In this document: positions 1-64,000 of the stretch, piece after piece
Layout: each line of letters starts with the position of its first letter
Numbering within the stretch: position 1 is the stretch's first letter
Source of the DNA: Calditrichota bacterium
Lineage (GTDB): Bacteria; Zhuqueibacterota; Zhuqueibacteria; Zhuqueibacterales; Geothermadaptataceae
DNA length: 64,000 nt
Assembly: GCA_008501765.1 (NCBI GenBank)
Contig: QQUE01000002.1
Location: 928,336 to 992,335, forward strand
Direction of reading: 5' to 3'
Notes under the pieces: generated by a model
Seen by the model: only the letters and a program-made list of their open reading frames with translations
Databases searched by the model: none
What the model was told of the DNA's origin: nothing
Translations under genes and position numbers: made by a program

Positions 1-347
1 GAATTTTGGTTCGCAACCGTATCAATTTCTTCTGCGAGGAAATAACCATCGTGAATTTCACCGGAGGGCATAAGCCAGCCGTACATTTGCGGAACGAACA
101 GCACCGTCCCGGGAAGAATTTTTTGTGGATGCACAGCGATTGTTCGAAACGGTATTTTTTCAAATCCGAGGGAAGTAAATCGGTGGTTTTTGTTGGCGAA
201 TGGCGGTGAATTTTTCATTTTACTAAATTTAAACTCACCAATTGCTTTATAACTGTAATCCGGCAGCATGGGTGGTTTGATGACATGTTTTGTACAGGAA
301 AAAGTGAATAGTAAAGATAATAAAACCAACCAGTTAATCCGATGCAT
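1..347 (-). CDS. 3D-domain (MltA-C-like) lipoprotein, 3' end cut by window edge
   Basis: The minus strand is open from an ATG at 345-347 to the window edge (115 codons). The N-terminus is a lipoprotein signal: a hydrophobic run of about 14 residues followed by FSC, with Cys at residue 18 as the probable lipidated residue. The later segment RTIAVHPQKILPGT, followed by LFVP and HDGYF, resembles the double-psi beta-barrel '3D' domain found in MltA C-termini and YabE/YuiC-like cell-wall proteins. The third conserved Asp region lies at or beyond the edge. I infer an envelope protein acting on or binding peptidoglycan. No strong ribosome binding site is visible upstream, so the start is tentative. 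The real gene reads away from ssrA, towards the left edge. Confidence 0.72.
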   Translation of the reverse strand, partial: MHRINWLVLLSLLFTFSCTKHVIKPPMLPDYSYKAIGEFKFSKMKNSPPFANKNHRFTSLGFEKIPFRTIAVHPQKILPGTVLFVPQMYGWLMPSGEIHDGYFLAEEIDTVANQN

Positions 348-446
348 ATTGTTATCCGACTTGTGAAAATTTCTCGAATTTCATTTGACTGATTTAGTCC
401 GGAAATTCTGTAAATATAAATTTTGAAGAATTAAAATAAAACCGGC

Positions 447-478
447 TAAAAAAAAGCCTGAATAAAATCCAGGCTTAA
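447..478 (-). terminator. Rho-independent terminator of ssrA
   Basis: On the minus strand, just after the tmRNA 3' end, a 7-bp stem AAGCCTG/CAGGCTT (470-476 with 454-460) is separated by a 9-nt A/T-rich loop and runs into eight consecutive U residues. The position is exactly that expected for transcription stop of ssrA. Confidence 0.85.
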
Positions 479-481
479 AAA

Positions 482-836
482 TGGAGACGGCGGGAATCGA
501 ACCCGCGTCCGAAGGACAAGCGCCGCAGACATCTACATGCTTAGTTTATTGATCATTCTCACTGATCACGGTCCAACAAACAAATCCGTTTCTCAGCCAG
601 CCTGAAAATCTCATCTCTCAAACTCAGACAGTAAAAGAGACCAGCCACCCTTATCGTCGCTCTCAAAAGCCGCGGTGGCGGCGTCCCCTGAGAACGTGGC
701 TACTTACTAGGCAGCCATTGCGTATGAATAATCATCTGCATTTAAAAGTTTAGTGCCAAGCTATTTTACGAGGGGCCAAGCAACCTCGACATGCAATCCA
801 CGAATCTCATTCCCCCGTCGAAACCATGTCGTCCCC
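482..836 (-). ncRNA. ssrA: transfer-messenger RNA (tmRNA)
   Basis: This is the one-piece tmRNA used for trans-translation: it rescues stalled ribosomes with SmpB and tags the nascent peptide for proteolysis. The 5' end GGGGACG (836-830) pairs with the 3' end CGTCTCC (489-483) to form the acceptor stem. The 3' part has a tRNA-like T arm with GGTTCGATTCC. The 5' part carries the typical GACATGGTTTCGACGGGGG segment. An open tag frame GCA GAT GAT TAT TCA TAC GCA ATG GCT GCC TAG gives the degradation tag ADDYSYAMAA. The CCA end is not encoded (ACC-like bases are absent after the discriminator A at 482), so it must be added after transcription. The gene has its own promoter and terminator and is transcribed in the same direction as htpG. 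Confidence 0.95.
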
Positions 837-853
837 GGGTTTTACAGGGAAAG

Positions 854-882
854 AATATACTTAAAAGTGGCGTGGGAAGCAA
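854..882 (-). promoter_or_regulatory. sigma-70-type promoter of ssrA
   Basis: Minus strand: -35 TTGCTT (882-877), 17-bp spacer, -10 TATATT (859-854), about 18 bp ahead of the mature tmRNA 5' end. The -35 hexamer lies inside the distal arm of a 9-bp inverted repeat (874-882 with 902-910) located just after htpG. Confidence 0.75.
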
Positions 883-910
883 GAGAGATTCTACAACGTC
901 GTTGCTTCCC
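874..910 (-). repeat. 9-bp inverted repeat between htpG and ssrA
   Basis: GGGAAGCAA (910-902) and TTGCTTCCC (882-874) are perfect complements separated by 19 nt, 18 bp after the htpG stop codon. It could form an mRNA 3' hairpin for htpG, but no U-run follows directly, so a terminator role is weak. One arm contains the ssrA -35 element. Confidence 0.55.
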
Positions 911-927
911 AAAATATAAATACTGCC

Positions 928-2799
928 TTAAGCTTTTGTCGCCTCCTGCAAAAGTTCTGTCATGCGTTTGATAAAATCATTCGGCGATGAAAGATTGCCA
1001 TCGAGAAATTCGGCGCCTTCGTAAAGTTGCAGAATGGTTTTGCGCAGCACAGGATCCGTGCTGCTCGCAATATTCAGGCGAGACAGATTCTTGATCACCG
1101 GATGTTTGGTGTTAATTTCGAGAATTTTTTTGGAGCCCGGTATTCCCTGCCCCATCATTTTCATCATTTTTTCCATCTGGGCATCCATCGCGCCTTCGCC
1201 AACGACGAGTGTCACAGCAGAATCCACAAGGCGTTTTGATGCCAACACGTCTTCAACTTTATCGCCGAGTGTTTCTTTGAAAATTTCAATGAGTGATTTG
1301 GTTAAATCTTCGTTTAAAGCCTCATCGCCATCTTTGTCTTCTGTTATATCAAGATCGGCTTTGTCAATTGATTTCAACGGTTTTTTATCATATTCATTGA
1401 TAGAAGGGACAATAAAAACATCGATCGGCTCTGAAAGCAATAAAACTTCGATATCATTTTTCTTAAAATATTCGAGCTTGGGATTTTTTTCCAAACTCTC
1501 TCGGTGATCGCCGGAAATAAAATAAATTTCTTTTTGATCTTTGCCCATGCGTTTGGTGTATTCTTGCAATGAAGTTGATTTGCCACTTTCTGTTTTTGTG
1601 GATTCGAATCTCAGCAGGTCGATGATTTTATCGCGATTGGTAAAATCACTGTTCAAGCCGGATTTAAACAGGGGGCCAAAATCTTTGCTGAATTTCTCAA
1701 ACTTTTCCGGTTCTTTTTTCGCTAAATCTTTGAGGAAAGCAAGCATCTTACTGGTCAATGTATTTTTGATTTTAACCATGACCGGGCTCGATTGTGTCAC
1801 TTCCCGCGATACATTCAAAGGCAAATCTTCGGTATCAACCACACCTTTGATGAAGCGCAGATATTCCGGCAGCAGCTCGCGGCAATTGTCCTGGATGAAG
1901 ATTTTGTTGGAATACAAGTGAATGGAGTCGAAGTCTTCCGGATTCTGGTAAAATGTCAATGGCGCTGTTCCCGGGATAAATAACAAAGCTTTGAAATTCA
2001 CCGCCCCTTCAATGTTGAGGTGAAGATGGGCAGCCGGGTCCTGATGGTCATTGGAAATGAATTTATAAAATTCATTGCGATCTTCATCTTTGATATCATC
2101 CTTCGATTTATGCCAAAGCGCCTCAACGGTATTGGCTTTTTCATCACCGACAAATACCGGAAAATCGACGAAATTAGAGTACTTTTTGATAATGTGTTTC
2201 ACGCGGTAATCTTCCGCAAATTCCCATGCATCTTTTTTCAATTTGAAAGTGATTTTGGTGCCGCGATCCGGTTTGTCGATTTCTTCGATGGAGTATTTCC
2301 CACCCCCATCTGATTTCCAGCGGTATCCCTTTGAATCATTTTCTGCAGCACGTGTTTCCAGTACGACTTCATCTGTGACCATAAAAACAGAGTAAAATCC
2401 GACACCGAATTGGCCGATCATTTCTGCGTTTATTTGTTTGCCCTGCTCCTGCATCTGTTTGACGAATTCCAGTGTGCCCGAACTTGCCACCGTGCCGATG
2501 CGCTCAATTAAATCATCGTGCGTCATTCCAACGCCGCTGTCAATAATTGCAAGTGTGTGTTCCTCTTTGTTGACCTCGATGTTGATTTTGAGTTCAGCAT
2601 CAGCATCAAGCACGTCTTTATCCGTCAGCATACGAAAACGAATTTTGTTCAAAGCATCCGAAGCATTCGAAATAAGCTCGCGCAAAAAGATTTCCTTGTT
2701 TGTGTAGAGAGAATGAATAATCAAATGCAGCATTTGTTTCATCTCTGCTTTGTACTCAAATTCCTTTGCTTTTGGCGCTTTTTTGGTTTTTTTAGCCAT
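928..2799 (-). CDS. htpG: Molecular chaperone HtpG (Hsp90 family)
   Basis: A 623-residue, full-length bacterial Hsp90. It is a cytosolic, ATP-dependent dimeric chaperone. The N-terminal GHKL ATPase domain shows the Hsp90 signature NKEIFLRELISNASDAL (about residues 35-51), then DSGVGMT and GQFGVGFYSVF, which form the nucleotide pocket and lid. The middle domain has NVSREVTQSS. The C-terminal dimerisation domain ends without the eukaryotic MEEVD tail, as in other bacteria. The start ATG has a good Shine-Dalgarno (AGGAG, 5 nt upstream). It stands alone. No CIRCE-type operator or other heat-shock element could be recognised in the 500-bp upstream region. Open frames on the plus strand across this gene are antisense shadows. 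Confidence 0.98.
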   Translation of the reverse strand: MAKKTKKAPKAKEFEYKAEMKQMLHLIIHSLYTNKEIFLRELISNASDALNKIRFRMLTDKDVLDADAELKINIEVNKEEHTLAIIDSGVGMTHDDLIERIGTVASSGTLEFVKQMQEQGKQINAEMIGQFGVGFYSVFMVTDEVVLETRAAENDSKGYRWKSDGGGKYSIEEIDKPDRGTKITFKLKKDAWEFAEDYRVKHIIKKYSNFVDFPVFVGDEKANTVEALWHKSKDDIKDEDRNEFYKFISNDHQDPAAHLHLNIEGAVNFKALLFIPGTAPLTFYQNPEDFDSIHLYSNKIFIQDNCRELLPEYLRFIKGVVDTEDLPLNVSREVTQSSPVMVKIKNTLTSKMLAFLKDLAKKEPEKFEKFSKDFGPLFKSGLNSDFTNRDKIIDLLRFESTKTESGKSTSLQEYTKRMGKDQKEIYFISGDHRESLEKNPKLEYFKKNDIEVLLLSEPIDVFIVPSINEYDKKPLKSIDKADLDITEDKDGDEALNEDLTKSLIEIFKETLGDKVEDVLASKRLVDSAVTLVVGEGAMDAQMEKMMKMMGQGIPGSKKILEINTKHPVIKNLSRLNIASSTDPVLRKTILQLYEGAEFLDGNLSSPNDFIKRMTELLQEATKA

Positions 2800-3299
2800 T
2801 GTTACTCCTAATTCTATAAAAATTGAAATTCAATTATTGTTAAAATTCACAATTGCCATAAATAAAGTGAATGATTCGCTGGTTTTAACATGAAATTCGT
2901 ACTGGGAACCCCAAATCGGTATTCTCTTCAACTCGTGGGGAAAACACCATTTGTATTTAATTTATCCTGAACGTTGCGATTTATAAAATGTGCAGACTGT
3001 TTTCAATAGTGCGCTAACGGTAAATAAACATTTGAGGCAATAAAAATAATCCAAAAAATAACACAATATTAGCCATTATATCAAGTTTTATGAAAAATAT
3101 TTTAATTTTTTTCACATGAGTTAATTAAAAGATGCTCCGTTTCGATCTTTTGGCTAACTAATGAGCTTGGATTTTATCTTCAAAAAAACGAGTAAGATGT
3201 TTTTTCCATCGCCAGAAAAACTGAGGCGATTTCACCCCAGGCTCAGAAACTTCGGTTGTGCGAATAGAGTGCAACCAGGAAATGAGTTCGGGAGAAAGA
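2800..3299. other. Intergenic region between divergent htpG and the 3300 gene
   Basis: A/T-rich stretch of 500 bp. No gene is convincing. The last ~80 bp before 3300 hold short potential hairpins (TCGCC/GGCGA near 3209, CTGAG/CTCAG near 3221-3246, GGTTG/CAACC at 3253-3275) that could be a structured leader of the downstream gene. No known riboswitch class is recognisable. Confidence 0.4.
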
Positions 3300-3755
3300 A
3301 TGGAATATCCTCAGAAATTATGGTACTCGGAATTAATAAAACTTGATGGACCTACAAATTATTGCCTGACCAATAAATCCCACCTGCGCTCAGTGCAATC
3401 GCTGATTGCAGAACCCCATGCGCAGATCCATCAACTTTATAATAGGGCAAAGGGGCCTCTGCCGCCCGCCAAAGAATTCAAAACAGAATCCAATGATTTA
3501 GCCATTTATTTCTCCGGGATTCATCCTTGCGAGGAATATTGCGCAATGCCGATTGGCATCATTCTTCGCGTTGATGGGTTTTACGTCTCACGTGCTTTGA
3601 CCTGGAAGCATGAAAATTCAAAAGCCTTTTTTGCAAACATGACGATCACCAGTAGTTTTTTTGCAGGCGCCCACACAGTCAGTTTTGAAGCACTCAATAA
3701 AAACAGTGAATTTGATAATGCAAGCCGTTTTAATCTGACAATCATCGAACTTTAA
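3300..3755 (+). CDS. Hypothetical protein (151 aa), probable beta-rich domain
   Basis: I do not recognise this family. The start ATG at 3300 is chosen because GGGAGAAAG lies directly upstream; an ATG at 3258 in the same frame has no ribosome binding site. The protein has no signal peptide or membrane segment. The C-terminal half (FSGIHPCEEYCAMPIGIIL, VDGFYVSRALTW, HTVSFEALNK) alternates hydrophobic and polar residues as beta-sandwich domains do, and two Cys residues lie close together (HPCEEYC). The gene stands alone between htpG and a MITE-like repeat at 3900. Codon use is similar to its neighbours, so it is probably real, but it could be a decayed gene. Confidence 0.55.
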   Translation: MEYPQKLWYSELIKLDGPTNYCLTNKSHLRSVQSLIAEPHAQIHQLYNRAKGPLPPAKEFKTESNDLAIYFSGIHPCEEYCAMPIGIILRVDGFYVSRALTWKHENSKAFFANMTITSSFFAGAHTVSFEALNKNSEFDNASRFNLTIIEL

Positions 3756-3899
3756 TCTTCAACTTTTTATGGCTGTCACTCCACAATAATTACCTCCTGC
3801 ATTCAATTAATATTGAACAAGCAAAGCACTTTTCTGTCATTATTTTTATAAATAATTTTCATTATTAAAAATGGAAAAATGATTAGTAGCATTACGAAT
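3756..3899. other. A/T-rich spacer before repeat
   Basis: No gene. It contains a small palindrome TTCAATTAATATTGAA at about 3802-3817. The rest of the 3756-4144 gap is taken by the repeat at 3900-4107. Confidence 0.35.
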
Positions 3900-4107
3900 C
3901 CGTTGTGCAGAATAGAAGGCATTCCAGGTTAGTGGGCAAGTTTTCTCATTAATCCGTCATTTTGCTGGCGCCCGCTTCGGCTCTGCGGGATTCTAACAGG
4001 AATCCAAATTGATTTCGGCTACAAAATGGTGGATTCCGTCTAAAAACATGACGGAATGACGAAAATTTATCGATCTTTGTCAAATCAGATTGAATTCTGC
4101 ACAACGG
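3900..4107 (+). repeat. MITE-like repeat, family 1 copy 1 (complete ends)
   Basis: A 208-bp element bounded by a perfect 14-bp terminal inverted repeat, CCGTTGTGCAGAAT at 3900-3913 and ATTCTGCACAACGG at 4094-4107. The core has a GTCATTTTGCTGGCGCC-like segment on the left and TGACGGAATGACG on the right. Two further copies lie at 34621-34808 (opposite orientation) and 53823-53996 (right end lost). There is no coding capacity, so it would be non-autonomous. It ends 37 bp before the 4145 gene and may influence that gene's transcription. Confidence 0.8.
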
Positions 4108-4144
4108 GCTATGACTATTTAAATTTGACTGCAGGAGTTGTTTA

Positions 4145-4678
4145 ATGGCTAAAAAACTTCTTTTTCTATTCCTTGTTTTGCCGCTTGCCGTAGTGACCGG
4201 ACAAACCAACCAAAAACCGTGTACCAGCGAAGAGTCACGGCAGTTTGATTTTTGGCTGGGCACATGGGATCTGGCCTGGCCCGGTGGTCAAATGGGAATT
4301 CCGGAAGGTCAGACCGGAACAGGGACCAATCAAATTAAAAAAGTTCTTGGAACCTGTGTCATCGAAGAAAATTTTTCGTTCCCCGGCGGGAAATTTGATG
4401 GACGCAGCTTGTCGGTCTTTAATCCACAAAAAAAGATGTGGCAACAAACATGGGTGGATAATTCAGGCGCATATTTGCTTTTTGAAGGCCAAGTGGAAGA
4501 TGGAAAAATGGTGCTGCAAATGGAACCCGTTGAGAGAAATGGAAAGACTTTTATTTCCCGGATGGTTTTCGAAAACATAACCGAAAATGCACTCGATTGG
4601 AATTGGCAGCGTTCCAGCGATGGCGGGAAAACCTGGAAGGATTTATGGAATATTCACTATACGCGCCGTGCAAAATAG
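4145..4678 (+). CDS. Secreted DUF1579-like protein
   Basis: A 177-residue protein with a cleavable signal peptide (MAKKLLFLF..., predicted cut near TGQ) followed by a single domain that begins with FDFWLGTWDL. That motif, the spaced Trp residues (WQQTWVDNSG, DWNWQRSSDGGKTW) and the length match the DUF1579-type lipocalin-like family, often annotated only as hypothetical. I infer a periplasmic or exported ligand-binding barrel; the ligand is unknown. The Shine-Dalgarno AGGAG sits 7 nt ahead of the ATG. Upstream is the repeat copy at 3900-4107; downstream, 100 bp away, is gph in the same direction. Confidence 0.7.
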   Translation: MAKKLLFLFLVLPLAVVTGQTNQKPCTSEESRQFDFWLGTWDLAWPGGQMGIPEGQTGTGTNQIKKVLGTCVIEENFSFPGGKFDGRSLSVFNPQKKMWQQTWVDNSGAYLLFEGQVEDGKMVLQMEPVERNGKTFISRMVFENITENALDWNWQRSSDGGKTWKDLWNIHYTRRAK

Positions 4679-4778
4679 CCGCTCCCGACTTATTTTCTAC
4701 ATTCCAGTTGCCAATCGACAGGAGATTCGTAAATTATTTGACTAATTCAGTCCGATGATTTTCCATGATTGGTGAAAT

Positions 4779-5429
4779 ATGCACAAGGGAAACCGATTCA
4801 AGGCACTAATTTTTGATCTTGATGGCACGCTGGTCGATACGAGCCTGGACATCACGAATGCTGTAAATGCGGTTCTGGTAAAATATGGGCGAAGCACGAT
4901 GTCTATCGAAGACGTTACCGATAAAGTTGGGCAAGGCATTACCGTGCTTCTGCAGCGGGTATTTCCGGACTGTCGGGCTGAAGAACTTAAAATATACCGG
5001 GATTATTTTTTTAAATATTATCTTGAACATATCGCTGATTACTCCGCTGCCTATCCGGGGGTGGTTAATATTTTAAAACAATTTTCTCACTTAAAACTGG
5101 CAGTTTTAACCAACAAAGATGAAAAAATGGCAAGCAAACTTTTAGAAAAATTAGATCTAAAAAAACACTTTGCGGCAGTTTATGGAGGTGGGCGCCCCTT
5201 TCCGGCAAAGCCCTCCCCGGATGCTTTGTTGGCTATGCTGGCCGAGTTGGAAATTTCACCCGATTCAGCGCTGATGATCGGGGATTCTCCGGCAGATGTG
5301 AATGCTGGTAAAAATGCCGGGACGGCAACGTGCGCGGTAATTTATGGCTATCGCCCGGAGCAGGAATTGCGTGAATTTGAAGCTGATTTTTATATATCAA
5401 ACATTGCAGAACTCACTGAAATTATTTAG
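4779..5429 (+). CDS. gph: Phosphoglycolate phosphatase (HAD superfamily)
   Basis: A 216-residue haloacid dehalogenase-type phosphatase that probably hydrolyses 2-phosphoglycolate, a product of DNA repair and of RubisCO oxygenation. Motif I is FDLDGTLVD (nucleophile Asp13, acid/base Asp15), motif II is VLTNKD, motif III is the Lys in FPAKPSPD, and motif IV is GDSPADVNAGKNAG. The helical cap between motifs I and II has the length expected for the Gph/PGPase subgroup. Substrate specificity within the family cannot be proven from sequence; pyrophosphatase PpaX-like activity is an alternative. GGTGAAAT precedes the ATG. No operon partner. Confidence 0.85.
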   Translation: MHKGNRFKALIFDLDGTLVDTSLDITNAVNAVLVKYGRSTMSIEDVTDKVGQGITVLLQRVFPDCRAEELKIYRDYFFKYYLEHIADYSAAYPGVVNILKQFSHLKLAVLTNKDEKMASKLLEKLDLKKHFAAVYGGGRPFPAKPSPDALLAMLAELEISPDSALMIGDSPADVNAGKNAGTATCAVIYGYRPEQELREFEADFYISNIAELTEII

Positions 5430-5491
5430 TTTTGATCCTTGTTTTGTGGTGATTTATATTTCCACTGTTGCGTAAACTTTGCATCCTCACT

Positions 5492-5508
5492 TGTGTAATT
5501 ATTACACA
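5492..5508. promoter_or_regulatory. 17-bp perfect palindrome, possible operator
   Basis: TGTGTAATTATTACACA is a perfect dyad with a single central base, 160 bp upstream of the 5667 gene and downstream of gph. The form suits a dimeric transcription factor, but I do not recognise the factor. Confidence 0.4.
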
Positions 5509-5666
5509 TCCAGTCTAAAGATATTTGTATATATTTCATCCACTTTTTCTCCACGGAATCCCCTGTTCAATGGCGCACGCTCAAATTCCTTCTTGCTAAT
5601 TCCTTTTGCATTCTGGCATTCAAATTGCCTTACATCGTTCAAATTATTTAAAATGAAAAGGAGTAA

Positions 5667-6221
5667 ATGATGAATGGTTTGAAATTTGTTTTATGTGCCA
5701 GCGCTCTTTTTGCATTCCATTCGATTCGTGTAATTGCTTCCCTGCCCTCAACGGATAATTCAACATACGATTCACTTGATCAACAGGCCTTGTTGCAAAC
5801 GGTGTTTTTACAAGGTCATGCTGTTGTATCGAGCCTGACTGAAGCAGAAATACAAAATATTTATGGCCAGCCCACTGCTGTTAAAACCAGTTCTCAAATA
5901 AATAAATACGATCCGCAGGTGAACGATTTAATCACCCAAATGGTATATGGGAAATATCAGTTTAGATTAATCCGTGCGCTTCATTCTGAAAATGAGTTTG
6001 TCACCCATTTTTCTATTTTGGATGATGATAAAATATTATTGCGGGATTTAAAGATGGGAATGACAGAACAGCAAATTGTGGCCTTGCTTGGTAATCCGGC
6101 TATCTCGGAGGCCGGGCGGATGATCTATGAAGAATTGGAAGCGGATGCCCCATCAGCATTGGTTTTACATTTTCTAAGCGGTAAATTGGTCAGGATCGAC
6201 TTTAGTTTTTATTTTGAATAG
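5667..6221 (+). CDS. Secreted protein with BamE/SmpA-like modules (184 aa)
   Basis: An N-terminal signal-like hydrophobic stretch (residues 4-25) is followed by two similar segments. SLTEAEIQNIYGQPTAV and later MGMTEQQIVALLGNPAIS both match the helical turn and 'G-x-P' pattern of BamE/SmpA/OmlA-type folds (M-T-x-x-x-V-x-x-L-G-x-P). In known proteins this fold sits in the periplasm and mediates protein-protein contacts. The function here is unknown. AAGGAG precedes two adjacent ATG codons (5667 and 5670), and either may start translation. It converges with the squalene-synthase-like gene, 30 bp away. Confidence 0.6.
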   Translation: MMNGLKFVLCASALFAFHSIRVIASLPSTDNSTYDSLDQQALLQTVFLQGHAVVSSLTEAEIQNIYGQPTAVKTSSQINKYDPQVNDLITQMVYGKYQFRLIRALHSENEFVTHFSILDDDKILLRDLKMGMTEQQIVALLGNPAISEAGRMIYEELEADAPSALVLHFLSGKLVRIDFSFYFE

Positions 6222-6251
6222 ACACAAAACGAATATTATAATCTCCGAAAA

Positions 6252-7331
6252 TCACCCACCACCGGCTTCCCCGATATTAATCCGAAAGTGAGAATAATAA
6301 TTTTGTAAGGCTTTGTTGCTGAAGCTGAGAAACATTATTTTTTTCACGATATTTTGTACCATGCTTCGAGATATTTTCACGCCTTTCCCGAGTAAAATTC
6401 CAGGATTATCCTTCGCTTCCGTTAGTGTGGCGATAGCTAAAAAGAGGGGAAGCAGGCAAAAAATCCGAATTCGAAAAAGACGCCGGGGAATTGCCAGACT
6501 GTAGGAAAGCGCATCGTCGAGGTGGTGCGCAGCTTTTAAAATTAGTGCATTTAACGTTTTCTGCGCTTGTTCTCTGTTTTGTGGCAGAAAGAGATCTTCC
6601 GGTTCAAAACCGTTTTTTTGCATCATTTCACGGGGAATGTAACACCATCCACGTTTGTAATCCCCCCAACAATCTTTAATTATATTGGTGATTTGTAAAC
6701 CCAGTCCAAACGAAACAGAGTGGGATTTTAGAATATGCTGAATGGACAAGTGAATAGCCTTGGAAGATTCCATAAATAACCGGGTGAGCAGGATTCCTAC
6801 GGTTCCTGCAACGTAATAACAATATTTATTTAAATCATCCATAGATCTGGAAAAATACAACCGTTGTTTAACAGCCGATTTTCTACCCAAAACTTCTATC
6901 ATCCCACCTGACATTTCAATGATGCATTCACGGATGGCTTCTTGAAATTTCGACGGTAGCGCCGAGTAGGCAGTAACAACAAGTTGTGTATTATTAACCA
7001 GCTGGATGTCGTCCTTTGATCCATCGATATCTTTGGGCGAATTGTGAAAATCTTCAATCCAGTTCATTATCTGTGGCTGGAGAATGGTTGCTTTTGTGAA
7101 GAACGATTTATAGCGTTCTAATAAGCGGCGTTGGTCTTCAAAATTATGAAAAGTGGTATCTTCAATCGTATCCGCAATGCGACAAAAAAGATAGGCATAC
7201 AAAACACTGCGATATAAATCTCCACGCAGAAAGGCGATGTTTAAAGCGAAGGTCCGTGATACTTTTTTAATAGTGGATTCACAATACAAATGCGCTGCAT
7301 TGATTGTATTTTCTACGGGGATTACTTCCAT
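6252..7331 (-). CDS. Squalene/phytoene synthase family protein
   Basis: A 359-residue head-to-head prenyl synthase expected to condense two farnesyl (or geranylgeranyl) diphosphates. The first Mg-diphosphate site is CRIADTIEDT (DxxED), the second NIIKDCWGD (NxxxDxxxD). YYVAGTVG matches the conserved region between them. The C-terminal part, with SLAIPRRLFRIRIFCLLPLFLA and ATLTEA, looks like the membrane-proximal segment of squalene synthases of the ERG9/FDFT1 type rather than short CrtB enzymes. Product (squalene or dehydrosqualene) is inferred only. The ATG at 7331 is preferred over an upstream TTG because GGAAGGAAG lies 7 nt before it. No cyclase, desaturase or hopanoid gene is nearby. Confidence 0.8.
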   Translation of the reverse strand: MEVIPVENTINAAHLYCESTIKKVSRTFALNIAFLRGDLYRSVLYAYLFCRIADTIEDTTFHNFEDQRRLLERYKSFFTKATILQPQIMNWIEDFHNSPKDIDGSKDDIQLVNNTQLVVTAYSALPSKFQEAIRECIIEMSGGMIEVLGRKSAVKQRLYFSRSMDDLNKYCYYVAGTVGILLTRLFMESSKAIHLSIQHILKSHSVSFGLGLQITNIIKDCWGDYKRGWCYIPREMMQKNGFEPEDLFLPQNREQAQKTLNALILKAAHHLDDALSYSLAIPRRLFRIRIFCLLPLFLAIATLTEAKDNPGILLGKGVKISRSMVQNIVKKIMFLSFSNKALQNYYSHFRINIGEAGGG

Positions 7332-7478
7332 CGCGTAACTTCCTTCCAATTTTATTGAAATCTTTGGTGAATGAAAGTAAGATGAATTACCTATGCAAGC
7401 AGTTCAATTGGCCCATTTATTTGTGACTTTTATTAACTCCACAAGGCTCTTGTAGCAAAACAGGGCAATCGGTCAGAT

Positions 7479-7937
7479 TTATTCCAGTGGCAGTCGTGCC
7501 GCGTACCAGGCTTGCATATCGCCGGCAATGTGTTTAAGGTTGGAATAGCCGGCCTCTTTCAGTAAACGCAGCGAAGCAACAGTCCGGCCGCCGGAATAAC
7601 AGACGACAGCAATTTCTTTATCTTTGTAAGAATTTAATTCCGAAAGCCGCTGATTTATTTCTGTAATTGGAATGTTAACCGCGCCCGGGATGTGCCCCTG
7701 TGTAAATTCCGCGGTGGACCGCACATCCAAAATTAATGTCGTTCCCTGTGAATTGATATTTTCAACCACTTCTTCCTGGCTCATAAGCATGAAACCCCAG
7801 GGATCTGTTGCAACTTGAGTAATAATTTGTGAGTTCTCCTGTTTCGCCAGTTTTGTTTGCTGGCCATTTTCTGAGGTGCAAGCGCCACCGATGATAAAAA
7901 CGAGCAGAATGAATAAAATTGCTATAATCTTTATCAT
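7479..7937 (-). CDS. Rhodanese-domain lipoprotein
   Basis: A 152-residue protein with a lipoprotein signal ending IGGAC (Cys20) and one rhodanese domain. LDVRSTAEFTQGHIPGAVNIP is the classic CH2A-like region. VVCYSGGRT contains the active-site Cys of the CxxGxR loop, so the persulfide-forming residue is intact. It is probably anchored in the envelope and handles sulfane sulfur or a redox partner. Shine-Dalgarno GGAGAAT is present ahead of the ATG. It lies 147 bp upstream of the squalene-synthase-like gene in the same direction but is not tightly linked. Confidence 0.88.
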   Translation of the reverse strand: MIKIIAILFILLVFIIGGACTSENGQQTKLAKQENSQIITQVATDPWGFMLMSQEEVVENINSQGTTLILDVRSTAEFTQGHIPGAVNIPITEINQRLSELNSYKDKEIAVVCYSGGRTVASLRLLKEAGYSNLKHIAGDMQAWYAARLPLE

Positions 7938-8396
7938 TGATATTCTCCATTCAAATAAAAAATATAATTTTCTTTATTATAGAATTATTTAACATCTTTG
8001 CAAACAGAGTTTATTAAACATTCTACTGTGGGTAAATAATCCACCTATTTAAGTTGTTTTTATGGGCGATTTTTATAAACGAACGGCTCTTTTTAAGTGA
8101 CAAGTTACTCTATAGCCTTAAAACTCCACAACGGCGGGTGACCGTGACCGCTATGCTTAACTCCGTCACGACCGGTGCAGGATTGGCTAATAAATTGCCC
8201 GACAGTTCAATCGTTTTTTAAACAAAGCGTAACGAATTCATCGATTTTTTGTTAGCAATTAAGGGCATTTTTTCTATTTTGTTTGTCAGTTATAATAAAC
8301 GAAACAATCATAACATACCACCGTTTAACGGGAAAATATAAGACCGAATCACACAGCTTTTCATCCCCATTTTCCAAAAAGGAAGGAGATTGTGCA
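7938..8396. other. Intergenic region between divergent rhodanese and DUF2333 genes
   Basis: A 459-bp stretch. The part around 8120-8190 is unusually G+C-rich for an intergenic region (GGCGGGTGACCGTGACCGC) and may be remnant repeat sequence, but no arms or coding frame could be defined. Promoters for both flanking genes must lie here; none is clear. Confidence 0.35.
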
Positions 8397-9413
8397 ATGG
8401 CGAACGATGCACAAGAATCCCGCTCAAAAAGGAGCCTTTCATGGCTCATATTAGCAATCATTTGTACGCTTCTGGTTTTTACACTCGCACTCAATATTTA
8501 TTGGAGCGCCGAGCCTGATATGTTTGACGTTTATCAAACTGCTAAAAGTAAAGCTGATGCGGATAACACCCAGATTGTAACCGGGTACGTCACGACGAAT
8601 ACACTCATCCATGTTTCGGAGACCATCCTGCAAAAACGCGGCGGTTATATCAGCAATGATATCTTGCCACCGGGTATTTTTATGGATAATATTCCGAGCT
8701 GGGAGTTTGGTGTTTTAGTTCAAATTAGAGATTTTTCCAAAGCGTTGCGCAATGATATCAGCCGGGCACAAACACAATCCGTGGAGAATCAATTTCTCGC
8801 CAAAGCGGAACCTCAGTTTAATGTCGATAGCAATTCATGGATTTTTCCCTCGGCAGAAAATGAATATGAAGAAGGAATTGAATCTCTGGAAAAATACCTG
8901 CAACAGCTGACTGATAAATCGGATGGAAATACACAATTTTTTGCCCGTGCCGACAACCTGCGTGACTGGCTGCGAACGGCCGCCAACCGGCTGGGTAGTC
9001 TTTCGCAACGCCTGAGCGCCAGCGTTGGCCAGGAGCGCATCAATACAAATCTGGCCGGCGATGCGGAAGCACAGCAATCGACTTATGAACCTGAAATACT
9101 CGATGTAAAAACACCGTGGATGGAAATCGATGATGTATTTTATGAAGCCCGCGGCACCTGCTGGGCGCTCATCCATTTGCTGCGAGCGATCGAAGTGGAT
9201 TTCGCCGAAGTTTTGAAAAAGAAAAATGCAACACGCAGTTTGCTGCAAATTATTCGCGAGCTCGAAGCAACGCAACGAACCGTATGGAGCCCGATGGTGC
9301 TCAATGGTTCAGATTTTGGATTTTTTGCCAATTATTCGCTGGTGATGTCATCTTACATTTCACGGGCCAATGCCGGCATAATTGACTTACGCGACCTGTT
9401 AAGTCAGGGATAA
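8397..9413 (+). CDS. DUF2333 family membrane-anchored protein
   Basis: A 338-residue protein with one N-terminal membrane segment (about residues 15-35) and a large soluble part. The block GGYISNDILPPG, DNIPSWEFGVL, NDISRAQTQS, FFARADNLRDWL and SQRLSASVG is the conserved core of DUF2333, a family best known from gamma-proteobacteria. Its function is unknown. The start at 8397 is chosen because AAGGAG lies 9-10 nt upstream; the frame stays open to 8283 but with no ribosome site. It is monocistronic and converges with the 9452 gene. Because the family is mostly proteobacterial, horizontal acquisition is possible, though composition does not stand out. Confidence 0.8.
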   Translation: MANDAQESRSKRSLSWLILAIICTLLVFTLALNIYWSAEPDMFDVYQTAKSKADADNTQIVTGYVTTNTLIHVSETILQKRGGYISNDILPPGIFMDNIPSWEFGVLVQIRDFSKALRNDISRAQTQSVENQFLAKAEPQFNVDSNSWIFPSAENEYEEGIESLEKYLQQLTDKSDGNTQFFARADNLRDWLRTAANRLGSLSQRLSASVGQERINTNLAGDAEAQQSTYEPEILDVKTPWMEIDDVFYEARGTCWALIHLLRAIEVDFAEVLKKKNATRSLLQIIRELEATQRTVWSPMVLNGSDFGFFANYSLVMSSYISRANAGIIDLRDLLSQG

Positions 9414-9451
9414 TTTGAAGCTGGGGAATTTAGAGAATTCTCCGGCAGATT

Positions 9452-11125
9452 TTACTTGTCAATGTTCGTATGCCATAACTCATCCCACACATCAACCTCG
9501 TAGCGGTCGGTCATCGGAAAATACGGCGGCCGCTTCTGTTCCAATCTTTTATCAAATTGAATTCTTGTCCCATATCTCGGTTCAGTTGCTCCGACGGACC
9601 CGGCGGTTATTGATCCGTAAATTCGGAGTTTTGCATTGTTGTTTTCGTGCCAGAATTTTCGAATTCGGAACCGGTTCTGCGCGAAAAAGGCGCCGTGTAA
9701 AATCAGGTCACCGGGGCCGGTAATTTTCGGCTCCGCCACGATAATATCTTTTTCGGAAACGACACCGAGATAATCTTCCGAATAGCTGGATAACATCGGA
9801 TTCTTTTTATAGGTTAGTGATCCATCGATAATGATATCCCCGGAAGAATATACCATCATTTTCCCGGAAATTATGCCACGCAAATGCAGTTTGGCTTTTT
9901 TAAATCCTGCAATTGTAATTGGTTCCTTCGGAATGTACCTGCTCTTGCTTGACGGCTCGCCTTTCTTTTTCCAGGAAAATTCCCCCGAAGAATGGAAGGT
10001 AATCCACGTTTCCTCTGAAAATAAATAGTGGAGCGAATCTGGATTTTCAGAAACTGATATATTGAGGGAGCGGGGCAGCTTTATCGTTCCTACGCCCGTT
10101 TCAAGACCGGCACGGAAAACAGAATCTCTTTGTGTAATGAACGAAAAGTAAGGCGTGCCGGAGGCCTTTATTTGGTGCGACGCCGTTGTAACTTTGCCAC
10201 GAAATTTCGGACGTTTACCAATATTCATAATATTAAATGTGGAATTGGAATGAAATCGGCCGTCAAATTCATCGTCGTGCAGCACAATTAGTGGATTCCA
10301 ATAATCGACAAACTTTGCGTAATGGGAAAAAGCCATCCGCCGCATTCGCATTGCAGTAGTGGTAGAAATGCCATCTCGTTTGCGTGTGATTTTGACAAAT
10401 ATTTCATCGAGTTCCATGGCGCTCTCCGCCTCGGTATGGTCGAGATCGAAAGTATAATTCGCGTTCTCCCATTCCCAAAAAACAACGGTATCTTTATTTT
10501 GAGCTTCAGCTAATTCCTCAATGATATCGTGCAGCTTGTCATTTATTTTTTCCTTTTCGCCAACGGAAACAGGTAAAGTTGCCCATTGCAGTTGATAATC
10601 TTTGTCAAAAATATCAGGACTATCTTTCCTCTCATGAAAAACGGGTGCATACTCAAAAGTGCTGCGCAATTCCGATTTCTGATTGGAAATATCGAGTTCA
10701 TTGACTGCTGGAGATGCGGGTGATTCATGAAAATCTATCGAATTTTGTGGTAGAAGTGCTGATTGCGGATGAGCCGGTATATTCTTCGCTCCGTTTCCTG
10801 ATTCAGCGGTATAATTATTTTGTACAGCCTTGCTCGATAGGTGTTGTTTTGGGCTTTGAGAATTTTTTGGCGAGCCACGCTTTTTAAACCGGGCCTGAGT
10901 GATGAAGTTGTCATTTTCGTCGGCTGGCAGGAAGACAAATTCAAGGGTTGTCGGATCGGCGCCGGGTTCAGTGTCAAATATTAAATTTAAGAGTCCCGCA
11001 AAGATAAATGCCATACAGAAATGGGCCAGGAACGACAATGCAAGCGCCCGGCGCATCCGTGATTTCCAATGTCTGGAGAAATTGAATCGAATGAGTTCTT
11101 CTGCAATATTAGATTTAGCCATCAA
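9452..11125 (-). CDS. Membrane-anchored protein with DUF4900/polymer-forming-like C-terminus
   Basis: 557 residues. A short basic cytoplasmic N-terminus precedes a single hydrophobic segment (about 27-50, ALALSFLAHFCMAFIFAG) that resembles the anchor of TonB-type proteins. A low-complexity linker (about 60-190) follows, then a globular region. The C-terminal part, with KLHLRGIISGKMMVYSSGD, IIIDGSLTYKK, LGVVSEKDIIVA and GDLILHGAFFA, has the regular beta-strand 'IDG-L' rhythm of DUF4900/PilX-associated or bactofilin-like right-handed repeats. I infer an envelope-spanning structural protein; no partner such as ExbB/ExbD is present. The start ATG at 11125 or the next ATG at 11122 can be used. The gene is single and follows repeat family 2 copy A. 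Confidence 0.6.
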   Translation of the reverse strand: MMAKSNIAEELIRFNFSRHWKSRMRRALALSFLAHFCMAFIFAGLLNLIFDTEPGADPTTLEFVFLPADENDNFITQARFKKRGSPKNSQSPKQHLSSKAVQNNYTAESGNGAKNIPAHPQSALLPQNSIDFHESPASPAVNELDISNQKSELRSTFEYAPVFHERKDSPDIFDKDYQLQWATLPVSVGEKEKINDKLHDIIEELAEAQNKDTVVFWEWENANYTFDLDHTEAESAMELDEIFVKITRKRDGISTTTAMRMRRMAFSHYAKFVDYWNPLIVLHDDEFDGRFHSNSTFNIMNIGKRPKFRGKVTTASHQIKASGTPYFSFITQRDSVFRAGLETGVGTIKLPRSLNISVSENPDSLHYLFSEETWITFHSSGEFSWKKKGEPSSKSRYIPKEPITIAGFKKAKLHLRGIISGKMMVYSSGDIIIDGSLTYKKNPMLSSYSEDYLGVVSEKDIIVAEPKITGPGDLILHGAFFAQNRFRIRKFWHENNNAKLRIYGSITAGSVGATEPRYGTRIQFDKRLEQKRPPYFPMTDRYEVDVWDELWHTNIDK

Positions 11126-11238
11126 AAGAACACCGCTATTTTGGTTAAATAAACGGACTTATTTGTTAAATATATTCAGATTAATCTATTGGGAAGAATT
11201 CCTTGTTCACACTGCATTAGCCTGAAATTACCGTGCAG

Positions 11239-11337
11239 GTCATCCCGGTTTTCACAGAGTGAAATACCGGGATCTCATGAATTCAAGCCAGGATTCCGGG
11301 AGATTCCGGTATTGCGTAAAACGCAAACCGGAGTGAC
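11239..11337. repeat. Dispersed repeat, family 2 copy A
   Basis: About 99 bp with imperfect inverted ends GTCATCCCGG and CCGGAGTGAC, and an internal ATACCGGGAT. The same architecture occurs at 32888-33004. It has no coding capacity and lies between two minus-strand genes. Confidence 0.65.
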
Positions 11338-11395
11338 AAACAACGCGGAATAGATAATTTATATTATCACATTATTTTGAACAATAGATTTAAAT

Positions 11396-12610
11396 TTAGT
11401 GCAAAACAGTTACCGGAACAGCGTGCTGGCTATTTTCAGAGGTAAATTTTAAAAAATAGGAACCAGACGCGGTTGTGGGCATGGAATAACTGGCTGAAGC
11501 TCCGGCGTAGATTTGAAATGTATAAACAGTGTGGCCAAGAACATCAAATAGTTCTATTTTTTGTGCCGAATTGACTCCATTGTAAAAAACATGAAAAACG
11601 CCATTTGCCTGAATTGGATTCGGGTAGACGATTATTTTATTTTTAGTAATTCGGCTGATTTCGTTTTCAAGAACTGAAGCTGGATCCAACGGGAGCTGGA
11701 GATAATCAGCAATGCCAGCAGTAATTGCTGCGGCAGCGAGATCAAAATCTTGCGCACTATCGCAGTTTTTATCTTCATAAGTTAATGCCACCACGTTTGC
11801 GCCGTGCTTGAGCCAGAACCAGCTTTCGGGGTAAACGAGAGGTGTGCCTGTTTTCCAGGTTATTCTATAATCCCACGGTTCAATTTCCTCAGGCCACTGG
11901 TCGTGAATTGCGCCGATAAAATCGCGTTCCAAGTTCTCATATTCCTGCGAAGTGCCCACGGCATCGTGAAAAACAAAATAGCGTTTACAGATGTAAGCAG
12001 AATGCATATTGAGCGCAATTTCGATGGGATTGAGCTCCGTCATGTTTTTTTCAAAGAGCTGGCGCAAAACCAGGACTTCCTTTTCAGGATTTGTCGCCGA
12101 CCAGTTGCTTTCGATATCGACTCCGTTGGCGTTTTCCCGGGCGTAGCCAAGTTCAACACCATCGGGATTATACATCGGCACAATATTAAAAATACAATTT
12201 TGCCGCAATCGCCTGCCAAGCTCGGTTTCGCTCAGCAGGATCTCGATTAGTTCGTTCGTTACCCAGGTAGACTGCACTTCCCCCGGATGTGTTCGAGCGT
12301 GGATTGAAATTCTTACGCGCGGTGTAACCGATTCCAGTGAATCTGTGATTGTCACAAGCCATATTGCCCGGTTTTGCGTTGACGCGCCGATGGAGTCAAT
12401 ATTAACGTAGGGGCTCTGTTGCCATTTTTGCAAATCGACCAGCAAAGTATCGTAACCGTAACCCCAGGCGTGCCCTAAAATATCAAAAGTGTGGGCTGCG
12501 ACAACGGGATCAAAACCACATTTATCGTCAAGCGCCAGTGCCCGGTCATCGTGTGCGAATAGGGCTGTACCCCATAAAACCAGAATAACTAAAACAGAAG
12601 AAAATTTCAT
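11396..12610 (-). CDS. Secreted M14 zinc carboxypeptidase with C-terminal sorting domain
   Basis: 404 residues. A signal peptide (residues 1-19) is followed by a peptidase M14 domain. The zinc ligands are visible as H108 and E111 in ARTHPGEVQ, with the third ligand likely in LNMHSAY (about residue 203). LTYEDKN, about residue 280, may carry the catalytic Glu. Residues about 330-404 (VYPNPIQANGVF, IELFDVLGHTVY, GSYFLKF) form the Ig-like C-terminal module used for type IX-style sorting or surface attachment in FCB bacteria. The exported peptidase therefore probably ends up outside the cell. Substrate unknown. It sits 13 bp downstream of pheA on the same strand, but the functional link is not obvious. 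Confidence 0.85.
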   Translation of the reverse strand: MKFSSVLVILVLWGTALFAHDDRALALDDKCGFDPVVAAHTFDILGHAWGYGYDTLLVDLQKWQQSPYVNIDSIGASTQNRAIWLVTITDSLESVTPRVRISIHARTHPGEVQSTWVTNELIEILLSETELGRRLRQNCIFNIVPMYNPDGVELGYARENANGVDIESNWSATNPEKEVLVLRQLFEKNMTELNPIEIALNMHSAYICKRYFVFHDAVGTSQEYENLERDFIGAIHDQWPEEIEPWDYRITWKTGTPLVYPESWFWLKHGANVVALTYEDKNCDSAQDFDLAAAAITAGIADYLQLPLDPASVLENEISRITKNKIIVYPNPIQANGVFHVFYNGVNSAQKIELFDVLGHTVYTFQIYAGASASYSMPTTASGSYFLKFTSENSQHAVPVTVLH

Positions 12611-12623
12611 TGATTCAACCTCA

Positions 12624-13457
12624 TTATTCGATGGTTTTCCCTTTATTGAAAGAACCGAGAATCTGGATGAAAGCCGTTATTTCTTTTAAATGATTGATCG
12701 CATTTTTCTGTGCTTCTTCTTTAAGGCTTCCCTCAAAATCGAGATAAAAATAATAATTGAATGGTTTGCCGTGCAATGGACGGGATTCAATTTTTAGTAA
12801 ATTTATATCCCGCAGCGCAAAAACTGCCAGTGATTTGAAAAGCGCCCCGGGGATATCTTTGGTTGAAAATACGATAGATGTTTTTCCGCCTTTTTCAGGA
12901 GGTTGCGCTTCTTTTGCTAAAATAAGAAAGCGCGTGTAATTTTGGTGATTGCTTTCGATTGCCTCAGCAATAATTTCCAGGCCGTAATCTCCGGCGGCTT
13001 GTTTACTGGCGATAGCGGCGGTATCGACCAGTTTTTTTTCGCGCACCAATTTCGCACTGCCTGCGGTGTCGTATCCCGGTTCGATGAGCAAGTTGGGCCA
13101 TTCTTCCAGATAAACACGGCATTGTCCCAGCGCTTGTGGATGTGAAATTACCCGACGGATGATTTCTTTTTTTACGCCCGGATAGGCCATCAAATTGTGC
13201 GAAATATGTAAAACTATTTCGCCGACAATAGGCAGTTTGTATTCGAGCAAAAAATCATAATTCTCGTGCACGCTTCCAGCAAGCGAGTTTTCAATTGGCA
13301 CAACGGCATATTCGGACTCGCCGGAAGCCAATGATTGAAATAATTTTTTAAATGTTGGTTGTGGAAATAAAGCGATCTCCTGCTGAAAAAATGATCGCGC
13401 TGCCTGCTCGCTGTAAGCGCCAATTTCGCCTTGAAATGCGATCTTTGGATTTCGCAT
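12624..13457 (-). CDS. pheA: Prephenate dehydratase
   Basis: 277 residues. It converts prephenate to phenylpyruvate, the committed step of phenylalanine synthesis. The catalytic PBP-like domain shows IAFQGEIGAYSEQAA at the N-terminus and VVPIENSLAGSVHENYD. The C-terminal ACT domain (about 195-270) has IPGALFKSLAVFALRDINL and the phenylalanine-binding ESRP, so end-product feedback inhibition is expected. No chorismate mutase domain is fused. The ATG at 13457 is used because AGGAAAAC precedes it; the longer open frame to 13604 adds 49 residues of unlike composition. Neighbours are unrelated. Confidence 0.93.
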   Translation of the reverse strand: MRNPKIAFQGEIGAYSEQAARSFFQQEIALFPQPTFKKLFQSLASGESEYAVVPIENSLAGSVHENYDFLLEYKLPIVGEIVLHISHNLMAYPGVKKEIIRRVISHPQALGQCRVYLEEWPNLLIEPGYDTAGSAKLVREKKLVDTAAIASKQAAGDYGLEIIAEAIESNHQNYTRFLILAKEAQPPEKGGKTSIVFSTKDIPGALFKSLAVFALRDINLLKIESRPLHGKPFNYYFYLDFEGSLKEEAQKNAINHLKEITAFIQILGSFNKGKTIE

Positions 13458-13749
13458 CGATGTTTTCCTGTTGTCAGTTTTAAATGTTTTTGTGTGGAAA
13501 TGTCTGAATCGGGGAGCTGCAATTAATAAAAAATGTGGAGATTTTATAACGACAGAAATTCGCATATTCATCCTGAAAACTGTCGCAAAATTTATTGAGC
13601 CCAAGCATTGATTTCCATTGAATTCACAATATTAAGATGATAATTTTATTTGAAGAAAAAAATAAAAAAGCGTGGCTTGGAAAACAAAAAATGTTTATTA
13701 TTTTTAGCACCACCCCCTTTGATTACCATTAAATTTAAAATGAGTTCAC

Positions 13750-14883
13750 ATGCAACATGTCGCTTTTTACATAACAGGGCACGGCTATGGACACGCTGTG
13801 CGGTCATGTGCTGTTATTGATGCCTGTTCTCAACGCAATCCTTTCGTTTTTTTTCATATCCGGTCGGCGGCGCCATCCTGGCTGTTCAAGCTCTCATTAA
13901 ATAGCAATTATATTCACTATCCGGTGCAAAATGATGTTGGCACAATCCAGCAGAGTTTTGACAAAGTAGACATTCCGGCAACGTTGCAAAGTTTAGATTC
14001 TTTTTTTGCCTGTGAGAATGAATGGCTTGAAAATGAGATTGCCTTTTTACAGAAAAATCAAATTCGATTGGTGATTGGTGACATTCCTCCACTGGCATTT
14101 GAAGCCGCACACCGGGCTGAAATCCGATCCATTGCGATTGGTAATTTTTCCTGGGATTGGATCTATAGCGCCTATTTAAAAACTTTTCCGGGATTTAAAC
14201 GGCATATTTGGAAAATTCAAAAATATTATCGAAGAGCTGATTTGTTGCTGAAACTGCCATTTCATGGTGATATGCCCGCATTTCCACGGTCCGTCGAAAT
14301 CCCGTTGCTTTGTAAAAAAGCCAAGCGAAAATCTGCTGATATTCGTGGATCTCTCAATTGTAGTCCGGGGCATAAATTAGTGCTGGTGGCGTTGCGGCAG
14401 GCCGACCGGGCACGGCTAAATTTAAATAAACTGGCAAGCATGAAAAATGTGTCCTTCGTATTTTCAGGTGAAGTTGAAAGCTATTCGAATTTTCGTACCG
14501 TTGCCGAAGATGAGTTACCATTTGCAGAGTTAATAAATGCTGTTGATTTTGTAGTTTCGAAGCCAGGATTCGGCATTGTTGCGGACTGTATTGCGCACAA
14601 CAAACCATTGCTTTATACGGATCGGGCTGATTTCTCCGAATGCAAAGTTTTGATGGATGGCTTGCAGGCGTATTCAAACAGTGTTTTTATTTCCAACGAT
14701 GATTTCTGGGCCGGGAACTGGCAGGAAGCATTGGCTTATTTACACGATATGCCTTGGCCGGATCGGACATTGGCAGTGAATGGTGACTTCATTGCTGCTG
14801 AAAACATAGACGAATTTTTGCAGCGAGGCATGGCTCAGTCGTCGCTGCGAAAAGTTTCTGCTGCAAGTCCACGAAGTGAGTAG
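13750..14883 (+). CDS. MurG-like glycosyltransferase (GT-B fold)
   Basis: 377 residues. The N-terminus FYITGHGYGHAVRSCAVIDA is the glycine-rich nucleotide/acceptor loop found in glycosyltransferase family 28 and in the N-terminal part of plant L-arabinokinase-like proteins. The C-terminal half has VDFVVSKPGFGIVADCIAHNKPLLY, typical of the donor-binding site of UDP-sugar transferases (the G-x-G and 'K-P' region). It is probably cytosolic or peripheral to the membrane. The sugar donor and acceptor are unknown, and no galactokinase-like gene is adjacent. Start ATG at 13750 lacks a strong Shine-Dalgarno. Its 3' end overlaps the antisense gene at 14835. Confidence 0.75.
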   Translation: MQHVAFYITGHGYGHAVRSCAVIDACSQRNPFVFFHIRSAAPSWLFKLSLNSNYIHYPVQNDVGTIQQSFDKVDIPATLQSLDSFFACENEWLENEIAFLQKNQIRLVIGDIPPLAFEAAHRAEIRSIAIGNFSWDWIYSAYLKTFPGFKRHIWKIQKYYRRADLLLKLPFHGDMPAFPRSVEIPLLCKKAKRKSADIRGSLNCSPGHKLVLVALRQADRARLNLNKLASMKNVSFVFSGEVESYSNFRTVAEDELPFAELINAVDFVVSKPGFGIVADCIAHNKPLLYTDRADFSECKVLMDGLQAYSNSVFISNDDFWAGNWQEALAYLHDMPWPDRTLAVNGDFIAAENIDEFLQRGMAQSSLRKVSAASPRSE

Positions 14884-15119
14884 ACAAACAGGGCGAAAAG
14901 AAGATAGGAGTACGAAAATTCTTCGGGCAGGAAGTAGCGGTACAGTGCATTCCAAAATAAGAAAGCCAGAACAACCCATTTAAATTGAATGATTGTGCGA
15001 ATTATCTGCCGTGGCAATCCGGTTTTATGCAAAAATTTACGATACCAGATTTCAAATAAATCGATAAAGATGAGAAAAATCATCGAACCAAGCAGTATTC
15101 CGATTAAATCTTTCCCCAC
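14835..15119 (-). CDS. Small integral membrane protein, hypothetical
   Basis: About 94 residues with three hydrophobic segments (LIGILLGSMIFLIFIDLF, TIIQFKWVVLAFLFWNALY, YSYLLFALFVYSL). I do not recognise the family. A GTG at 15119 with GAGAGG 5 nt upstream is the best start; a TTG at 15155 would add 12 residues but has no ribosome site. Its 3' end overlaps the last 49 bp of the glycosyltransferase gene on the other strand, which makes it less certain, although the hydrophobic pattern is strong. Confidence 0.55.
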   Translation of the reverse strand: MGKDLIGILLGSMIFLIFIDLFEIWYRKFLHKTGLPRQIIRTIIQFKWVVLAFLFWNALYRYFLPEEFSYSYLLFALFVYSLRGLAAETFRSDD

Positions 15120-15209
15120 TTTCACCTCTCCATTCTCGTCAACTGATTTTGCCAATTTATAAAATCATAATACAGAACTGTCGATCAAGTTGCAATTATT
15201 TCTCGTTTT

Positions 15210-16601
15210 CTACCAATTAATTTGATTTGCAGGAATCATTATCAGCATCGCTGCGATGATAAAAATTATTTGCAGCGGCAAAATCCAGATTGCCCATTTC
15301 TGCCACGGTACTTTCGCGAGCGATAAAGCACCCATTAAAACGGGTGCGGTTGGGTAAATCATATTGCTGAAGCCATCGCCAAACTGGTAAGCAAGAACGG
15401 CAGTTTGCCGGCTTACGCCGACTAAATCTGCCAGTGGAGCCATAATTGGCATAGTGAGCGCCGCCTGCCCGCTGCCGGAGGGAATGAAAAAATTGATCGT
15501 CGTTTGCACCAGCACCATAATTTGTGAAGAAATAATGGGCGAATCGCTGCCAATTTTTGCAGAGAGTGAAAAAAGCACCGTGTCGATTATCATTCCATCC
15601 TGTGCGATGATTAAAATTCCACGCGCCATGCCAATAATTAATGCCGTTCCCACCAGGTCTTTTGCCCCGGAAATAAACGCATCGGTGGTTTCGCTGATGG
15701 AAAGCCGGCCGGCGATGGCAATCGCAATACCCAGCCCGAAAAACAACGCAGCAATTTCTTCGATGTACCATTCATATTTTAATACGCCAAAAACGAGCAG
15801 CACCATTCCCAGGACAAATCCGGCGAGCACGAGTTTATGCCGCCGGCGAAATTTCTGATTGTCTTCGCCCTCCATGTTTTCGAGCTGGCCCCGGTGTAAT
15901 TCGTCTTCAGCAAACATGATACTTGCAGCTGGATTAATTTTTAATTTTTTTGTGTATCGAATCACATAAAGTATGGATATAATTGTAAATATAACCCAAA
16001 CAACGAAGCGGAACTCCAATCCGGAAAAGAGCGGCAGGTCAGATAATCCCTGCGCGATTCCCACTGTGAAAGGATTGAGAAAGGCGGCTGCAAATCCGAT
16101 GTGGGCGCCGACGTAGGGTATTGCAATTCCGGTGATTGAATCGTACCCGAGTTTGAGGGACAGGGGGACAAATATGAGAATAAACGGGATGATTTCTTCG
16201 CTCATTCCGAATACCGCTCCGCCGGCAGAGAACAACAGCATGAGCAAAGGGATGAGTAAAATCCGGACTATTGGAATTTTTTCGTGGGCACGCACAAGAT
16301 GGGTAATTGCGACATCAATGGCGGCTGTTCGCTGGATTATTGAAAATGCGCCACCAACAATGAGCACAAATGCAATAATTTGGGCCGCACTGACGAAGCC
16401 ATTTATAGGCGCTCGGAGAACGGCGCCAATACCCTGCGGCTGTGATTCAACTTTATGAAAGGAGTCGGCAACGACGACATTTTTACCAGCCTTTTGAACT
16501 TTATCATACTCACCACCGGGGATAATCCAGGTTGCAATCGCCACAAAAACTGTGATGGCAAAAATTATGAAATAAGTATTTGGTATTTTTAAGTTTTTCA
16601 T
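15210..16601 (-). CDS. YfcC family (C4-dicarboxylate/basic amino acid-type) transporter
   Basis: 463 residues with about 12 membrane segments. The N-terminal pattern IPNTYFIIFAITVFVAIATWIIPGGEY is characteristic of the YfcC/DcuC-type (AitC) family, and the conserved AGGAVFGMSEE and FIPSGSGQAALTMPIMAPLAD loops are both present. Characterised relatives move dicarboxylates, or exchange arginine/ornithine, across the inner membrane. The substrate here is not determinable. Start ATG at 16601 is chosen over an upstream in-frame start because the protein then begins like the family. It is 22 bp from the end of the SpoU methyltransferase gene, probably co-transcribed. Confidence 0.82.
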   Translation of the reverse strand: MKNLKIPNTYFIIFAITVFVAIATWIIPGGEYDKVQKAGKNVVVADSFHKVESQPQGIGAVLRAPINGFVSAAQIIAFVLIVGGAFSIIQRTAAIDVAITHLVRAHEKIPIVRILLIPLLMLLFSAGGAVFGMSEEIIPFILIFVPLSLKLGYDSITGIAIPYVGAHIGFAAAFLNPFTVGIAQGLSDLPLFSGLEFRFVVWVIFTIISILYVIRYTKKLKINPAASIMFAEDELHRGQLENMEGEDNQKFRRRHKLVLAGFVLGMVLLVFGVLKYEWYIEEIAALFFGLGIAIAIAGRLSISETTDAFISGAKDLVGTALIIGMARGILIIAQDGMIIDTVLFSLSAKIGSDSPIISSQIMVLVQTTINFFIPSGSGQAALTMPIMAPLADLVGVSRQTAVLAYQFGDGFSNMIYPTAPVLMGALSLAKVPWQKWAIWILPLQIIFIIAAMLIMIPANQINW

Positions 16602-16623
16602 TGAATTCCAGAGCCGCAGCCAG

Positions 16624-17109
16624 TTATTTGTTGTCAAAATGTTTTGCCAGTTCGTAAGCCGCAATGCCAAAAGCGACGCTGACGTTTAAGGACACTTTTT
16701 CTCCCCGCATCGGCAAATCGCGCACCTCATCGCACAACTGCAGAATTTCGTCATTTAATCCGTAAAACTCATTGCCGGTGACGAGTGCCGTTTTTTCTCC
16801 GGGCATAAATTCTGCGAGCGGTTTGCTTGAAGAATTGCATTCCAATGCAACGATTTTGTACCCTGCTTCGCGCGACGATTTAATTGCGTCGGCCGTGTTT
16901 TTTTCGTATCTCCACGGTACAAAATCTTCCGCCCCCAGTGCGGACTTGCGAATTTCAGCCCGTGGCGGTTGGGCTGTTATGCCGCATAAAATGAGGCCGC
17001 CAAAACCCGCGCCATCGGCGGAGCGGAAGATAGCGCCAACATTATGCAGGCTGCGGATATTATCTATAATTCCAATTAAAGGAGGATTTTCAGTTGGCCA
17101 GGGTCTCAT
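16624..17109 (-). CDS. TrmH/SpoU family RNA 2'-O-methyltransferase
   Basis: 161 residues, a compact SPOUT methyltransferase. Motif 1 is NVGAIFRSADG, motif 2 LVTGNEFYGL, and motif 3 LPMRGEKVSLNVSVAFGIAAYE, which together form the knotted S-adenosylmethionine site. It methylates a ribose in tRNA or rRNA; at this length and without an N-terminal substrate-binding domain the target cannot be assigned. GGAAATCC precedes the ATG. It is followed by the YfcC transporter gene. Confidence 0.88.
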   Translation of the reverse strand: MRPWPTENPPLIGIIDNIRSLHNVGAIFRSADGAGFGGLILCGITAQPPRAEIRKSALGAEDFVPWRYEKNTADAIKSSREAGYKIVALECNSSSKPLAEFMPGEKTALVTGNEFYGLNDEILQLCDEVRDLPMRGEKVSLNVSVAFGIAAYELAKHFDNK

Positions 17110-17266
17110 CGGATTTCCATTTGCGGGAGTGTTTATTGTGATAAAGAAAATAAATTATACAGAAGAATCCCGGGGAAAACAAAAGAAATATATTTTACCG
17201 GCTGTAGTTTGTTGGCTAAGCGGGCGGCTATTCAAATTTGTGCGAAGAAATGTTTTTCAGTTTGAA

Positions 17267-17506
17267 TCAATGAAAGCTTGATTTGGTGTCCGGTGAAAAT
17301 GGTCGGGCGTTCACTATCACTTTTGTGGCTGATTTTTTTTCTGATGATTCAGGTTTTTGTTTTTTAATTGGTCTGTTTGCGGGACTAATTACACAGTCGT
17401 TGCAAGCCGATTTATTCTGCTTGCTCACAAAAGGGTAAACCATTTTTACGATGAAATAGACAAAAGCCCAACCTAACAATAAGCATGCAATAATTGTTTG
17501 AATCAT
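17267..17506 (-). CDS. FeoB-associated small membrane protein
   Basis: 79 residues. One membrane helix (MIQTIIACLLLGWAFVYFIVK) is followed by a cytoplasmic tail with Cys residues (SACNDCVI) and a basic, low-complexity end. It begins 8 bp after the feoB stop and has a good Shine-Dalgarno (GAGGG), so it is the last gene of the feo operon. Such small 'FeoB-associated Cys-rich' proteins recur after feoB and may act with it as an accessory. The longer frame beginning at 17662 runs into feoB in another frame and is rejected. Confidence 0.72.
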   Translation of the reverse strand: MIQTIIACLLLGWAFVYFIVKMVYPFVSKQNKSACNDCVISPANRPIKKQKPESSEKKSATKVIVNARPFSPDTKSSFH

Positions 17507-17514
17507 TATTCCCT

Positions 17515-19656
17515 CTACGTAAATCCCAGGAATAAACCTGTTTGATAAAGGACGAAAGATGCGGAATACGCTAATATGAGCATATAAATGAATAAAGCCA
17601 GCGGCCAGCGCCATGTGTTTGTTTCCCGGCGAATGATTGCCAAAGTAGACATGCACTGGCACGCAAGAACGAAAAATACCATCAGCGATAAAGCTGTCAA
17701 ATGGGTAAAAACCGGCTTGCCGGTAATATCGTTTTTATCTTTTTTCATCGCATCCCGCAGCCCGATTGATGTTTCGTCGGCATCTTGAATATTATAGAGT
17801 GTACCCAGGGTACTCACCATTACCTCTCTGGCTGCAAAGGAGGTAATTAATCCGACACCGATTTTCCAGTCAAAACCCAATGGTTGAATGGCCGGTTCAA
17901 TGAAGTGACCAAGCTGTCCAGCGTAAGTCTGATCGATATTATTTGAATTATTTGCAGAATCAGTGCGTGGAAATGTTGCCAAAAACCACAAGATGATTGA
18001 TATTGCGAGAATGATTTTGCCGGCGTTTTTAACAAATGCGCTTCCTGCCTCATAAACACGCAAGAAAATAAAACGCCAAACAGGGATTCTGTATGGCGGT
18101 AGTTCCATAATAAAATTGGATGATTGACCTTTAATTACAAATTTACCCAAAAGAGATGCGGATAAAATGCTAATTACGATTCCAAGAAAATACATGCCCA
18201 ATAAAGTGAGCGCCGGTAAATAGAAAAATCCACCAAACCAAATATTGGGAATGAAGGCGCCAATCATTAACGTGTAAACGGGGAGCCGGGCGCTGCAGCT
18301 CATAAACGGAGCCACTAAAATCGTTATCAGTCGATCACGGGTGTTGTGGATGGTTCTGGCCGCCATTATTCCCGGAATAGCACAGGCAAATGAACTTAAT
18401 AATGGAATTACCGACTGCCCACTCAGCCCAATTCGCGCCATCGCCCGATCTAAAATAAATGCAACGCGTGAAAGATACCCGCTGTCTTCCAGAATTGAAA
18501 CAAATAAAAACAAGAGCATTATTTGGGGAAGAAAGACGAGTACGGCCCCGACGCCTGAAATCACACCATCGACTAATAAATCACGCAACATGCCTGCCGG
18601 TAGATAGTGCCGAACAACTTCCCCGGTGCTGGCAATTGAATTTTCGATAAGTTCCATCGGTGCTTCTGCCCATGAATAAACAGCCTGAAAAATGGCGCTT
18701 AATACCAAAAACATAATAATTGGGCCGAGAATTTTGTGTGTTAAAAAACGATCGATTTTATCGTTTAACGACGGTTCCGGATTCGGTCGGTGAATGACGA
18801 CTTTATTTATAATTTTATCTATTGCGTCGTACCGGGCCTGAATTTCAACCTGTTCCCACGGGATGGTGTTTTTAGAGAAGGATTCTCGCGCTTTTTGCAC
18901 GAGACCATTTAGTTCGTGATCGCCTGAATTGGCAGTCCATCTTTGTAAAGATTTATCATCCGAGATGACTTTCAAGGCTTCGATGAGCGCTACTTTTGCA
19001 GACATCTTGTGTGCGTTGCCAAACCAGGAAATTATCGGTTTCACGACACCATTTTTTTCAATATTTGAAAAGAGAAAACCGGTTTTCTGCGGATTTTTTT
19101 TCTGGTTTTTAATGGTCGTAATCGCTTGTCTAAGCTCGGGAATACCAATTTCTTTTTTGGCCACAGCAGGAATAATGGGAATTTGCAGATTCTCTGACAA
19201 CGCCTGGACATCTATTTTAATGCCCTCTTTTTCGGCCACATCCATCATGTTGAGTACGAGAATAATGGGAATCCCAAGTTCATCAATTTGGCTGCACAAA
19301 AAAAGGCCACGACCCAGATTTGTGGCATCGGCTGCGACGATAATTAAATCGAGAGGTGGTTCGTGCGGAGATGATCCGGTGATAATATCGGAGGCAATTT
19401 TTTCGTCAAGAGAGCGGGAGGCGATACTGTAGAGGCCGGGTAAATCGATTAAGCGGAATTTTGTCCCTTCGGAATCGGCGAAATCCCCGAATTTTCGCTC
19501 AACCGTAACACCGGGATAATTTGCCACCTTTTGGCGCAGCCCGGTGAGGGCATTAAAAAGAGTCGTTTTCCCACAATTCGGATTTCCAACGAGTGCAATG
19601 TTTAATTTTTTTTCGTTTGAACTGGCAAGCTGCTGATTATGAAAAACTTCGGCCAT
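17515..19656 (-). CDS. feoB: Ferrous iron transporter FeoB
   Basis: 713 residues. N-terminal G-domain with G1 GNPNCGKTTLFNAL, G3 DLPGLYS, and G4 NMMD (residues about 20-140), then a linker (GDI) domain. The membrane part has two Gate domains (VFLPQIMLLFLFVSILEDSGYLSRVAF; FAAREVMVSTLGTLY) and the transmembrane segments expected for a polytopic inner-membrane permease. It imports Fe(II) from the periplasm. The gene starts 5 bp after feoA, so the two are coupled. It lies downstream of a DtxR-type regulator, so iron-dependent control of the whole operon is likely. Confidence 0.97.
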   Translation of the reverse strand: MAEVFHNQQLASSNEKKLNIALVGNPNCGKTTLFNALTGLRQKVANYPGVTVERKFGDFADSEGTKFRLIDLPGLYSIASRSLDEKIASDIITGSSPHEPPLDLIIVAADATNLGRGLFLCSQIDELGIPIILVLNMMDVAEKEGIKIDVQALSENLQIPIIPAVAKKEIGIPELRQAITTIKNQKKNPQKTGFLFSNIEKNGVVKPIISWFGNAHKMSAKVALIEALKVISDDKSLQRWTANSGDHELNGLVQKARESFSKNTIPWEQVEIQARYDAIDKIINKVVIHRPNPEPSLNDKIDRFLTHKILGPIIMFLVLSAIFQAVYSWAEAPMELIENSIASTGEVVRHYLPAGMLRDLLVDGVISGVGAVLVFLPQIMLLFLFVSILEDSGYLSRVAFILDRAMARIGLSGQSVIPLLSSFACAIPGIMAARTIHNTRDRLITILVAPFMSCSARLPVYTLMIGAFIPNIWFGGFFYLPALTLLGMYFLGIVISILSASLLGKFVIKGQSSNFIMELPPYRIPVWRFIFLRVYEAGSAFVKNAGKIILAISIILWFLATFPRTDSANNSNNIDQTYAGQLGHFIEPAIQPLGFDWKIGVGLITSFAAREVMVSTLGTLYNIQDADETSIGLRDAMKKDKNDITGKPVFTHLTALSLMVFFVLACQCMSTLAIIRRETNTWRWPLALFIYMLILAYSASFVLYQTGLFLGFT

Positions 19657-19661
19657 TAAAT

Positions 19662-19898
19662 TTAACTCGTCAGAAAGGGCTTTGATAGCAAAATACGCTT
19701 TGCCAGGTTTCGACGGAGAGAGAGGTCGTACCCTCTTAATCGAACCTGTATGGGATCTCCGAATGGAGCGTTCTTTATAAATTTAATTTTACTACCGATT
19801 ATCAATCCCATTTCAAGCAAGCGGAAATCATCGGTTATTTCGTTTGCGTAGCCGCTAATGACGGCCTCTTCGCCAGGGTTTAAATCATCCAGTGTCAT
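19662..19898 (-). CDS. feoA: Ferrous iron transport protein A
   Basis: 78 residues, a single SH3-like FeoA domain. The core GEEAVISGYANE, RLLEMGLIIGSKIKFIK and IQVRLRGYDLSLRRNLAKRI matches the family closely, including the conserved 'MG' and 'R-G-Y-x-L-S-L' pattern. It is a cytosolic partner that supports FeoB-mediated Fe(II) uptake. AAGGAAATAAAAT precedes the ATG. It lies between dtxR and feoB. Confidence 0.95.
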   Translation of the reverse strand: MTLDDLNPGEEAVISGYANEITDDFRLLEMGLIIGSKIKFIKNAPFGDPIQVRLRGYDLSLRRNLAKRILLSKPFLTS

Positions 19899-19972
19899 AT
19901 TTTATTTCCTTATTCCGTATTCTAAACCAGCACAACTTTCCGGTTCCGATTCGGTTTCCTGTTATTAAATTA

Positions 19973-20512
19973 TTATCTTAAAACATTGCCGATTAATTTT
20001 TTATCGGCCAAAAGACAGTCAAGTTCACAAACTTCACAACTTTCTGTTTCATCACATTTATGACGAAAGTTGGCAAAATCATCCAATAATTTTTGCGCTT
20101 TTTTCGGGTCATTCAGTAAAAAATTCATAAACGATAATAGTTTTTCACCTGTTTTGGTGCTGATGAGGTGTTCAATTTTACAGGCGTCGATATTCGCTGT
20201 TTCTTCCGGGACTTTTAAAATATCTTTGAAAAATTTTGTCAGAACGCGGCGCTTCAGATAAATAACCTTTGTTATCGAGGCCCCGGATTCTGAGAGCCGT
20301 AAAAATTTATTTTCGTCTTCTGTTACCAGGCCGCGTTCTTTTAAGGCTTTCAAAGTTATTGATGCACTTCCCCGGGTTATGTCAAGTGTTCTGGCCACAT
20401 CGGTGACCCGGGCATAGCCATTTTTATCCAACAAATCACTGATGGCGGTCAAGTGATGTGCCGCGGAATGAGTAATAATATTCTGTTCAAACTCTTTCCA
20501 AACCATTTCCAT
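19973..20512 (-). CDS. DtxR/MntR-family metal-dependent regulator
   Basis: About 179 residues. An N-terminal winged helix (ISDLLDKNGYARVTDVARTLDITRGSASITLKALKERGLV) is followed by the metal-binding/dimerisation domain (LTKFFKDILKVPEETANIDACKIEHLIS), the arrangement of DtxR/MntR-type repressors. The C-terminus has a compact CX5CX2CX3C cluster (HKCDETESCEVCELDC) that is not part of classic DtxR and may bind metal or a cluster. It is the first gene of the feo operon and probably senses Fe(II) to control it. The ATG at 20512 is preferred over an upstream TTG at 20542. It is preceded by a strong promoter. Confidence 0.85.
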   Translation of the reverse strand: MEMVWKEFEQNIITHSAAHHLTAISDLLDKNGYARVTDVARTLDITRGSASITLKALKERGLVTEDENKFLRLSESGASITKVIYLKRRVLTKFFKDILKVPEETANIDACKIEHLISTKTGEKLLSFMNFLLNDPKKAQKLLDDFANFRHKCDETESCEVCELDCLLADKKLIGNVLR

Positions 20513-20585
20513 AAGAGCCCTGTTTTTGAATATACTGTTCAATTATTAGCTTTGGTAACATTTGTTTGGGTCTTAAAACACACGG

Positions 20586-20614
20586 ATAGTACGCAAAATA
20601 ATCTCATTTGTCAA
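20586..20614 (-). promoter_or_regulatory. Sigma-70 promoter of the dtxR-feoAB operon
   Basis: Minus strand: -35 TTGACA (20614-20609), 17-bp spacer, -10 TACTAT (20591-20586), about 70 bp upstream of the dtxR start. It matches the consensus almost perfectly. No DtxR-type palindrome is obvious over it, so the operator, if present, is degenerate. Confidence 0.8.
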
Positions 20615-20724
20615 TAAAATTATTGCTGATAAATTTATTTTTTTGCAGCAAAATGATGTGCCAAAAAGCAGGTTTTATTGGTGCTTGGCGTTAGTGCATT
20701 TTTATGCAAATTGAAGAGAAAATC

Positions 20725-20755
20725 CCATTGTTAAACAGTGATTTTATAACAATGG
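20725..20755 (-). terminator. Hairpin downstream of transketolase gene
   Basis: An 8-bp inverted repeat (CCATTGTT/AACAATGG) with a 15-nt loop lies 4 bp after the transketolase stop. On the minus strand it is followed by GATTTTC, so it is only a weak candidate for intrinsic termination. Confidence 0.4.
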
Positions 20756-20759
20756 ATAA

Positions 20760-22769
20760 TCAAAGAATTTCCAAAGCTTTCGCGGCGATATTTTCTGCTG
20801 TAAAACCATACTTTTCAAAAAGTGTGTTCGCAGGACCGGATTTACCAAATTCATTATCAATTGCTACTGTTGTGCCTGCGTCACCAACATATTTTTCCCA
20901 GCATTGAGAAATGCCTGCTTCGATGGCCACACGTTTTTTAATTGTTGCTGGCAGAATTTCATTTTTATAATCATGCGGTTGCGCTTCGAATAATTCCATA
21001 CTGGGCATGCTGACAACACGCGTTGCCACGCCTTTATTCTGCAATATTTCCGCTGCCCGCAGCGTCGGATGCACCTCACTGCCAGTTGCGATCAATATTA
21101 ATTCGGGACTGTTATTTTCTGCTTCTTGCAAAATATAAGCACCTTTTTGGGTGGCGTTGGCAGCGCCATATTTATTTCGATCAAGCGTAGGCAGGTTCTG
21201 CCGGGTCAGTGCTAAAATCACCGGGCCGGTTTTTATTTCGATCGCTGTTTTCCAGGCTACGGCGACCTCGTTTGCATCACACGGGCGAATGAATGTGACA
21301 TTGGGGATGGAGCGTAACGCAGCAAAATGTTCAATCGGCTGGTGTGTTGGGCCGTCTTCACCGACGCCGATGCTATCGTGGGTTAAAATATACAGCACGG
21401 GTAATTTCATCAGTGCGGTCAACCGCAGGGATGGGCGTAAATAATCAGAAAAGATGAGAAAAGTGCTGCAATAGGGCCGCACCATTTTGGTTAATGCTAT
21501 CCCATTGCAAATGCTCGCCATCGCATTTTCGCGCACACCAAAGTGCATATTGCGGTTTTCATATCCACCTGGCAGAAAATCACCGCTGCATTTCATCAGC
21601 GTCTTTGTGCTTGGCGCTAAGTCAGCGGATCCTCCGATAAGTTCCGGCATATTGTCAGCGATTGCATTCAAAACCTGTCCACCGCTGGCGCGCGTTGCAG
21701 TTCCTTTCGTGTCAGCTTGAAAATCCGGAATTGTGGCGGCCCAATCCAACGGGAGGTCACCGGCAAGTCGGCGATTGAACTCAGCGGCTAACTTTGGGTG
21801 GGCATTTTTATATTCTGCAAATAGTTTTTCCCACGCTTGTTGTCGGGCGGAGCCGCGTTGCACAGCCTTTCGAAAAGAGGTGAGTACATCATCAGCGATA
21901 TAAAAATCTTCATTTTCCGGTAAATTAAGGGCGCGTTTTGTTGCTTTAATTTCCTCGGCGCCAAGGGGTTCGCCATGGATCGAAGCCGTTCCGGCTTTAT
22001 TGGGTGCGCCGCAGCCAATGGTCGTGCGTGCTGCGATCAACGATGGTTTGTCCGTGACATTTTTTGCATTTTTAATCGCATCAAAGAATGCGGTGGGATC
22101 GTTCCCGTATTCAATGGTTTGGGTGTGCCAGCCATAAGAATCAAAGCGCGCGACGCGATCTTCGGTAAATGCAATTTTAGTATCACCTTCGATACTTATA
22201 TGATTGTCATCGTAAAAATAGATGAGTTTCCCTAATTTTAATGTACCTGCGAGCGAGGCGGCCTCAGCGCTCAGGCCTTCCATTAAATCGCCATCGCCAA
22301 GAATGGCATAGGTATAAAAATCTACAATATCCAGTCCGGGTTTATTGAAAATTGCTGCCAGATGCGCTTCAGCAATAGCCATCCCAATGCCATTGGCAAA
22401 TCCCTGTCCCAGTGGCCCTGTTGTAGTTTCAACGCCGGGCACTTCACCTGTTTCCGGGTGTCCCGGTGTTTTGCTGCCCCATTGCCGGAAATTTTTGAGA
22501 TCGTCCAGGCTAAGATCATAGCCGCTCAGATGCAACAAACTGTAAACAAGCATTGAACCGTGCCCTCCGGACAGGATAAACCGATCGCGATTTGGCCAGG
22601 AGGGATCGTTAGGATTGTGCTTGAGAAAGCGGTCCCAGAGAACATAGGCCATCGGTGCCGCACCCATCGGTAAACCCGGGTGACCGGAATTGGCCTTTTG
22701 AATGGCATCAATTGAAAGAGTTCGGATGGTGTTTATGCATTGAATATCAAGCTGAGATATTTCATTCAT
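20760..22769 (-). CDS. tkt: Transketolase
   Basis: 669 residues, full length. It transfers two-carbon ketol units between sugar phosphates using thiamine diphosphate in the non-oxidative pentose phosphate pathway. The N-terminal PP domain has [38 protein letters not shown] and the ThDP-binding [13 protein letters not shown]. The middle Pyr domain has [17 protein letters not shown], with the catalytic Glu, and [16 protein letters not shown]. The C-terminal domain has [16 protein letters not shown]. Start ATG at 22769 follows AAAGGATCC. The gene is single, behind an 860-bp gene-free region. Confidence 0.97.
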
Positions 22770-23628
22770 GGAGGATCCTTTCATTCATAAAACGGGTAAT
22801 CCTTCAATTCAAAACTATGATTTCGAATAGTTATAGTTAGTCGTGCGAGGATGATTTTTATCATTAAAAACAATTATTTACAAATTTTTAAAACGAGGCG
22901 ATCTATAAAGCTAAAATATGCACCGATCTGAGCAAAAAAATATGAACCTCGATAATACAACAAGTCCTTTAAACTATCAAGTGAAAAGCGTGCGATTTGT
23001 TCTCTATCTTGATGAGATTTTGCGGAGGCACAGGTAAATATAGGGCATGATTTTTATAATTTGGGATGTGTTTTTACGAATTCTTCGAAAATATTATCAC
23101 TTCAGTGAAGAAGTGGCTAAATAATTTCTTCAATTTAATAAAATGACAGCTACATACTATGTGAATTACTCTTTCAATTGGGAATAGTTATATTTATATT
23201 TCACAGAGATTGATATTTTTAGGATATCGAATCGTTAGAAAAGAGCTTTTTTACTAATCAAAATCTGATTGGCTATATTTACATATCAGCCAGATCTTCT
23301 TTCCTGTCGATAAATTAGGATTTATTCCTTGTGTCTTTTGTTTTATAAGGAAAAATGTCATCCCTACAAAATTGCACTAATTGAAAAGAATTTCAAGCAG
23401 CCGGGACTCCTGGTCTGTCGATTAATTTGTTTTGAGATATTTCGATGGACAAAAGTTCGTTCAGGTAATTTACCAATGATTGGCAATGCGGTCAATTCTA
23501 TATAAGATAATAAATTATAGCGTCTTAAAAGAAATTTATATTTTGTCTATTGAACAAAGTGGTTTCAAAATTTTCAGAACGCGTGTATCATTCTTAAATT
23601 GGGATTTATTTTTTCTGGAGAAAATTGA
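22770..23628. other. 859-bp A/T-rich gene-free region
   Basis: The largest gap in the window between protein genes. No frame of useful length, tRNA or repeat family is present. It contains an A/T-rich hairpin near 23266-23300 (GGCTATAT/ATATcAGCC flanked by ATCT/AGAT). It must contain the promoters of transketolase (leftward) and of the PEGA protein (rightward), but none is clear enough to call. Confidence 0.5.
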
Positions 23629-24654
23629 ATGCTGAGCCAGATAAAAAAAATTACCGAAACCAGGTCCTTTGGATGGGGCCGGATAAGAAAAATAGTGCTG
23701 GTAATTGCAGGCTGCTTGATCGTTTATTTGGTCTATAATTATTATTACACCAGCAAGGGATATCTGTACATTGATTCAGCGCCGTCTGGGGCAAACATTC
23801 GAATTAATGAAAAACAGCTTGCAGAAGTTACGCCTTCTCTTGTCGGTCCTTTGCGCCCGGGCAAGCATGAAATATTGCTCCAACTTCCAAGCTACGAAAC
23901 CTGGTACACTGAAATTAAGGTACCACGCAATGATACATTGTGGTTGACACCCGAACTCATTGTGCGACCCGGCTCCTTTTCATCGTTAGATATTTTATCT
24001 ACTCCCGGAGATGCCAGTATTTTTATCGATGATATTCTACAGCAAGCGACTACACCAGCTGTTTTGACCAGAATTAAACCTGGCCCGCATCATATCCAAA
24101 TACAAAAACAGGGCTTTACTTCAATAGACACAATCCTGTTTTTACGACCGAGAAGTGAAAAGCTGGAGTTCATGCTCCAGCGATCAGCCGGAAGTTTGAT
24201 AATTAATTCAACCCCATCCCAGGCTAATATTTGGTTCGACGGCAAATTGCTCAGTTCAAAAACACCGCATCAAGTGGATAATATTGATATTGGCCTGTAT
24301 ACGGTTGAATTAGGGCGGAATGGGTATAAAAAATCTAAAAAAACAGTAAATATTCAAACGGATCAAACAGCCTCACTCAATTTCAAGTTGGATAAATTGA
24401 AAGCAAGCAAGGGCTTTGGTAAAATATTGATTACAGCTGCAATTGTCACACAAAATGACCGTGAGCGGACATCCTTTCCAGCTATTTTTATTGATGATGA
24501 AATCAGGGGGCAAGCTCCTTCTACTCTTAGCCTGCCAGTGGGTGAATATACAATAGAAGCGCGGTTAAGCGGGTTTTCGTCTTTGCAAAAAACTGTGACT
24601 ATCTTGGCAAATCGAACGATTCATCACAAATTCGAATTCAGTAAGAATAATTAA
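23629..24654 (+). CDS. PEGA-domain repeat membrane protein
   Basis: 341 residues. A single N-terminal membrane helix (residues 22-44) is followed by an exported part made of four PEGA-type beta modules. The repeats begin YLYIDSAPSGANIRINEK, LDILSTPGDASIFIDD, LIINSTPSQANIWFDG and a more divergent one at FPAIFIDDEIRG; each continues with a GP/LPxGxHxI or VGEYTIEA turn. PEGA modules are found in surface or periplasmic proteins and are thought to mediate contacts with the cell wall or S-layer. GGAGAAAATTGA precedes the ATG. lspA lies 165 bp downstream, with its own promoter. Confidence 0.78.
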   Translation: MLSQIKKITETRSFGWGRIRKIVLVIAGCLIVYLVYNYYYTSKGYLYIDSAPSGANIRINEKQLAEVTPSLVGPLRPGKHEILLQLPSYETWYTEIKVPRNDTLWLTPELIVRPGSFSSLDILSTPGDASIFIDDILQQATTPAVLTRIKPGPHHIQIQKQGFTSIDTILFLRPRSEKLEFMLQRSAGSLIINSTPSQANIWFDGKLLSSKTPHQVDNIDIGLYTVELGRNGYKKSKKTVNIQTDQTASLNFKLDKLKASKGFGKILITAAIVTQNDRERTSFPAIFIDDEIRGQAPSTLSLPVGEYTIEARLSGFSSLQKTVTILANRTIHHKFEFSKNN

Positions 24655-24728
24655 TCTCACCCTGGAACACTTAAAATCCAATACTTGGCTATGAATTAAG
24701 CCTGATGACCAAAGTTGATCAATTTAGG

Positions 24729-24757
24729 TTGACAGGTTGGCAATTAATCTTTATATT
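24729..24757 (+). promoter_or_regulatory. Sigma-70 promoter of lspA
   Basis: -35 TTGACA (24729-24734), 17-bp spacer, -10 TATATT (24752-24757), 62 bp upstream of the lspA start codon. Confidence 0.78.
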
Positions 24758-24819
24758 TCGTGTTCTTCAAAATAACGAAATTTTTCTAAATATAAAGCCA
24801 GTGTTGTTGGAGTCTGATA

Positions 24820-25392
24820 TTGCCTAAAAAATTATTTCCTAACAGGATGTTTCTATCAATTTTTATAATTGTTGTTTGCCTGGTTTTTGATCAAGCCACA
24901 AAAACGATCGCACACGAAAATCTACCCCGTTTCCATAAAATTTCATTTATAAATGATACTATTCGACTCCAATATGCAGAAAATGCCGGTGCGGCTTTTA
25001 GTATTGGCGCCAATCTCCCTGAAGCATGGCGTTGGGCCATTTTCGGTTTGGGGCAAGGTATTTTTCTGCTCCTTCTCGCTTATTATCTCATCAAAAACCG
25101 GCACCAAATGGCGGTTCAATTTTATGGATTTGTTTTCATCCTTGGTGGTGGGTTGGGCAATTTTCTCGATCGTTTGTATCGTGATGGCGTCGTTGTGGAT
25201 TTTTTAAATGTGGGCTTTGGCACAATTCGAACAGCTATCTTCAATGTGGCGGATATGGCGATAACTCTTGGCCTGGCGCTGCTGATCTGGAGCATGATCC
25301 AGCAATCACGGGAGGAAAAGAAGGAAGACCTCGACGCCATCGACGATGAGCTGCCAGCAAAATTACAGAGTGAAGACCCCAATCCCCTGTAA
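24820..25392 (+). CDS. lspA: Lipoprotein signal peptidase
   Basis: 190 residues. It is the inner-membrane aspartyl protease that cleaves prolipoprotein signal peptides after lipidation by Lgt, which fits the many lipoproteins in this window. Four membrane helices are visible. Conserved boxes are DQATK, AENAGAAFSIG, GGGLGNFLDRLYRDGVVVDFL (catalytic Asp in FLDR/VVDF) and FNVADMAI (second catalytic Asp). The C-terminal tail is charged. The start codon is TTG, supported by GGAG 7 nt upstream. It converges with modC, leaving only 4 bp. Confidence 0.93.
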   Translation: MPKKLFPNRMFLSIFIIVVCLVFDQATKTIAHENLPRFHKISFINDTIRLQYAENAGAAFSIGANLPEAWRWAIFGLGQGIFLLLLAYYLIKNRHQMAVQFYGFVFILGGGLGNFLDRLYRDGVVVDFLNVGFGTIRTAIFNVADMAITLGLALLIWSMIQQSREEKKEDLDAIDDELPAKLQSEDPNPL

Positions 25393-25396
25393 ATAA

Positions 25397-26479
25397 TCAG
25401 GTAATGCGTCTAAAAGCTGTTGCTTTGATGACGAGGTAAACTTTAAGATTATTTTTCAGCTTGAGATTGTCCCGCGTTTTTTCAACCACTTCTGCCCACA
25501 CAGGAATCCCTGCATCCACCTGTATAAAAATGCGTTCTCCAATGCGTTGAATCTGGGAAATCTTTCCGGGCAAAATATTTCGAGCAGAAAGACCGCTGGG
25601 CATTTTTGTGGCTAAAATAATCTCTGATGCCGGCACATCCAAAAAAAAATCTTCCTCGGGTATATCTTCGAAATAGGGCAAAACAAATTTGACGCCATTC
25701 GATTCTACCAAACTGGTCCGTGCTCTTTCATCCTGCTCGACAAGCCGAACTTTAAATATATTCTGCAGCATATTGTTCGGAAGCATGCTCGATGAAAAAT
25801 AATTGGCCAAAACCTCAAACGGAGATCCGGTCGCCTCCACTTTGCCATTATTCATTAAAATCACTTCAGTTGCAATATTGAGCACTGTTGAGATATCGTG
25901 GGAAACGTAAATGATGGGCATGTCAAAGCGCTGGTGGATTTTTTTTAACGCGGTTAACAGGCTGATTTTCGTTGGTTGGTCAATGGCGGCAAAAGGTTCA
26001 TCCATTAATAAAAGGATTGGTGAGGCCAACAAGGCGCGTCCGATGGCAACGCGCTGGCTTTCGCCGCCTGAAAGGGATGAAGGGTCGCGTTTGAGAAGGG
26101 GTGAAAGCCCTAAAAAATCAATGACTTGCCCGATATCGAACCGCCGCTCATTGACCGGAGTTAAATCATAACCAAAAACCAAATTTTGTCGGACAGACAA
26201 GTGGGGAAATAAACGGCTATCCTGAAAAACATGGCCAATTTTTCGCTTTTCCGGTTTTATAAAAATATCAGAATTTTTCGAGAATAGAATTTTTTCCCCA
26301 ATGTTTATAAATCCTTTTGCCGGTCGAATCAAACCGGAGATACATTTTAATGTCGTCGTTTTACCACAACCGGAAGGACCAAAAAGTGCCGTAAAACCAC
26401 AGGTAATTTCAGCGGAAAAGTTGAGCGCAAAATGGCCTAATTTTAATGAAAATTCAGCCTGAATCAACGGTTTATTCAT
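25397..26479 (-). CDS. modC: Molybdate ABC transporter ATP-binding protein
   Basis: 360 residues. Walker A is GPSGCGKTTTLKC, the ABC signature LSGGESQRVAIGRALL, Walker B LLLMDEPFAAID, with the switch His in YVSHD. The C-terminal extension (about 290-360, LSARNILPGKISQIQ, KNNLKVYLVIKATAF) is the molybdate/TOBE (Mop-like) regulatory domain seen in ModC. It powers the inner-membrane permease ModB. Its start overlaps the modB 3' end by 8 bp, so the two are translationally coupled; GGAG is 7 nt upstream. Tungstate rather than molybdate is possible. Confidence 0.93.
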   Translation of the reverse strand: MNKPLIQAEFSLKLGHFALNFSAEITCGFTALFGPSGCGKTTTLKCISGLIRPAKGFINIGEKILFSKNSDIFIKPEKRKIGHVFQDSRLFPHLSVRQNLVFGYDLTPVNERRFDIGQVIDFLGLSPLLKRDPSSLSGGESQRVAIGRALLASPILLLMDEPFAAIDQPTKISLLTALKKIHQRFDMPIIYVSHDISTVLNIATEVILMNNGKVEATGSPFEVLANYFSSSMLPNNMLQNIFKVRLVEQDERARTSLVESNGVKFVLPYFEDIPEEDFFLDVPASEIILATKMPSGLSARNILPGKISQIQRIGERIFIQVDAGIPVWAEVVEKTRDNLKLKNNLKVYLVIKATAFRRIT

Positions 26480-27161
26480 GGGTGGGCTCCACCGGATTTC
26501 GCCATCGTCGCAGGAGCATTTCCGATACGATCAAGCTACCAAATGAGAAAGCAATTGCTATACAAATAAGCACGATAATTTCCGGCTCACGCCTGGTTTG
26601 ATTCGCGAGCGAAAATACAGCCAGCGGTATTGTTTGTGTTTCTCCCGCAATATTGCCGGCAAACATAATTGTGGCACCAAATTCTCCGAGGCAACGGGCA
26701 AAGGCCAACAGCAAACCGGCGATAATCCCATTGGATGCCAGTGGCAAGGTTATATGCCAAAAAACACGCCAGCGATTGGCTCTTAGCGTGTGTGCGGCTT
26801 CCTCTATTTTGGGATCGATATTTTCGATTGCCACACGGATGGCACGCACACAAAGAGGAAAGGCAACAACGGCCGCTGCGATTGCAGCGGCTTGCCAGGT
26901 AAAGCTTAGAGAAACACCCAAAAAGTGATATAGATATTTTCCGATAATCCCATTTCTACCGAGTACGATGAGCAGAAAATAGCCGGTTATGACAGGTGGT
27001 AACACCAGCGGCAAGTTGACAATTGTGTCTACCAAAATTTTGCCATAAAATCTTTTTCGCGCGAGAAGCCAACCGATGGCGATAGCGAATGGTAAATCGA
27101 TGAGCGTTGCAATAAGCGCTATTTTTAGCGAAAGCTGGACAATTTCACTGATTGGAGTCAA
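26472..27161 (-). CDS. modB: Molybdate ABC transporter permease
   Basis: 229 residues, an integral membrane permease with five to six helices. The cytoplasmic coupling loop is EEAAHTLRANRWRVFWHITLPLASNGI (EAA-like motif), followed by the family signature LGEFGATIMFAGNIAGET. It forms the channel of the molybdate importer. The start codon is TTG with no obvious ribosome binding site; an in-frame stop lies directly upstream, so no longer form is possible. It is third in the uvrA-modA-modB-modC order. Confidence 0.92.
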   Translation of the reverse strand: MTPISEIVQLSLKIALIATLIDLPFAIAIGWLLARKRFYGKILVDTIVNLPLVLPPVITGYFLLIVLGRNGIIGKYLYHFLGVSLSFTWQAAAIAAAVVAFPLCVRAIRVAIENIDPKIEEAAHTLRANRWRVFWHITLPLASNGIIAGLLLAFARCLGEFGATIMFAGNIAGETQTIPLAVFSLANQTRREPEIIVLICIAIAFSFGSLIVSEMLLRRWRNPVEPTHE

Positions 27162-27284
27162 GATTTAAAACCATGGATAAATTTATTTCAGAGTTGAATG
27201 AGAAATATTTAAATTGAAAATACGATTTTTCCTGAAGAAATACATTCAAAAACGATGGTTGAGCAGCCATTTTTAATACCGGTT

Positions 27285-28073
27285 TTATGGGCTGAGAAGA
27301 ATAAATCCGGCATTCTTATAGATTTGCCTGCTTGTTTTGGCGTTTGTCAAATGCTCAACAAGATTTTTAATTCGGTCGTCCTTTTTGTTCAGTGCTGCAA
27401 TTTGATATTTAATTGTGGGCTGCAATGAATCCGGAAAAGCAAAAGCAAGTTTTACACTCCTACTGACCACTGCATCGGTGTGGTAGACAATCCCCACATC
27501 CGCTTCTCCAGACTCCACAAACGCCAGGGCTGCGCGCGTATCCAGGCCTGCGACAATTTTTTTGCTGAGAGTTTGCCAAAGTCCCGCTTGTTGTAAAGCT
27601 GATTTTGCATATTTTCCGGCAGGAACATGATCCGGATCGCCTACGGCGATGAATCGTATATCGCTGCGCTGCAAATCTCTTAGTGATTGCGACGTGGTGT
27701 TGGTGGACTTTTGCTGAACGACAACAAGTTGATTGCTCAAAAATGTCAGAGGTTCATCTTGACCAATGATTTTTTGCTTCACGAGTTCATTCATCCAGTC
27801 ACTGTTTGCTGAGATAAAAATATCCGGCGTTGCCCCGGCAATTATTTGTCTGGCGAGAATTGAGGAACCGGCAAAATTATACACGAATCGCGTTTCAGGA
27901 AATGATTCGGTGAGGGATGTCACGGCTGCAGGAATGACTTCGGTGAGGCTGGCAGCGGCAAAAATAGTGATTTTATTTTGTTCTGCGGCTGGTTTGCAGG
28001 AAACTAATATCAAAAAAAGCAGGGTAAAACGCCACTCCAGCCATTTGTTTTTGCGTTTTTCCTTGGCCATCAT
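27285..28073 (-). CDS. modA: Molybdate-binding lipoprotein ModA
   Basis: 262 residues. A signal with lipobox LILVSC (Cys26) shows a periplasmic binding protein anchored as a lipoprotein. The ModA fold is supported by [15 protein letters not shown] at the start, [24 protein letters not shown], and [26 protein letters not shown]. It binds molybdate or tungstate and delivers it to ModBC. The start overlaps the uvrA stop (the TGA of uvrA lies inside ATGATG), so it is translationally coupled to uvrA. modB follows after 123 bp. Confidence 0.92.
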
Positions 28074-30937
28074 TTCTTACCGGAATTATTGCCATTTTGC
28101 AGGATAGTCGAACGCTCCAGTTCGCGTTTTAAATAGTGGCCGGTATAAGATCCCTTGGTATCGGAAACCTGTTCCGGCGTGCCTTGCGCAATGATGTTCC
28201 CACCGCCGTCCCCACCCTCAGGCCCGATATCAATGACCCAGTCAGCCGTTTTGATCACATCAAGATTATGCTCAATAACGATGACCGTATTTCCTTTATC
28301 CACCAAACGGTTCAGAACACTGAGCAGCATTTTTATGTCATCAAAATGCAGTCCCGTAGTCGGTTCGTCGAGGATATAAATGGTGCGGCCGGTGGCTATT
28401 TTTGAAAGTTCGGTGGCCAGCTTGACGCGCTGGGCCTCTCCACCGGAAAGCGTTGTCGCTTGCTGGCCGAGGTGAATGTAGCCCAATCCGACATCAAATA
28501 ATGTTTGCAGTCTTCGCTTGAGCGTTGGGATATTTTCAAAAAACTCCAGGCCTTCTTCAACGGTCATGTCGAGCACATCCGAAATTGTTTTTCCCCGGTA
28601 TTTGATTTCGAGGGTCTCGCGATTATAACGTTTTCCCTTGCAGGTATCGCAGGTCACGTAAACATCCGGTAGAAAGTGCATTTCAATCTTGATTAATCCA
28701 TCACCGTGGCAACTTTCACAGCGACCTCCCTTAACGTTAAAACTGAATCGGCCGGGTTTGTAACCGCGGATTTTTGATTCCATCGTTTGTGTGAAAAGTT
28801 CACGGATCGGCGTAAAAACGTTGGTGTAGGTTGCCGGATTGGAGCGTGGCGTACGGCCGATGGGCGACTGATCGATATCGATAACTTTATCGATAAATTC
28901 AAGACCTGTCAGTTTTTCATGCGTGAGCGGTGTTTTTTTTGAGTGCATGATTCGCCGTGCCAGCGCCGGATAAAGCGTTTCATTGACGAGTGTACTTTTT
29001 CCAGAACCGGAAACACCGGTAATTACGGTAAAAAGGCCCAAGGGAAATTCGACTTCAATATTTTTTAGATTGTTCCCTCGGGCGCCGATGATGCGCAAAA
29101 ATTGATCATTTCCGGGCCTGCGTTTTTGGGGGGTGTGGATGAATGTTCGCCCGGAAAGATAGGCGCCGGTTAAAGATTTTCGGTTCTTTTTGACCTTGTC
29201 CGGTGGCCCTTGTGCCACTATTTCACCACCGTGGATGCCCGCCAGTGGGCCTAAATCGATGAGCCAATCCGCGGCTTCCATCGTGTCGGCGTCGTGTTCG
29301 ACCACGATAACGGTGTTGCCGAGATTGCGCAAGTGGGAAAGCGTTTTTATCAGACGGGAATTGTCGCGCTGGTGCAAACCGATGGAAGGTTCATCCAAAA
29401 TATAGAGAACCCCCACCAGTTGGCTGCCGATTTGTGTCGCCAAACGGATGCGCTGCGCTTCACCGCCGGAAAGGGTACTGGCTGTGCGGTCCAAGGTGAT
29501 ATAATCAAGGCCAACACCAACAAGAAATGAGAGTCGTTCCTGAATTTCTTTCATAATTTGGTGCACGATGTGGCGCTCGCGATCAGTGAGATCAAGTCCC
29601 TGAAAAAATTTATCTGCTTCACGAATGGACATGCGTGTCACTTCGCGGATGCTGGTTCCGTGCAATAAAACAGCCAGCGTCTCCTTGCGCAATCGGGCGC
29701 CTTCGCATTCAGGACAGGCGTGGATATTCATAAATCCTTCAATCCAGTTGCGAATATAATTGCTGTCCGTTTGCCGGTATCTTCTTTCGAGGTTGTTGAT
29801 CACACCCTCGTATTTGCCTGTGAATTGGGCGTTTACTTTGCCGTCGCCGCGTTCGTAATTAAACCGTAATTCCCTGCCTTCTGATCCATAAAGCACAGTT
29901 TCTTTTTGTTTTTCGGATAATTCCTGCCACGGCTGATCCAGTGTAAAACCATACTCATTGGCCACGCTTTTCAGTTGTGTAAAATACCAGCCATCCCGCT
30001 TTTCGCCCCAAACATCCAATGCGCCTCCAGCCAACGAAAGTTGCGGGCTGCGGACGACGAGCTCGGGATCCACTTCCATTTTTGTGCCCAAACCATTGCA
30101 CGCCGGGCAGGCGCCGTAGGGGCTGTTGAACGAAAACATGCGTGGCGCCAGTTCTTCCATTGAAAAATTGCAGTCATTGCAGGCAAAATGCTCGCTAAAA
30201 AGCTGTTCTTCCCCGTCAACAACATCGATGAGCACGAGTCCCTCTGCCAAATGCAGAGCCGTTTCGACCGAGTCGGTCAATCTGTTTTTCATCGAGCTTG
30301 AAACGACGAGCCGGTCGATAACTATTTCAATATCATGCTTTAGTTTTTTATCTAACTTAATATCAGCTGCCAAATCGTGCACGATACCGTCGACCCGGAC
30401 ACGAACAAATCCATCTTTTCTTGCTTTTTGAAAGAGCTCCTTGTATTCGCCTTTGCGGCCGCGCACGACCGGAGCCAGAATTTGAAACTTGGTATTTTCG
30501 GTTAAACTGAGCACGGCATCGACAATTTGCTGCACCGTCTGCCGTTCGATAGGTTTACCGCAAGTTGGGCAGTGCGGTTTGCCAATGCGTGCGAACAGCA
30601 AGCGCAAATAATCATAGATTTCGGTCACTGTCCCGACGGTTGAGCGTGGGTTTCGGCTTGAAGTCTTTTGTTCGATCGAAATGGCCGGTGAAAGGCCTTC
30701 GATGTAATCGAGGTCCGGTTTTTCCATCAAGCCGAGGAATTGCCGCGCATAAGCAGAAAGGGATTCAACGTATCTTCTTTGACCCTCGGCGTAAATTGTA
30801 TCGAAGGCCAGACTCGATTTCCCTGAGCCTGATAAACCCGTGATGACGACAAGTTTATTGCGAGGAATCTCCAAATCGAGATTTTTGAGATTGTGCTCTC
30901 GCGCCCCTTTTATAATGATTTTATCTTTTTCAGCCAT
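28070..30937 (-). CDS. uvrA: Excinuclease ABC subunit A
   Basis: 955 residues, complete. UvrA is the DNA-damage recognition ATPase of nucleotide excision repair. Two ABC cassettes are present: Walker [15 protein letters not shown] and [18 protein letters not shown] signatures [13 protein letters not shown] and [13 protein letters not shown]. Zinc-binding CX2C sites are CPTCGKPI and [10 protein letters not shown], with CDTCKGKRY. The start ATG has no strong Shine-Dalgarno. It heads an unusual operon with the molybdate transporter. A divergent threonine synthase gene lies upstream. Confidence 0.98.
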
Positions 30938-31155
30938 GATTTTATTCTTATATTTTTAATTAAAAAAAAACGGAGTCAATAATGTACGATGATTAAAAAT
31001 AAAAATGAAGAATATCTTTTTAATTTAATTACCATGCATTTGCAAAAATAGTTAGCTTAATTTTAATCGGTCGACAACGAAAATGGGTGAAAATAAGACC
31101 ACTGAATTAATGTACACTATTTTAGGAAATGTGCAATACTATTTTGGAGCAAACA

Positions 31156-32490
31156 ATGCTGAGAAAAAATAAATTCCACGCCGTTTATCGATGTTTTGCA
31201 GGGTGTGAGGGGGAATACCCGCTCGAGCAAATAATTTACCGCTGCCCGAAATGCGATGGACTGCTATCAGTCAACCATAATCTGGATGAATTAAAAAAGG
31301 TGGCCGGCGCGGAGTGGCGTCGGCTGTTCGATAAACGACTCGGGGCAGCTTCCCTGCCATTGAGCTCGGGAATTTGGGGGAAAAAAGAATGGATAAATCC
31401 GGCGATGGAAGATGAAAATATCGTTTCTTTGTGGGAAGGCAGGACTAACTTATGTGCTGCAAAACGTCTCGGCGACATTTTAGGGATCGATAATTTATAT
31501 GTGAAATTATGTGGCAACAGCCACACGGGATCCTTCAAAGATCTGGGGATGACCGTTCTGGTTTCGCAGGTAAAACAAATGCTGGCTGCCGGGCAGAAAA
31601 TTCGCGCTGTGGCATGCGCCAGTACCGGTGATACTTCCGCAGCTCTCGCTGCTTATTGTGCGGCTGCAGGCATCCCGGCTGTGGTTTTGCTTCCTGCCAA
31701 TAAAATCTCGGTCGCGCAACTGATTCAACCGCTGGCTAATGGAGCGCTCACGCTTTCGCTGGACACGGATTTCGATGGCTGTATGGCCATCGTCAAACAA
31801 CTGACCGAAAGCAAAGATATTTATCTCGCCAACTCGATGAACTCGCTGCGAATTGAAGGGCAGAAAAGCATTTCTATTGAAATAGCCCAGCAAATGCAGT
31901 GGCAGGTACCAGACTGGGTGGTCGTGCCTGGGGGCAATCTCGGCAATATTTCAGCTATTGGCAGCGGATTTCAAATGGCGTATGATTTGGAAGTTATTGA
32001 TAAATTACCGCGACTGGTGTGTGCTCAGGCACAAAATGCCAATCCCCTCTACGAGAGTTATAAATCGGAATTTACGGATTTTAAACCACAGATCGCACAA
32101 AAAACATTAGCAAGCGCCATTCAGATTGGCAATCCTGTCAGCATAGAAAAAGCCATCAGCACCCTGACATCTTTCAACGGGATTGTCGAGCAGGCGAGTG
32201 AAGAGGAATTGGCCAATGCGGCCGCGCTGGGAGATTTGGCCGGATTGTTCACTTGCCCTCACACGGGAGTGGCGCTGGCAGCCACGCAAAAACTTCGGGA
32301 TCGGGGAGAAATAAAGCAAACGGATTCCGTGGTTGTTATTTCCACGGCACACGGGTTGAAATTTAGTGAATTTAAACAGCACTATCACCAATCACAATTG
32401 CCGGATTTTAAGCCGGGCCATGCAAATTTACCTAAAACGCTGCCTGCAAGTATTGATGCTGTCTTCGACGCCGTGGAGATGCACTTTTAG
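31156..32490 (+). CDS. thrC: Threonine synthase
   Basis: 444 residues. It is a PLP enzyme that makes threonine from O-phosphohomoserine. The N-terminus carries a zinc-ribbon-like pair (CFAGCEGEY, CPKCDGLL), typical of the shorter thrC class. The PLP lysine lies in GNSHTGSFKDLGM, the phosphate-binding ACASTGDTSAALAAY follows, and VPGGNLGNISAIGSG is conserved. Start ATG at 31156 has GGAG 6 nt upstream; a frame start at 31129 has none. No hom or thrB genes are adjacent. Confidence 0.95.
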   Translation: MLRKNKFHAVYRCFAGCEGEYPLEQIIYRCPKCDGLLSVNHNLDELKKVAGAEWRRLFDKRLGAASLPLSSGIWGKKEWINPAMEDENIVSLWEGRTNLCAAKRLGDILGIDNLYVKLCGNSHTGSFKDLGMTVLVSQVKQMLAAGQKIRAVACASTGDTSAALAAYCAAAGIPAVVLLPANKISVAQLIQPLANGALTLSLDTDFDGCMAIVKQLTESKDIYLANSMNSLRIEGQKSISIEIAQQMQWQVPDWVVVPGGNLGNISAIGSGFQMAYDLEVIDKLPRLVCAQAQNANPLYESYKSEFTDFKPQIAQKTLASAIQIGNPVSIEKAISTLTSFNGIVEQASEEELANAAALGDLAGLFTCPHTGVALAATQKLRDRGEIKQTDSVVVISTAHGLKFSEFKQHYHQSQLPDFKPGHANLPKTLPASIDAVFDAVEMHF

Positions 32491-32887
32491 ATAGAGCATG
32501 AATTTGTCGAGAAACTAAATTTCAATATTTAGTCAAATATTAAAACGATCAATTCGCTAAATTTGAGGCCTCCCGGTTAATTTCTCTTGTATTTTTGCAT
32601 TAAAATTCATTTAATAATTTTATATTAGTTATAAATTTTTCGAAAGAACGGCGAGGTGATTCTGGTTTAACTTTGCTCGTTCCCAGATTATTAATTCCTA
32701 TTTAAAGAAATGTTCTAAGCTGCGATTTTAATTTGATTGCATGTTATCCGGTGCTGAAATTTAATCCCCGCGAAATCTGGCATGCCAATTCTCTTAATTC
32801 ACCACAGAATGTATTCTCAATTTAAGCAGTGTCACTAAATCTAAATTATGTGAGTTCGGCATAAGGAAATTGCACTAAATATTTCTC
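32491..32887. other. Gene-free spacer downstream of thrC
   Basis: About 400 bp of A/T-rich DNA between thrC and repeat copy B, with no gene or terminator that I can call. A small dyad, CTAAAT/ATTTAG near 32514, follows thrC. Confidence 0.4.
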
Positions 32888-33004
32888 GTCATCCCGGTTT
32901 TTGCAACGCAAAATACCGGGATTTCAAACGATTAACTCGAACAAAGTTTTAAGTGTTTAGCCAGGGAGACCCCGGCATATCGTTGGCACTCGAGCCGGGA
33001 TGAC
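32888..33004. repeat. Dispersed repeat, family 2 copy B
   Basis: About 117 bp with inverted ends GTCATCCCGG (32888) and CCGGGATGAC (33004), which are near-perfect complements, and the internal ATACCGGGAT shared with copy A at 11239-11337. No coding capacity. It lies directly upstream of the promoter of the 33078 gene. Confidence 0.65.
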
Positions 33005-33020
33005 TTATTTCATATTCATT

Positions 33021-33049
33021 TTGTGCTTACATCGAAATCACGTTATAAA
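33021..33049 (+). promoter_or_regulatory. Sigma-70-type promoter upstream of the 33078 gene
   Basis: TTGTGC (33021-33026), 17-bp spacer, TATAAA (33044-33049), 28 bp ahead of the start ATG, with AAGGA as ribosome binding site. Confidence 0.55.
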
Positions 33050-33077
33050 AGAATTTATGGAATAGCGAAGGATAAAT

Positions 33078-33671
33078 ATGGCGTATTCAGATTCAGAAGA
33101 GTCACACGATTTCGATAAAAATGTGTCGGCAGGATTAGTAATGGAAAAGCTGGCAAAATTGGTGGCGATTTTCGGCGGACTTATTTCAGCTATCGTGCTG
33201 ATCATATCATTGAATGATAGTACAAATCAACGGGCAAGCGAGTTGCGGTGGAGTCAGGCAAAACTTGCTGCAGAATTGCAGGATGATCTGTTTATTAACG
33301 ATTTCCAAGCATTTAATGCATTGCGGATGACAGATTGGGCGGCTTATGACTATTTAATCGGGGGAGTGAAAACAAGGATTACCCACGCTAATGTGCAATC
33401 TGCACTTGATGTAATCAATAATACTGAACTTACATCAAAAGGCGTGTTCGTCCGAGAAAGTTTTGACAGGTTGTTTTATCGCATGGGTAAGATTGAACGT
33501 GGCATTTGCAGCGGCCTGCTAAGATTTGAAGATGTTTATAGCCCGATGGATTATTACGTTCCATTTTTACTTTCGACCCACAGACAGGTTTTAATTCCAT
33601 ATATGCAGCAGCTGCACCATTCGGATGCACTGAATTTCATGAGACGATTTAATGTTTCGCTTTCAGATTAA
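33078..33671 (+). CDS. Membrane protein of unknown function (197 aa)
   Basis: I do not recognise the family beyond a weak resemblance to DUF4760-type proteins. The N-terminal 20 residues are acidic. One membrane helix follows (about 28-46, LVAIFGGLISAIVLIISL), then a helical, soluble domain of about 150 residues that ends FMRRFNVSLSD. Its large helical part resembles sensory or scaffolding domains attached to a membrane. AAGGATAAAT precedes the ATG and a promoter lies upstream. The next gene, 104 bp downstream, encodes another single-helix membrane protein and the two may act together. Confidence 0.6.
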   Translation: MAYSDSEESHDFDKNVSAGLVMEKLAKLVAIFGGLISAIVLIISLNDSTNQRASELRWSQAKLAAELQDDLFINDFQAFNALRMTDWAAYDYLIGGVKTRITHANVQSALDVINNTELTSKGVFVRESFDRLFYRMGKIERGICSGLLRFEDVYSPMDYYVPFLLSTHRQVLIPYMQQLHHSDALNFMRRFNVSLSD

Positions 33672-33775
33672 CAATAGAAATTCATTAAGATTTCCACTAA
33701 GCCAGGAATCTTGACAGCAAAACATTCAAAAAGTAAAAATAACCCGATTAACACTTAAAAAGGAGGATGGGTAAA

Positions 33776-34477
33776 ATGGCAGGATCTCGAAATTTTGTGG
33801 ATATAGGTTCAAAACTTTTACTCCCAATCGTCATCGCAGTTATCGGTATCACTTTCAACATTATCCAGGAGCGGCATAACGAGCAACAGCTCGCTGCTGA
33901 TCGGGCAACCGGTCTCATGACTCATTTGGTGAGCGAGAATCCCGAAGAAAGAAAAATAGCCATTGTTGTGATCGGTCATCTTGCTGAAAATGATCAGGTG
34001 CCACCAGAATTAGCGGCAGCGCTCATCAGCATGGTTTCAGATTCGGATACAACCGTTGCTAAATTGGCCTCGGGCGCGCTTACAAAAGTGACCAACAAGG
34101 ACAAATCTTTGGAAAATACGATTACACAAACAGCTAAAGCGGTAACTGCGGCATTCATTGATGATTCTGAAATTGGATTTGTTACATGCCGTGACGTGGA
34201 CAATATGCAGCCTGTTGAGCCAACGGACAGTTTTGAGAAAGGGCAAGTTTGGGTTTGGGCCCGTGTCAATGCGCCCCGCAATGAAGTATTGAAATTGCAG
34301 TGGCTGAATACCTCCACCAAAGAAATACTTGGCGAAAAGGATGTCTCGATTCAGAAAAATATAAACGGTTATCGGACATATTCCTGGAAAAATTTCAGGG
34401 AAACGGGCAATTATGAGGTGCGATTGCTCAATAGCTACAATCAACCAATAGGGATTCAGCAATTTGCGGTAAAATAA
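33776..34477 (+). CDS. Membrane protein with HEAT-like segment and DUF2914-like C-terminus
   Basis: 233 residues. One membrane segment near residues 8-27 (DIGSKLLLPIVIAVIGITF) is followed by a helical part that reads like HEAT repeats (EERKIAIVVIGHLAENDQVPPELAAALISMV, and TTVAKLASGALTKV). The C-terminal ~100 residues (AAFIDDSEIGFVTCRDVDN to GIQQFAVK) resemble DUF2914, a beta domain of unknown role usually placed in the periplasm. The start ATG at 33776 is supported by AGGAGG 9 nt upstream; the ATG at 33767 abuts the ribosome site. Function not known. Confidence 0.6.
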   Translation: MAGSRNFVDIGSKLLLPIVIAVIGITFNIIQERHNEQQLAADRATGLMTHLVSENPEERKIAIVVIGHLAENDQVPPELAAALISMVSDSDTTVAKLASGALTKVTNKDKSLENTITQTAKAVTAAFIDDSEIGFVTCRDVDNMQPVEPTDSFEKGQVWVWARVNAPRNEVLKLQWLNTSTKEILGEKDVSIQKNINGYRTYSWKNFRETGNYEVRLLNSYNQPIGIQQFAVK

Positions 34478-34620
34478 TATTCCGAGAAATTTTACAGGCA
34501 ATGGATGAAGCTGAATCCGGAATTGACCTCGTCGTAGGACATTTTAGCTCTGAAACAGAATGATTCTCCCGGTCATTTTTTAATTTTGTTGGCTTCTTAG
34601 GTTGAATTTCTTATTGTAAC

Positions 34621-34808
34621 CCGTTGTGCAGAATTCAATCTAATCTGTCACAAGTCGACCTTTTCTCGTCATTCCGTCATGCTTTTAGACGGAATCCATC
34701 GTTTTACAGTCTAATCCTATCTGGATTCCCGCTAAAATCGTGCGGAGCCGCAGGCCGGCGCCAGCAAAATGACGAATAAATAGAAAAAATTTCTATTCTA
34801 CACAACGC
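34621..34808 (-). repeat. MITE-like repeat, family 1 copy 2 (inverted)
   Basis: 188 bp. Ends are CCGTTGTGCAGAAT at 34621 and a degenerate ATTCTACACAACGC at 34795-34808. The internal order is the reverse of copies 1 and 3: GTCATTCCGTCATGC comes first and GGCGCCAGCAAAATGACG last. Non-coding. It lies between the 33776 gene and the large hybrid sensor gene. Confidence 0.78.
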
Positions 34809-34932
34809 GTTATTGTATTATGAAACAAATTTTGGTTTCCAGATTGGCAGTTGATCCCGGTTAAAAATAAATTGTAAATTTCCAGAAAGCGGATGGTATT
34901 TTCATTTGAACTGCGGTCGGGAAAACATCTCA

Positions 34933-37900
34933 ATGAATAAAAAGCTTTCGATAATTGCACGGCTACAGTATCTCTTTTTCCAGTTATTAATATTTATATT
35001 CACCTCCACTCAAATGCATGGGCAAGCAATTTCCCAGCCTGCAATCGGGTTGCCTTTTCTGCAAAATTTTTCTCCCAAAGACTATGAATTTCATCCCCAA
35101 AATTGGGCTATTGTCCAAAATTCACAAGGAATCATATTTTTTGCCAATACGGCCGGTTTGCTCGAGTTTGATGGCGTCAATTGGCGACAGCATGAATTAT
35201 TCAAAAACTTGACAATCGCCTCGTTGGCGATAGACGATGAAGGGACCATATTTGTTGGCGGGCGAGGTGAGTTCGGCTATTTACAGCCAGATTCAATCGG
35301 TCAATTTGCTTATGTTTCTCTCACTAAATTTCTTTCTGATGAAACAATTTTCAGCACGATGATTTGGGAAATCTGTGCCACATCTCACGGAATTTATTTT
35401 CGATCTGGGAATAATATATTTCGGTGGAATGGAGCAGACCTGAAATCTTGGGAAACGAAAACATCCTATGGTTATTTGGCTGCTGTCCGGGATACAGTTT
35501 TTGTCTTGGAAAAGGGTGTGGGCCTGCAAACTTTGAATGGGGATAGCCTGCAACTTATCGCTGGTGGGGAGCAATTTTCCAACACGACAATGTACGTTAT
35601 TCTGCCATTTGGAGTGCATTCGAAAGTTTTTCTCGGTACGCGTACTAACGGAATTTATGTGTACGATGGTACAGGAATTACGCGTTTCAAAACGGCAGCC
35701 GACGGCTTTTTCAGTGAAAACCGATTGTACCATGGAGTCCGGCTTTCAAGTGAAGAATCCAGGTGGGCGCTTGCGACGACTCGCGGCGGATTGGTGGTAC
35801 TTGACAGCCGTGGACAAATCCGGCAGCTTCTAAGTAAAGAACACGGCTTGCCTGACAATAAAATCCATTTTGTCTTCGAAGACCGGCAAAAGGCGCTGTG
35901 GTTATCTTTAAATAACGGTATTTCGCGGGCAGAGATTTCCTCACCATTTTCAATTTTTGATCAACGGATTGGTATTGATGGCACGCCACACACGGTTACG
36001 CGTCACAACGGAAAATTATTTGTAGGCACGAATCGCGGCCTTTTTTATGCGGATGAGATGTTGGATCACAGCCAAATTGATTCCGGAAAAAATTTTCTCC
36101 CTCGTTTCAAGCCGGTCGCAGGCATTGCCGAACAGGTTTGGTCCCTGCATTCATCTGAAGATTTATTATTCGTTGGCGCTGCCAATGGTATTTTTGGCGT
36201 CCGGGAAAAAAAGGCTGAGTTCGTTGCCAAATTACCGGTCGCGACGTATTGCTTTTATCAACCTACAGAAAAAGATGTTATTTACGCTGGAGCGCGCAAT
36301 GGATTGCTTGTGCTGCAACGCGATAAAAAAAACTGGCACATGGCTGGAAAAATTGCAGGCATATCGGAAGAAATTCGAACAATTGCCCCCGATCGTAATG
36401 ACGCCAGCTTGTGGCTCGGCACACCTTATCAGGGTTTGCTACAAATTCAAATTGTTGATAAAGCGCTGCTTAATCCAGCTGTTTATAAATATAGCGAGAA
36501 ACACGGACTGCCGGAGGGAATGGCCTATGTCTATTCCGTCGATGGACAGATCAAAATTGGGACTTACAAGGGTCTTTATTTCTTTGATCACTCGAAGCGC
36601 TTGTTTTTTCCTGATTCGACGCTCGGCGCTTTTCTTGCCGATTCGAGAGCAACTATTAACCGCCTGCAGCAGGATCAAAACGGCAATATCTGGGTGATGG
36701 CTGGCACAAAAAAAAATCGGTTAAATCGAGGCGTGCGTAAGAACGGTGGTTACACCTGGAGCAAAACACCATTTCAGCGCCTGATAGATGTCAATTTTAT
36801 TATGGACATTTTCCCGGAAAAATCAGGCATTGTTTGGCTCGTAGGGCGGGATGAAAAAGTGTACCGCCTCGATTCCAATTTTACTTCGCAGAGCCCGGAA
36901 AAATTCCCCGCATTTGTGCGCCGTGTCAGCACTGTTTCTACCGATTCTTTAATCTGGGGTGGTTCGACCAATTCCGTTGTAGATACACCGGAATTAGATT
37001 CTGTGCTGCCCTTCAAAAATAACTCGCTGCGCTTTGAATATGCAATGGCCAGTTATGATGCTGCACCCGCAAATCAATATCAAATTATGCTCGAAGGGTA
37101 CGATGACAATTTTTTGCCGTGGACTACCGAAACGAAAAAGGATTACACCGGTTTGCCTTCGGGCGATTATATCTTTCGCGTCCGCGGACAGAATATTTAT
37201 GAGCAGGAAAGCAGCGAAGGAAATATCGCATTTACGATTTTATCACCGTGGTACCAAAGCTGGTGGGCCTCTTTATTCTATGTGATTTTAACTGTATTTT
37301 CGATTGTTTTAATTGTGAAAACACGTGTGCGCCATTTGGAAAAGAAAACGGCACAACTGGAAAACCTCATCGATGAGCGCACGGCGGTCATTCGCGAGCA
37401 ATCGGAAAAACTGCAAGAACTGGCACGCATGCGATCGCAGTTTTTTGCCAATATTTCACATGAATTTCGCACACCACTAACTCTCATTTTAGGCCCTTTG
37501 GAAGACATGCTGGACAGAGCAAAAGCGAGCTCGGATAAAAAAAATCTCGGATTGATGCAACGGCACGCCCGTCGTGTTCTGCAACTGATAAATCAGCTCC
37601 TCGATCTTTCACGGCTGGAGTCGGGGAAATTAAAATTAAAGGCCTCACGGGGTGATTTGGCCGCGTTTATCAAGGGAATCGTTATGTCTTTTGCTTCCTT
37701 GGCCGAGCAGAAAAAAATCAATTTGCGGTATCTCCTTTCGGAGAAAGATGCGTCGGAACTGGCGCAGCAGACACTTTTTTTTGACCGGGATCAAATTGAA
37801 AAAGTATTTTATAATTTGCTGTCAAATGCATTTAAATTTACTTTTGAAGGTGGAACGGTTCAGGTAGAAATTGTGATGAGTCAAGGCGGTAATTTTGTCG

Positions 37901-39003
37901 AAATTAAGGTGAAAGACAGTGGAATTGGTATCCGGTCAGACCGGCTTGCGAGCATATTTGAGCGCTTTTATCAGGTGAGCTCAGGCTCCACAAAGGAATA
38001 TCAAGGCACGGGAATCGGACTGGCCCTGACCAAAGAGCTGGTAGAATTGCACCACGGCGAGATTACTGTAGGCAGTGAAGTTGGAAAAGGAACGGAGGTT
38101 GTGGTTAAACTTCCGGTTGGGAAAGCTTATTTTGCTGAGGATGAAATGGCCAGTCCGTCGGTATCGAACCTTGGCAATTTATCCGATCTGTCACATCAAA
38201 TTGAGCATTCTTTTGAATCCGCGGAAGGTCCGAACCAATCAATAGAATTTTTCGATGATGATATACCAGTAATCCTGGTTGTCGACGATCATCTCGATGT
38301 ACGGAATTATATTCGCAGCCATCTTGAATCAAAATACCGCGTGGTTGATGCTAACAATGGCGAAGAAGGCGTCAAAAAAGCTGCGGAAATTATTCCGGAT
38401 ATGGTAATCAGCGACGTCATGATGCCCAAAATGGATGGCTACAAGCTCTGTGATATTCTAAAAATGAATGAGAAAACCTCCCACATCCCGGTTATATTGC
38501 TCACGGCAAAAGCCGGCGAGCAGGATAAAATTTCCGGACTGCAGACTGGCGCGGATGATTACTTGACTAAACCGTTTAACTCCAAAGAATTGCACGTGCG
38601 CGTGCATAATCTCATCGAAATGCGCCGAAAACTGCAGCATCGATTTTACAAAGACGGTCTGCTGCAACCTCGTGAAATTAACGTTACTTCCGTCGAAGAA
38701 GCCTTCCTGGCTCGCATGATGGATATTTTGGAAGAAAACTTGAGCGAGGAAGATTTTGGCGTTGAGAGCCTGAGCTCAGCCTTGCACATTGGCCGCCGGC
38801 AATTGCACCGTAAAATAAAAGCGATCACTGGCGAAACGCCCACGGATTTTATTCGATCTGTGCGGCTGCAAAGGGCGAAAAATTTGCTCGAACAAAAGTC
38901 CGGCACCGTCAGCGAAATATGTTTTCAAACGGGCTTTGGCAGCCTCTCTTATTTTTCAAAAGCTTTCAAAGACCAGTTTGGTCAACTCCCTTCAGAAGTA
39001 TAA
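34933..39003 (+). CDS. Hybrid two-component sensor kinase-AraC regulator
   Basis: 1356 residues in one chain. After a signal-like N-terminus (about 1-32) comes a periplasmic two-domain propeller made of reg_prop repeats (about 45-690), then a Y_Y_Y domain (NNSLRFEYAMASYDAAP, about 697-772) and a membrane helix (about 782-800). The cytoplasmic part has a HisKA with phosphoacceptor His843 in FANISHEFRTPL, a HATPase (NLLSNAFKF, DSGIGI, GTGIGLALTKEL), a receiver domain with Asp1161 in ISDVMMPKMDG, and an AraC-type helix-turn-helix (about 1250-1350). This design, usual in Bacteroidetes-type hybrids, senses a ligand outside and binds DNA directly. The ligand is unknown; the downstream secreted propeller gene is a possible target. 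Confidence 0.93.
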   Translation: MNKKLSIIARLQYLFFQLLIFIFTSTQMHGQAISQPAIGLPFLQNFSPKDYEFHPQNWAIVQNSQGIIFFANTAGLLEFDGVNWRQHELFKNLTIASLAIDDEGTIFVGGRGEFGYLQPDSIGQFAYVSLTKFLSDETIFSTMIWEICATSHGIYFRSGNNIFRWNGADLKSWETKTSYGYLAAVRDTVFVLEKGVGLQTLNGDSLQLIAGGEQFSNTTMYVILPFGVHSKVFLGTRTNGIYVYDGTGITRFKTAADGFFSENRLYHGVRLSSEESRWALATTRGGLVVLDSRGQIRQLLSKEHGLPDNKIHFVFEDRQKALWLSLNNGISRAEISSPFSIFDQRIGIDGTPHTVTRHNGKLFVGTNRGLFYADEMLDHSQIDSGKNFLPRFKPVAGIAEQVWSLHSSEDLLFVGAANGIFGVREKKAEFVAKLPVATYCFYQPTEKDVIYAGARNGLLVLQRDKKNWHMAGKIAGISEEIRTIAPDRNDASLWLGTPYQGLLQIQIVDKALLNPAVYKYSEKHGLPEGMAYVYSVDGQIKIGTYKGLYFFDHSKRLFFPDSTLGAFLADSRATINRLQQDQNGNIWVMAGTKKNRLNRGVRKNGGYTWSKTPFQRLIDVNFIMDIFPEKSGIVWLVGRDEKVYRLDSNFTSQSPEKFPAFVRRVSTVSTDSLIWGGSTNSVVDTPELDSVLPFKNNSLRFEYAMASYDAAPANQYQIMLEGYDDNFLPWTTETKKDYTGLPSGDYIFRVRGQNIYEQESSEGNIAFTILSPWYQSWWASLFYVILTVFSIVLIVKTRVRHLEKKTAQLENLIDERTAVIREQSEKLQELARMRSQFFANISHEFRTPLTLILGPLEDMLDRAKASSDKKNLGLMQRHARRVLQLINQLLDLSRLESGKLKLKASRGDLAAFIKGIVMSFASLAEQKKINLRYLLSEKDASELAQQTLFFDRDQIEKVFYNLLSNAFKFTFEGGTVQVEIVMSQGGNFVEIKVKDSGIGIRSDRLASIFERFYQVSSGSTKEYQGTGIGLALTKELVELHHGEITVGSEVGKGTEVVVKLPVGKAYFAEDEMASPSVSNLGNLSDLSHQIEHSFESAEGPNQSIEFFDDDIPVILVVDDHLDVRNYIRSHLESKYRVVDANNGEEGVKKAAEIIPDMVISDVMMPKMDGYKLCDILKMNEKTSHIPVILLTAKAGEQDKISGLQTGADDYLTKPFNSKELHVRVHNLIEMRRKLQHRFYKDGLLQPREINVTSVEEAFLARMMDILEENLSEEDFGVESLSSALHIGRRQLHRKIKAITGETPTDFIRSVRLQRAKNLLEQKSGTVSEICFQTGFGSLSYFSKAFKDQFGQLPSEV

Positions 39004-39229
39004 AGTTTTATCACCGGCACCCGTAAAAATGCGATAATTCCGGCCTATCAAAGCGAATATGTCCCCACAAAGTAAAAGAATGTCCCACCAGAAGAAGCAT
39101 GCGTTATCCCTATAGCCTATCTTGCCAGTGCGAATTATTATCATTTAAAATGATTGATATTAATTTATCGCATTGTGTTCGAAATTCACACAGTTCCAAT
39201 ATCAGTCTTAACACATTTCAAGGAGAATT

Positions 39230-41377
39230 ATGATGAGAAAGCTACAGCAATTCTTTTTCGGCACGCTAACAGTTGCACTTCTTTTTACTAATCTGGTGCA
39301 GGCGCAATCAAACCGTTGGGAACCGACTAACGGCCCGTTTGGTGGTGTTGCTCAGGCCATGACCATTACTTCCACCGGCGATATTTTTATTGGCAGCCGG
39401 TCCGGTATTTTTAAGTCGACCGACAATGGAGAAACCTGGGTGAAAAAAAATAATGGTATGAATTCGAGTTTTATAACCAGCCTGGTCGTGAACTCCGCGG
39501 ATATACTATTTGCAGGAACCACAAATATCGGGATTTACAGATCCGAAGACGGAGGGGAGAGTTGGCAAACAATCAATTCCGGCTTGACGCGTGTTAATGT
39601 ACAGTCCATAGATATTAATGCGAATGATGCGTTATTCATTGGCATCGATGGCGACGGGGTTCATTATTCTGAAGATAATGGGGATACCTGGACTGCCAAA
39701 AATAATGGTTTGGCAGATTTGAGAGTATTTGCCGTTGCAGAAAATTCAAATGGTGATATCTATGCGGGCACTATCGCAACCGGTATTTATCGCCTGGCGG
39801 CAACTGATACAGCCTGGGTTGCGCTCTCCTCTGGATTGTCAAATTTAAGATGCGATTCTTTCGAGACAAACGCTGATGGAGAAGTTTTCGCTGGTATGGG
39901 AAGAGGGGTTTATAAGTTGGCGGATGATGATACCACCTGGATTGAGCACAAGAATAATGCGAATAATCTTGGATTTGTGACCTCTCTGTATTTCAGTGCG
40001 AGCAACGAATTGTTCGCATCATCTCTCGCTGGCCTGCACCGTTTTGATGCACAAACCGGAGATTGGGTCCCACTGAATAATGGTGTGACTAATTTAAGAA
40101 CATGGGCTATTTTGCAAAATTCAGCAGGAGAATTATTCGCAACCTCGGATGCTGGTTTCCTGTATTCCGAGGACAACGGTGAAAACTGGTTGACTCGCGT
40201 TAATGGTTTTAAAACGGCGCGAATAAGTGGGATTGTTGATTGCCCGGATGGCAGCATACTGGCGAGTACAGAAAATAATGGTATTTTTCGTTCCTCTGAT
40301 GCAGGTACAAATTGGGAACCTGCCAATAATGGCCTGTCTGCATTGGCAGTTCGAAAAATGGTTATGGATTCCAGTGGGACAATATTTGTCGGTGTTTCCG
40401 GATCATCAGGAGTATTCCGGTCGGATGACAATGGAAATTCCTGGGTAAATGTCAAAAAAGGTTTGGCCAGTTCGTCAATTATGGCCCTCATAGTTTCAAA
40501 TGGGGCAGTTTATGCGGCGCCGTCAAATTTGGGTGTCTTTCATTCAAATGATAATGGTGACAACTGGCTCGCCCTGCCTGACAGCGGTTTGACAAACAAA
40601 AGCATCCGGGCTTTGGCAGTAAACTCGGATGGGGTGCTGTTTGCTGGAACCTGGAATGGAGGAATATTTAAAATTACTGTGAATGATACTGTTTGGACTG
40701 AGGTTAATAACGGCTTAACAAAATTATTGGTCACTGCACTCGTAATTAATGAGAAAGGTTTTATTTTTGCCGGAACTTCGGGTGGTGGCGTTTTTCGTTC
40801 GTCGGATAATGGTGAAAACTGGGTAGATATTAATGAAGGTTTTATCTCCAAATCGGTTCTCACATTGGCGATTTCTCCTTTCGGGCAGGTTTTTGGAGGG
40901 ACAGCCGGTGGTGGCGTAATTTTTACCGCAAACGATGGGGACAATTGGACAGAGTTGAAAGATGGACTCGGAAATATGACTATTAACGCGTTAACAGTCA
41001 CCCCAACCGGTCAAATTTATGCTGGTACAGCCGGTGATGGTGTTTTTCGTAGTACTGAAATGATTACTTCAGTTCAAAAAATGACTGAAAATATTCCATC
41101 TGATGTTGTCTTGCATCAGAATTTTCCGAATCCGTTCAATCCTGAAACCACCATTAGTTTCACAATGAATAATCCAGTAGAAGTTAGCTTGAAAATTTTT
41201 GATATCCGTGGTAGAGAAATCCGATCGTTGTTACAATCCAAGCAACCTGCGGGACACAATTCCGTTGTCTGGGACGGTCGGGACTCAACCGGGCGGAAGG
41301 TTGTCAGCGGCCATTATGTTTATCAGATTAAATCGGCGGGAAATAGAATTTCCCGGAAAATGCTGCTGCTGAAATAA
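39230..41377 (+). CDS. Secreted Asp-box (BNR) propeller protein with C-terminal sorting domain
   Basis: 715 residues. A signal peptide (ending VQAQ, about 24) is followed by many Asp-box-type repeats with S-x-D-x-G-x-x-W cores (STDNGETW, SEDGGESW, SEDNGDTW, SDDNGNSW, SSDNGENW), which build one or two beta-propellers (about 25-620). The end, LHQNFPNPFNPETTISF through GHYVYQIKSAG and MLLLK, is the FlgD-like Ig module used for type IX-style secretion or surface fixation. The ligand or enzyme activity is unknown; no catalytic sialidase residues are evident. AAGGAGAATT precedes two adjacent ATGs. It follows the hybrid sensor gene by 226 bp. Confidence 0.82.
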   Translation: MMRKLQQFFFGTLTVALLFTNLVQAQSNRWEPTNGPFGGVAQAMTITSTGDIFIGSRSGIFKSTDNGETWVKKNNGMNSSFITSLVVNSADILFAGTTNIGIYRSEDGGESWQTINSGLTRVNVQSIDINANDALFIGIDGDGVHYSEDNGDTWTAKNNGLADLRVFAVAENSNGDIYAGTIATGIYRLAATDTAWVALSSGLSNLRCDSFETNADGEVFAGMGRGVYKLADDDTTWIEHKNNANNLGFVTSLYFSASNELFASSLAGLHRFDAQTGDWVPLNNGVTNLRTWAILQNSAGELFATSDAGFLYSEDNGENWLTRVNGFKTARISGIVDCPDGSILASTENNGIFRSSDAGTNWEPANNGLSALAVRKMVMDSSGTIFVGVSGSSGVFRSDDNGNSWVNVKKGLASSSIMALIVSNGAVYAAPSNLGVFHSNDNGDNWLALPDSGLTNKSIRALAVNSDGVLFAGTWNGGIFKITVNDTVWTEVNNGLTKLLVTALVINEKGFIFAGTSGGGVFRSSDNGENWVDINEGFISKSVLTLAISPFGQVFGGTAGGGVIFTANDGDNWTELKDGLGNMTINALTVTPTGQIYAGTAGDGVFRSTEMITSVQKMTENIPSDVVLHQNFPNPFNPETTISFTMNNPVEVSLKIFDIRGREIRSLLQSKQPAGHNSVVWDGRDSTGRKVVSGHYVYQIKSAGNRISRKMLLLK

Positions 41378-41419
41378 GGAAAATTTTCCGGATTCCATCC
41401 CGAAAATAGTCCATATTTC

Positions 41420-41477
41420 GTATTATGAAATCATTCCGACTACAACATATTGTTACGACGGAAAGATTTCATAATAC
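41420..41477. repeat. 58-nt A/T-rich palindromic hairpin
   Basis: GTATTATGAAATC (41420-41432) and GATTTCATAATAC (41465-41477) are perfect 13-bp complements. The interior keeps partial symmetry (CCG/CGG, ACA/TGT). It lies 43 bp after the stop of the propeller gene and 52 bp before the candidate structured RNA. Its low G+C and lack of a U-run argue against a simple terminator. Confidence 0.7.
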
Positions 41478-41529
41478 AATACAAATAGCTCTGAGTAATT
41501 ACTGCTGTTCTTTCACCAGAACGGCTCAA

Positions 41530-41668
41530 ATTAATCCCCCAAACGGAGGTTCCCGGGTAGCAGGTGTTTTTTACCTGCGTATCGAGTGGCCGGAATACTC
41601 GCCACGTACAGGCCCATCCATACGCCCGGAAAGGCACCGGTCTACTCGGGAACCTGGGTGAGTTTAAT
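41530..41668 (+). ncRNA. Candidate structured RNA (multi-helix junction, unknown class)
   Basis: Helix P1 pairs AGGTTCCCGGGTAG (41547-41560) with CTACTCGGGAACCT (41642-41655): 14 bp, with one G-U pair when read as plus-strand RNA and a mismatch when read as minus-strand RNA, which favours the plus strand. Outer pairs ATTAA/TTAAT and CCC/GGG extend it. Inside are P2 (CAGGT/ACCTG, 41561-41577), P3 (CGTAT/ATACG, 41578-41582 with 41620-41624) enclosing CGAGT/ACTCG or alternatively GTGGC/GCCAC, and P4 (CCGG/CCGG, 41626-41640). It is markedly more G+C-rich than its surroundings and has no coding frame. It does not match tmRNA, SRP RNA, RNase P, 6S or a riboswitch class I know. It could be a small RNA, a 5' leader of the cupin gene, or an end of a lost mobile element. 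Confidence 0.45.
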
Positions 41669-41775
41669 GTCCGCAGGATTTGTGTTTTAATAATCACCGA
41701 AACAACTCTGTGTCACTCATCTCGTTTTTTCAACAGAGCGAAATAAATCAGTCTGGTACACGATAATAAGTCGGC

Positions 41776-41814
41776 CTGCAATTATAAAAAACGGGTCGGC
41801 ATTTTAAATTGCAG
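41776..41814. repeat. 8-bp inverted repeat upstream of cupin gene
   Basis: CTGCAATT (41776-41783) and AATTGCAG (41807-41814) are perfect complements, 104 bp upstream of the cupin start. It may be a leader hairpin or an operator. Confidence 0.4.
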
Positions 41815-41917
41815 AAAATTTAGTGAATAATTTCATGGAAATTTGAATGAAAGAATTATCTTTTCTGTGAATTCGAAATAACTCTGTTGTTAGCCTACTA
41901 TTTTCAGGAGCTTTGGC

Positions 41918-42280
41918 GTGGGAAAAAAAATTAATTTTAATGAAAAATTTTCTATGTTTTCAGAATACTGGGCACCGCGAGTCATCGCAGAAATGAATGA
42001 TTATCAGTTCAAACTCGTTAAAATTAGCGGAGAATTTATCTGGCATGACCATAAGAAAACCGACGAGGTGTTTATCGTAATTGAGGGAAAAATGGGCATA
42101 GAATTCCGGGACCGAAAAGTTGAATTATCAGCAGGTGAAATGTTTGTGGTACCCAGGGGTGTTGAACACAAACCTTACGCCGCTGAAGAATGTAAAGTAC
42201 TGTTGGTGGAACCAAAAGGTATTAAAAATACCGGTGATTCGGAGGGAAACTTGACTGCAGAAAACGATGTCTGGATTTAA
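41918..42280 (+). CDS. Cupin-domain protein
   Basis: 120 residues, a single small beta-barrel cupin. The metal-binding motif 1 reads [22 protein letters not shown] (His-x-His-...-Glu) and motif 2 PRGVEHKP (His), as in small phosphomannose-isomerase-like cupins. It may bind a metal and a small ligand. The start codon is GTG with AGGAGC 7 nt upstream. It is 250 bp downstream of the candidate structured RNA, with which it could share a transcript. It converges with rsgA. Confidence 0.8.
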
Positions 42281-42320
42281 ATGAAACTGGTTCGTCCTCT
42301 TGAAAGATAACGGCGATCAA

Positions 42321-43391
42321 TTATTTCCCTTTCACTTTTTTCATGTTTTTTATTGCCCGGTGCAGGATTTTATCCTGCCTTTTTGCTTCAAGTCGTGCGT
42401 GAAGTTCTTGCTTCCCTTTTAATTGCTGTAATTCTTCCTGCATTTTTTGAAAATTTTGAAATCGTCCACTACCTATATCCCCATTTTCAACGGCATTGCG
42501 AACAGCACAGCCGGGCTCCTGACGATGTTGGCAGTTGCGGAAACGGCAGTTTTTTGCATATTCTGTGACATCCTCAAAGGCTTCGGCAACGCCCTGATCC
42601 GCATCCCAGAGCTGAATTTCACGCATGCCAGGAGTATCGATGAGCAAGCCGCCATCGGGCAGAATTATGAGTTCCCGTTGCGTAGTTGTGTGCATACCTT
42701 TATCCATTGACGGACGTAATTCATTGACACGCTGCCTGTCAGTTCCAATAATTTTGTTGATAATCGTCGATTTTCCCACACCGGATGAACCGATGAGCGC
42801 ACAGGTTTTATGGCCTTCAAAATAGGGCTGCAACTGTTCCAGACCCTCTTTGTTGAGCGCACTCATCAAATGCACCGGTACACCGAAAGCAATCTCCTCG
42901 GTTTCCGCAAGAAACGAGTCCGTATCTGTGCATAAATCAGCTTTGTTTAAAATAATAACCGGCGAAGAACCGCTGTCCCACGCCACGGTAAGATAGCGCT
43001 CGAGACGACGCATATTAAAATCTGTATTGAGCGAGGTTACGATAAAAAGATAGTCTACATTGGCCGCGATTACCTGCTCCTGTGTATTCTGACCGGCTAC
43101 TTTTCGGGAAATTTTGCTGGTGCGTGGCAATATTTGCTGCACGATGCCCTTGCGTTCTTTTTCCATGTAACGAAACGCGATCCAGTCGCCGACCGCAGGA
43201 AATTCTTCCTGTGATTTGGCTTGGTGGCGAAATTTACCCGATATTTCGCAGTTTATTTCCCCGAATTCACAATAAACTTCGATGTATTGTTTGTGCTCAA
43301 CCGAGACTTTACCGGCAAAACAACCACTTTCTTTAAATGGTTGAAAACTGGCTGCAAAAAAATCATTCCATCCGAGATTGATGATATTCAT
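42321..43391 (-). CDS. rsgA: Ribosome small subunit-dependent GTPase A
   Basis: 356 residues. It is a circularly permuted GTPase that helps 30S maturation. The order is G4 (VIILNKADL) before G1 (GSSGVGKSTI) and G3 (DTPGM), as expected for RsgA/YjeQ. An N-terminal OB-like part (GDWIAFRYM) is present. The C-terminal zinc-finger site is seen as CRFRNCQHRQEPGC (Cys/His ligands), followed by a helical end. It starts 15 bp after the RND permease stop and so is probably the last gene of that operon. Confidence 0.95.
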   Translation of the reverse strand: MNIINLGWNDFFAASFQPFKESGCFAGKVSVEHKQYIEVYCEFGEINCEISGKFRHQAKSQEEFPAVGDWIAFRYMEKERKGIVQQILPRTSKISRKVAGQNTQEQVIAANVDYLFIVTSLNTDFNMRRLERYLTVAWDSGSSPVIILNKADLCTDTDSFLAETEEIAFGVPVHLMSALNKEGLEQLQPYFEGHKTCALIGSSGVGKSTIINKIIGTDRQRVNELRPSMDKGMHTTTQRELIILPDGGLLIDTPGMREIQLWDADQGVAEAFEDVTEYAKNCRFRNCQHRQEPGCAVRNAVENGDIGSGRFQNFQKMQEELQQLKGKQELHARLEAKRQDKILHRAIKNMKKVKGK

Positions 43392-43406
43392 TGCTTTTCT
43401 TCAAAC

Positions 43407-46400
43407 TTAATTTGTCAATAATTTTTGTACTGAGTTTTTACTGGTGCTTATAAGTTTTCTGGCTAATATTTTGTGATCTTCAAGAATATAATAAAGTGTT
43501 GGCACGATGACCATAGTGATAAATGTACCAAAGACTACACCAAATCCAAGAGAAACAGCCATTGGAATCAGAAACTGCGCTTGCACCGATCTTTCCAGCA
43601 GGAGAGGTGTTAATCCGAGAAATGTCGTCAGCGAAGTCAGCAATATTGGTCGAAATCGAGAAACACCTGCTTCGCGAATAGCCTCGGAAATGGGCATTCC
43701 TTTTTCACGGGCGCGGTTGATGAAATCAACCATAATCAGACTGTCGTTTACAACCACACCTGTGAGGGCAACGATCCCAAACGCCGAAAGAATCGTTAAA
43801 TCCATTCCCATTATGACATGCCCCCAAACAGCGCCAACGATCCCGAAAGGAATAGCACTCATTACGATGAACGGTTGCAGGTATGAGCGAAATGGAATGG
43901 CCAATAGACTATAAATCATGATCAGTGCAATCAAAAATCCGCGCATTAAACCGGCAATGGTCTGTCGTTGTTGCCGTTGTTCTCCCTCGAAAGTATAGGA
44001 AACAGTTTGGTGATTTGCCACAAGTTTTGGTAAATAGTTATCACGTAAATCCGCGATGATTTCGTTGGGAACGGCTACTTTTAAATCAACATCTGCTGTG
44101 ACTGAAATTGTCCGTTGGCGGTCTGTTCGGTTAATTGCTGCGTATCCTCTGTCGAGGCTGGCTACCGCTGCAGTGGAAAAGGGAATTTCCCCGCCGTTGG
44201 GTGTACGAATTCGCATGTTTTCAAGGTCTCCGAGTGACTGGCGTTCGGTTGCGGGATAGCGCACCATGACGCGAATATCATCCCGTCCACGCTGAATGCG
44301 CTGTGCCTCGGCGCCATAAAAAGCTTGCCTGACCTGGTTGCCGAGGTCAAATAGTGATAAACCAAGATTTTCGGCGGCAGGTGTGATTTGGAGCGCAATT
44401 TCCTGTTTGCCGGCACGATAGGAATCGGAAATATCGAATACGCCATTGTATTGCTGCAACTTCGACTTCAGCTTATCTGCAGCAATTGTTAACTCATCAT
44501 AATTGACGCCGGATAATTGCACATTTACAGGCTCACCTGACCGCATCAGTGTTGCCGTGAAAGTGAGCTCGACTGCGTCTGGAATTGGGCCGTTGAGCTC
44601 GCGCCATCGGTTGGCTATTTCGGGGCTGGAGAGTTGACGCGTTTCCGACGGCGCCAATTCAATATTTACCTCGCCGAGGTGGGCCTCAGAAAAAGAGGCG
44701 TCAAGTGCGCCTCCGTGCCGGCTGCTGCGAACCCGAAAGGGTTGCTGACCAACGGAGGCGAGAATATGGTTAAAAATTGGTGGCCCATCGATGCCGTTTT
44801 CCTGCTCGATATCTTTTCGTAATTGCAGCGCAGATTGCTCAAGTTTTTGAATGGCTTCGGCCGTGACTTCCGCTGCTGTTCCCTGCGGCATGGTGAGCAG
44901 GGCGACGACGTTATCGGCATCGACCGTGGGAAAAAAGATGAATTTAACCCAACCACCGGCAATGAGACCAAATGTTAAAATCAACGTTCCAACACCGACA
45001 GCGAGCGTTGTATAACGAAATTCCAGTGCCCACTTCAAAGTTGGTTTATATGTAGAATGAATGAACAATTGCAGTCGATCTGAAATGAAACTTTGAAACC
45101 GGGTCCAAAGACCGGTAGATTTTCCTGCCTGATTAAAATTGGAATGTCCCAAATGCGACGGCAAAATAAATAAGGCTTCCACCAGAGAAAATATCAGTGT
45201 CGAAATTACGATAACCGGAATTACGCCCATGACTTTGCCCATCGTGCCTTCGACATTTAAAAGTGGCCAAAAAGCAGCGACAGTGGTCAGAATGGCAAAC
45301 GTCACCGGAATGCTTACTTCTTTTGTTCCCTCGATAGCCGCCGTAAGCGGAGTGGCTCCTTTTTCGAGGTGGGAGTAAACGTTTTCTCCCACAACAATAG
45401 CATCGTCAACCACGATTCCAAGTACAACAATAAAGGCAAATAGCGAGATTAAGTTGATGGATACATCAAAAACCGGCATCAACCAGAAGGCGCCAAAAAA
45501 TGAAATTACCAAACCAACTGCGACCCAGAGCGCCAATCTCAGGCGCAGAAATAAAGCCAGGGAAATAAACACCAAAAGCAATCCCACTCTGCCGTTGCGA
45601 ATAAGCAAATCGAGACGGCTTTTCAGGATTTTTGTATCATCCTGCCAGGTTGTTAACGCAATGCCTTCCGGGACGCTGTTCCGGGCTTCTATGAGATAGT
45701 CCTGTACAGCACCGGCCACTTCGAGGGCGCTTTCTTCTCCGACACGATAAACCTGCAAAATAGATGTCGGTTTGCCGTTAAAGCGGGCTGATTGATCGGT
45801 ATCGGCAAAACCATCGATAACTGTGGCGACTTCGCCGAGATACAGCCGGGTGCCATCAGGGGCTGTGCGTAGCAAAATATTGTCGAATTCAATTCCACGA
45901 TAGGCCTGGCCTTTTGTGCGGATGAGAATTTCTCCGGCACCGGTTTTAACAGATCCGCCGGGTAAATCGAGTGACGAACGGCGAACAGCGCGCACAACCT
46001 CATCGAAAGTGAGGCCGTACCGCCTTAAATCGACCTCTGAAACTTCGATTGAAATTTCATATGGCCGAACATTGGCCAGCTCAACCTGAGTGATTTCCGG
46101 CCGCGCCAATAATTCATTGCGCATTCTTTCACCAATCGCTTTCAACGACCGTTCGTCCGTATCGCCGGAAATGGCTATATTGATTACCTGATTTCGAACG
46201 ATGAACTCTTTTATTACCGGTTTTTCCGTTTCAAGTGGGAAAGTTTCGATGCCGTCGACCCGCATTTTAATTTCATCGAGCACTTTCTGAACATCGTAGC
46301 CATGTTCCACTTCCGCTGTCACGGTACCGATGTTTTCCGATGCCTGTGCTCGAATTCGCTCGATGCCTTCGATATCCTGAATGGCCTCCTCAATTTTGAC

Positions 46401-46595
46401 GCAAACCCCTTCCTCAACTTCGGTCGGAGCTGCTCCGCGATAAACGACACTCACGGTCACGGTATCGGTCGCGAGTTCCGGGAAAACTTCTTTTTTGACT
46501 CCGCGAATCGAAAGAAAACCGGCAATAATTATGAAAAGCATCATTAAATTTGCCGTGACGGAATTTTTAGCAAACCACTCTATGGCGCGGTACAT
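43407..46595 (-). CDS. RND efflux permease (HAE1/AcrB-like)
   Basis: 1062 residues, a full-length inner-membrane proton-driven exporter. Twelve membrane helices and two large periplasmic loops are expected and seen. In TM4 the proton-relay pair is LGIVVDDAIVVGENVY. Conserved blocks include GVKKEVFPEL near the N-terminus and GVVVNDSLIMVDFINRAREKG in TM10, and LGFGVVFGTFITMVIVPTLYY near the end. The substrate class (drugs, metals, lipids) cannot be deduced; sequence style is closest to AcrB/MexF-type rather than CusA-type metal pumps. AGGAGATAAA precedes the ATG. It lies between the MFP gene (35 bp upstream) and rsgA. Confidence 0.93.
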   Translation of the reverse strand: MYRAIEWFAKNSVTANLMMLFIIIAGFLSIRGVKKEVFPELATDTVTVSVVYRGAAPTEVEEGVCVKIEEAIQDIEGIERIRAQASENIGTVTAEVEHGYDVQKVLDEIKMRVDGIETFPLETEKPVIKEFIVRNQVINIAISGDTDERSLKAIGERMRNELLARPEITQVELANVRPYEISIEVSEVDLRRYGLTFDEVVRAVRRSSLDLPGGSVKTGAGEILIRTKGQAYRGIEFDNILLRTAPDGTRLYLGEVATVIDGFADTDQSARFNGKPTSILQVYRVGEESALEVAGAVQDYLIEARNSVPEGIALTTWQDDTKILKSRLDLLIRNGRVGLLLVFISLALFLRLRLALWVAVGLVISFFGAFWLMPVFDVSINLISLFAFIVVLGIVVDDAIVVGENVYSHLEKGATPLTAAIEGTKEVSIPVTFAILTTVAAFWPLLNVEGTMGKVMGVIPVIVISTLIFSLVEALFILPSHLGHSNFNQAGKSTGLWTRFQSFISDRLQLFIHSTYKPTLKWALEFRYTTLAVGVGTLILTFGLIAGGWVKFIFFPTVDADNVVALLTMPQGTAAEVTAEAIQKLEQSALQLRKDIEQENGIDGPPIFNHILASVGQQPFRVRSSRHGGALDASFSEAHLGEVNIELAPSETRQLSSPEIANRWRELNGPIPDAVELTFTATLMRSGEPVNVQLSGVNYDELTIAADKLKSKLQQYNGVFDISDSYRAGKQEIALQITPAAENLGLSLFDLGNQVRQAFYGAEAQRIQRGRDDIRVMVRYPATERQSLGDLENMRIRTPNGGEIPFSTAAVASLDRGYAAINRTDRQRTISVTADVDLKVAVPNEIIADLRDNYLPKLVANHQTVSYTFEGEQRQQRQTIAGLMRGFLIALIMIYSLLAIPFRSYLQPFIVMSAIPFGIVGAVWGHVIMGMDLTILSAFGIVALTGVVVNDSLIMVDFINRAREKGMPISEAIREAGVSRFRPILLTSLTTFLGLTPLLLERSVQAQFLIPMAVSLGFGVVFGTFITMVIVPTLYYILEDHKILARKLISTSKNSVQKLLTN

Positions 46596-46630
46596 TTTAT
46601 CTCCTGGTAATATTTAAAAAAGCGAAAATC

Positions 46631-47794
46631 CTAATTATGAACGCGCACCTGCATGCCATTGACGACGGCTTCGAGAGGTGAGATACAAACTTTCTCGCCA
46701 GTGGAAAGGCCGCTGCTGACCACAACTTTTTCGTCATCGATGCGGGCAATTTCTATTTTTCGATACTGCAGGGATTCATTATTCTCCAAAACCAAAACCA
46801 TGTTTTTATCGCGCAAGGCAACACGAGGAATGGCGGTGACTTCGTTTAGAATTTTACCATGAATTTGCGCCTTAACGAACAATCCGACTGCCAAAGGCGG
46901 TGTGTTTGGTTTTTCCTGATGGCCATAGGGGTCCTGAATTCGTGCAACGGCATGCACCATGCGGCTGCGTGCATCAATTTCGCCCTCAACGCGTACGATG
47001 TGGGCCTGCCAGGCATGTTCACTTCCAGCAAAAGAGGCAGAAAGTGTAACGCGCGGACCATTCGTTTTTAGGGTCTCATCGCGAAAATTGAGCGGCAAAT
47101 CAAGATAGGCCAACTGGGCATCCGGTATTGGTAGACGAATTTCAGCATAATCCACCGCGTAAATGACAGCGAGTGGAATTCCGGGATTGACATATTGCCC
47201 GACATCGACATTTTTTTGGCGAAGCCGGCCGGTAAACGGGGCACGAATTTTAGTCCGTTGGACATTGATTTCAGCCTGCTTAAGCCGGGCTTTTGCTGCG
47301 TTGAGTGAAGCCAATGCTTCTTTGAGCTGGGGCGCCCGCAGAACAAGTTGTGATGCCTCACCTTTGCCAAGACGCTGCCATTCATTTTTGGCGATGCGGG
47401 CTTCCTCCTGCTCCCGCTCATATCTCAATTCTGCTTGTGCTACCTGGGCTTCCGCCTGAATTTTTGCCAATTCGTAGTCGCGGTCGTCAATTTTTACGAG
47501 AACTTCGTTTTTATCAAAAAATCCACCTGCTGCAAAAGCCGGTGCAACAAATGTTACCTGCCCTGCAATTTGGGCGATAAGCGAGCTCTCTGTTCGCGGA
47601 ACAACCGTGCCTTGCGATTGCACGGTCATTTCGAGATCGGCTTTTTCAACGGTGAAAGTGCGAATCAGTGGGCGGGTAACCTCCATTGGTCGCTGAGCAA
47701 CCTCTGGTCGGGTAAAAATCAGAATTGCGGCGATAGCAACGGCGCCAAATAGAATTACGATCGGAAAGATTATTTTTAATGTATAAGTAGACAT
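46631..47794 (-). CDS. RND efflux membrane fusion protein
   Basis: 387 residues. An N-terminal anchor helix (about 7-27) is followed by the lipoyl-like half motif (VQSQGTVVPRTESSLIAQIAGQV), a coiled-coil hairpin rich in Ala/Gln/Lys (LAKIQAEAQVAQAELRYEREQEEAR through LKEALASLNAAKARLKQAEINVQRTKIRAPFTGRL), the beta-barrel and membrane-proximal parts. It links the inner-membrane pump to the outer-membrane channel. GGAGAATTAA precedes the ATG. It is the middle gene of the pump operon. Confidence 0.92.
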   Translation of the reverse strand: MSTYTLKIIFPIVILFGAVAIAAILIFTRPEVAQRPMEVTRPLIRTFTVEKADLEMTVQSQGTVVPRTESSLIAQIAGQVTFVAPAFAAGGFFDKNEVLVKIDDRDYELAKIQAEAQVAQAELRYEREQEEARIAKNEWQRLGKGEASQLVLRAPQLKEALASLNAAKARLKQAEINVQRTKIRAPFTGRLRQKNVDVGQYVNPGIPLAVIYAVDYAEIRLPIPDAQLAYLDLPLNFRDETLKTNGPRVTLSASFAGSEHAWQAHIVRVEGEIDARSRMVHAVARIQDPYGHQEKPNTPPLAVGLFVKAQIHGKILNEVTAIPRVALRDKNMVLVLENNESLQYRKIEIARIDDEKVVVSSGLSTGEKVCISPLEAVVNGMQVRVHN

Positions 47795-47906
47795 TTAATT
47801 CTCCGGTGGATAAATCGGATTTTTTATAAATTCATCTGTTGAATTGAAATCGGTTTTATTTTTCGTGTAATTGGCTTCTGCATAAAGAACGAGTATTTGA
47901 TCCATT

Positions 47907-49322
47907 TTATTTAATCATGTCCTCGGCGAACCCCCCACCGAGGGCGAGATATAAATTTACCCGCGCTTCCAGACGCAGCCGCTGCACGTTGAGCAACTGG
48001 CTCTGCGCATCGAAGGCACGCCTTTGGGCTTCGAGCATGGTTATCAGATCGCTAACGCCGGAATAATAACGGGATTCTGCCAATTGCCGCGAATTGAGTG
48101 CCTGATTTGTCGCGCGAACCAATGTTTCTTGCTGCCGGCTGAGAAAATTTTCCGCTGCCATGGCGTTTTCCACTTCAGCAAACGCGGTCAGAACCTGGGT
48201 GGCATAGGATGCCAAGGCCTGCTGGTTCTGTGCTTTTGCTAGCGAAACAGATGCCCACAACCGGCCTCCCTGAAATATGGGCTGCACAATATTGCCGGCG
48301 ATATTCCATACGAGAAAATCCTGATTTGCCACTTCAGCGTAGTCCGGTGTACTCGTTCCGCGGCTTCCGCTCAAAGCAAGGCGCGGTAAAAATGCCAATT
48401 TTGCCTGTTTGATGCTGATTTTGCTTGCCGCGAGCATTCTTTCTGCTGCATACAAATCCGGCCGTCTCGAGAGCAGTTCGGTTGGTAATCCGGTCGGCAC
48501 ATCCGATTGCAATTGTGGTAATTCGTTGGAAATTTCAAGGACGGCAGCAGGATATTTTCCAAGGAGAACCTCCAGTTGACGCAGTGCCTGCTGAGCCTGC
48601 ATGCTGCGTTGAACAAGAAAAGATTCTGCTGTCGAGACATTGGTTTCTGCCAGCATCAAATCGATCGACGGGCGTAGTCCTTTTTCGTAGCGTGTGTTGA
48701 TCTGATCTCTTGTCGTGGTGAAATTTTCTAAAGTTGATGCTGCCAGTTGAACCTGTTTTTCGCCTTCAACGGCGGCGAGCCAGGCTTTTGTTGTTTGACC
48801 GCAAATTGAGAGGCGCGCTGCCTGAAAATCGGCTTTAGTTGCCTGAATTTGTGCGTTCGCCGCAGATTTTGCCGCACGCACCCGGCCCCATAAATCGAGC
48901 TCCCAACTAACGTCACCAGACAGACCGTAAACAGTCGAGGTCGAGGATAAAATGGAACCCGGTGGCGCATTGGGAATCGGCAAACCAACAAAGATTTGTT
49001 TCCTCTTCGATGCTGTATTTGCAACGGATAAATTCGGATACAACGGGGCGCCGGCAATTGTAGCCTGTGCTTTTGCGGCTTCGATATTGGCAGCGGCGAT
49101 TTTCAGGCTGTAATTATTGTTCAGGGCACGTTTTACGGTTTCGGTTAAATTGGAATCTCCGAAATCTGTCCACCATGTAGTGGCAACTTTCCCGGAAACA
49201 GGGCTTGCAGCCTCCCAGTTTTTGTTGGGTAAATTTTCGAGTTTCGGGTGCTCAATTTTTGGAGGACGGGTACACGAGAAAAGAAGGAACAGGCCTATGA
49301 AAAAAAAACTCAGTTTGAACAT
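47907..49322 (-). CDS. Outer-membrane efflux lipoprotein (NodT/OprM family)
   Basis: 471 residues. The lipobox FLLFSC (Cys17) shows a lipoprotein. The TolC-type repeat architecture is visible as two halves, each with long helices (AAANIEAAKAQATIAGAPLYPN; AAKSAANAQIQATKADFQAARL) and the conserved WELDLWGRVRAA. It forms the outer-membrane exit duct of the tripartite pump. Upstream promoter not clear; there is no strong Shine-Dalgarno. It is the first gene of the pump operon (OMF-MFP-RND-rsgA). Confidence 0.93.
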   Translation of the reverse strand: MFKLSFFFIGLFLLFSCTRPPKIEHPKLENLPNKNWEAASPVSGKVATTWWTDFGDSNLTETVKRALNNNYSLKIAAANIEAAKAQATIAGAPLYPNLSVANTASKRKQIFVGLPIPNAPPGSILSSTSTVYGLSGDVSWELDLWGRVRAAKSAANAQIQATKADFQAARLSICGQTTKAWLAAVEGEKQVQLAASTLENFTTTRDQINTRYEKGLRPSIDLMLAETNVSTAESFLVQRSMQAQQALRQLEVLLGKYPAAVLEISNELPQLQSDVPTGLPTELLSRRPDLYAAERMLAASKISIKQAKLAFLPRLALSGSRGTSTPDYAEVANQDFLVWNIAGNIVQPIFQGGRLWASVSLAKAQNQQALASYATQVLTAFAEVENAMAAENFLSRQQETLVRATNQALNSRQLAESRYYSGVSDLITMLEAQRRAFDAQSQLLNVQRLRLEARVNLYLALGGGFAEDMIK

Positions 49323-49418
49323 CGGGTTTGATCTAATCCTAACATTGAATTTAATTTATTGAACTTAAAATGGAGTCATATTTTAATAAATTATTTACGA
49401 TTTCCAATAGAATTCTAT

Positions 49419-52400
49419 TTACAATAGCCGCTGGCACGCATCCCTGACGAAACCGGTGTGCTGGTGAATATCTTTTTGCAAATCTTCAACAGCCGCGTAA
49501 CCCATTCGCCGCGCGAGAAAGGCAAAGTGTTCGGTTTCTGGGGCAGGGACGTTTAAATCTTTTGCATTGCCGCGTACCATGCGCAGCGCTTCGATTATTT
49601 TCCGCATGAATATATGGGCGGCGATTAAGTTTTCAAAATCTGCTCGTGCCAGGATTTTGTTTTGAAAAAGTGCGCTCAGCGCGTCCCGCGTATTGGAAAT
49701 ACGCAGTGCTGGGTTTTTTGCACCATGCGTGATCTGCAAACCCTGTACGAGAAATTCGATATCGACGAGGGCGCCCGAGCTAAATTTTGCGTTTAACATG
49801 CCGCCGGCTACCAATTGGCGAATCTGGCGTTCTCGCATGCCGCGCATCGATTGGCTGTCAAAAACTTCACCATTGTAGACGCATTCATCTCTAATTTTTA
49901 TTACAGATTCAGCAAAATGTGCATCGCCAACGATGTGACGCAATTTAACCAGAGCCTGGCGTTCATAGTTCCATGCTGCTCCGTCTTTGGAAAAATATTT
50001 TTTGAACACTTCGATGGGAACCGCTCGATTACCGGCTTTGCCATAGGGGCGCAGGCGCAAATCGATCTCAAAAATCCCCTCTCTTTTGGTGACGATTGCC
50101 CGTGAAATCTCAGTTACCAGCTTATTATAAAACTCAGCATTGGTAATGACGCGCTCGCCGCTGGTTTTGCCTTCGCCGGAAAAAATAAAAATCAGTTCGA
50201 TGTCGGAGCCGAAACCAATTTCCCGGCCGCCAAATTTTCCCAATGCACAAATACTCAATTTGCACGGTTTTCCGTCAGGCAACATTGGCAATCCGTGCTG
50301 CATAAAAAGATGATCGAATGATAAACTGTACGCAGCTGACAACACAATTTCACCCAGGTCGGAAAGCTCGCTGGAAAATTCCCAAAAATCAGAGATTATA
50401 TTTTGAATAAACCGCATATCGATACGAAACATTTCACGGTCTTTGAATTCGTTGAGAACTTTATGCTTTTCTTCCAGGGTTTGTTTTGTCATCAAAGCGA
50501 ACTGCAACTCTTTTTCAAGCGCTTCACGGGTCACTTTTTTACCTAAACCCTCCACATCGGTGAGCACGGGAAAAAGATTTTGATGTTGCATGCGTAAAAA
50601 ATCTTCCCATAAAAATTCACTCACTCCGAGAAGATTGGCTAATGCCTGCAATACTTCCGGCCTCTCGAGAGTCGCGAGCTCAAATGGCCAATCTGACATC
50701 GTAAATAATTGGCCAAGGAATTCCCGGAAATGCAGCATTGCTGATTCCGGATTGGGCGATTGCGGCAGTAAATGGGTAAAATGTTTCACTAATACGGTTG
50801 CGGCGCGCAACTGGTTCTGTTTGCGTTCATCAGTAATTTTATTGCCTTCGGCATCGCAAATGAAAACGGTATCATGGGCGCGCCCTGCGAGGGAACTGAC
50901 GTTTACCCGCGAAATATATACGCCATTCAGGGCGAGCGCATTGGTAAATTCGTACAAAAAACCAACTGTATCCGGTGCATCAATTCGAATGACGGTATAA
51001 TTTTCCGAAGAGCTGTTGTCGATCGCAATTTCGATGGGCAGCAGGGTATCGGCAGGGATTTTAATTTTCTGCAGGGCGTGCGCCACGCGTTTGGCCAATT
51101 CTCCCTGCGGTCGGTTCTGCGTTCCATGCTGTAAATCACCCAAAAGTCTATTTAATTCCAGATGATAATTTTCCCACGTATTTTTATCAATTGGATCGCC
51201 AAAGCAGCGAACGGTAAAAACATCAATTATTTTTCGCCGACCAGTGCCAGATGAAGTTTTGCGTGGACGAAAACGCCGGTTTTGCCAGGCGTGCCGCGCT
51301 GGTTTTATGGCCTTGGTTTCCGTTAGCGCCTCGTAAGTAAAAATGACGCCGTCCTCAATATCGAGCCCGAAAACGAAAAGAAGTCCGCAAATCAGAGATA
51401 ATTCGCCCGGAAAATCGAAGCCCGCAACAGTAATGCGCCAGCGAAGTTCATCAAGCTGCTCCGCGTCAATTTGTGTTGGATTATCACTGTTAATTTGTTC
51501 TAAAAGCGCTGTATGTTGCGTGATTTCTTCCTGTGAAAACGCCTTCTGATAAGCAGCATCGAGGCGTTTGATGTGTTGTAATATTTTCTCATTTTCTGCT
51601 GGATTAAAATTAAACAGGGAGGTGCTGACCACATCTGATTTTTTTTTCGCAAGGTATTTTTTAAAGAGCTTACGAATGGCATCACGGTGTTGCTGGTAGC
51701 GGTCGACGAACTGGTGCCCGGTGTTTTTTCCCTCAAATCCCAACCGCAGCGCTAAAAAATTCAGTTCACGGGCATCTTCCGGCAATTTGTGAACTTGCTG
51801 GTTATGCATAATTTGCAAATAATGTTCGGCTGTTCTTAAAAAGCGGTATCCGTCAGCCAAAATCTGATAATCCGGGGCCGGGAGAAAATTTCCAACTGCC
51901 AACCGTGCCAATCCATCGAGCGTATTTCTGCTCCAAATTTCCGGGTGCGCCCGGCCATGAATTATTTGTAAATATTGGGTGATAAATTCGACGTCGCGAA
52001 TTGAGCCTTTGCCGCCTTTCACTTCGCCCCATTTTTGACCTTTGGCTTTTATTGTCGACTCGATTTCTTTTTTCATTTTTCGGATTTCGGCTCGAACATC
52101 CTCTTCCGGCAGATTGAATATTTCGGGCCGCACCGTTTTAAAAAATGCAGAACTTACAGCTTCATCTCCGGCAATGCGTCGGCCTTTTAACCAGGCTTGT
52201 TTTTCCCAAATCCGGGCATTGTCTGCAAAATAAGTTAACGCTTCCGCAACACTTGGAACCAGAACACCGGACCGTCCCCATGGGCGCAGCCGCATATCGA
52301 CACGAAACAGGAATCCTTCTTTTGTCGATTTGCTTAAAATTTCAATCAGTTTTTGTCCGAGTCGCTGGAAAGCCGGTTTGTTTTCGGTGCTCAGGAAAAT

Positions 52401-53126
52401 CAAATCAATGTCTGAACTATAGTTCAATTCGCGGCCGCCAAGTTTTCCGAGGGCAATTACGCAAAATGAATTAGCGGATATGTTCAATTCACGTGAGGCT
52501 AAAAATAAAGAGGCGCTGACAATTCTGCCCGCAAGTAGTGAAAGCTGTGAGATGATAATTTCCAAATCGAGCAGGCCAAATAAATCGCATGCGCCCAGGC
52601 GAAGCAATTCCAGTTTTTGGTAATTACGCAAGACATTTAACGATGCAGCGTAATCTTCGCTGGCATCAAGTAGCTGCCGGATTTCTGTATCAATTTGGGC
52701 CCGACTTTTGGGAGATGCAAGTTTCTGCGGATTCTCAAGTTTTTCAAAAAAAGTAGGGGTGTGGATAAGCACATCACTGAGAAATTGACTGCCGGCAAAA
52801 AGTTGGATGAGCATTTCCATGCTGCGTGGTTTTTCCGCGAAAGTGAGGAACAGTTTGTTCAGGTTGGCGTTTTGATCGGTGAAATTTTCAAAATTGAGCA
52901 ACGCCTGATCCGGATTGGCAGAATTTTGCAAATTAAAAAGCATGGCCGGTAAAATTTCCAGCAAAGCCGCCTGTGTTTCAGCCGTTGCGCCAAGGCGTCG
53001 AAAAGCTTTTAGGGCTTTTTGCCAATCCGCAAAACCAGCGTGAACGAGCATATCTTGGGCGTTTTTTTGTTGCGATTCATCGCTTGAAAAGATGGCGTGT
53101 GTATTATTAAACTGGGAGGTTGGCAT
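49419..53126 (-). CDS. glnE: GlnE-type adenylyltransferase/deadenylase with two internal ACT domains
   Basis: 1235 residues, about 290 longer than usual. N-half nucleotidyltransferase has GKLGGRELNYSSDIDLIF (D239xD241), followed by the GlnE helical domain (residues about 340-490, GGKGSIRDVEF). A central region (about 560-790) has two ACT-like domains: ITVAGFDFPGELSLICGLLFVFGLDI and, near 710, YTVIRIDAPDTVGFLYEFTN. The C-half nucleotidyltransferase has GKFGGREIGFGSDIELIF, with D975xE977, and its own helical domain (VDIEFLVQGLQITHG). GlnE adds and removes AMP on glutamine synthetase. Tandem ACT domains are typical of GlnD, which senses glutamine, so this may be a GlnE that reads glutamine itself. 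AAGGAAAAT precedes the ATG; coaE lies 49 bp upstream of it (same strand). Confidence 0.9.
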   Translation of the reverse strand: MPTSQFNNTHAIFSSDESQQKNAQDMLVHAGFADWQKALKAFRRLGATAETQAALLEILPAMLFNLQNSANPDQALLNFENFTDQNANLNKLFLTFAEKPRSMEMLIQLFAGSQFLSDVLIHTPTFFEKLENPQKLASPKSRAQIDTEIRQLLDASEDYAASLNVLRNYQKLELLRLGACDLFGLLDLEIIISQLSLLAGRIVSASLFLASRELNISANSFCVIALGKLGGRELNYSSDIDLIFLSTENKPAFQRLGQKLIEILSKSTKEGFLFRVDMRLRPWGRSGVLVPSVAEALTYFADNARIWEKQAWLKGRRIAGDEAVSSAFFKTVRPEIFNLPEEDVRAEIRKMKKEIESTIKAKGQKWGEVKGGKGSIRDVEFITQYLQIIHGRAHPEIWSRNTLDGLARLAVGNFLPAPDYQILADGYRFLRTAEHYLQIMHNQQVHKLPEDARELNFLALRLGFEGKNTGHQFVDRYQQHRDAIRKLFKKYLAKKKSDVVSTSLFNFNPAENEKILQHIKRLDAAYQKAFSQEEITQHTALLEQINSDNPTQIDAEQLDELRWRITVAGFDFPGELSLICGLLFVFGLDIEDGVIFTYEALTETKAIKPARHAWQNRRFRPRKTSSGTGRRKIIDVFTVRCFGDPIDKNTWENYHLELNRLLGDLQHGTQNRPQGELAKRVAHALQKIKIPADTLLPIEIAIDNSSSENYTVIRIDAPDTVGFLYEFTNALALNGVYISRVNVSSLAGRAHDTVFICDAEGNKITDERKQNQLRAATVLVKHFTHLLPQSPNPESAMLHFREFLGQLFTMSDWPFELATLERPEVLQALANLLGVSEFLWEDFLRMQHQNLFPVLTDVEGLGKKVTREALEKELQFALMTKQTLEEKHKVLNEFKDREMFRIDMRFIQNIISDFWEFSSELSDLGEIVLSAAYSLSFDHLFMQHGLPMLPDGKPCKLSICALGKFGGREIGFGSDIELIFIFSGEGKTSGERVITNAEFYNKLVTEISRAIVTKREGIFEIDLRLRPYGKAGNRAVPIEVFKKYFSKDGAAWNYERQALVKLRHIVGDAHFAESVIKIRDECVYNGEVFDSQSMRGMRERQIRQLVAGGMLNAKFSSGALVDIEFLVQGLQITHGAKNPALRISNTRDALSALFQNKILARADFENLIAAHIFMRKIIEALRMVRGNAKDLNVPAPETEHFAFLARRMGYAAVEDLQKDIHQHTGFVRDACQRLL

Positions 53127-53175
53127 GTATTTTCCTTCTCTATCCTGAAGCTATCAGGTGTCCGGCTACACAAAT

Positions 53176-53772
53176 TTATAAAAAATCGAGTTCCTGCAGG
53201 AACTGATTTGTCAGCTCTTTCAGACTTTTGCGTGAACCGTCATTCAGGATGACGATGTCGGCACGGTTGGCTTTTTCACGATCAGATAATTGGTGCAGAA
53301 ACCGTGCTTTAATTTGCTCTATTGTTAATCCGCTGCGTTTTTGCAGACGCTTAATGCGCATTGATTCCGGTGCACTGACAGCTACCATCATATCAACGCG
53401 TTCGTTCCAACCCGTTTCAAAGAACAGGGCTGCTTCAACAAAAACAACCTTTTGATTCTCTGCTTCAAGGCGGGCAATTGCTGCGTCGACTTTTTCAAAA
53501 ACCCGTGGATGCACGATGTTGTTGAGTTTATCAATTTTGGCGGCATCCCCGAAAGCGCGCTGCGCTAAAATCGCCGGTAGTAGATGTCCGGCTGCATCGT
53601 AAACATCGGAGCCAAATTCTGCGGCAATCTTCTCATGCGTTGCTGGATCACTTTTGATGATTTCTTTAGCGAGCGAATCCGCATCGATAGTGGAAAAACC
53701 CTGTTTCGCAATAATTTCCCGAACAGTAGATTTGCCGCTGCCCATGCTGCCGGTAATACCGATGGTTTTCAA
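53176..53772 (-). CDS. coaE: Dephospho-CoA kinase
   Basis: 198 residues. It phosphorylates dephospho-CoA at the 3'-OH, the last step in CoA synthesis. The P-loop is GITGSMGSGKSTV, followed by the conserved IDADSLAKEII and LAQRAFGD. LFETGWNERVD and ADIVILNDGS match the family. The start codon is TTG with AAGGAAAAA upstream. It lies just before glnE on the same strand and may be in one operon. Repeat family 1 copy 3 lies directly upstream. Confidence 0.95.
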   Translation of the reverse strand: MKTIGITGSMGSGKSTVREIIAKQGFSTIDADSLAKEIIKSDPATHEKIAAEFGSDVYDAAGHLLPAILAQRAFGDAAKIDKLNNIVHPRVFEKVDAAIARLEAENQKVVFVEAALFFETGWNERVDMMVAVSAPESMRIKRLQKRSGLTIEQIKARFLHQLSDREKANRADIVILNDGSRKSLKELTNQFLQELDFL

Positions 53773-53822
53773 ATTTTTCCTTTGGCTGGTTCTAATCTAA
53801 TCGAAGTTATTGCTTTAATAAA

Positions 53823-53996
53823 CCTGTTGTGTAAAATAGAAAGATTGCGAATTTGGTTTAAAATTTCTCATGATTAGTTCATAGTTTTCGTCATTTTGCT
53901 GGCGCCGGCCTTCGGCTCCGCAAGATTTTAACGGGAATCCATGCTTGGTCGATGCTAAAAACGATGGATTCCCTCTAAAAGCCTGACGGAATGACG
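53823..53996 (+). repeat. MITE-like repeat, family 1 copy 3 (right end lost)
   Basis: The left end CCTGTTGTGTAAAAT (53823-53837) is a diverged form of the copy-1 terminus. The core GTCATTTTGCTGGCGCC...CTTCGGCTCCGC and CTGACGGAATGACG matches copies 1 and 2 in the copy-1 orientation. No right terminal repeat follows the core, so this copy is truncated or decayed. Confidence 0.72.
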
Positions 53997-54052
53997 TCGT
54001 CGCGGATGAACTCTAATTAATGGAATGAAAAGCTTGTTAAAATGAGGCGAAA

Positions 54053-57000
54053 TCAGCGCAAAATCGTCATTTTTTTGGTGATTCTTTTGCCGCTTGGCGT
54101 CTTGATTTTTAAAAAGTAAATACCGCTGGCTGCAAGTTTTCCATTCGATTTTTGCGCTAACCAATGATAATGTGTTTTATCCATCGAAATTGTCGATTGA
54201 AAAATAAGCCGTCCACGGACGTCAAAAATCTTTAGATTTGAACCCGGTCTTATATTTTCAATTTTAATAAATTTATGCTCATTAGCAACAAATGGATTTG
54301 GATATATCGCAATCACTTCCTGCGGCGCAAAAAGAAAAGGAACTTTCAGCCTGTCCCCGACGCCCCGACGTAATTTTCCACCTTGCCTGCTTTTGATGTT
54401 TTTTACTGCGATGACGACAAATCCCGAGTCAAAGCTTGTTGCCGATTTATTATCCAATTCTAAATTTATTTTATTCGCTCCGGACATCGAAATATGCTTG
54501 ATTTTCAATTCAGGTTGCAGGCTATAATTTTCTAAACTTAACGCGGATAAATCCTCCAGCGGGGCACTAAATTGAATCTGGACAAGGCCATTTTCTGATG
54601 ACAAACCTGAGCTAATATAGAGAGGGGCGATTGGATTTGGCACGTCGATAGAAACCTCAGAATCTGGCAATACCCTGCCTTTGCTATTGGTGAGATCTGA
54701 GATTTTCAATTGATGCCGTCCGGGTGAAATGTGATCAAAAGCAAGCAGGATTTCCCGCTGGTCAGTTGCCTGCACAATGCTTTTCGGGAGACCTGTGCCC
54801 AAAAGGTTAAAGTGGCTTATTTGGGTGGCCTGCACGCCCATTTTTTCTGAAAATAAAAGGCTGATGAAATTTGGATCGATGAAATTGATGGCCATTATTT
54901 CAGGCTGTGCGGATGCTTCCATTTGAATAAGGGGTGACAGATGGCTCAATAGGGAATCAGGCTGTCCAATCCCACTGGCAACCCGATAATAGACCGTATC
55001 GGTAACCAAATAATTATCGATAAATGCGGGCTGGCTGACTTCCGCAATTCTCACAAGGCTATCTTGAGAGAAACCACGAAAAATGCGATAATATTCTGCC
55101 GCAGAATTCTCCGGCCATTGGAGCGAAACAAAGCCATCTTGGTTAAATTTCGCCTGAATATATGCAGGAGGTAATAGTTTGTTTTGGCTTTGCCGGAAAG
55201 TGAATTCCAGCACATTGTGAACATCGTTGAAATACAATGCACTTTTTCCGGCGCTTTTGCTGCCGACAAAAGCGCGGTTACTCATCACCCCCGATTTATG
55301 CCACTGAATTTGAAAATCATCGATTTCGGTGAGGAACGCGACGATATAAGCATTGGGATATAAACACAGAATTAACTCGTCCCGGACATTGCCATCAATA
55401 TCACCGGCGCCAATGCCGGAATCGAATATATTAGCCTTAAAATAACCAAAAAACCGCTCTTCCCACAGGATGGAAAATGAGTTATCCTGCAGACTGGAAT
55501 AGATGCGAACGAGCCAATGACGGCTGTCAAATTGCGATTCAAGATCGTCTGCGGGATCGGAATGGGTCGCTACGGCAAAATCCATGTGCCCGTCACCATT
55601 AAAATCACCGGTGGTGAGAAAATCACTGGCATCGATCAGAGGTTGTCTTGCAGTCCAGGTCGCAGTGAATTTATTGTCAGCACCGATTTCGTAGATAAAA
55701 ATATCACCGTCATAATCGCCGAAAAGGATTTCCTGCAAGCCGTCACCATCAAAATCGGCAATTTCTGCATGTGGCACCCCGCTGGCATTGCTGCCTTCGG
55801 TTGGGTTCGGCAACGATGCAATTTGCGTATATTTACTGGCGCCAAGATATTTCCAAATCTGCCATTCATTTTTTTTTCGCGCGATAATCTCCTGTTGCGA
55901 ATCCTCGTCAAAATTGCCAAAGCGTGCTGCCCAAAAACTATCATCATTTGACCAGATGAGATTGGCCGGAAAAATCGCAGTCGTAGTGGATTCATAAATT
56001 TGGCTGAGGTTTCCGTTCCCAACAAGTAATTCCAGCAATCCATCGCCATCGCTGTCGCCAACATCGCGCGGTATAGCCAAAGTATCTGTGGAAAGTTGGG
56101 CTGAAAAACCGGTCTGTGGTTGCCATTCGAAAATAGTTGTTTTGCCGATTCGACCGTCAGGGTCATACGGTGCAGTAATGATTTCTCCCAAACCATCGTT
56201 ATCAAAATCTGTCATTTGAGGTAACAAAAGTCCGGCGCCAATTTCTGTTCGTACTCCATCGAACTGCCAATTTGAGGTGGGCACTGGCTTGAAATTTAAA
56301 TTGTAGAAATTTCCGTCATTGTCGTCGGTCGTCAGTAGTCCAGCCTGATTCCTGAATTCAAAGTAAAATTGCACGGCAGCGCCAAAGGTTAATTTTTCAG
56401 AAAAATTGTAGCTATGACTGTTTGTTTCGTAGTCCAGTCGCACTTTTTCAAAAAGATTCGATTTACCGCTCAAACGCCAAAATAGTGTGGCTGCGCAAAT
56501 ATCATCAGTCCTGAAATGAATCAGATTACTGCGGTGATTGCCATTGATCAACGGAACGATACTGTGGCCACGAACGATTGGCGCAGTCCAATCGATAAAC
56601 AACCGAATTTTATCCTCTGCCAGCCGGTTTTCGTTATCCCAAACCTGCAATCGCACAATGTACGTTGTGTCTGACAGGCTGGAAATATCCCAGTTAAACA
56701 ATGTGTCCGTCACAATTGTATGATTGTTAAATGTAGCAAGTTGCGTCCAATCGGTTGGGTTGTCACCCGCACCATAACTGAGAGAAAATTCTTTCAAATT
56801 GGCCGCAGCGGCTGTTCCCAATATCGAAATTTGATCTTGTCGTGCGCCGCTGTCCATTCTCGGTTGCACTAATTCAGCGACTGGAGCATTTTCAGTGGCC
56901 AGTGCGCTTGCGGCATTTAATTGCCCTGAACCGAAAACCGGATCCCAGCCAGGCTCGCCAAAATCATCAGCAGAAGTATTCAGTATCGCACGGACCGATT

Positions 57001-58273
57001 CGACGTCGAGATCCGGTTGTTGAGAGAGAATCAAACCGGTAGTCGCGGTGACAAATGGAGCCGCCGCGGAGGTGCCGCCGAATGTGGAATATTTTCCACC
57101 GTGTGCGGTGGTTCGGATAAAGTCTCCGGGCGCTGTCAGGTCGAGGGTTTGACCAAAATTTGAAAAAGAAGCAATGCTCCTGCTTTCCTGCGTCGCACCG
57201 ACAGAAATTGTTTCCGAAAATCCTGAAGGGTAGTGCGGCAAATCTGTGCCGCTATTTCCCGATGAAGCAATGAGCACGACGTCGTTTTCATAGGCATAGC
57301 GAACGACATCGCGCAGCATCGGTGAGACCACAACATCCCCAAAACTCATATTGATAACACGCGCGCCGTTTTTTACGGCATAGACTATGGCGGCGGCGAC
57401 ATCATCTTCTTCCAGCAGGCCACCACCGGTTCCTGCGCGCAAATTCATTACCTGGCAACCGTGGGCCAAGCCGGCAATCCCGATCTCGTTATTGGCTTCC
57501 GCAGCGATGACGCCGCAAACCATTGTTCCGTGGCCATGCTCATCGTCCGGGTCATTGTCCCGTTCTGCAAAATCGCCATTATCGATAAATCGCAGGGCAT
57601 CGGTGAAATCCCAGCCTCGAATATCATCGATAAATCCATTGCCATCATCGTCGATGCCATTGAAATCGAGGCTGTCAACTATTTGATTGCTGTTTATATC
57701 CTCGCCGGGATTTATCCAGAGCTGGTTTTGTAAATCCGGATGGGTGTAGTCAATGCCGGTGTCGATAACGGCCAACAGGATTTCTTTTCGACCGGTTTCA
57801 ATTTTCCATGCATCGGTTGCACGTATGGCCTGCATGCCCCATTGCCGTTCGAAAAGTGAGTCGTTGACTGTACTTTGATTAACTTGGAAAACATGGTTAA
57901 GTTGAATATATTCAATTTCATTATCCTGGTTTAATTCTTTTAGAATTTGATCTGAGTTGCCTTGCGGATGAATAATCCACACACCGTCTAATGGCGTTCC
58001 CTTGGCATTTTTCAGTACCGGTGATATATTTTTTATCGCAAATTTGTGTGTCTTTTGCAGGATGGCCGCCCGGGTATTTCCTTTTGCACGTGTTTGTTTT
58101 GCATAAAACTGTGGTGATAATTTTAACACTATATCCTGTGCATTTATTATTTCAGAGTGGAAAAAAATGAGGAGAAACAGGATGTTTGGTTTTGCGCGAA
58201 AGAATAGTCGTAATTTTAATATATCTCGACATACCCGATAGAAGTGTTTTTTCTGAGAATAATTGACAAGCAT
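54053..58273 (-). CDS. Secreted subtilase (S8) with FG-GAP repeats and C-terminal sorting domain
   Basis: 1406 residues. After a hydrophobic leader (about 30-45, ILFLLIFFHSEIINAQ) is a propeptide-like part, then the subtilase catalytic triad: Asp in LLAVIDTGIDYTHPDL (about 170), His in DEHGHGTMVCGVIAAE (about 249), Ser in FGGTSAAAPFVTATTG (about 405). A long middle region (about 640-980) has repeated FG-GAP-like calcium-binding loops (DFDNDGLGEI, DSDGDGLLEL, DFDGDGLQEI, DFNGDGHMDF, DIDGNVRDEL), probably forming a propeller. The end (IAIYPNPFVANEH to KKMTILR) is an FlgD-like sorting module. It is probably a surface or secreted protease. No good ribosome site is seen at the annotated start. Confidence 0.9.
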   Translation of the reverse strand: MLVNYSQKKHFYRVCRDILKLRLFFRAKPNILFLLIFFHSEIINAQDIVLKLSPQFYAKQTRAKGNTRAAILQKTHKFAIKNISPVLKNAKGTPLDGVWIIHPQGNSDQILKELNQDNEIEYIQLNHVFQVNQSTVNDSLFERQWGMQAIRATDAWKIETGRKEILLAVIDTGIDYTHPDLQNQLWINPGEDINSNQIVDSLDFNGIDDDGNGFIDDIRGWDFTDALRFIDNGDFAERDNDPDDEHGHGTMVCGVIAAEANNEIGIAGLAHGCQVMNLRAGTGGGLLEEDDVAAAIVYAVKNGARVINMSFGDVVVSPMLRDVVRYAYENDVVLIASSGNSGTDLPHYPSGFSETISVGATQESRSIASFSNFGQTLDLTAPGDFIRTTAHGGKYSTFGGTSAAAPFVTATTGLILSQQPDLDVESVRAILNTSADDFGEPGWDPVFGSGQLNAASALATENAPVAELVQPRMDSGARQDQISILGTAAAANLKEFSLSYGAGDNPTDWTQLATFNNHTIVTDTLFNWDISSLSDTTYIVRLQVWDNENRLAEDKIRLFIDWTAPIVRGHSIVPLINGNHRSNLIHFRTDDICAATLFWRLSGKSNLFEKVRLDYETNSHSYNFSEKLTFGAAVQFYFEFRNQAGLLTTDDNDGNFYNLNFKPVPTSNWQFDGVRTEIGAGLLLPQMTDFDNDGLGEIITAPYDPDGRIGKTTIFEWQPQTGFSAQLSTDTLAIPRDVGDSDGDGLLELLVGNGNLSQIYESTTTAIFPANLIWSNDDSFWAARFGNFDEDSQQEIIARKKNEWQIWKYLGASKYTQIASLPNPTEGSNASGVPHAEIADFDGDGLQEILFGDYDGDIFIYEIGADNKFTATWTARQPLIDASDFLTTGDFNGDGHMDFAVATHSDPADDLESQFDSRHWLVRIYSSLQDNSFSILWEERFFGYFKANIFDSGIGAGDIDGNVRDELILCLYPNAYIVAFLTEIDDFQIQWHKSGVMSNRAFVGSKSAGKSALYFNDVHNVLEFTFRQSQNKLLPPAYIQAKFNQDGFVSLQWPENSAAEYYRIFRGFSQDSLVRIAEVSQPAFIDNYLVTDTVYYRVASGIGQPDSLLSHLSPLIQMEASAQPEIMAINFIDPNFISLLFSEKMGVQATQISHFNLLGTGLPKSIVQATDQREILLAFDHISPGRHQLKISDLTNSKGRVLPDSEVSIDVPNPIAPLYISSGLSSENGLVQIQFSAPLEDLSALSLENYSLQPELKIKHISMSGANKINLELDNKSATSFDSGFVVIAVKNIKSRQGGKLRRGVGDRLKVPFLFAPQEVIAIYPNPFVANEHKFIKIENIRPGSNLKIFDVRGRLIFQSTISMDKTHYHWLAQKSNGKLAASGIYFLKIKTPSGKRITKKMTILR

Positions 58274-58319
58274 GGAAGAATGGATCCGTGAAACAAATTA
58301 AGTGTTGCCGTGCAGCGGG

Positions 58320-58931
58320 TTATTTTGTAGTAAAAATTTCCTGTTGTCTTTTTTGGGGATCGACAAAGACGAACAGATTGTCAAACTTTGCCTCTCCCAC
58401 GGAGGATATCCCTGCCATAAAATAGGCTGAAACAACATTTTCCGGGAATTGCATCCGCCCGCTTAAAAAGTGAAAATCAGTGCCTTGTGCATGCCAATTC
58501 ACATATTTGGTGAAAATTACCTGCCCATTTATTGGTGTTGTAACCTCATATTCGATGGCCATGTGCACGATTGTGTTTTCTACAGCAGCAACCCAGCCCC
58601 CAAAGATGACGATTTTTCCAGTTGGCACGTTTTGAATTTCTTGAGTCCAGGCATGAATTATCTGTTCATCGCGCTGGCCGGGCATTCTTTCCAGGCTAAT
58701 TAATCCACACTTTTTACCGGAATGACACCCATCTTCTGCGATGGTCATCAATCCATATTGGCTGTAATTTGGGGGAGCAGAAATCGCCCAGCTTCCCTCA
58801 TCTTCGAAACCGCTATTTTGTATAAGTAACGAAACGAGTGGTTTCCGGCTTCTTTTAACTGAATATTTCCCACAGGCTGCCATGGTTAGAGCAAGGCATA
58901 AAAAATGCAAAACGAGCATTCTGTTTTTCAT
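58320..58931 (-). CDS. Hypothetical lipoprotein with carbohydrate-binding-like domain
   Basis: 203 residues. The lipobox is LTMAAC (Cys20). The rest resembles a jelly-roll CBM-like module: LIQNSGFEDEGSWAIS at the start, CHSGKKCGLISLERM in the middle and FDNLFVFVD at the end, as in many 'N-x-G-F-E...' carbohydrate-binding domains. I infer surface binding to a polymer; the ligand is unknown. It is 46 bp upstream of the subtilase gene on the same strand, so the two are probably co-transcribed. GGAG lies 11 nt before the ATG; a second in-frame ATG is three codons in. Confidence 0.65.
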   Translation of the reverse strand: MKNRMLVLHFLCLALTMAACGKYSVKRSRKPLVSLLIQNSGFEDEGSWAISAPPNYSQYGLMTIAEDGCHSGKKCGLISLERMPGQRDEQIIHAWTQEIQNVPTGKIVIFGGWVAAVENTIVHMAIEYEVTTPINGQVIFTKYVNWHAQGTDFHFLSGRMQFPENVVSAYFMAGISSVGEAKFDNLFVFVDPQKRQQEIFTTK

Positions 58932-59009
58932 CTGTGCAGAAACTCCATTATTATTTGAATGATTGTGACCTTAGCTCCGCTGTACTTAATCTAATTGCCA
59001 AATTTTTAA

Positions 59010-59280
59010 TGTGTTATGCATTTTCTTTTTGCTTCGCCGGCCGCTGGCTTTGCTTGATCAAAAAAGAAACAAAAAAATCAAGGCTGATGAAAAATTGGCT
59101 AAACTTTTTGAGAATTTCCTAAATCATTTTGCTTCGCCGACTTTCAGTTTAAACTCGCTGCGCTCAAACAAAAAATGATTCTTAACGGAAATTCTCAAAA
59201 AGTTCTTAACGCCATTTTTTGAAGGCCGTTTAAGAAAAAGTCCGCGGCACTAAAGGCCTAATCAATAAATTGATCAAAAA
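59010..59280. repeat. Large inverted-repeat element (family 3)
   Basis: A perfect 18-bp inverted repeat, AACTTTTTGAGAATTTCC at 59102-59119 and its complement at 59187-59204. Symmetry continues inward (AATCATTTT/AAAATGATT) and, with gaps, outward (AAAATTGGC/GCCATTTTT), giving about 130 bp of foldback. The centre carries GTTTAAACTCGCTGCGCTCAAAC. Flanks on both sides are G+C-rich and look like part of the same dispersed repeat (GCTTCGCCGGCCGCTGGC on the left, GTCCGCGGCACTAAAGGCC on the right). No coding frame. Confidence 0.65.
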
Positions 59281-59281
59281 A

Positions 59282-60193
59282 TCAGGTTGATTTATCGAAC
59301 CCACCCACCTTTTTTTCTGATAATATTAACGCAAGTCCGATTCGAACTATGCCGCTAATTACGAGCAAAAGAGTAACGAAAATATTTGGCAAATACCACT
59401 TGAATTCCGGTCCATATTTCCAGATATAGCGGATGAACGAGCGGTGTGAAGATAAAATCATCGGAGCCCGTTTCGAATTCACAGCCTGGCCCTGGTGATG
59501 TAGAATGGCCACTTCGGGGGAAAAACGGATGGTGTATCCTGCGCGGAGTACGCGATGACACCAATCGACGTCACTGAAAAACATGGGAAAATTCTCATCC
59601 AAATGGCCAACTTTTTTGACGACATCGTCACGGGTGAGCAAAAATGCCCCTTGCGGTTGCGATACAGCTTGGGCTGATTTATGGTGAAAATCACCCATTT
59701 TCCAGCCGTTGAAGACAGCGCTTTTCGAGAAAATTAAATGCAATCCACAAGCATGAAAAAAAACGTCGCGTCTTTTCGGCAACCGGCGGCAGGATGGTTG
59801 AATGCTGCGATCGTTGTTCAATAATTGAGGGGCAACGATGCCGAGGGAATCATTCTTTTCCAAAATTGCGATTAATTTCTCAATTCCCAACTCTGGTAAA
59901 ACAGTGTCTGGATTAAGAATGAGGATAAAGGGAGCGTCACTTTTTTTTAATCCCTGATTTATAGCCCGGGTAAAACCCACATTCTTATCGTTCGCCATTA
60001 ACGTGCAGGATACATGGTGCGGCGGATTGGAGGAAAAGGAATTTGACTGTTGTGCTGTCGCATCGGATGAATTATTGTCAATTAGTATAATCCTGATCGA
60101 TCTTTCCGGAAGAGCCGGTGCGAGTGAATTCAGGCAGGCGAGAAGAACCTGTGCGCTGTTAAAGGTCACGATAATTATATCGAGGTCTGCCAT
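59282..60193 (-). CDS. Glycosyltransferase family 2 protein (WbbL/rhamnosyltransferase-like)
   Basis: 303 residues. The GT2 fold starts with LDIIIVTFNSAQVLLACLNSL, followed by the nucleotide-binding IDNNSSD and the DxD-equivalent ILNPDT, a mid-domain GAFLLTRDDVVKKVGHLDENF and CHRVLRAGY. A C-terminal hydrophobic segment (about 270-290) could attach it to the membrane. Such enzymes add sugars to envelope polysaccharides. The sugar is unknown. It starts 3 bp after the M24 peptidase stop, with GGAA upstream, so it is the last gene of a three-gene operon. Confidence 0.88.
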   Translation of the reverse strand: MADLDIIIVTFNSAQVLLACLNSLAPALPERSIRIILIDNNSSDATAQQSNSFSSNPPHHVSCTLMANDKNVGFTRAINQGLKKSDAPFILILNPDTVLPELGIEKLIAILEKNDSLGIVAPQLLNNDRSIQPSCRRLPKRRDVFFHACGLHLIFSKSAVFNGWKMGDFHHKSAQAVSQPQGAFLLTRDDVVKKVGHLDENFPMFFSDVDWCHRVLRAGYTIRFSPEVAILHHQGQAVNSKRAPMILSSHRSFIRYIWKYGPEFKWYLPNIFVTLLLVISGIVRIGLALILSEKKVGGFDKST

Positions 60194-60196
60194 GAA

Positions 60197-61267
60197 TTAT
60201 TCCAGAATGAGCAATTCCCGGTCAAGCGGAGTCAATAATTCGTTGTGCTCCTCACCGATGTAGAGATCATCTTCAATTCGCACGCCACCGATGCCGGATT
60301 TATACAGACCCGGTTCGATTGTAATGATCGAACCTGCGACAATTTTATCTTTCGATTTTGGCCCGATACGCGGCAAACTATGAACGTCGATTCCCAGCCC
60401 ATGGCCCAGGCTGTGGCTGAATTCAGCGGTGTACCCGATAGAAGCTAAATACTGCCGCGCCACGGTGTCCAATTCAACCGCCGGCATGCCGGGTTTGGCA
60501 CTATTTCGAGCGCGAATATTGGCCTCTTTCACCGCGTCGTACATCGCTCGCAGCTCAATACTCGGCTCTCCAAGCGCAACTGTACGGGTTATGTCGGAGT
60601 TGAATCCTTGCCAATTGCAGCCGAAATCGATCACGATTAATTCACCATAATCAAGTTTTTTATCTGAGGCAATTCCATGGGGCAAGGCGCTGCGCCACCC
60701 ACTGGCAACGATGGGTTCAAAAGCATCTTTGTCAGCGCCAGCCAGCCTGATGCGGTACGAAAGTTCGGCGGCGATTTCACATTCACGGACGCCCGGTTTT
60801 ATTAATGGCAGAATTTCCGGGAACACACGGCAGGAAATCTCGCAGGCTTTACGCGTTCGTTCGAGTTCGATCGGTTGTTTACTCATGACGATGCGCTCGA
60901 TTGCATTTTCGGTGTCGATGAGCGTATTTTGGGGAAAAGTTTTGTGCAGTTGTGAAAAGCGTTCGAAAGTCAGATGGGCTGCTTCAAAGGCAATTTTCAT
61001 TTCCGGTTTTATGAGCCCAATATCGCGCACCGGAATAAACAGCCCACGGGTGGCGATCCGTATTTCAGCGTTTTTTACTTCAGTTTTTGCCTGTTCCCGA
61101 TAACGATTGTCGGTGACCAGAACGCTCTTTTCGTTGGTAAGAATTGCAATTCCGGAGGAGCCGGAGAAATTAAACAAATAGCGTAGATGGGGGAGCGATG
61201 TAATAACAAAGGCGCCGATATCTGATTTCTGCATCAACGCCCGCAATTGTTCCAGCCTGTCAGGCAT
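60197..61267 (-). CDS. M24 family Xaa-Pro peptidase
   Basis: 356 residues. An N-terminal creatinase-like domain (about 1-130) is followed by the pita-bread metallopeptidase domain. Metal ligands are visible as Asp in IVIDFGC and SDITRTV, His in SHSLGHGLGIDVH, Glu in TIEPGLYK and Glu in GVRIEDD. It removes N-terminal residues before proline in the cytosol. Its start (ATGCCTGA) overlaps the stop of the TPR gene by 8 bp, so it is translationally coupled; the glycosyltransferase follows. Confidence 0.93.
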   Translation of the reverse strand: MPDRLEQLRALMQKSDIGAFVITSLPHLRYLFNFSGSSGIAILTNEKSVLVTDNRYREQAKTEVKNAEIRIATRGLFIPVRDIGLIKPEMKIAFEAAHLTFERFSQLHKTFPQNTLIDTENAIERIVMSKQPIELERTRKACEISCRVFPEILPLIKPGVRECEIAAELSYRIRLAGADKDAFEPIVASGWRSALPHGIASDKKLDYGELIVIDFGCNWQGFNSDITRTVALGEPSIELRAMYDAVKEANIRARNSAKPGMPAVELDTVARQYLASIGYTAEFSHSLGHGLGIDVHSLPRIGPKSKDKIVAGSIITIEPGLYKSGIGGVRIEDDLYIGEEHNELLTPLDRELLILE

Positions 61268-63146
61268 TCGGACTCTCGCTCATCCGCTGTTTTAAAAAGG
61301 ATACCTTGTCCTGATACGCTTTGTTCTCAGGATCCTTTTTTAATAAGACTTCAAACACATTCATCGCTTTGCCATATTGCCCCTGCGCTGCGTAAATTTC
61401 GCCTAAAGTCGGGGTTACAATCCGGTCGCGGTCCACTTCTGGAGTCGAAGAATCCGTCGATTCATCGGTTGTTTCCGGTTCGTCTATATCAGGTTTCTCG
61501 AACTCGGTAGTCTTGGTGCTTTTATCGCTGCTAGCTTCTTCTACAGCGGCAATCATAAGATCGAGTTCATCCTGCTCTATCGCATCGGCGGACAAATCGG
61601 GTACAATCTGCGAATCATCACTGTCAGATAGCGCGGCGGGTGTTTCTTGTTTCTCGTCGCTTATTTCCGGAATTGATACCGGCTGTAGAGCCTCCTCTGA
61701 TTCGTTTTTGAGTGTTTCGTTTTCGGCTGATTCCTCTGGTTCTTCTTTTGCAATTGGAATATCGAATTCTTCAATGTTGTCATTTAATTGGGCTTCTTGT
61801 TCAGCCGGCGGCGCTTCAAGTTTCTCTGCAAATTTATTGGTTTCCGAACTCTCCGGTGAATTGCCAAAAACATCGTCAAAAATTTGTTCGGCCGTCGACT
61901 CGCTCGTGGGAAGCGGTTCGGGATCCGCTTTGAGAGTTTCTTCATTTGCGGGTTTAACCTCAACCGGAGCTTCGTCGGTTTTTTCTTCTGCCCCGGCAGA
62001 TTCCGGTTTCGCCTCTTCTCCGCTTGCATCCGTATTGTCAAACTCGGCGTCCAGGGCATCGAAAAAGTCTTGTCCTTCAGCTTCACCCTCTTTTGCCTGG
62101 GAAATGAATTCCAATTCACTGTCGTCCATTGGTTTTAAGTTTTCAAGTGCGGCATTTTCTGGTGATTCAATTTTGTTAAATTCAATTGTTTCATCACCGG
62201 ATGGTAGCGGCAAATCTGCGGATTGATCCGTTTGCGACGCATCCGTATTGAGCTCAACAGCATGGTCCGGCTCCACCTCAGGTGCATCCGGATCGTAGGG
62301 TTTAACCTGAATGCCATCCAAAACATCCACCTCTGGAATAGCCTTGGATTCTGGCTTATCTGGTTCATTTTCGAGCACATCGTTTTCTTCGATATCATTT
62401 TCTTCAGCAGCTATATTGTCCTTTTGGGCTTCTTCGGGCGTACTATCTTCGAAAATGTCATCCAGAATCGAAGTTACACCTTCCGGCGATGAATCGGAGA
62501 TTTCAATTTTTTCGATTTCTTGCATCGATTTTGGGGGATCGTCGGCGAATAAATCATCATCGATATTTATTGAAGTTGTCTCGATCGGCTGTGCATCCGG
62601 GGTCTCACCAATCACAGATTCGGCCATTTCAGATTCTTCAAACGAGGTGATATCCGGCTGGAATCCCGGAGATTCCTCGGCGATTGGTTTTGGCAGGGAC
62701 CCTTCAGCAGGCGAAACAACCATTTGTTCGCTCGCTACATCCCGCTTGATCGTTTCCAGTGTTTGACGGATGGTATTGTCATGCGGATCGATTTTGAGAA
62801 TTTCGGCATAACTTTTTTCACATGCTTCCGACCAGCCTGCTTCTTTCATTAAATCACCGGTAAATTTATGGGCAGCAATATATTTTGGTTCAAATAAAAG
62901 AACGCGCTTGAATTCCTTTTCAGCTAAATCAAACATCTTTTTTTGTAAATAACATTTGCCCAGCACCATGTGGCCGGTTACATAGTAAGGATGTTTTCGG
63001 ATGCCTTCTTCGCTAATCCGGATCGCTTCATCAACTTTACCGCGCACGAGCAGTGCTTCCGCAACCCGGGCGAATACAACAGAGTCCGGATTTTGCTGAA
63101 GTTTACTCTTTAGGTTATCAAATTTATTATCATTCTGTTCTGTCAT
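61260..63146 (-). CDS. TPR protein with long acidic low-complexity middle
   Basis: 628 residues. The N-terminus (about 10-150) holds tetratricopeptide-like helices (ARVAEALLVRGKVDEAIRISEEGI, YVTGHMVLGKCYLQKKMFDLAEKEFKRV, FEPKYIAAHKFTGDLMKEAGWSEACEKSYAEIL). Residues about 170-570 are extremely rich in Glu, Asp, Ser and Pro with no predicted fold. The C-terminus has one or two more TPR units (PTLGEIYAAQGQYGKAMNVFEVLLKKDPE). No signal peptide. It probably scaffolds a complex, with the acidic spacer as flexible linker. GGAGG precedes the ATG. Co-transcribed with an M24 peptidase and a glycosyltransferase. A serine-rich frame on the other strand (61513-62226) is a shadow of the Glu/Asp codons. Confidence 0.8.
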   Translation of the reverse strand: MTEQNDNKFDNLKSKLQQNPDSVVFARVAEALLVRGKVDEAIRISEEGIRKHPYYVTGHMVLGKCYLQKKMFDLAEKEFKRVLLFEPKYIAAHKFTGDLMKEAGWSEACEKSYAEILKIDPHDNTIRQTLETIKRDVASEQMVVSPAEGSLPKPIAEESPGFQPDITSFEESEMAESVIGETPDAQPIETTSINIDDDLFADDPPKSMQEIEKIEISDSSPEGVTSILDDIFEDSTPEEAQKDNIAAEENDIEENDVLENEPDKPESKAIPEVDVLDGIQVKPYDPDAPEVEPDHAVELNTDASQTDQSADLPLPSGDETIEFNKIESPENAALENLKPMDDSELEFISQAKEGEAEGQDFFDALDAEFDNTDASGEEAKPESAGAEEKTDEAPVEVKPANEETLKADPEPLPTSESTAEQIFDDVFGNSPESSETNKFAEKLEAPPAEQEAQLNDNIEEFDIPIAKEEPEESAENETLKNESEEALQPVSIPEISDEKQETPAALSDSDDSQIVPDLSADAIEQDELDLMIAAVEEASSDKSTKTTEFEKPDIDEPETTDESTDSSTPEVDRDRIVTPTLGEIYAAQGQYGKAMNVFEVLLKKDPENKAYQDKVSFLKQRMSESPNA

Positions 63147-63263
63147 TGGTGCGCCTCCTGCAACTTAAAAAAGTAGATGCCGATGAAAAGTAATTTTTTA
63201 CACATAAATTCCTGCACTCAAGTCTCATGGCATCATTTAAATATAAAAAGAATATTTTTTTTG

Positions 63264-63295
63264 TGATATTCCTGTCTAAATTAAGTAGAATATCA
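63264..63295. repeat. 8-bp inverted repeat between lptE and TPR gene
   Basis: TGATATTC and GAATATCA (63264-63271, 63288-63295) are perfect complements with a 16-bp spacer. It may be an operator or weak terminator; a run of A/T lies nearby. Confidence 0.4.
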
Positions 63296-63381
63296 ACTTA
63301 AAGTAAGAATAAAATGAATTCGTTTAGAAAATTTAATTTTGAATCACGATATGATATGTGAATAGTGCGATATCCCGTATT

Positions 63382-63894
63382 TTACCAACCGGAAATTGAG
63401 CGGTTCAGTACCTCATTTGTGATTTTTGTAATCGCTTCCGCGATGGCATCCTCTCTGGTTGTGTTGCTTGTGCTGCCACCAGATGGGGCATAGGTCCCGA
63501 CCTCACTCAACCTGCCCTCCCAGACCAGCTTGCGTTTCTGCAGGTCTTCAAATTTCACCTGCACCGAAATTGTCACCCGGATTTCATCGACAGTTTCGGC
63601 ACGGTCAAAGGCACCGGCACCATCTTTCACCGAAACTATCCGTCCGGTAATCATCGAATCTGCATTGCGCCGTTCAGCGATCTTCAGGGTATTGTCACTG
63701 GTGAACGCTTCAATGAGCGCGTTGGTCAAGTCATCTTTTACACCAAATTCCGCTGTGTCGTCTTGAAACGTAGGAATGGCCACAGTTTTCAGGTGCGGCA
63801 AAGCCGAACCGGAAAAACTGTAGTATGCGCATCCAGTACAGCACATCAGGTAAAATCCGGAAAGAAGTAAAAATATTTTAAAATGGGAGGCCAT
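63382..63894 (-). CDS. lptE: LPS-assembly lipoprotein LptE
   Basis: 170 residues. A lipoprotein signal with CCTGC (Cys20 probable) is followed by [40 protein letters not shown] and [14 protein letters not shown], matching the LptE family of FCB bacteria. It plugs and supports LptD in the outer membrane for lipopolysaccharide transport. The start ATG at 63894 is used; the longer frame to 63984 runs antisense-free through the upstream gene in another frame. It overlaps the 3' end of the sigma-54 activator gene by 17 bp, so the two are coupled. Confidence 0.85.
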
Positions 63895-64000
63895 ATTCTT
63901 TGATTTTTCTGTACAAAGTTCGTTCGCTGATCGCGAGCAGAACAGCGGCTTTGCGTTTATTGCCACCGGTTTTTTCGAGGGCACGATAAATTAACTCATG
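63878..64000 (-). CDS. C-terminal end of sigma-54-dependent (NtrC/Fis-type) regulator, cut by window edge
   Basis: Only the last 40 codons are in the window. They encode a Fis-type helix-turn-helix: [14 protein letters not shown], then [19 protein letters not shown] and EYGLPF with a stop at 63878. The pattern G-G-N-[KR]-x-x-A-A-x-x-L-x-I-S-x-R-T-L-Y-R-K is the DNA-binding end of sigma-54 response regulators. The AAA+ and receiver parts lie beyond the right edge. It overlaps lptE by 17 bp. Confidence 0.88.

Follow-up and report, generated by a model that had tools for sequence, protein, structure and literature searches.

Published descriptions of REP, BIME and REPIN sequences name GTAG tags, inverted doublets and clusters as their hallmarks, and their mobility is attributed to RAYT proteins, which have been proposed to cut single-stranded hairpins. 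Such repeats are short palindromes with many dispersed copies per genome, located at extragenic sites and grouped into inverted pairs or clusters. In REPINs and BIMEs (Bertels and Rainey 2011, PMC3116915), two inverted REPs and a spacer form one long hairpin or cruciform; intergenic dispersal, tandem clusters and compensatory changes have been observed as well. For the GTAG-tagged REP superfamily (Di Nocera et al. 2013, PMC3733652), the main text describes GTAG beside a short hairpin, GTAG ends that mostly lie outside ('head-head dimers') and a preference for gaps between tandem and convergent genes.

Here we report on a palindromic block within a stretch of 64 000 nucleotides (the window) from the genome of a Calditrichota bacterium. 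The repeat family to which it belongs shares with REPs, BIMEs and REPINs the dispersed and mostly intergenic copies, the inverted pairs with a spacer that form one long hairpin or cruciform, the tandem clusters and the compensatory changes. It differs from the REPINs in that no adjacent RAYT gene was found and in that the stem is free to vary while the outer anchors are conserved on both sides. The superfamily, as far as its main text goes, is matched by GTAG beside a short hairpin in many units, by the mostly outward GTAG ends and by the preferred gene gaps; the differences are a variable tag (GTGT, GTAA, GTAT), longer conserved anchors and a T-rich loop. We conclude, with a probability of roughly 87%, that this block represents a decayed doublet of REPs of the BIME/REPIN type and a member of a genus-centred repeat family.

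Results

The block lies in the interval 41378–41917, between an upstream propeller ORF (39230–41377, +) and a downstream cupin ORF (41918–42280, +). It is G+C-rich, is found 167 bp past the propeller stop codon, and is followed by the cupin start codon after about 260 bp. The interval contains a single ORF of at least 80 aa, which is antisense (85 aa) and traverses the palindrome. The initial annotation had described a 14-bp closing helix enclosing inner hairpins, and this palindrome proved to be real (Table 1): the fold of the + strand was more stable than those of 200/200 shuffled sequences (z −3.40). The − strand surpassed 198 of 200 shuffles (z −2.69), a similar strength that is expected because the block is a palindrome. 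Searches of Rfam at gathering and permissive thresholds gave no credible match on the block, which the initial annotation had been unable to match to a known RNA family.

The attC ends of integrons carry R boxes of the form RYYYAAC ... GTTRRRY. Read directly, the ends of the block, AGGTTCCC...GGGAACCT, do not fit these boxes, and an integron attC site was rejected.

Two further features were noted in the window. An AT-rich inverted repeat with 19-nt arms (95% complementary) and a 20-nt spacer is located just past the propeller gene, at 41420–41477; a search of its own genome gave no convincing other copies, and it is apparently single-copy. A tmRNA gene was found at 479–836 on the − strand (Rfam RF00023, 171 bits).

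Table 1. Positions of the block, its parts and its flanks in the window, and of RAYT-type genes in the same genome
Feature	Position	Strand	Basis or details
Closing helix, left arm (unit 1 outer anchor)	41547..41560	+	Repeat search; 14 nt, 93% complementary to 41642–41655
Closing helix, right arm (unit 2 outer anchor)	41642..41655	+	Repeat search
REP unit 1	41544..41597	+	R1 covariance model match, 65 bits, E 8.3e-16; regular-expression match
Unit 1, anchor		+	TTCCCGG
Unit 1, GTAG tag	41557..41560	+	
Unit 1, hairpin	41560..41578	+	GCAGGT-GTTTTTT-ACCTGC
Unit 1, anchor		+	TATCGAGTGG
REP unit 2, inverted, more degraded	41605..41658	-	R1 match, 52.6 bits, E 3.1e-12
Unit 2, anchor			TTCCCGAG
Unit 2, GTAG tag	41642..41645	-	
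Unit 2, small hairpin			
Unit 2, anchor			TATGGATGGG
AT-rich left flank, common to window and C1 copies, direct orientation	41511..41545	.	Local alignment score 34, against a maximum of 28 in 2000 shuffles
AT-rich right flank, common to window and C1 copies, direct orientation	41665..41738	.	Score 57, against a maximum of 32 in 2000 shuffles
RAYT-type gene L129	G000:C20:86232		Own palindromes: GTAG-tagged inverted pairs
RAYT-type gene L128	G000:C10:5705		Own palindromes: GTGCCAGGCAC
RAYT-type gene L130	G000:C4:24030		Own palindromes: CCCTTGCGAAGG

Within the genome from which the window is taken (G000), a search revealed a second, better preserved copy (the C1 copy), the match covering G000:C1:2815-2964 and the doublet G000:C1:2848-2963. 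The core of both copies consists of two inverted units. The C1 core is 89% identical to that of the window and lies in inverted orientation, and the AT-rich flanks are about 70% identical in direct orientation, both being supported by shuffles. Folding of the C1 copy gave an ideal doublet (z −7.2), in which the outer anchors form the closing helix, each unit forms one hairpin and the two tails pair in a 16-bp helix. It thereby has the four-helix shape that had been proposed for the window copy, with a different P3 made of the paired unit tails. Among the inner helices of that proposal, P2 (41560–41578) and P4 (about 41626–41640) held up, and P3 (GTGGC...GCCAC, as reconstructed from its description) is broken in the C1 copy.

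We mapped the 42 pairs of the C1 fold on the window copy and found that 33 were the same, one was kept as a G-U pair, seven were broken and one fell in a gap. No pair among the 42 had been rescued by a double change. The window copy appears to be decaying, with pairs lost without compensation; with two copies at hand, the direction of change was judged by the family consensus. The same comparison bears on the strand. The closing helix contains a single G-U pair (41556/41646), and the initial annotation had noted that it is fully paired on the plus strand only. Here the window reads CCCGGGTAG where the consensus of the family is CCCGAGTAG, and an A-T pair occupies this position in the C1 copy; the G-U thus looks like one later mutation. 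The plus-strand point hinges on this one substitution, and the sense strand is therefore not indicated.

Further units were sought with R1, a covariance model built for a single unit; at most 150 candidates were scored per genome, so that its counts are lower bounds and true numbers may be higher. In the three same-genus genomes, R1 found at least 47 units in the window's genome, at least 78 in G002 and at least 11 in G001, fewer than the >100 copies usual for REPs in model genomes. In 23 other related genomes it gave one weak match each in two and none in the remaining 21. A wider search of 388 genomes added a few clear relatives: in G064, G040 and G076 the anchors are the same but the stems differ strongly. 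The weak matches L223 (G299) and L224 (G045) were judged by eye and rejected as probably due to chance. The family is centred on the genus of the window's organism. Among the papers listed by an open-access text search for the family anchor strings, none with a match concerned bacterial repeats, and the main text of Di Nocera et al. 2013 (PMC3733652) does not contain them. REP doublets are an ordinary kind of genomic repeat, and the present family is apparently a new one of that kind and, by the open-access text and Rfam searches, apparently undescribed.

The units share a common layout: GCATCC[CT]GAGTA, a stem of ~6–10 bp, a T-rich loop, the stem complement and TATCGA[AG]GGG. Related units with other stems were present in the two same-genus genomes and elsewhere in the window's genome, some of them as tandem arrays, and copies of the family often form inverted pairs or tandem arrays. 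The stem cells of 28 distinct Y-type units were paired in 155 of 168 cases versus 110.8±5.3 when whole arms were reassigned, the sorting into Y and Z types by best pairing offset being approximate and somewhat biased toward paired units. Pairing has therefore been kept while the stem sequence changed. A check of homologues for covariation, as the initial annotation had suggested, thus revealed covariation in the inner stems; the family behind it is palindromic on either strand, and an RNA is therefore not singled out. Both units of the block carry the GTAG tag, as do 21 of the 28 distinct Y-type units, other types having GTGT or GTAT; in many units of the family, GTGT or GTAA/GTAT replaces it.

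At 46 sites the genomic context was determined from mechanically called ORFs, short genes such as the cupin gene being left out as neighbours. By this measure 42 of the 46 sites were clear of long ORFs, and 33 were located between tandem or convergent genes. The end of the right flank in the window (41718–41740) matches the motif CGCTCTGTTTAAAAAACGGTATG, which is dispersed in the same genome. As an observation apart from the units themselves, the dispersed motif TTTCGCTCTGTTTAAAAAACGGTATG occurs in about ten copies in the genome (window 41718–41740; loci L206–L213 and L175), often near CTCACAGAGCC...CACAGAG. The flank common to the window and C1 copies has this motif as its right end, and another mobile repeat may terminate in it.

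The window's genome carries RAYT genes. An R1 match within about 1.5 kb of RAYT/Y1 genes was found at none of 54 loci, and the three inspected RAYT genes of this genome are flanked by palindromes other than those of the present family (Table 1). Each of the three has palindromes of its own, and several REP-like systems therefore coexist in the genome.

Discussion

The block was originally put forward as a candidate new structured RNA and possibly as a leader of the cupin gene. The stable fold of the + strand, the location upstream of the cupin start codon and the covarying inner stems of the family would agree with a new regulatory RNA or a cis-acting leader; however, dozens of dispersed copies adjoin other genes, Rfam gave no match and the pairs of the window copy were lost without compensation. 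The cupin neighbourhood in the same-genus genomes also argues against it. No cupin match at E 1e-8 was found in G001, where the syntenic segment stops at the neighbouring GTPase gene, and the cupin homologue of G002 (48% identity, perhaps not an orthologue) has a doublet of the family downstream and none upstream. In neither genome does the block lie upstream of the cupin gene, which makes its conservation as a cupin leader unlikely, and we regard a new structured regulatory RNA or a cis-acting leader at this site as highly improbable. A REP by origin could also have become a transcription terminator or a stabilizer of the mRNA 3' end of the propeller gene. Such roles have been proposed for REPs in the literature, and the location 167 bp past the propeller stop codon and the placement of most family copies between tandem or convergent genes are consistent with them. 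Yet the T-run lies in the loop and not past the stem, what resembles a terminator in this region matches the consensus weakly and the window copy is decayed, so that we consider such a function conceivable but unlikely.

In G002, ten doublet copies have exact common ends, the inverted repeats GGGGCTGTrTCAAAACAT (element ends GGGGCTGTGTCAAAACAT), about 285 bp apart, and 52 matches to this terminal repeat were found in this incomplete genome. The doublet is the core of the resulting terminal inverted repeat (TIR) element at loci L189, L190, L195–L200 and L202, a fixed unit like that of TIR-bounded MITEs. The AT-rich flanks common to the window and C1 copies, the right one of which ends in a dispersed motif, would also suit a miniature inverted-repeat transposable element that was moved by a classical transposase and had captured the hairpin units as cargo. 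But no match to the terminal repeat occurs in the window's genome, G001 has a single doubtful one, and yet REP units are dispersed in both; nor did seven other sampled doublet loci of G002 have such ends. At the window copy, the right-end motif was found and no matching left-hand terminal repeat. Neither an autonomous partner of the ~285-bp element in G002 nor, near a longer TIR pair (G002:C397), an obvious transposase among the listed ORFs was found. We therefore judge it improbable that the doublet is by nature the core of such an element. As the TIR is absent from the window's genome, it seems that in G002 a different element captured the doublet.

We thus return to the decayed REP doublet. 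In single-stranded DNA each unit would form a hairpin, and a RAYT-type (TnpA-REP) single-strand transposase that recognizes hairpins would have spread the doublet in trans. RAYT genes are present but the family adjoins none of those examined, and mobilization in trans is therefore what we infer; it is the weakest link of the explanation, and we give it even odds. The family is REP-like in its behaviour, we do not claim its membership in a RAYT system, and the cognate gene may have been lost. The window copy would now be an inactive relic, whose only remaining effect, if any, would be a generic side effect as palindromic sequence in the 3' region of the propeller transcript. The suggestion that the block is a relic of a mobile element came close to this reading, REP doublets being of a kind regarded as mobile.

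Besides the lack of an adjacent RAYT gene at the loci examined, further findings count against a REP doublet moved by RAYT proteins. The stems vary far more than is typical of a RAYT-linked REP family, and many units have GTGT or GTAA/GTAT in place of GTAG. In addition, the window and C1 copies differ in the orientation of the entire core with respect to its flanks, a flip that a simple insertion model does not predict. Possibly, though we hold it doubtful, this is a REP-like family without an adjacent RAYT gene in which the outer anchors are recognized and the stem need only fold, which would leave the stem free to evolve. Such a family would be spread by an unrecognized single-strand nuclease and, in G002, as the hitch-hiking core of the TIR element, and the flipped core would be a trace of hairpin-mediated inversion.

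Our results remove a candidate new RNA class and put a repeat family in its place. They also point to a pitfall: single-sequence folding combined with covariation in a family can make a dispersed REP doublet resemble a structured RNA. In the present family the anchors are conserved, the stems vary freely but stay paired, no adjacent transposase was found and, in one genome, a TIR element seems to have captured the doublet; with it one can cleanly ask what in a REP is read by the mobilizer.
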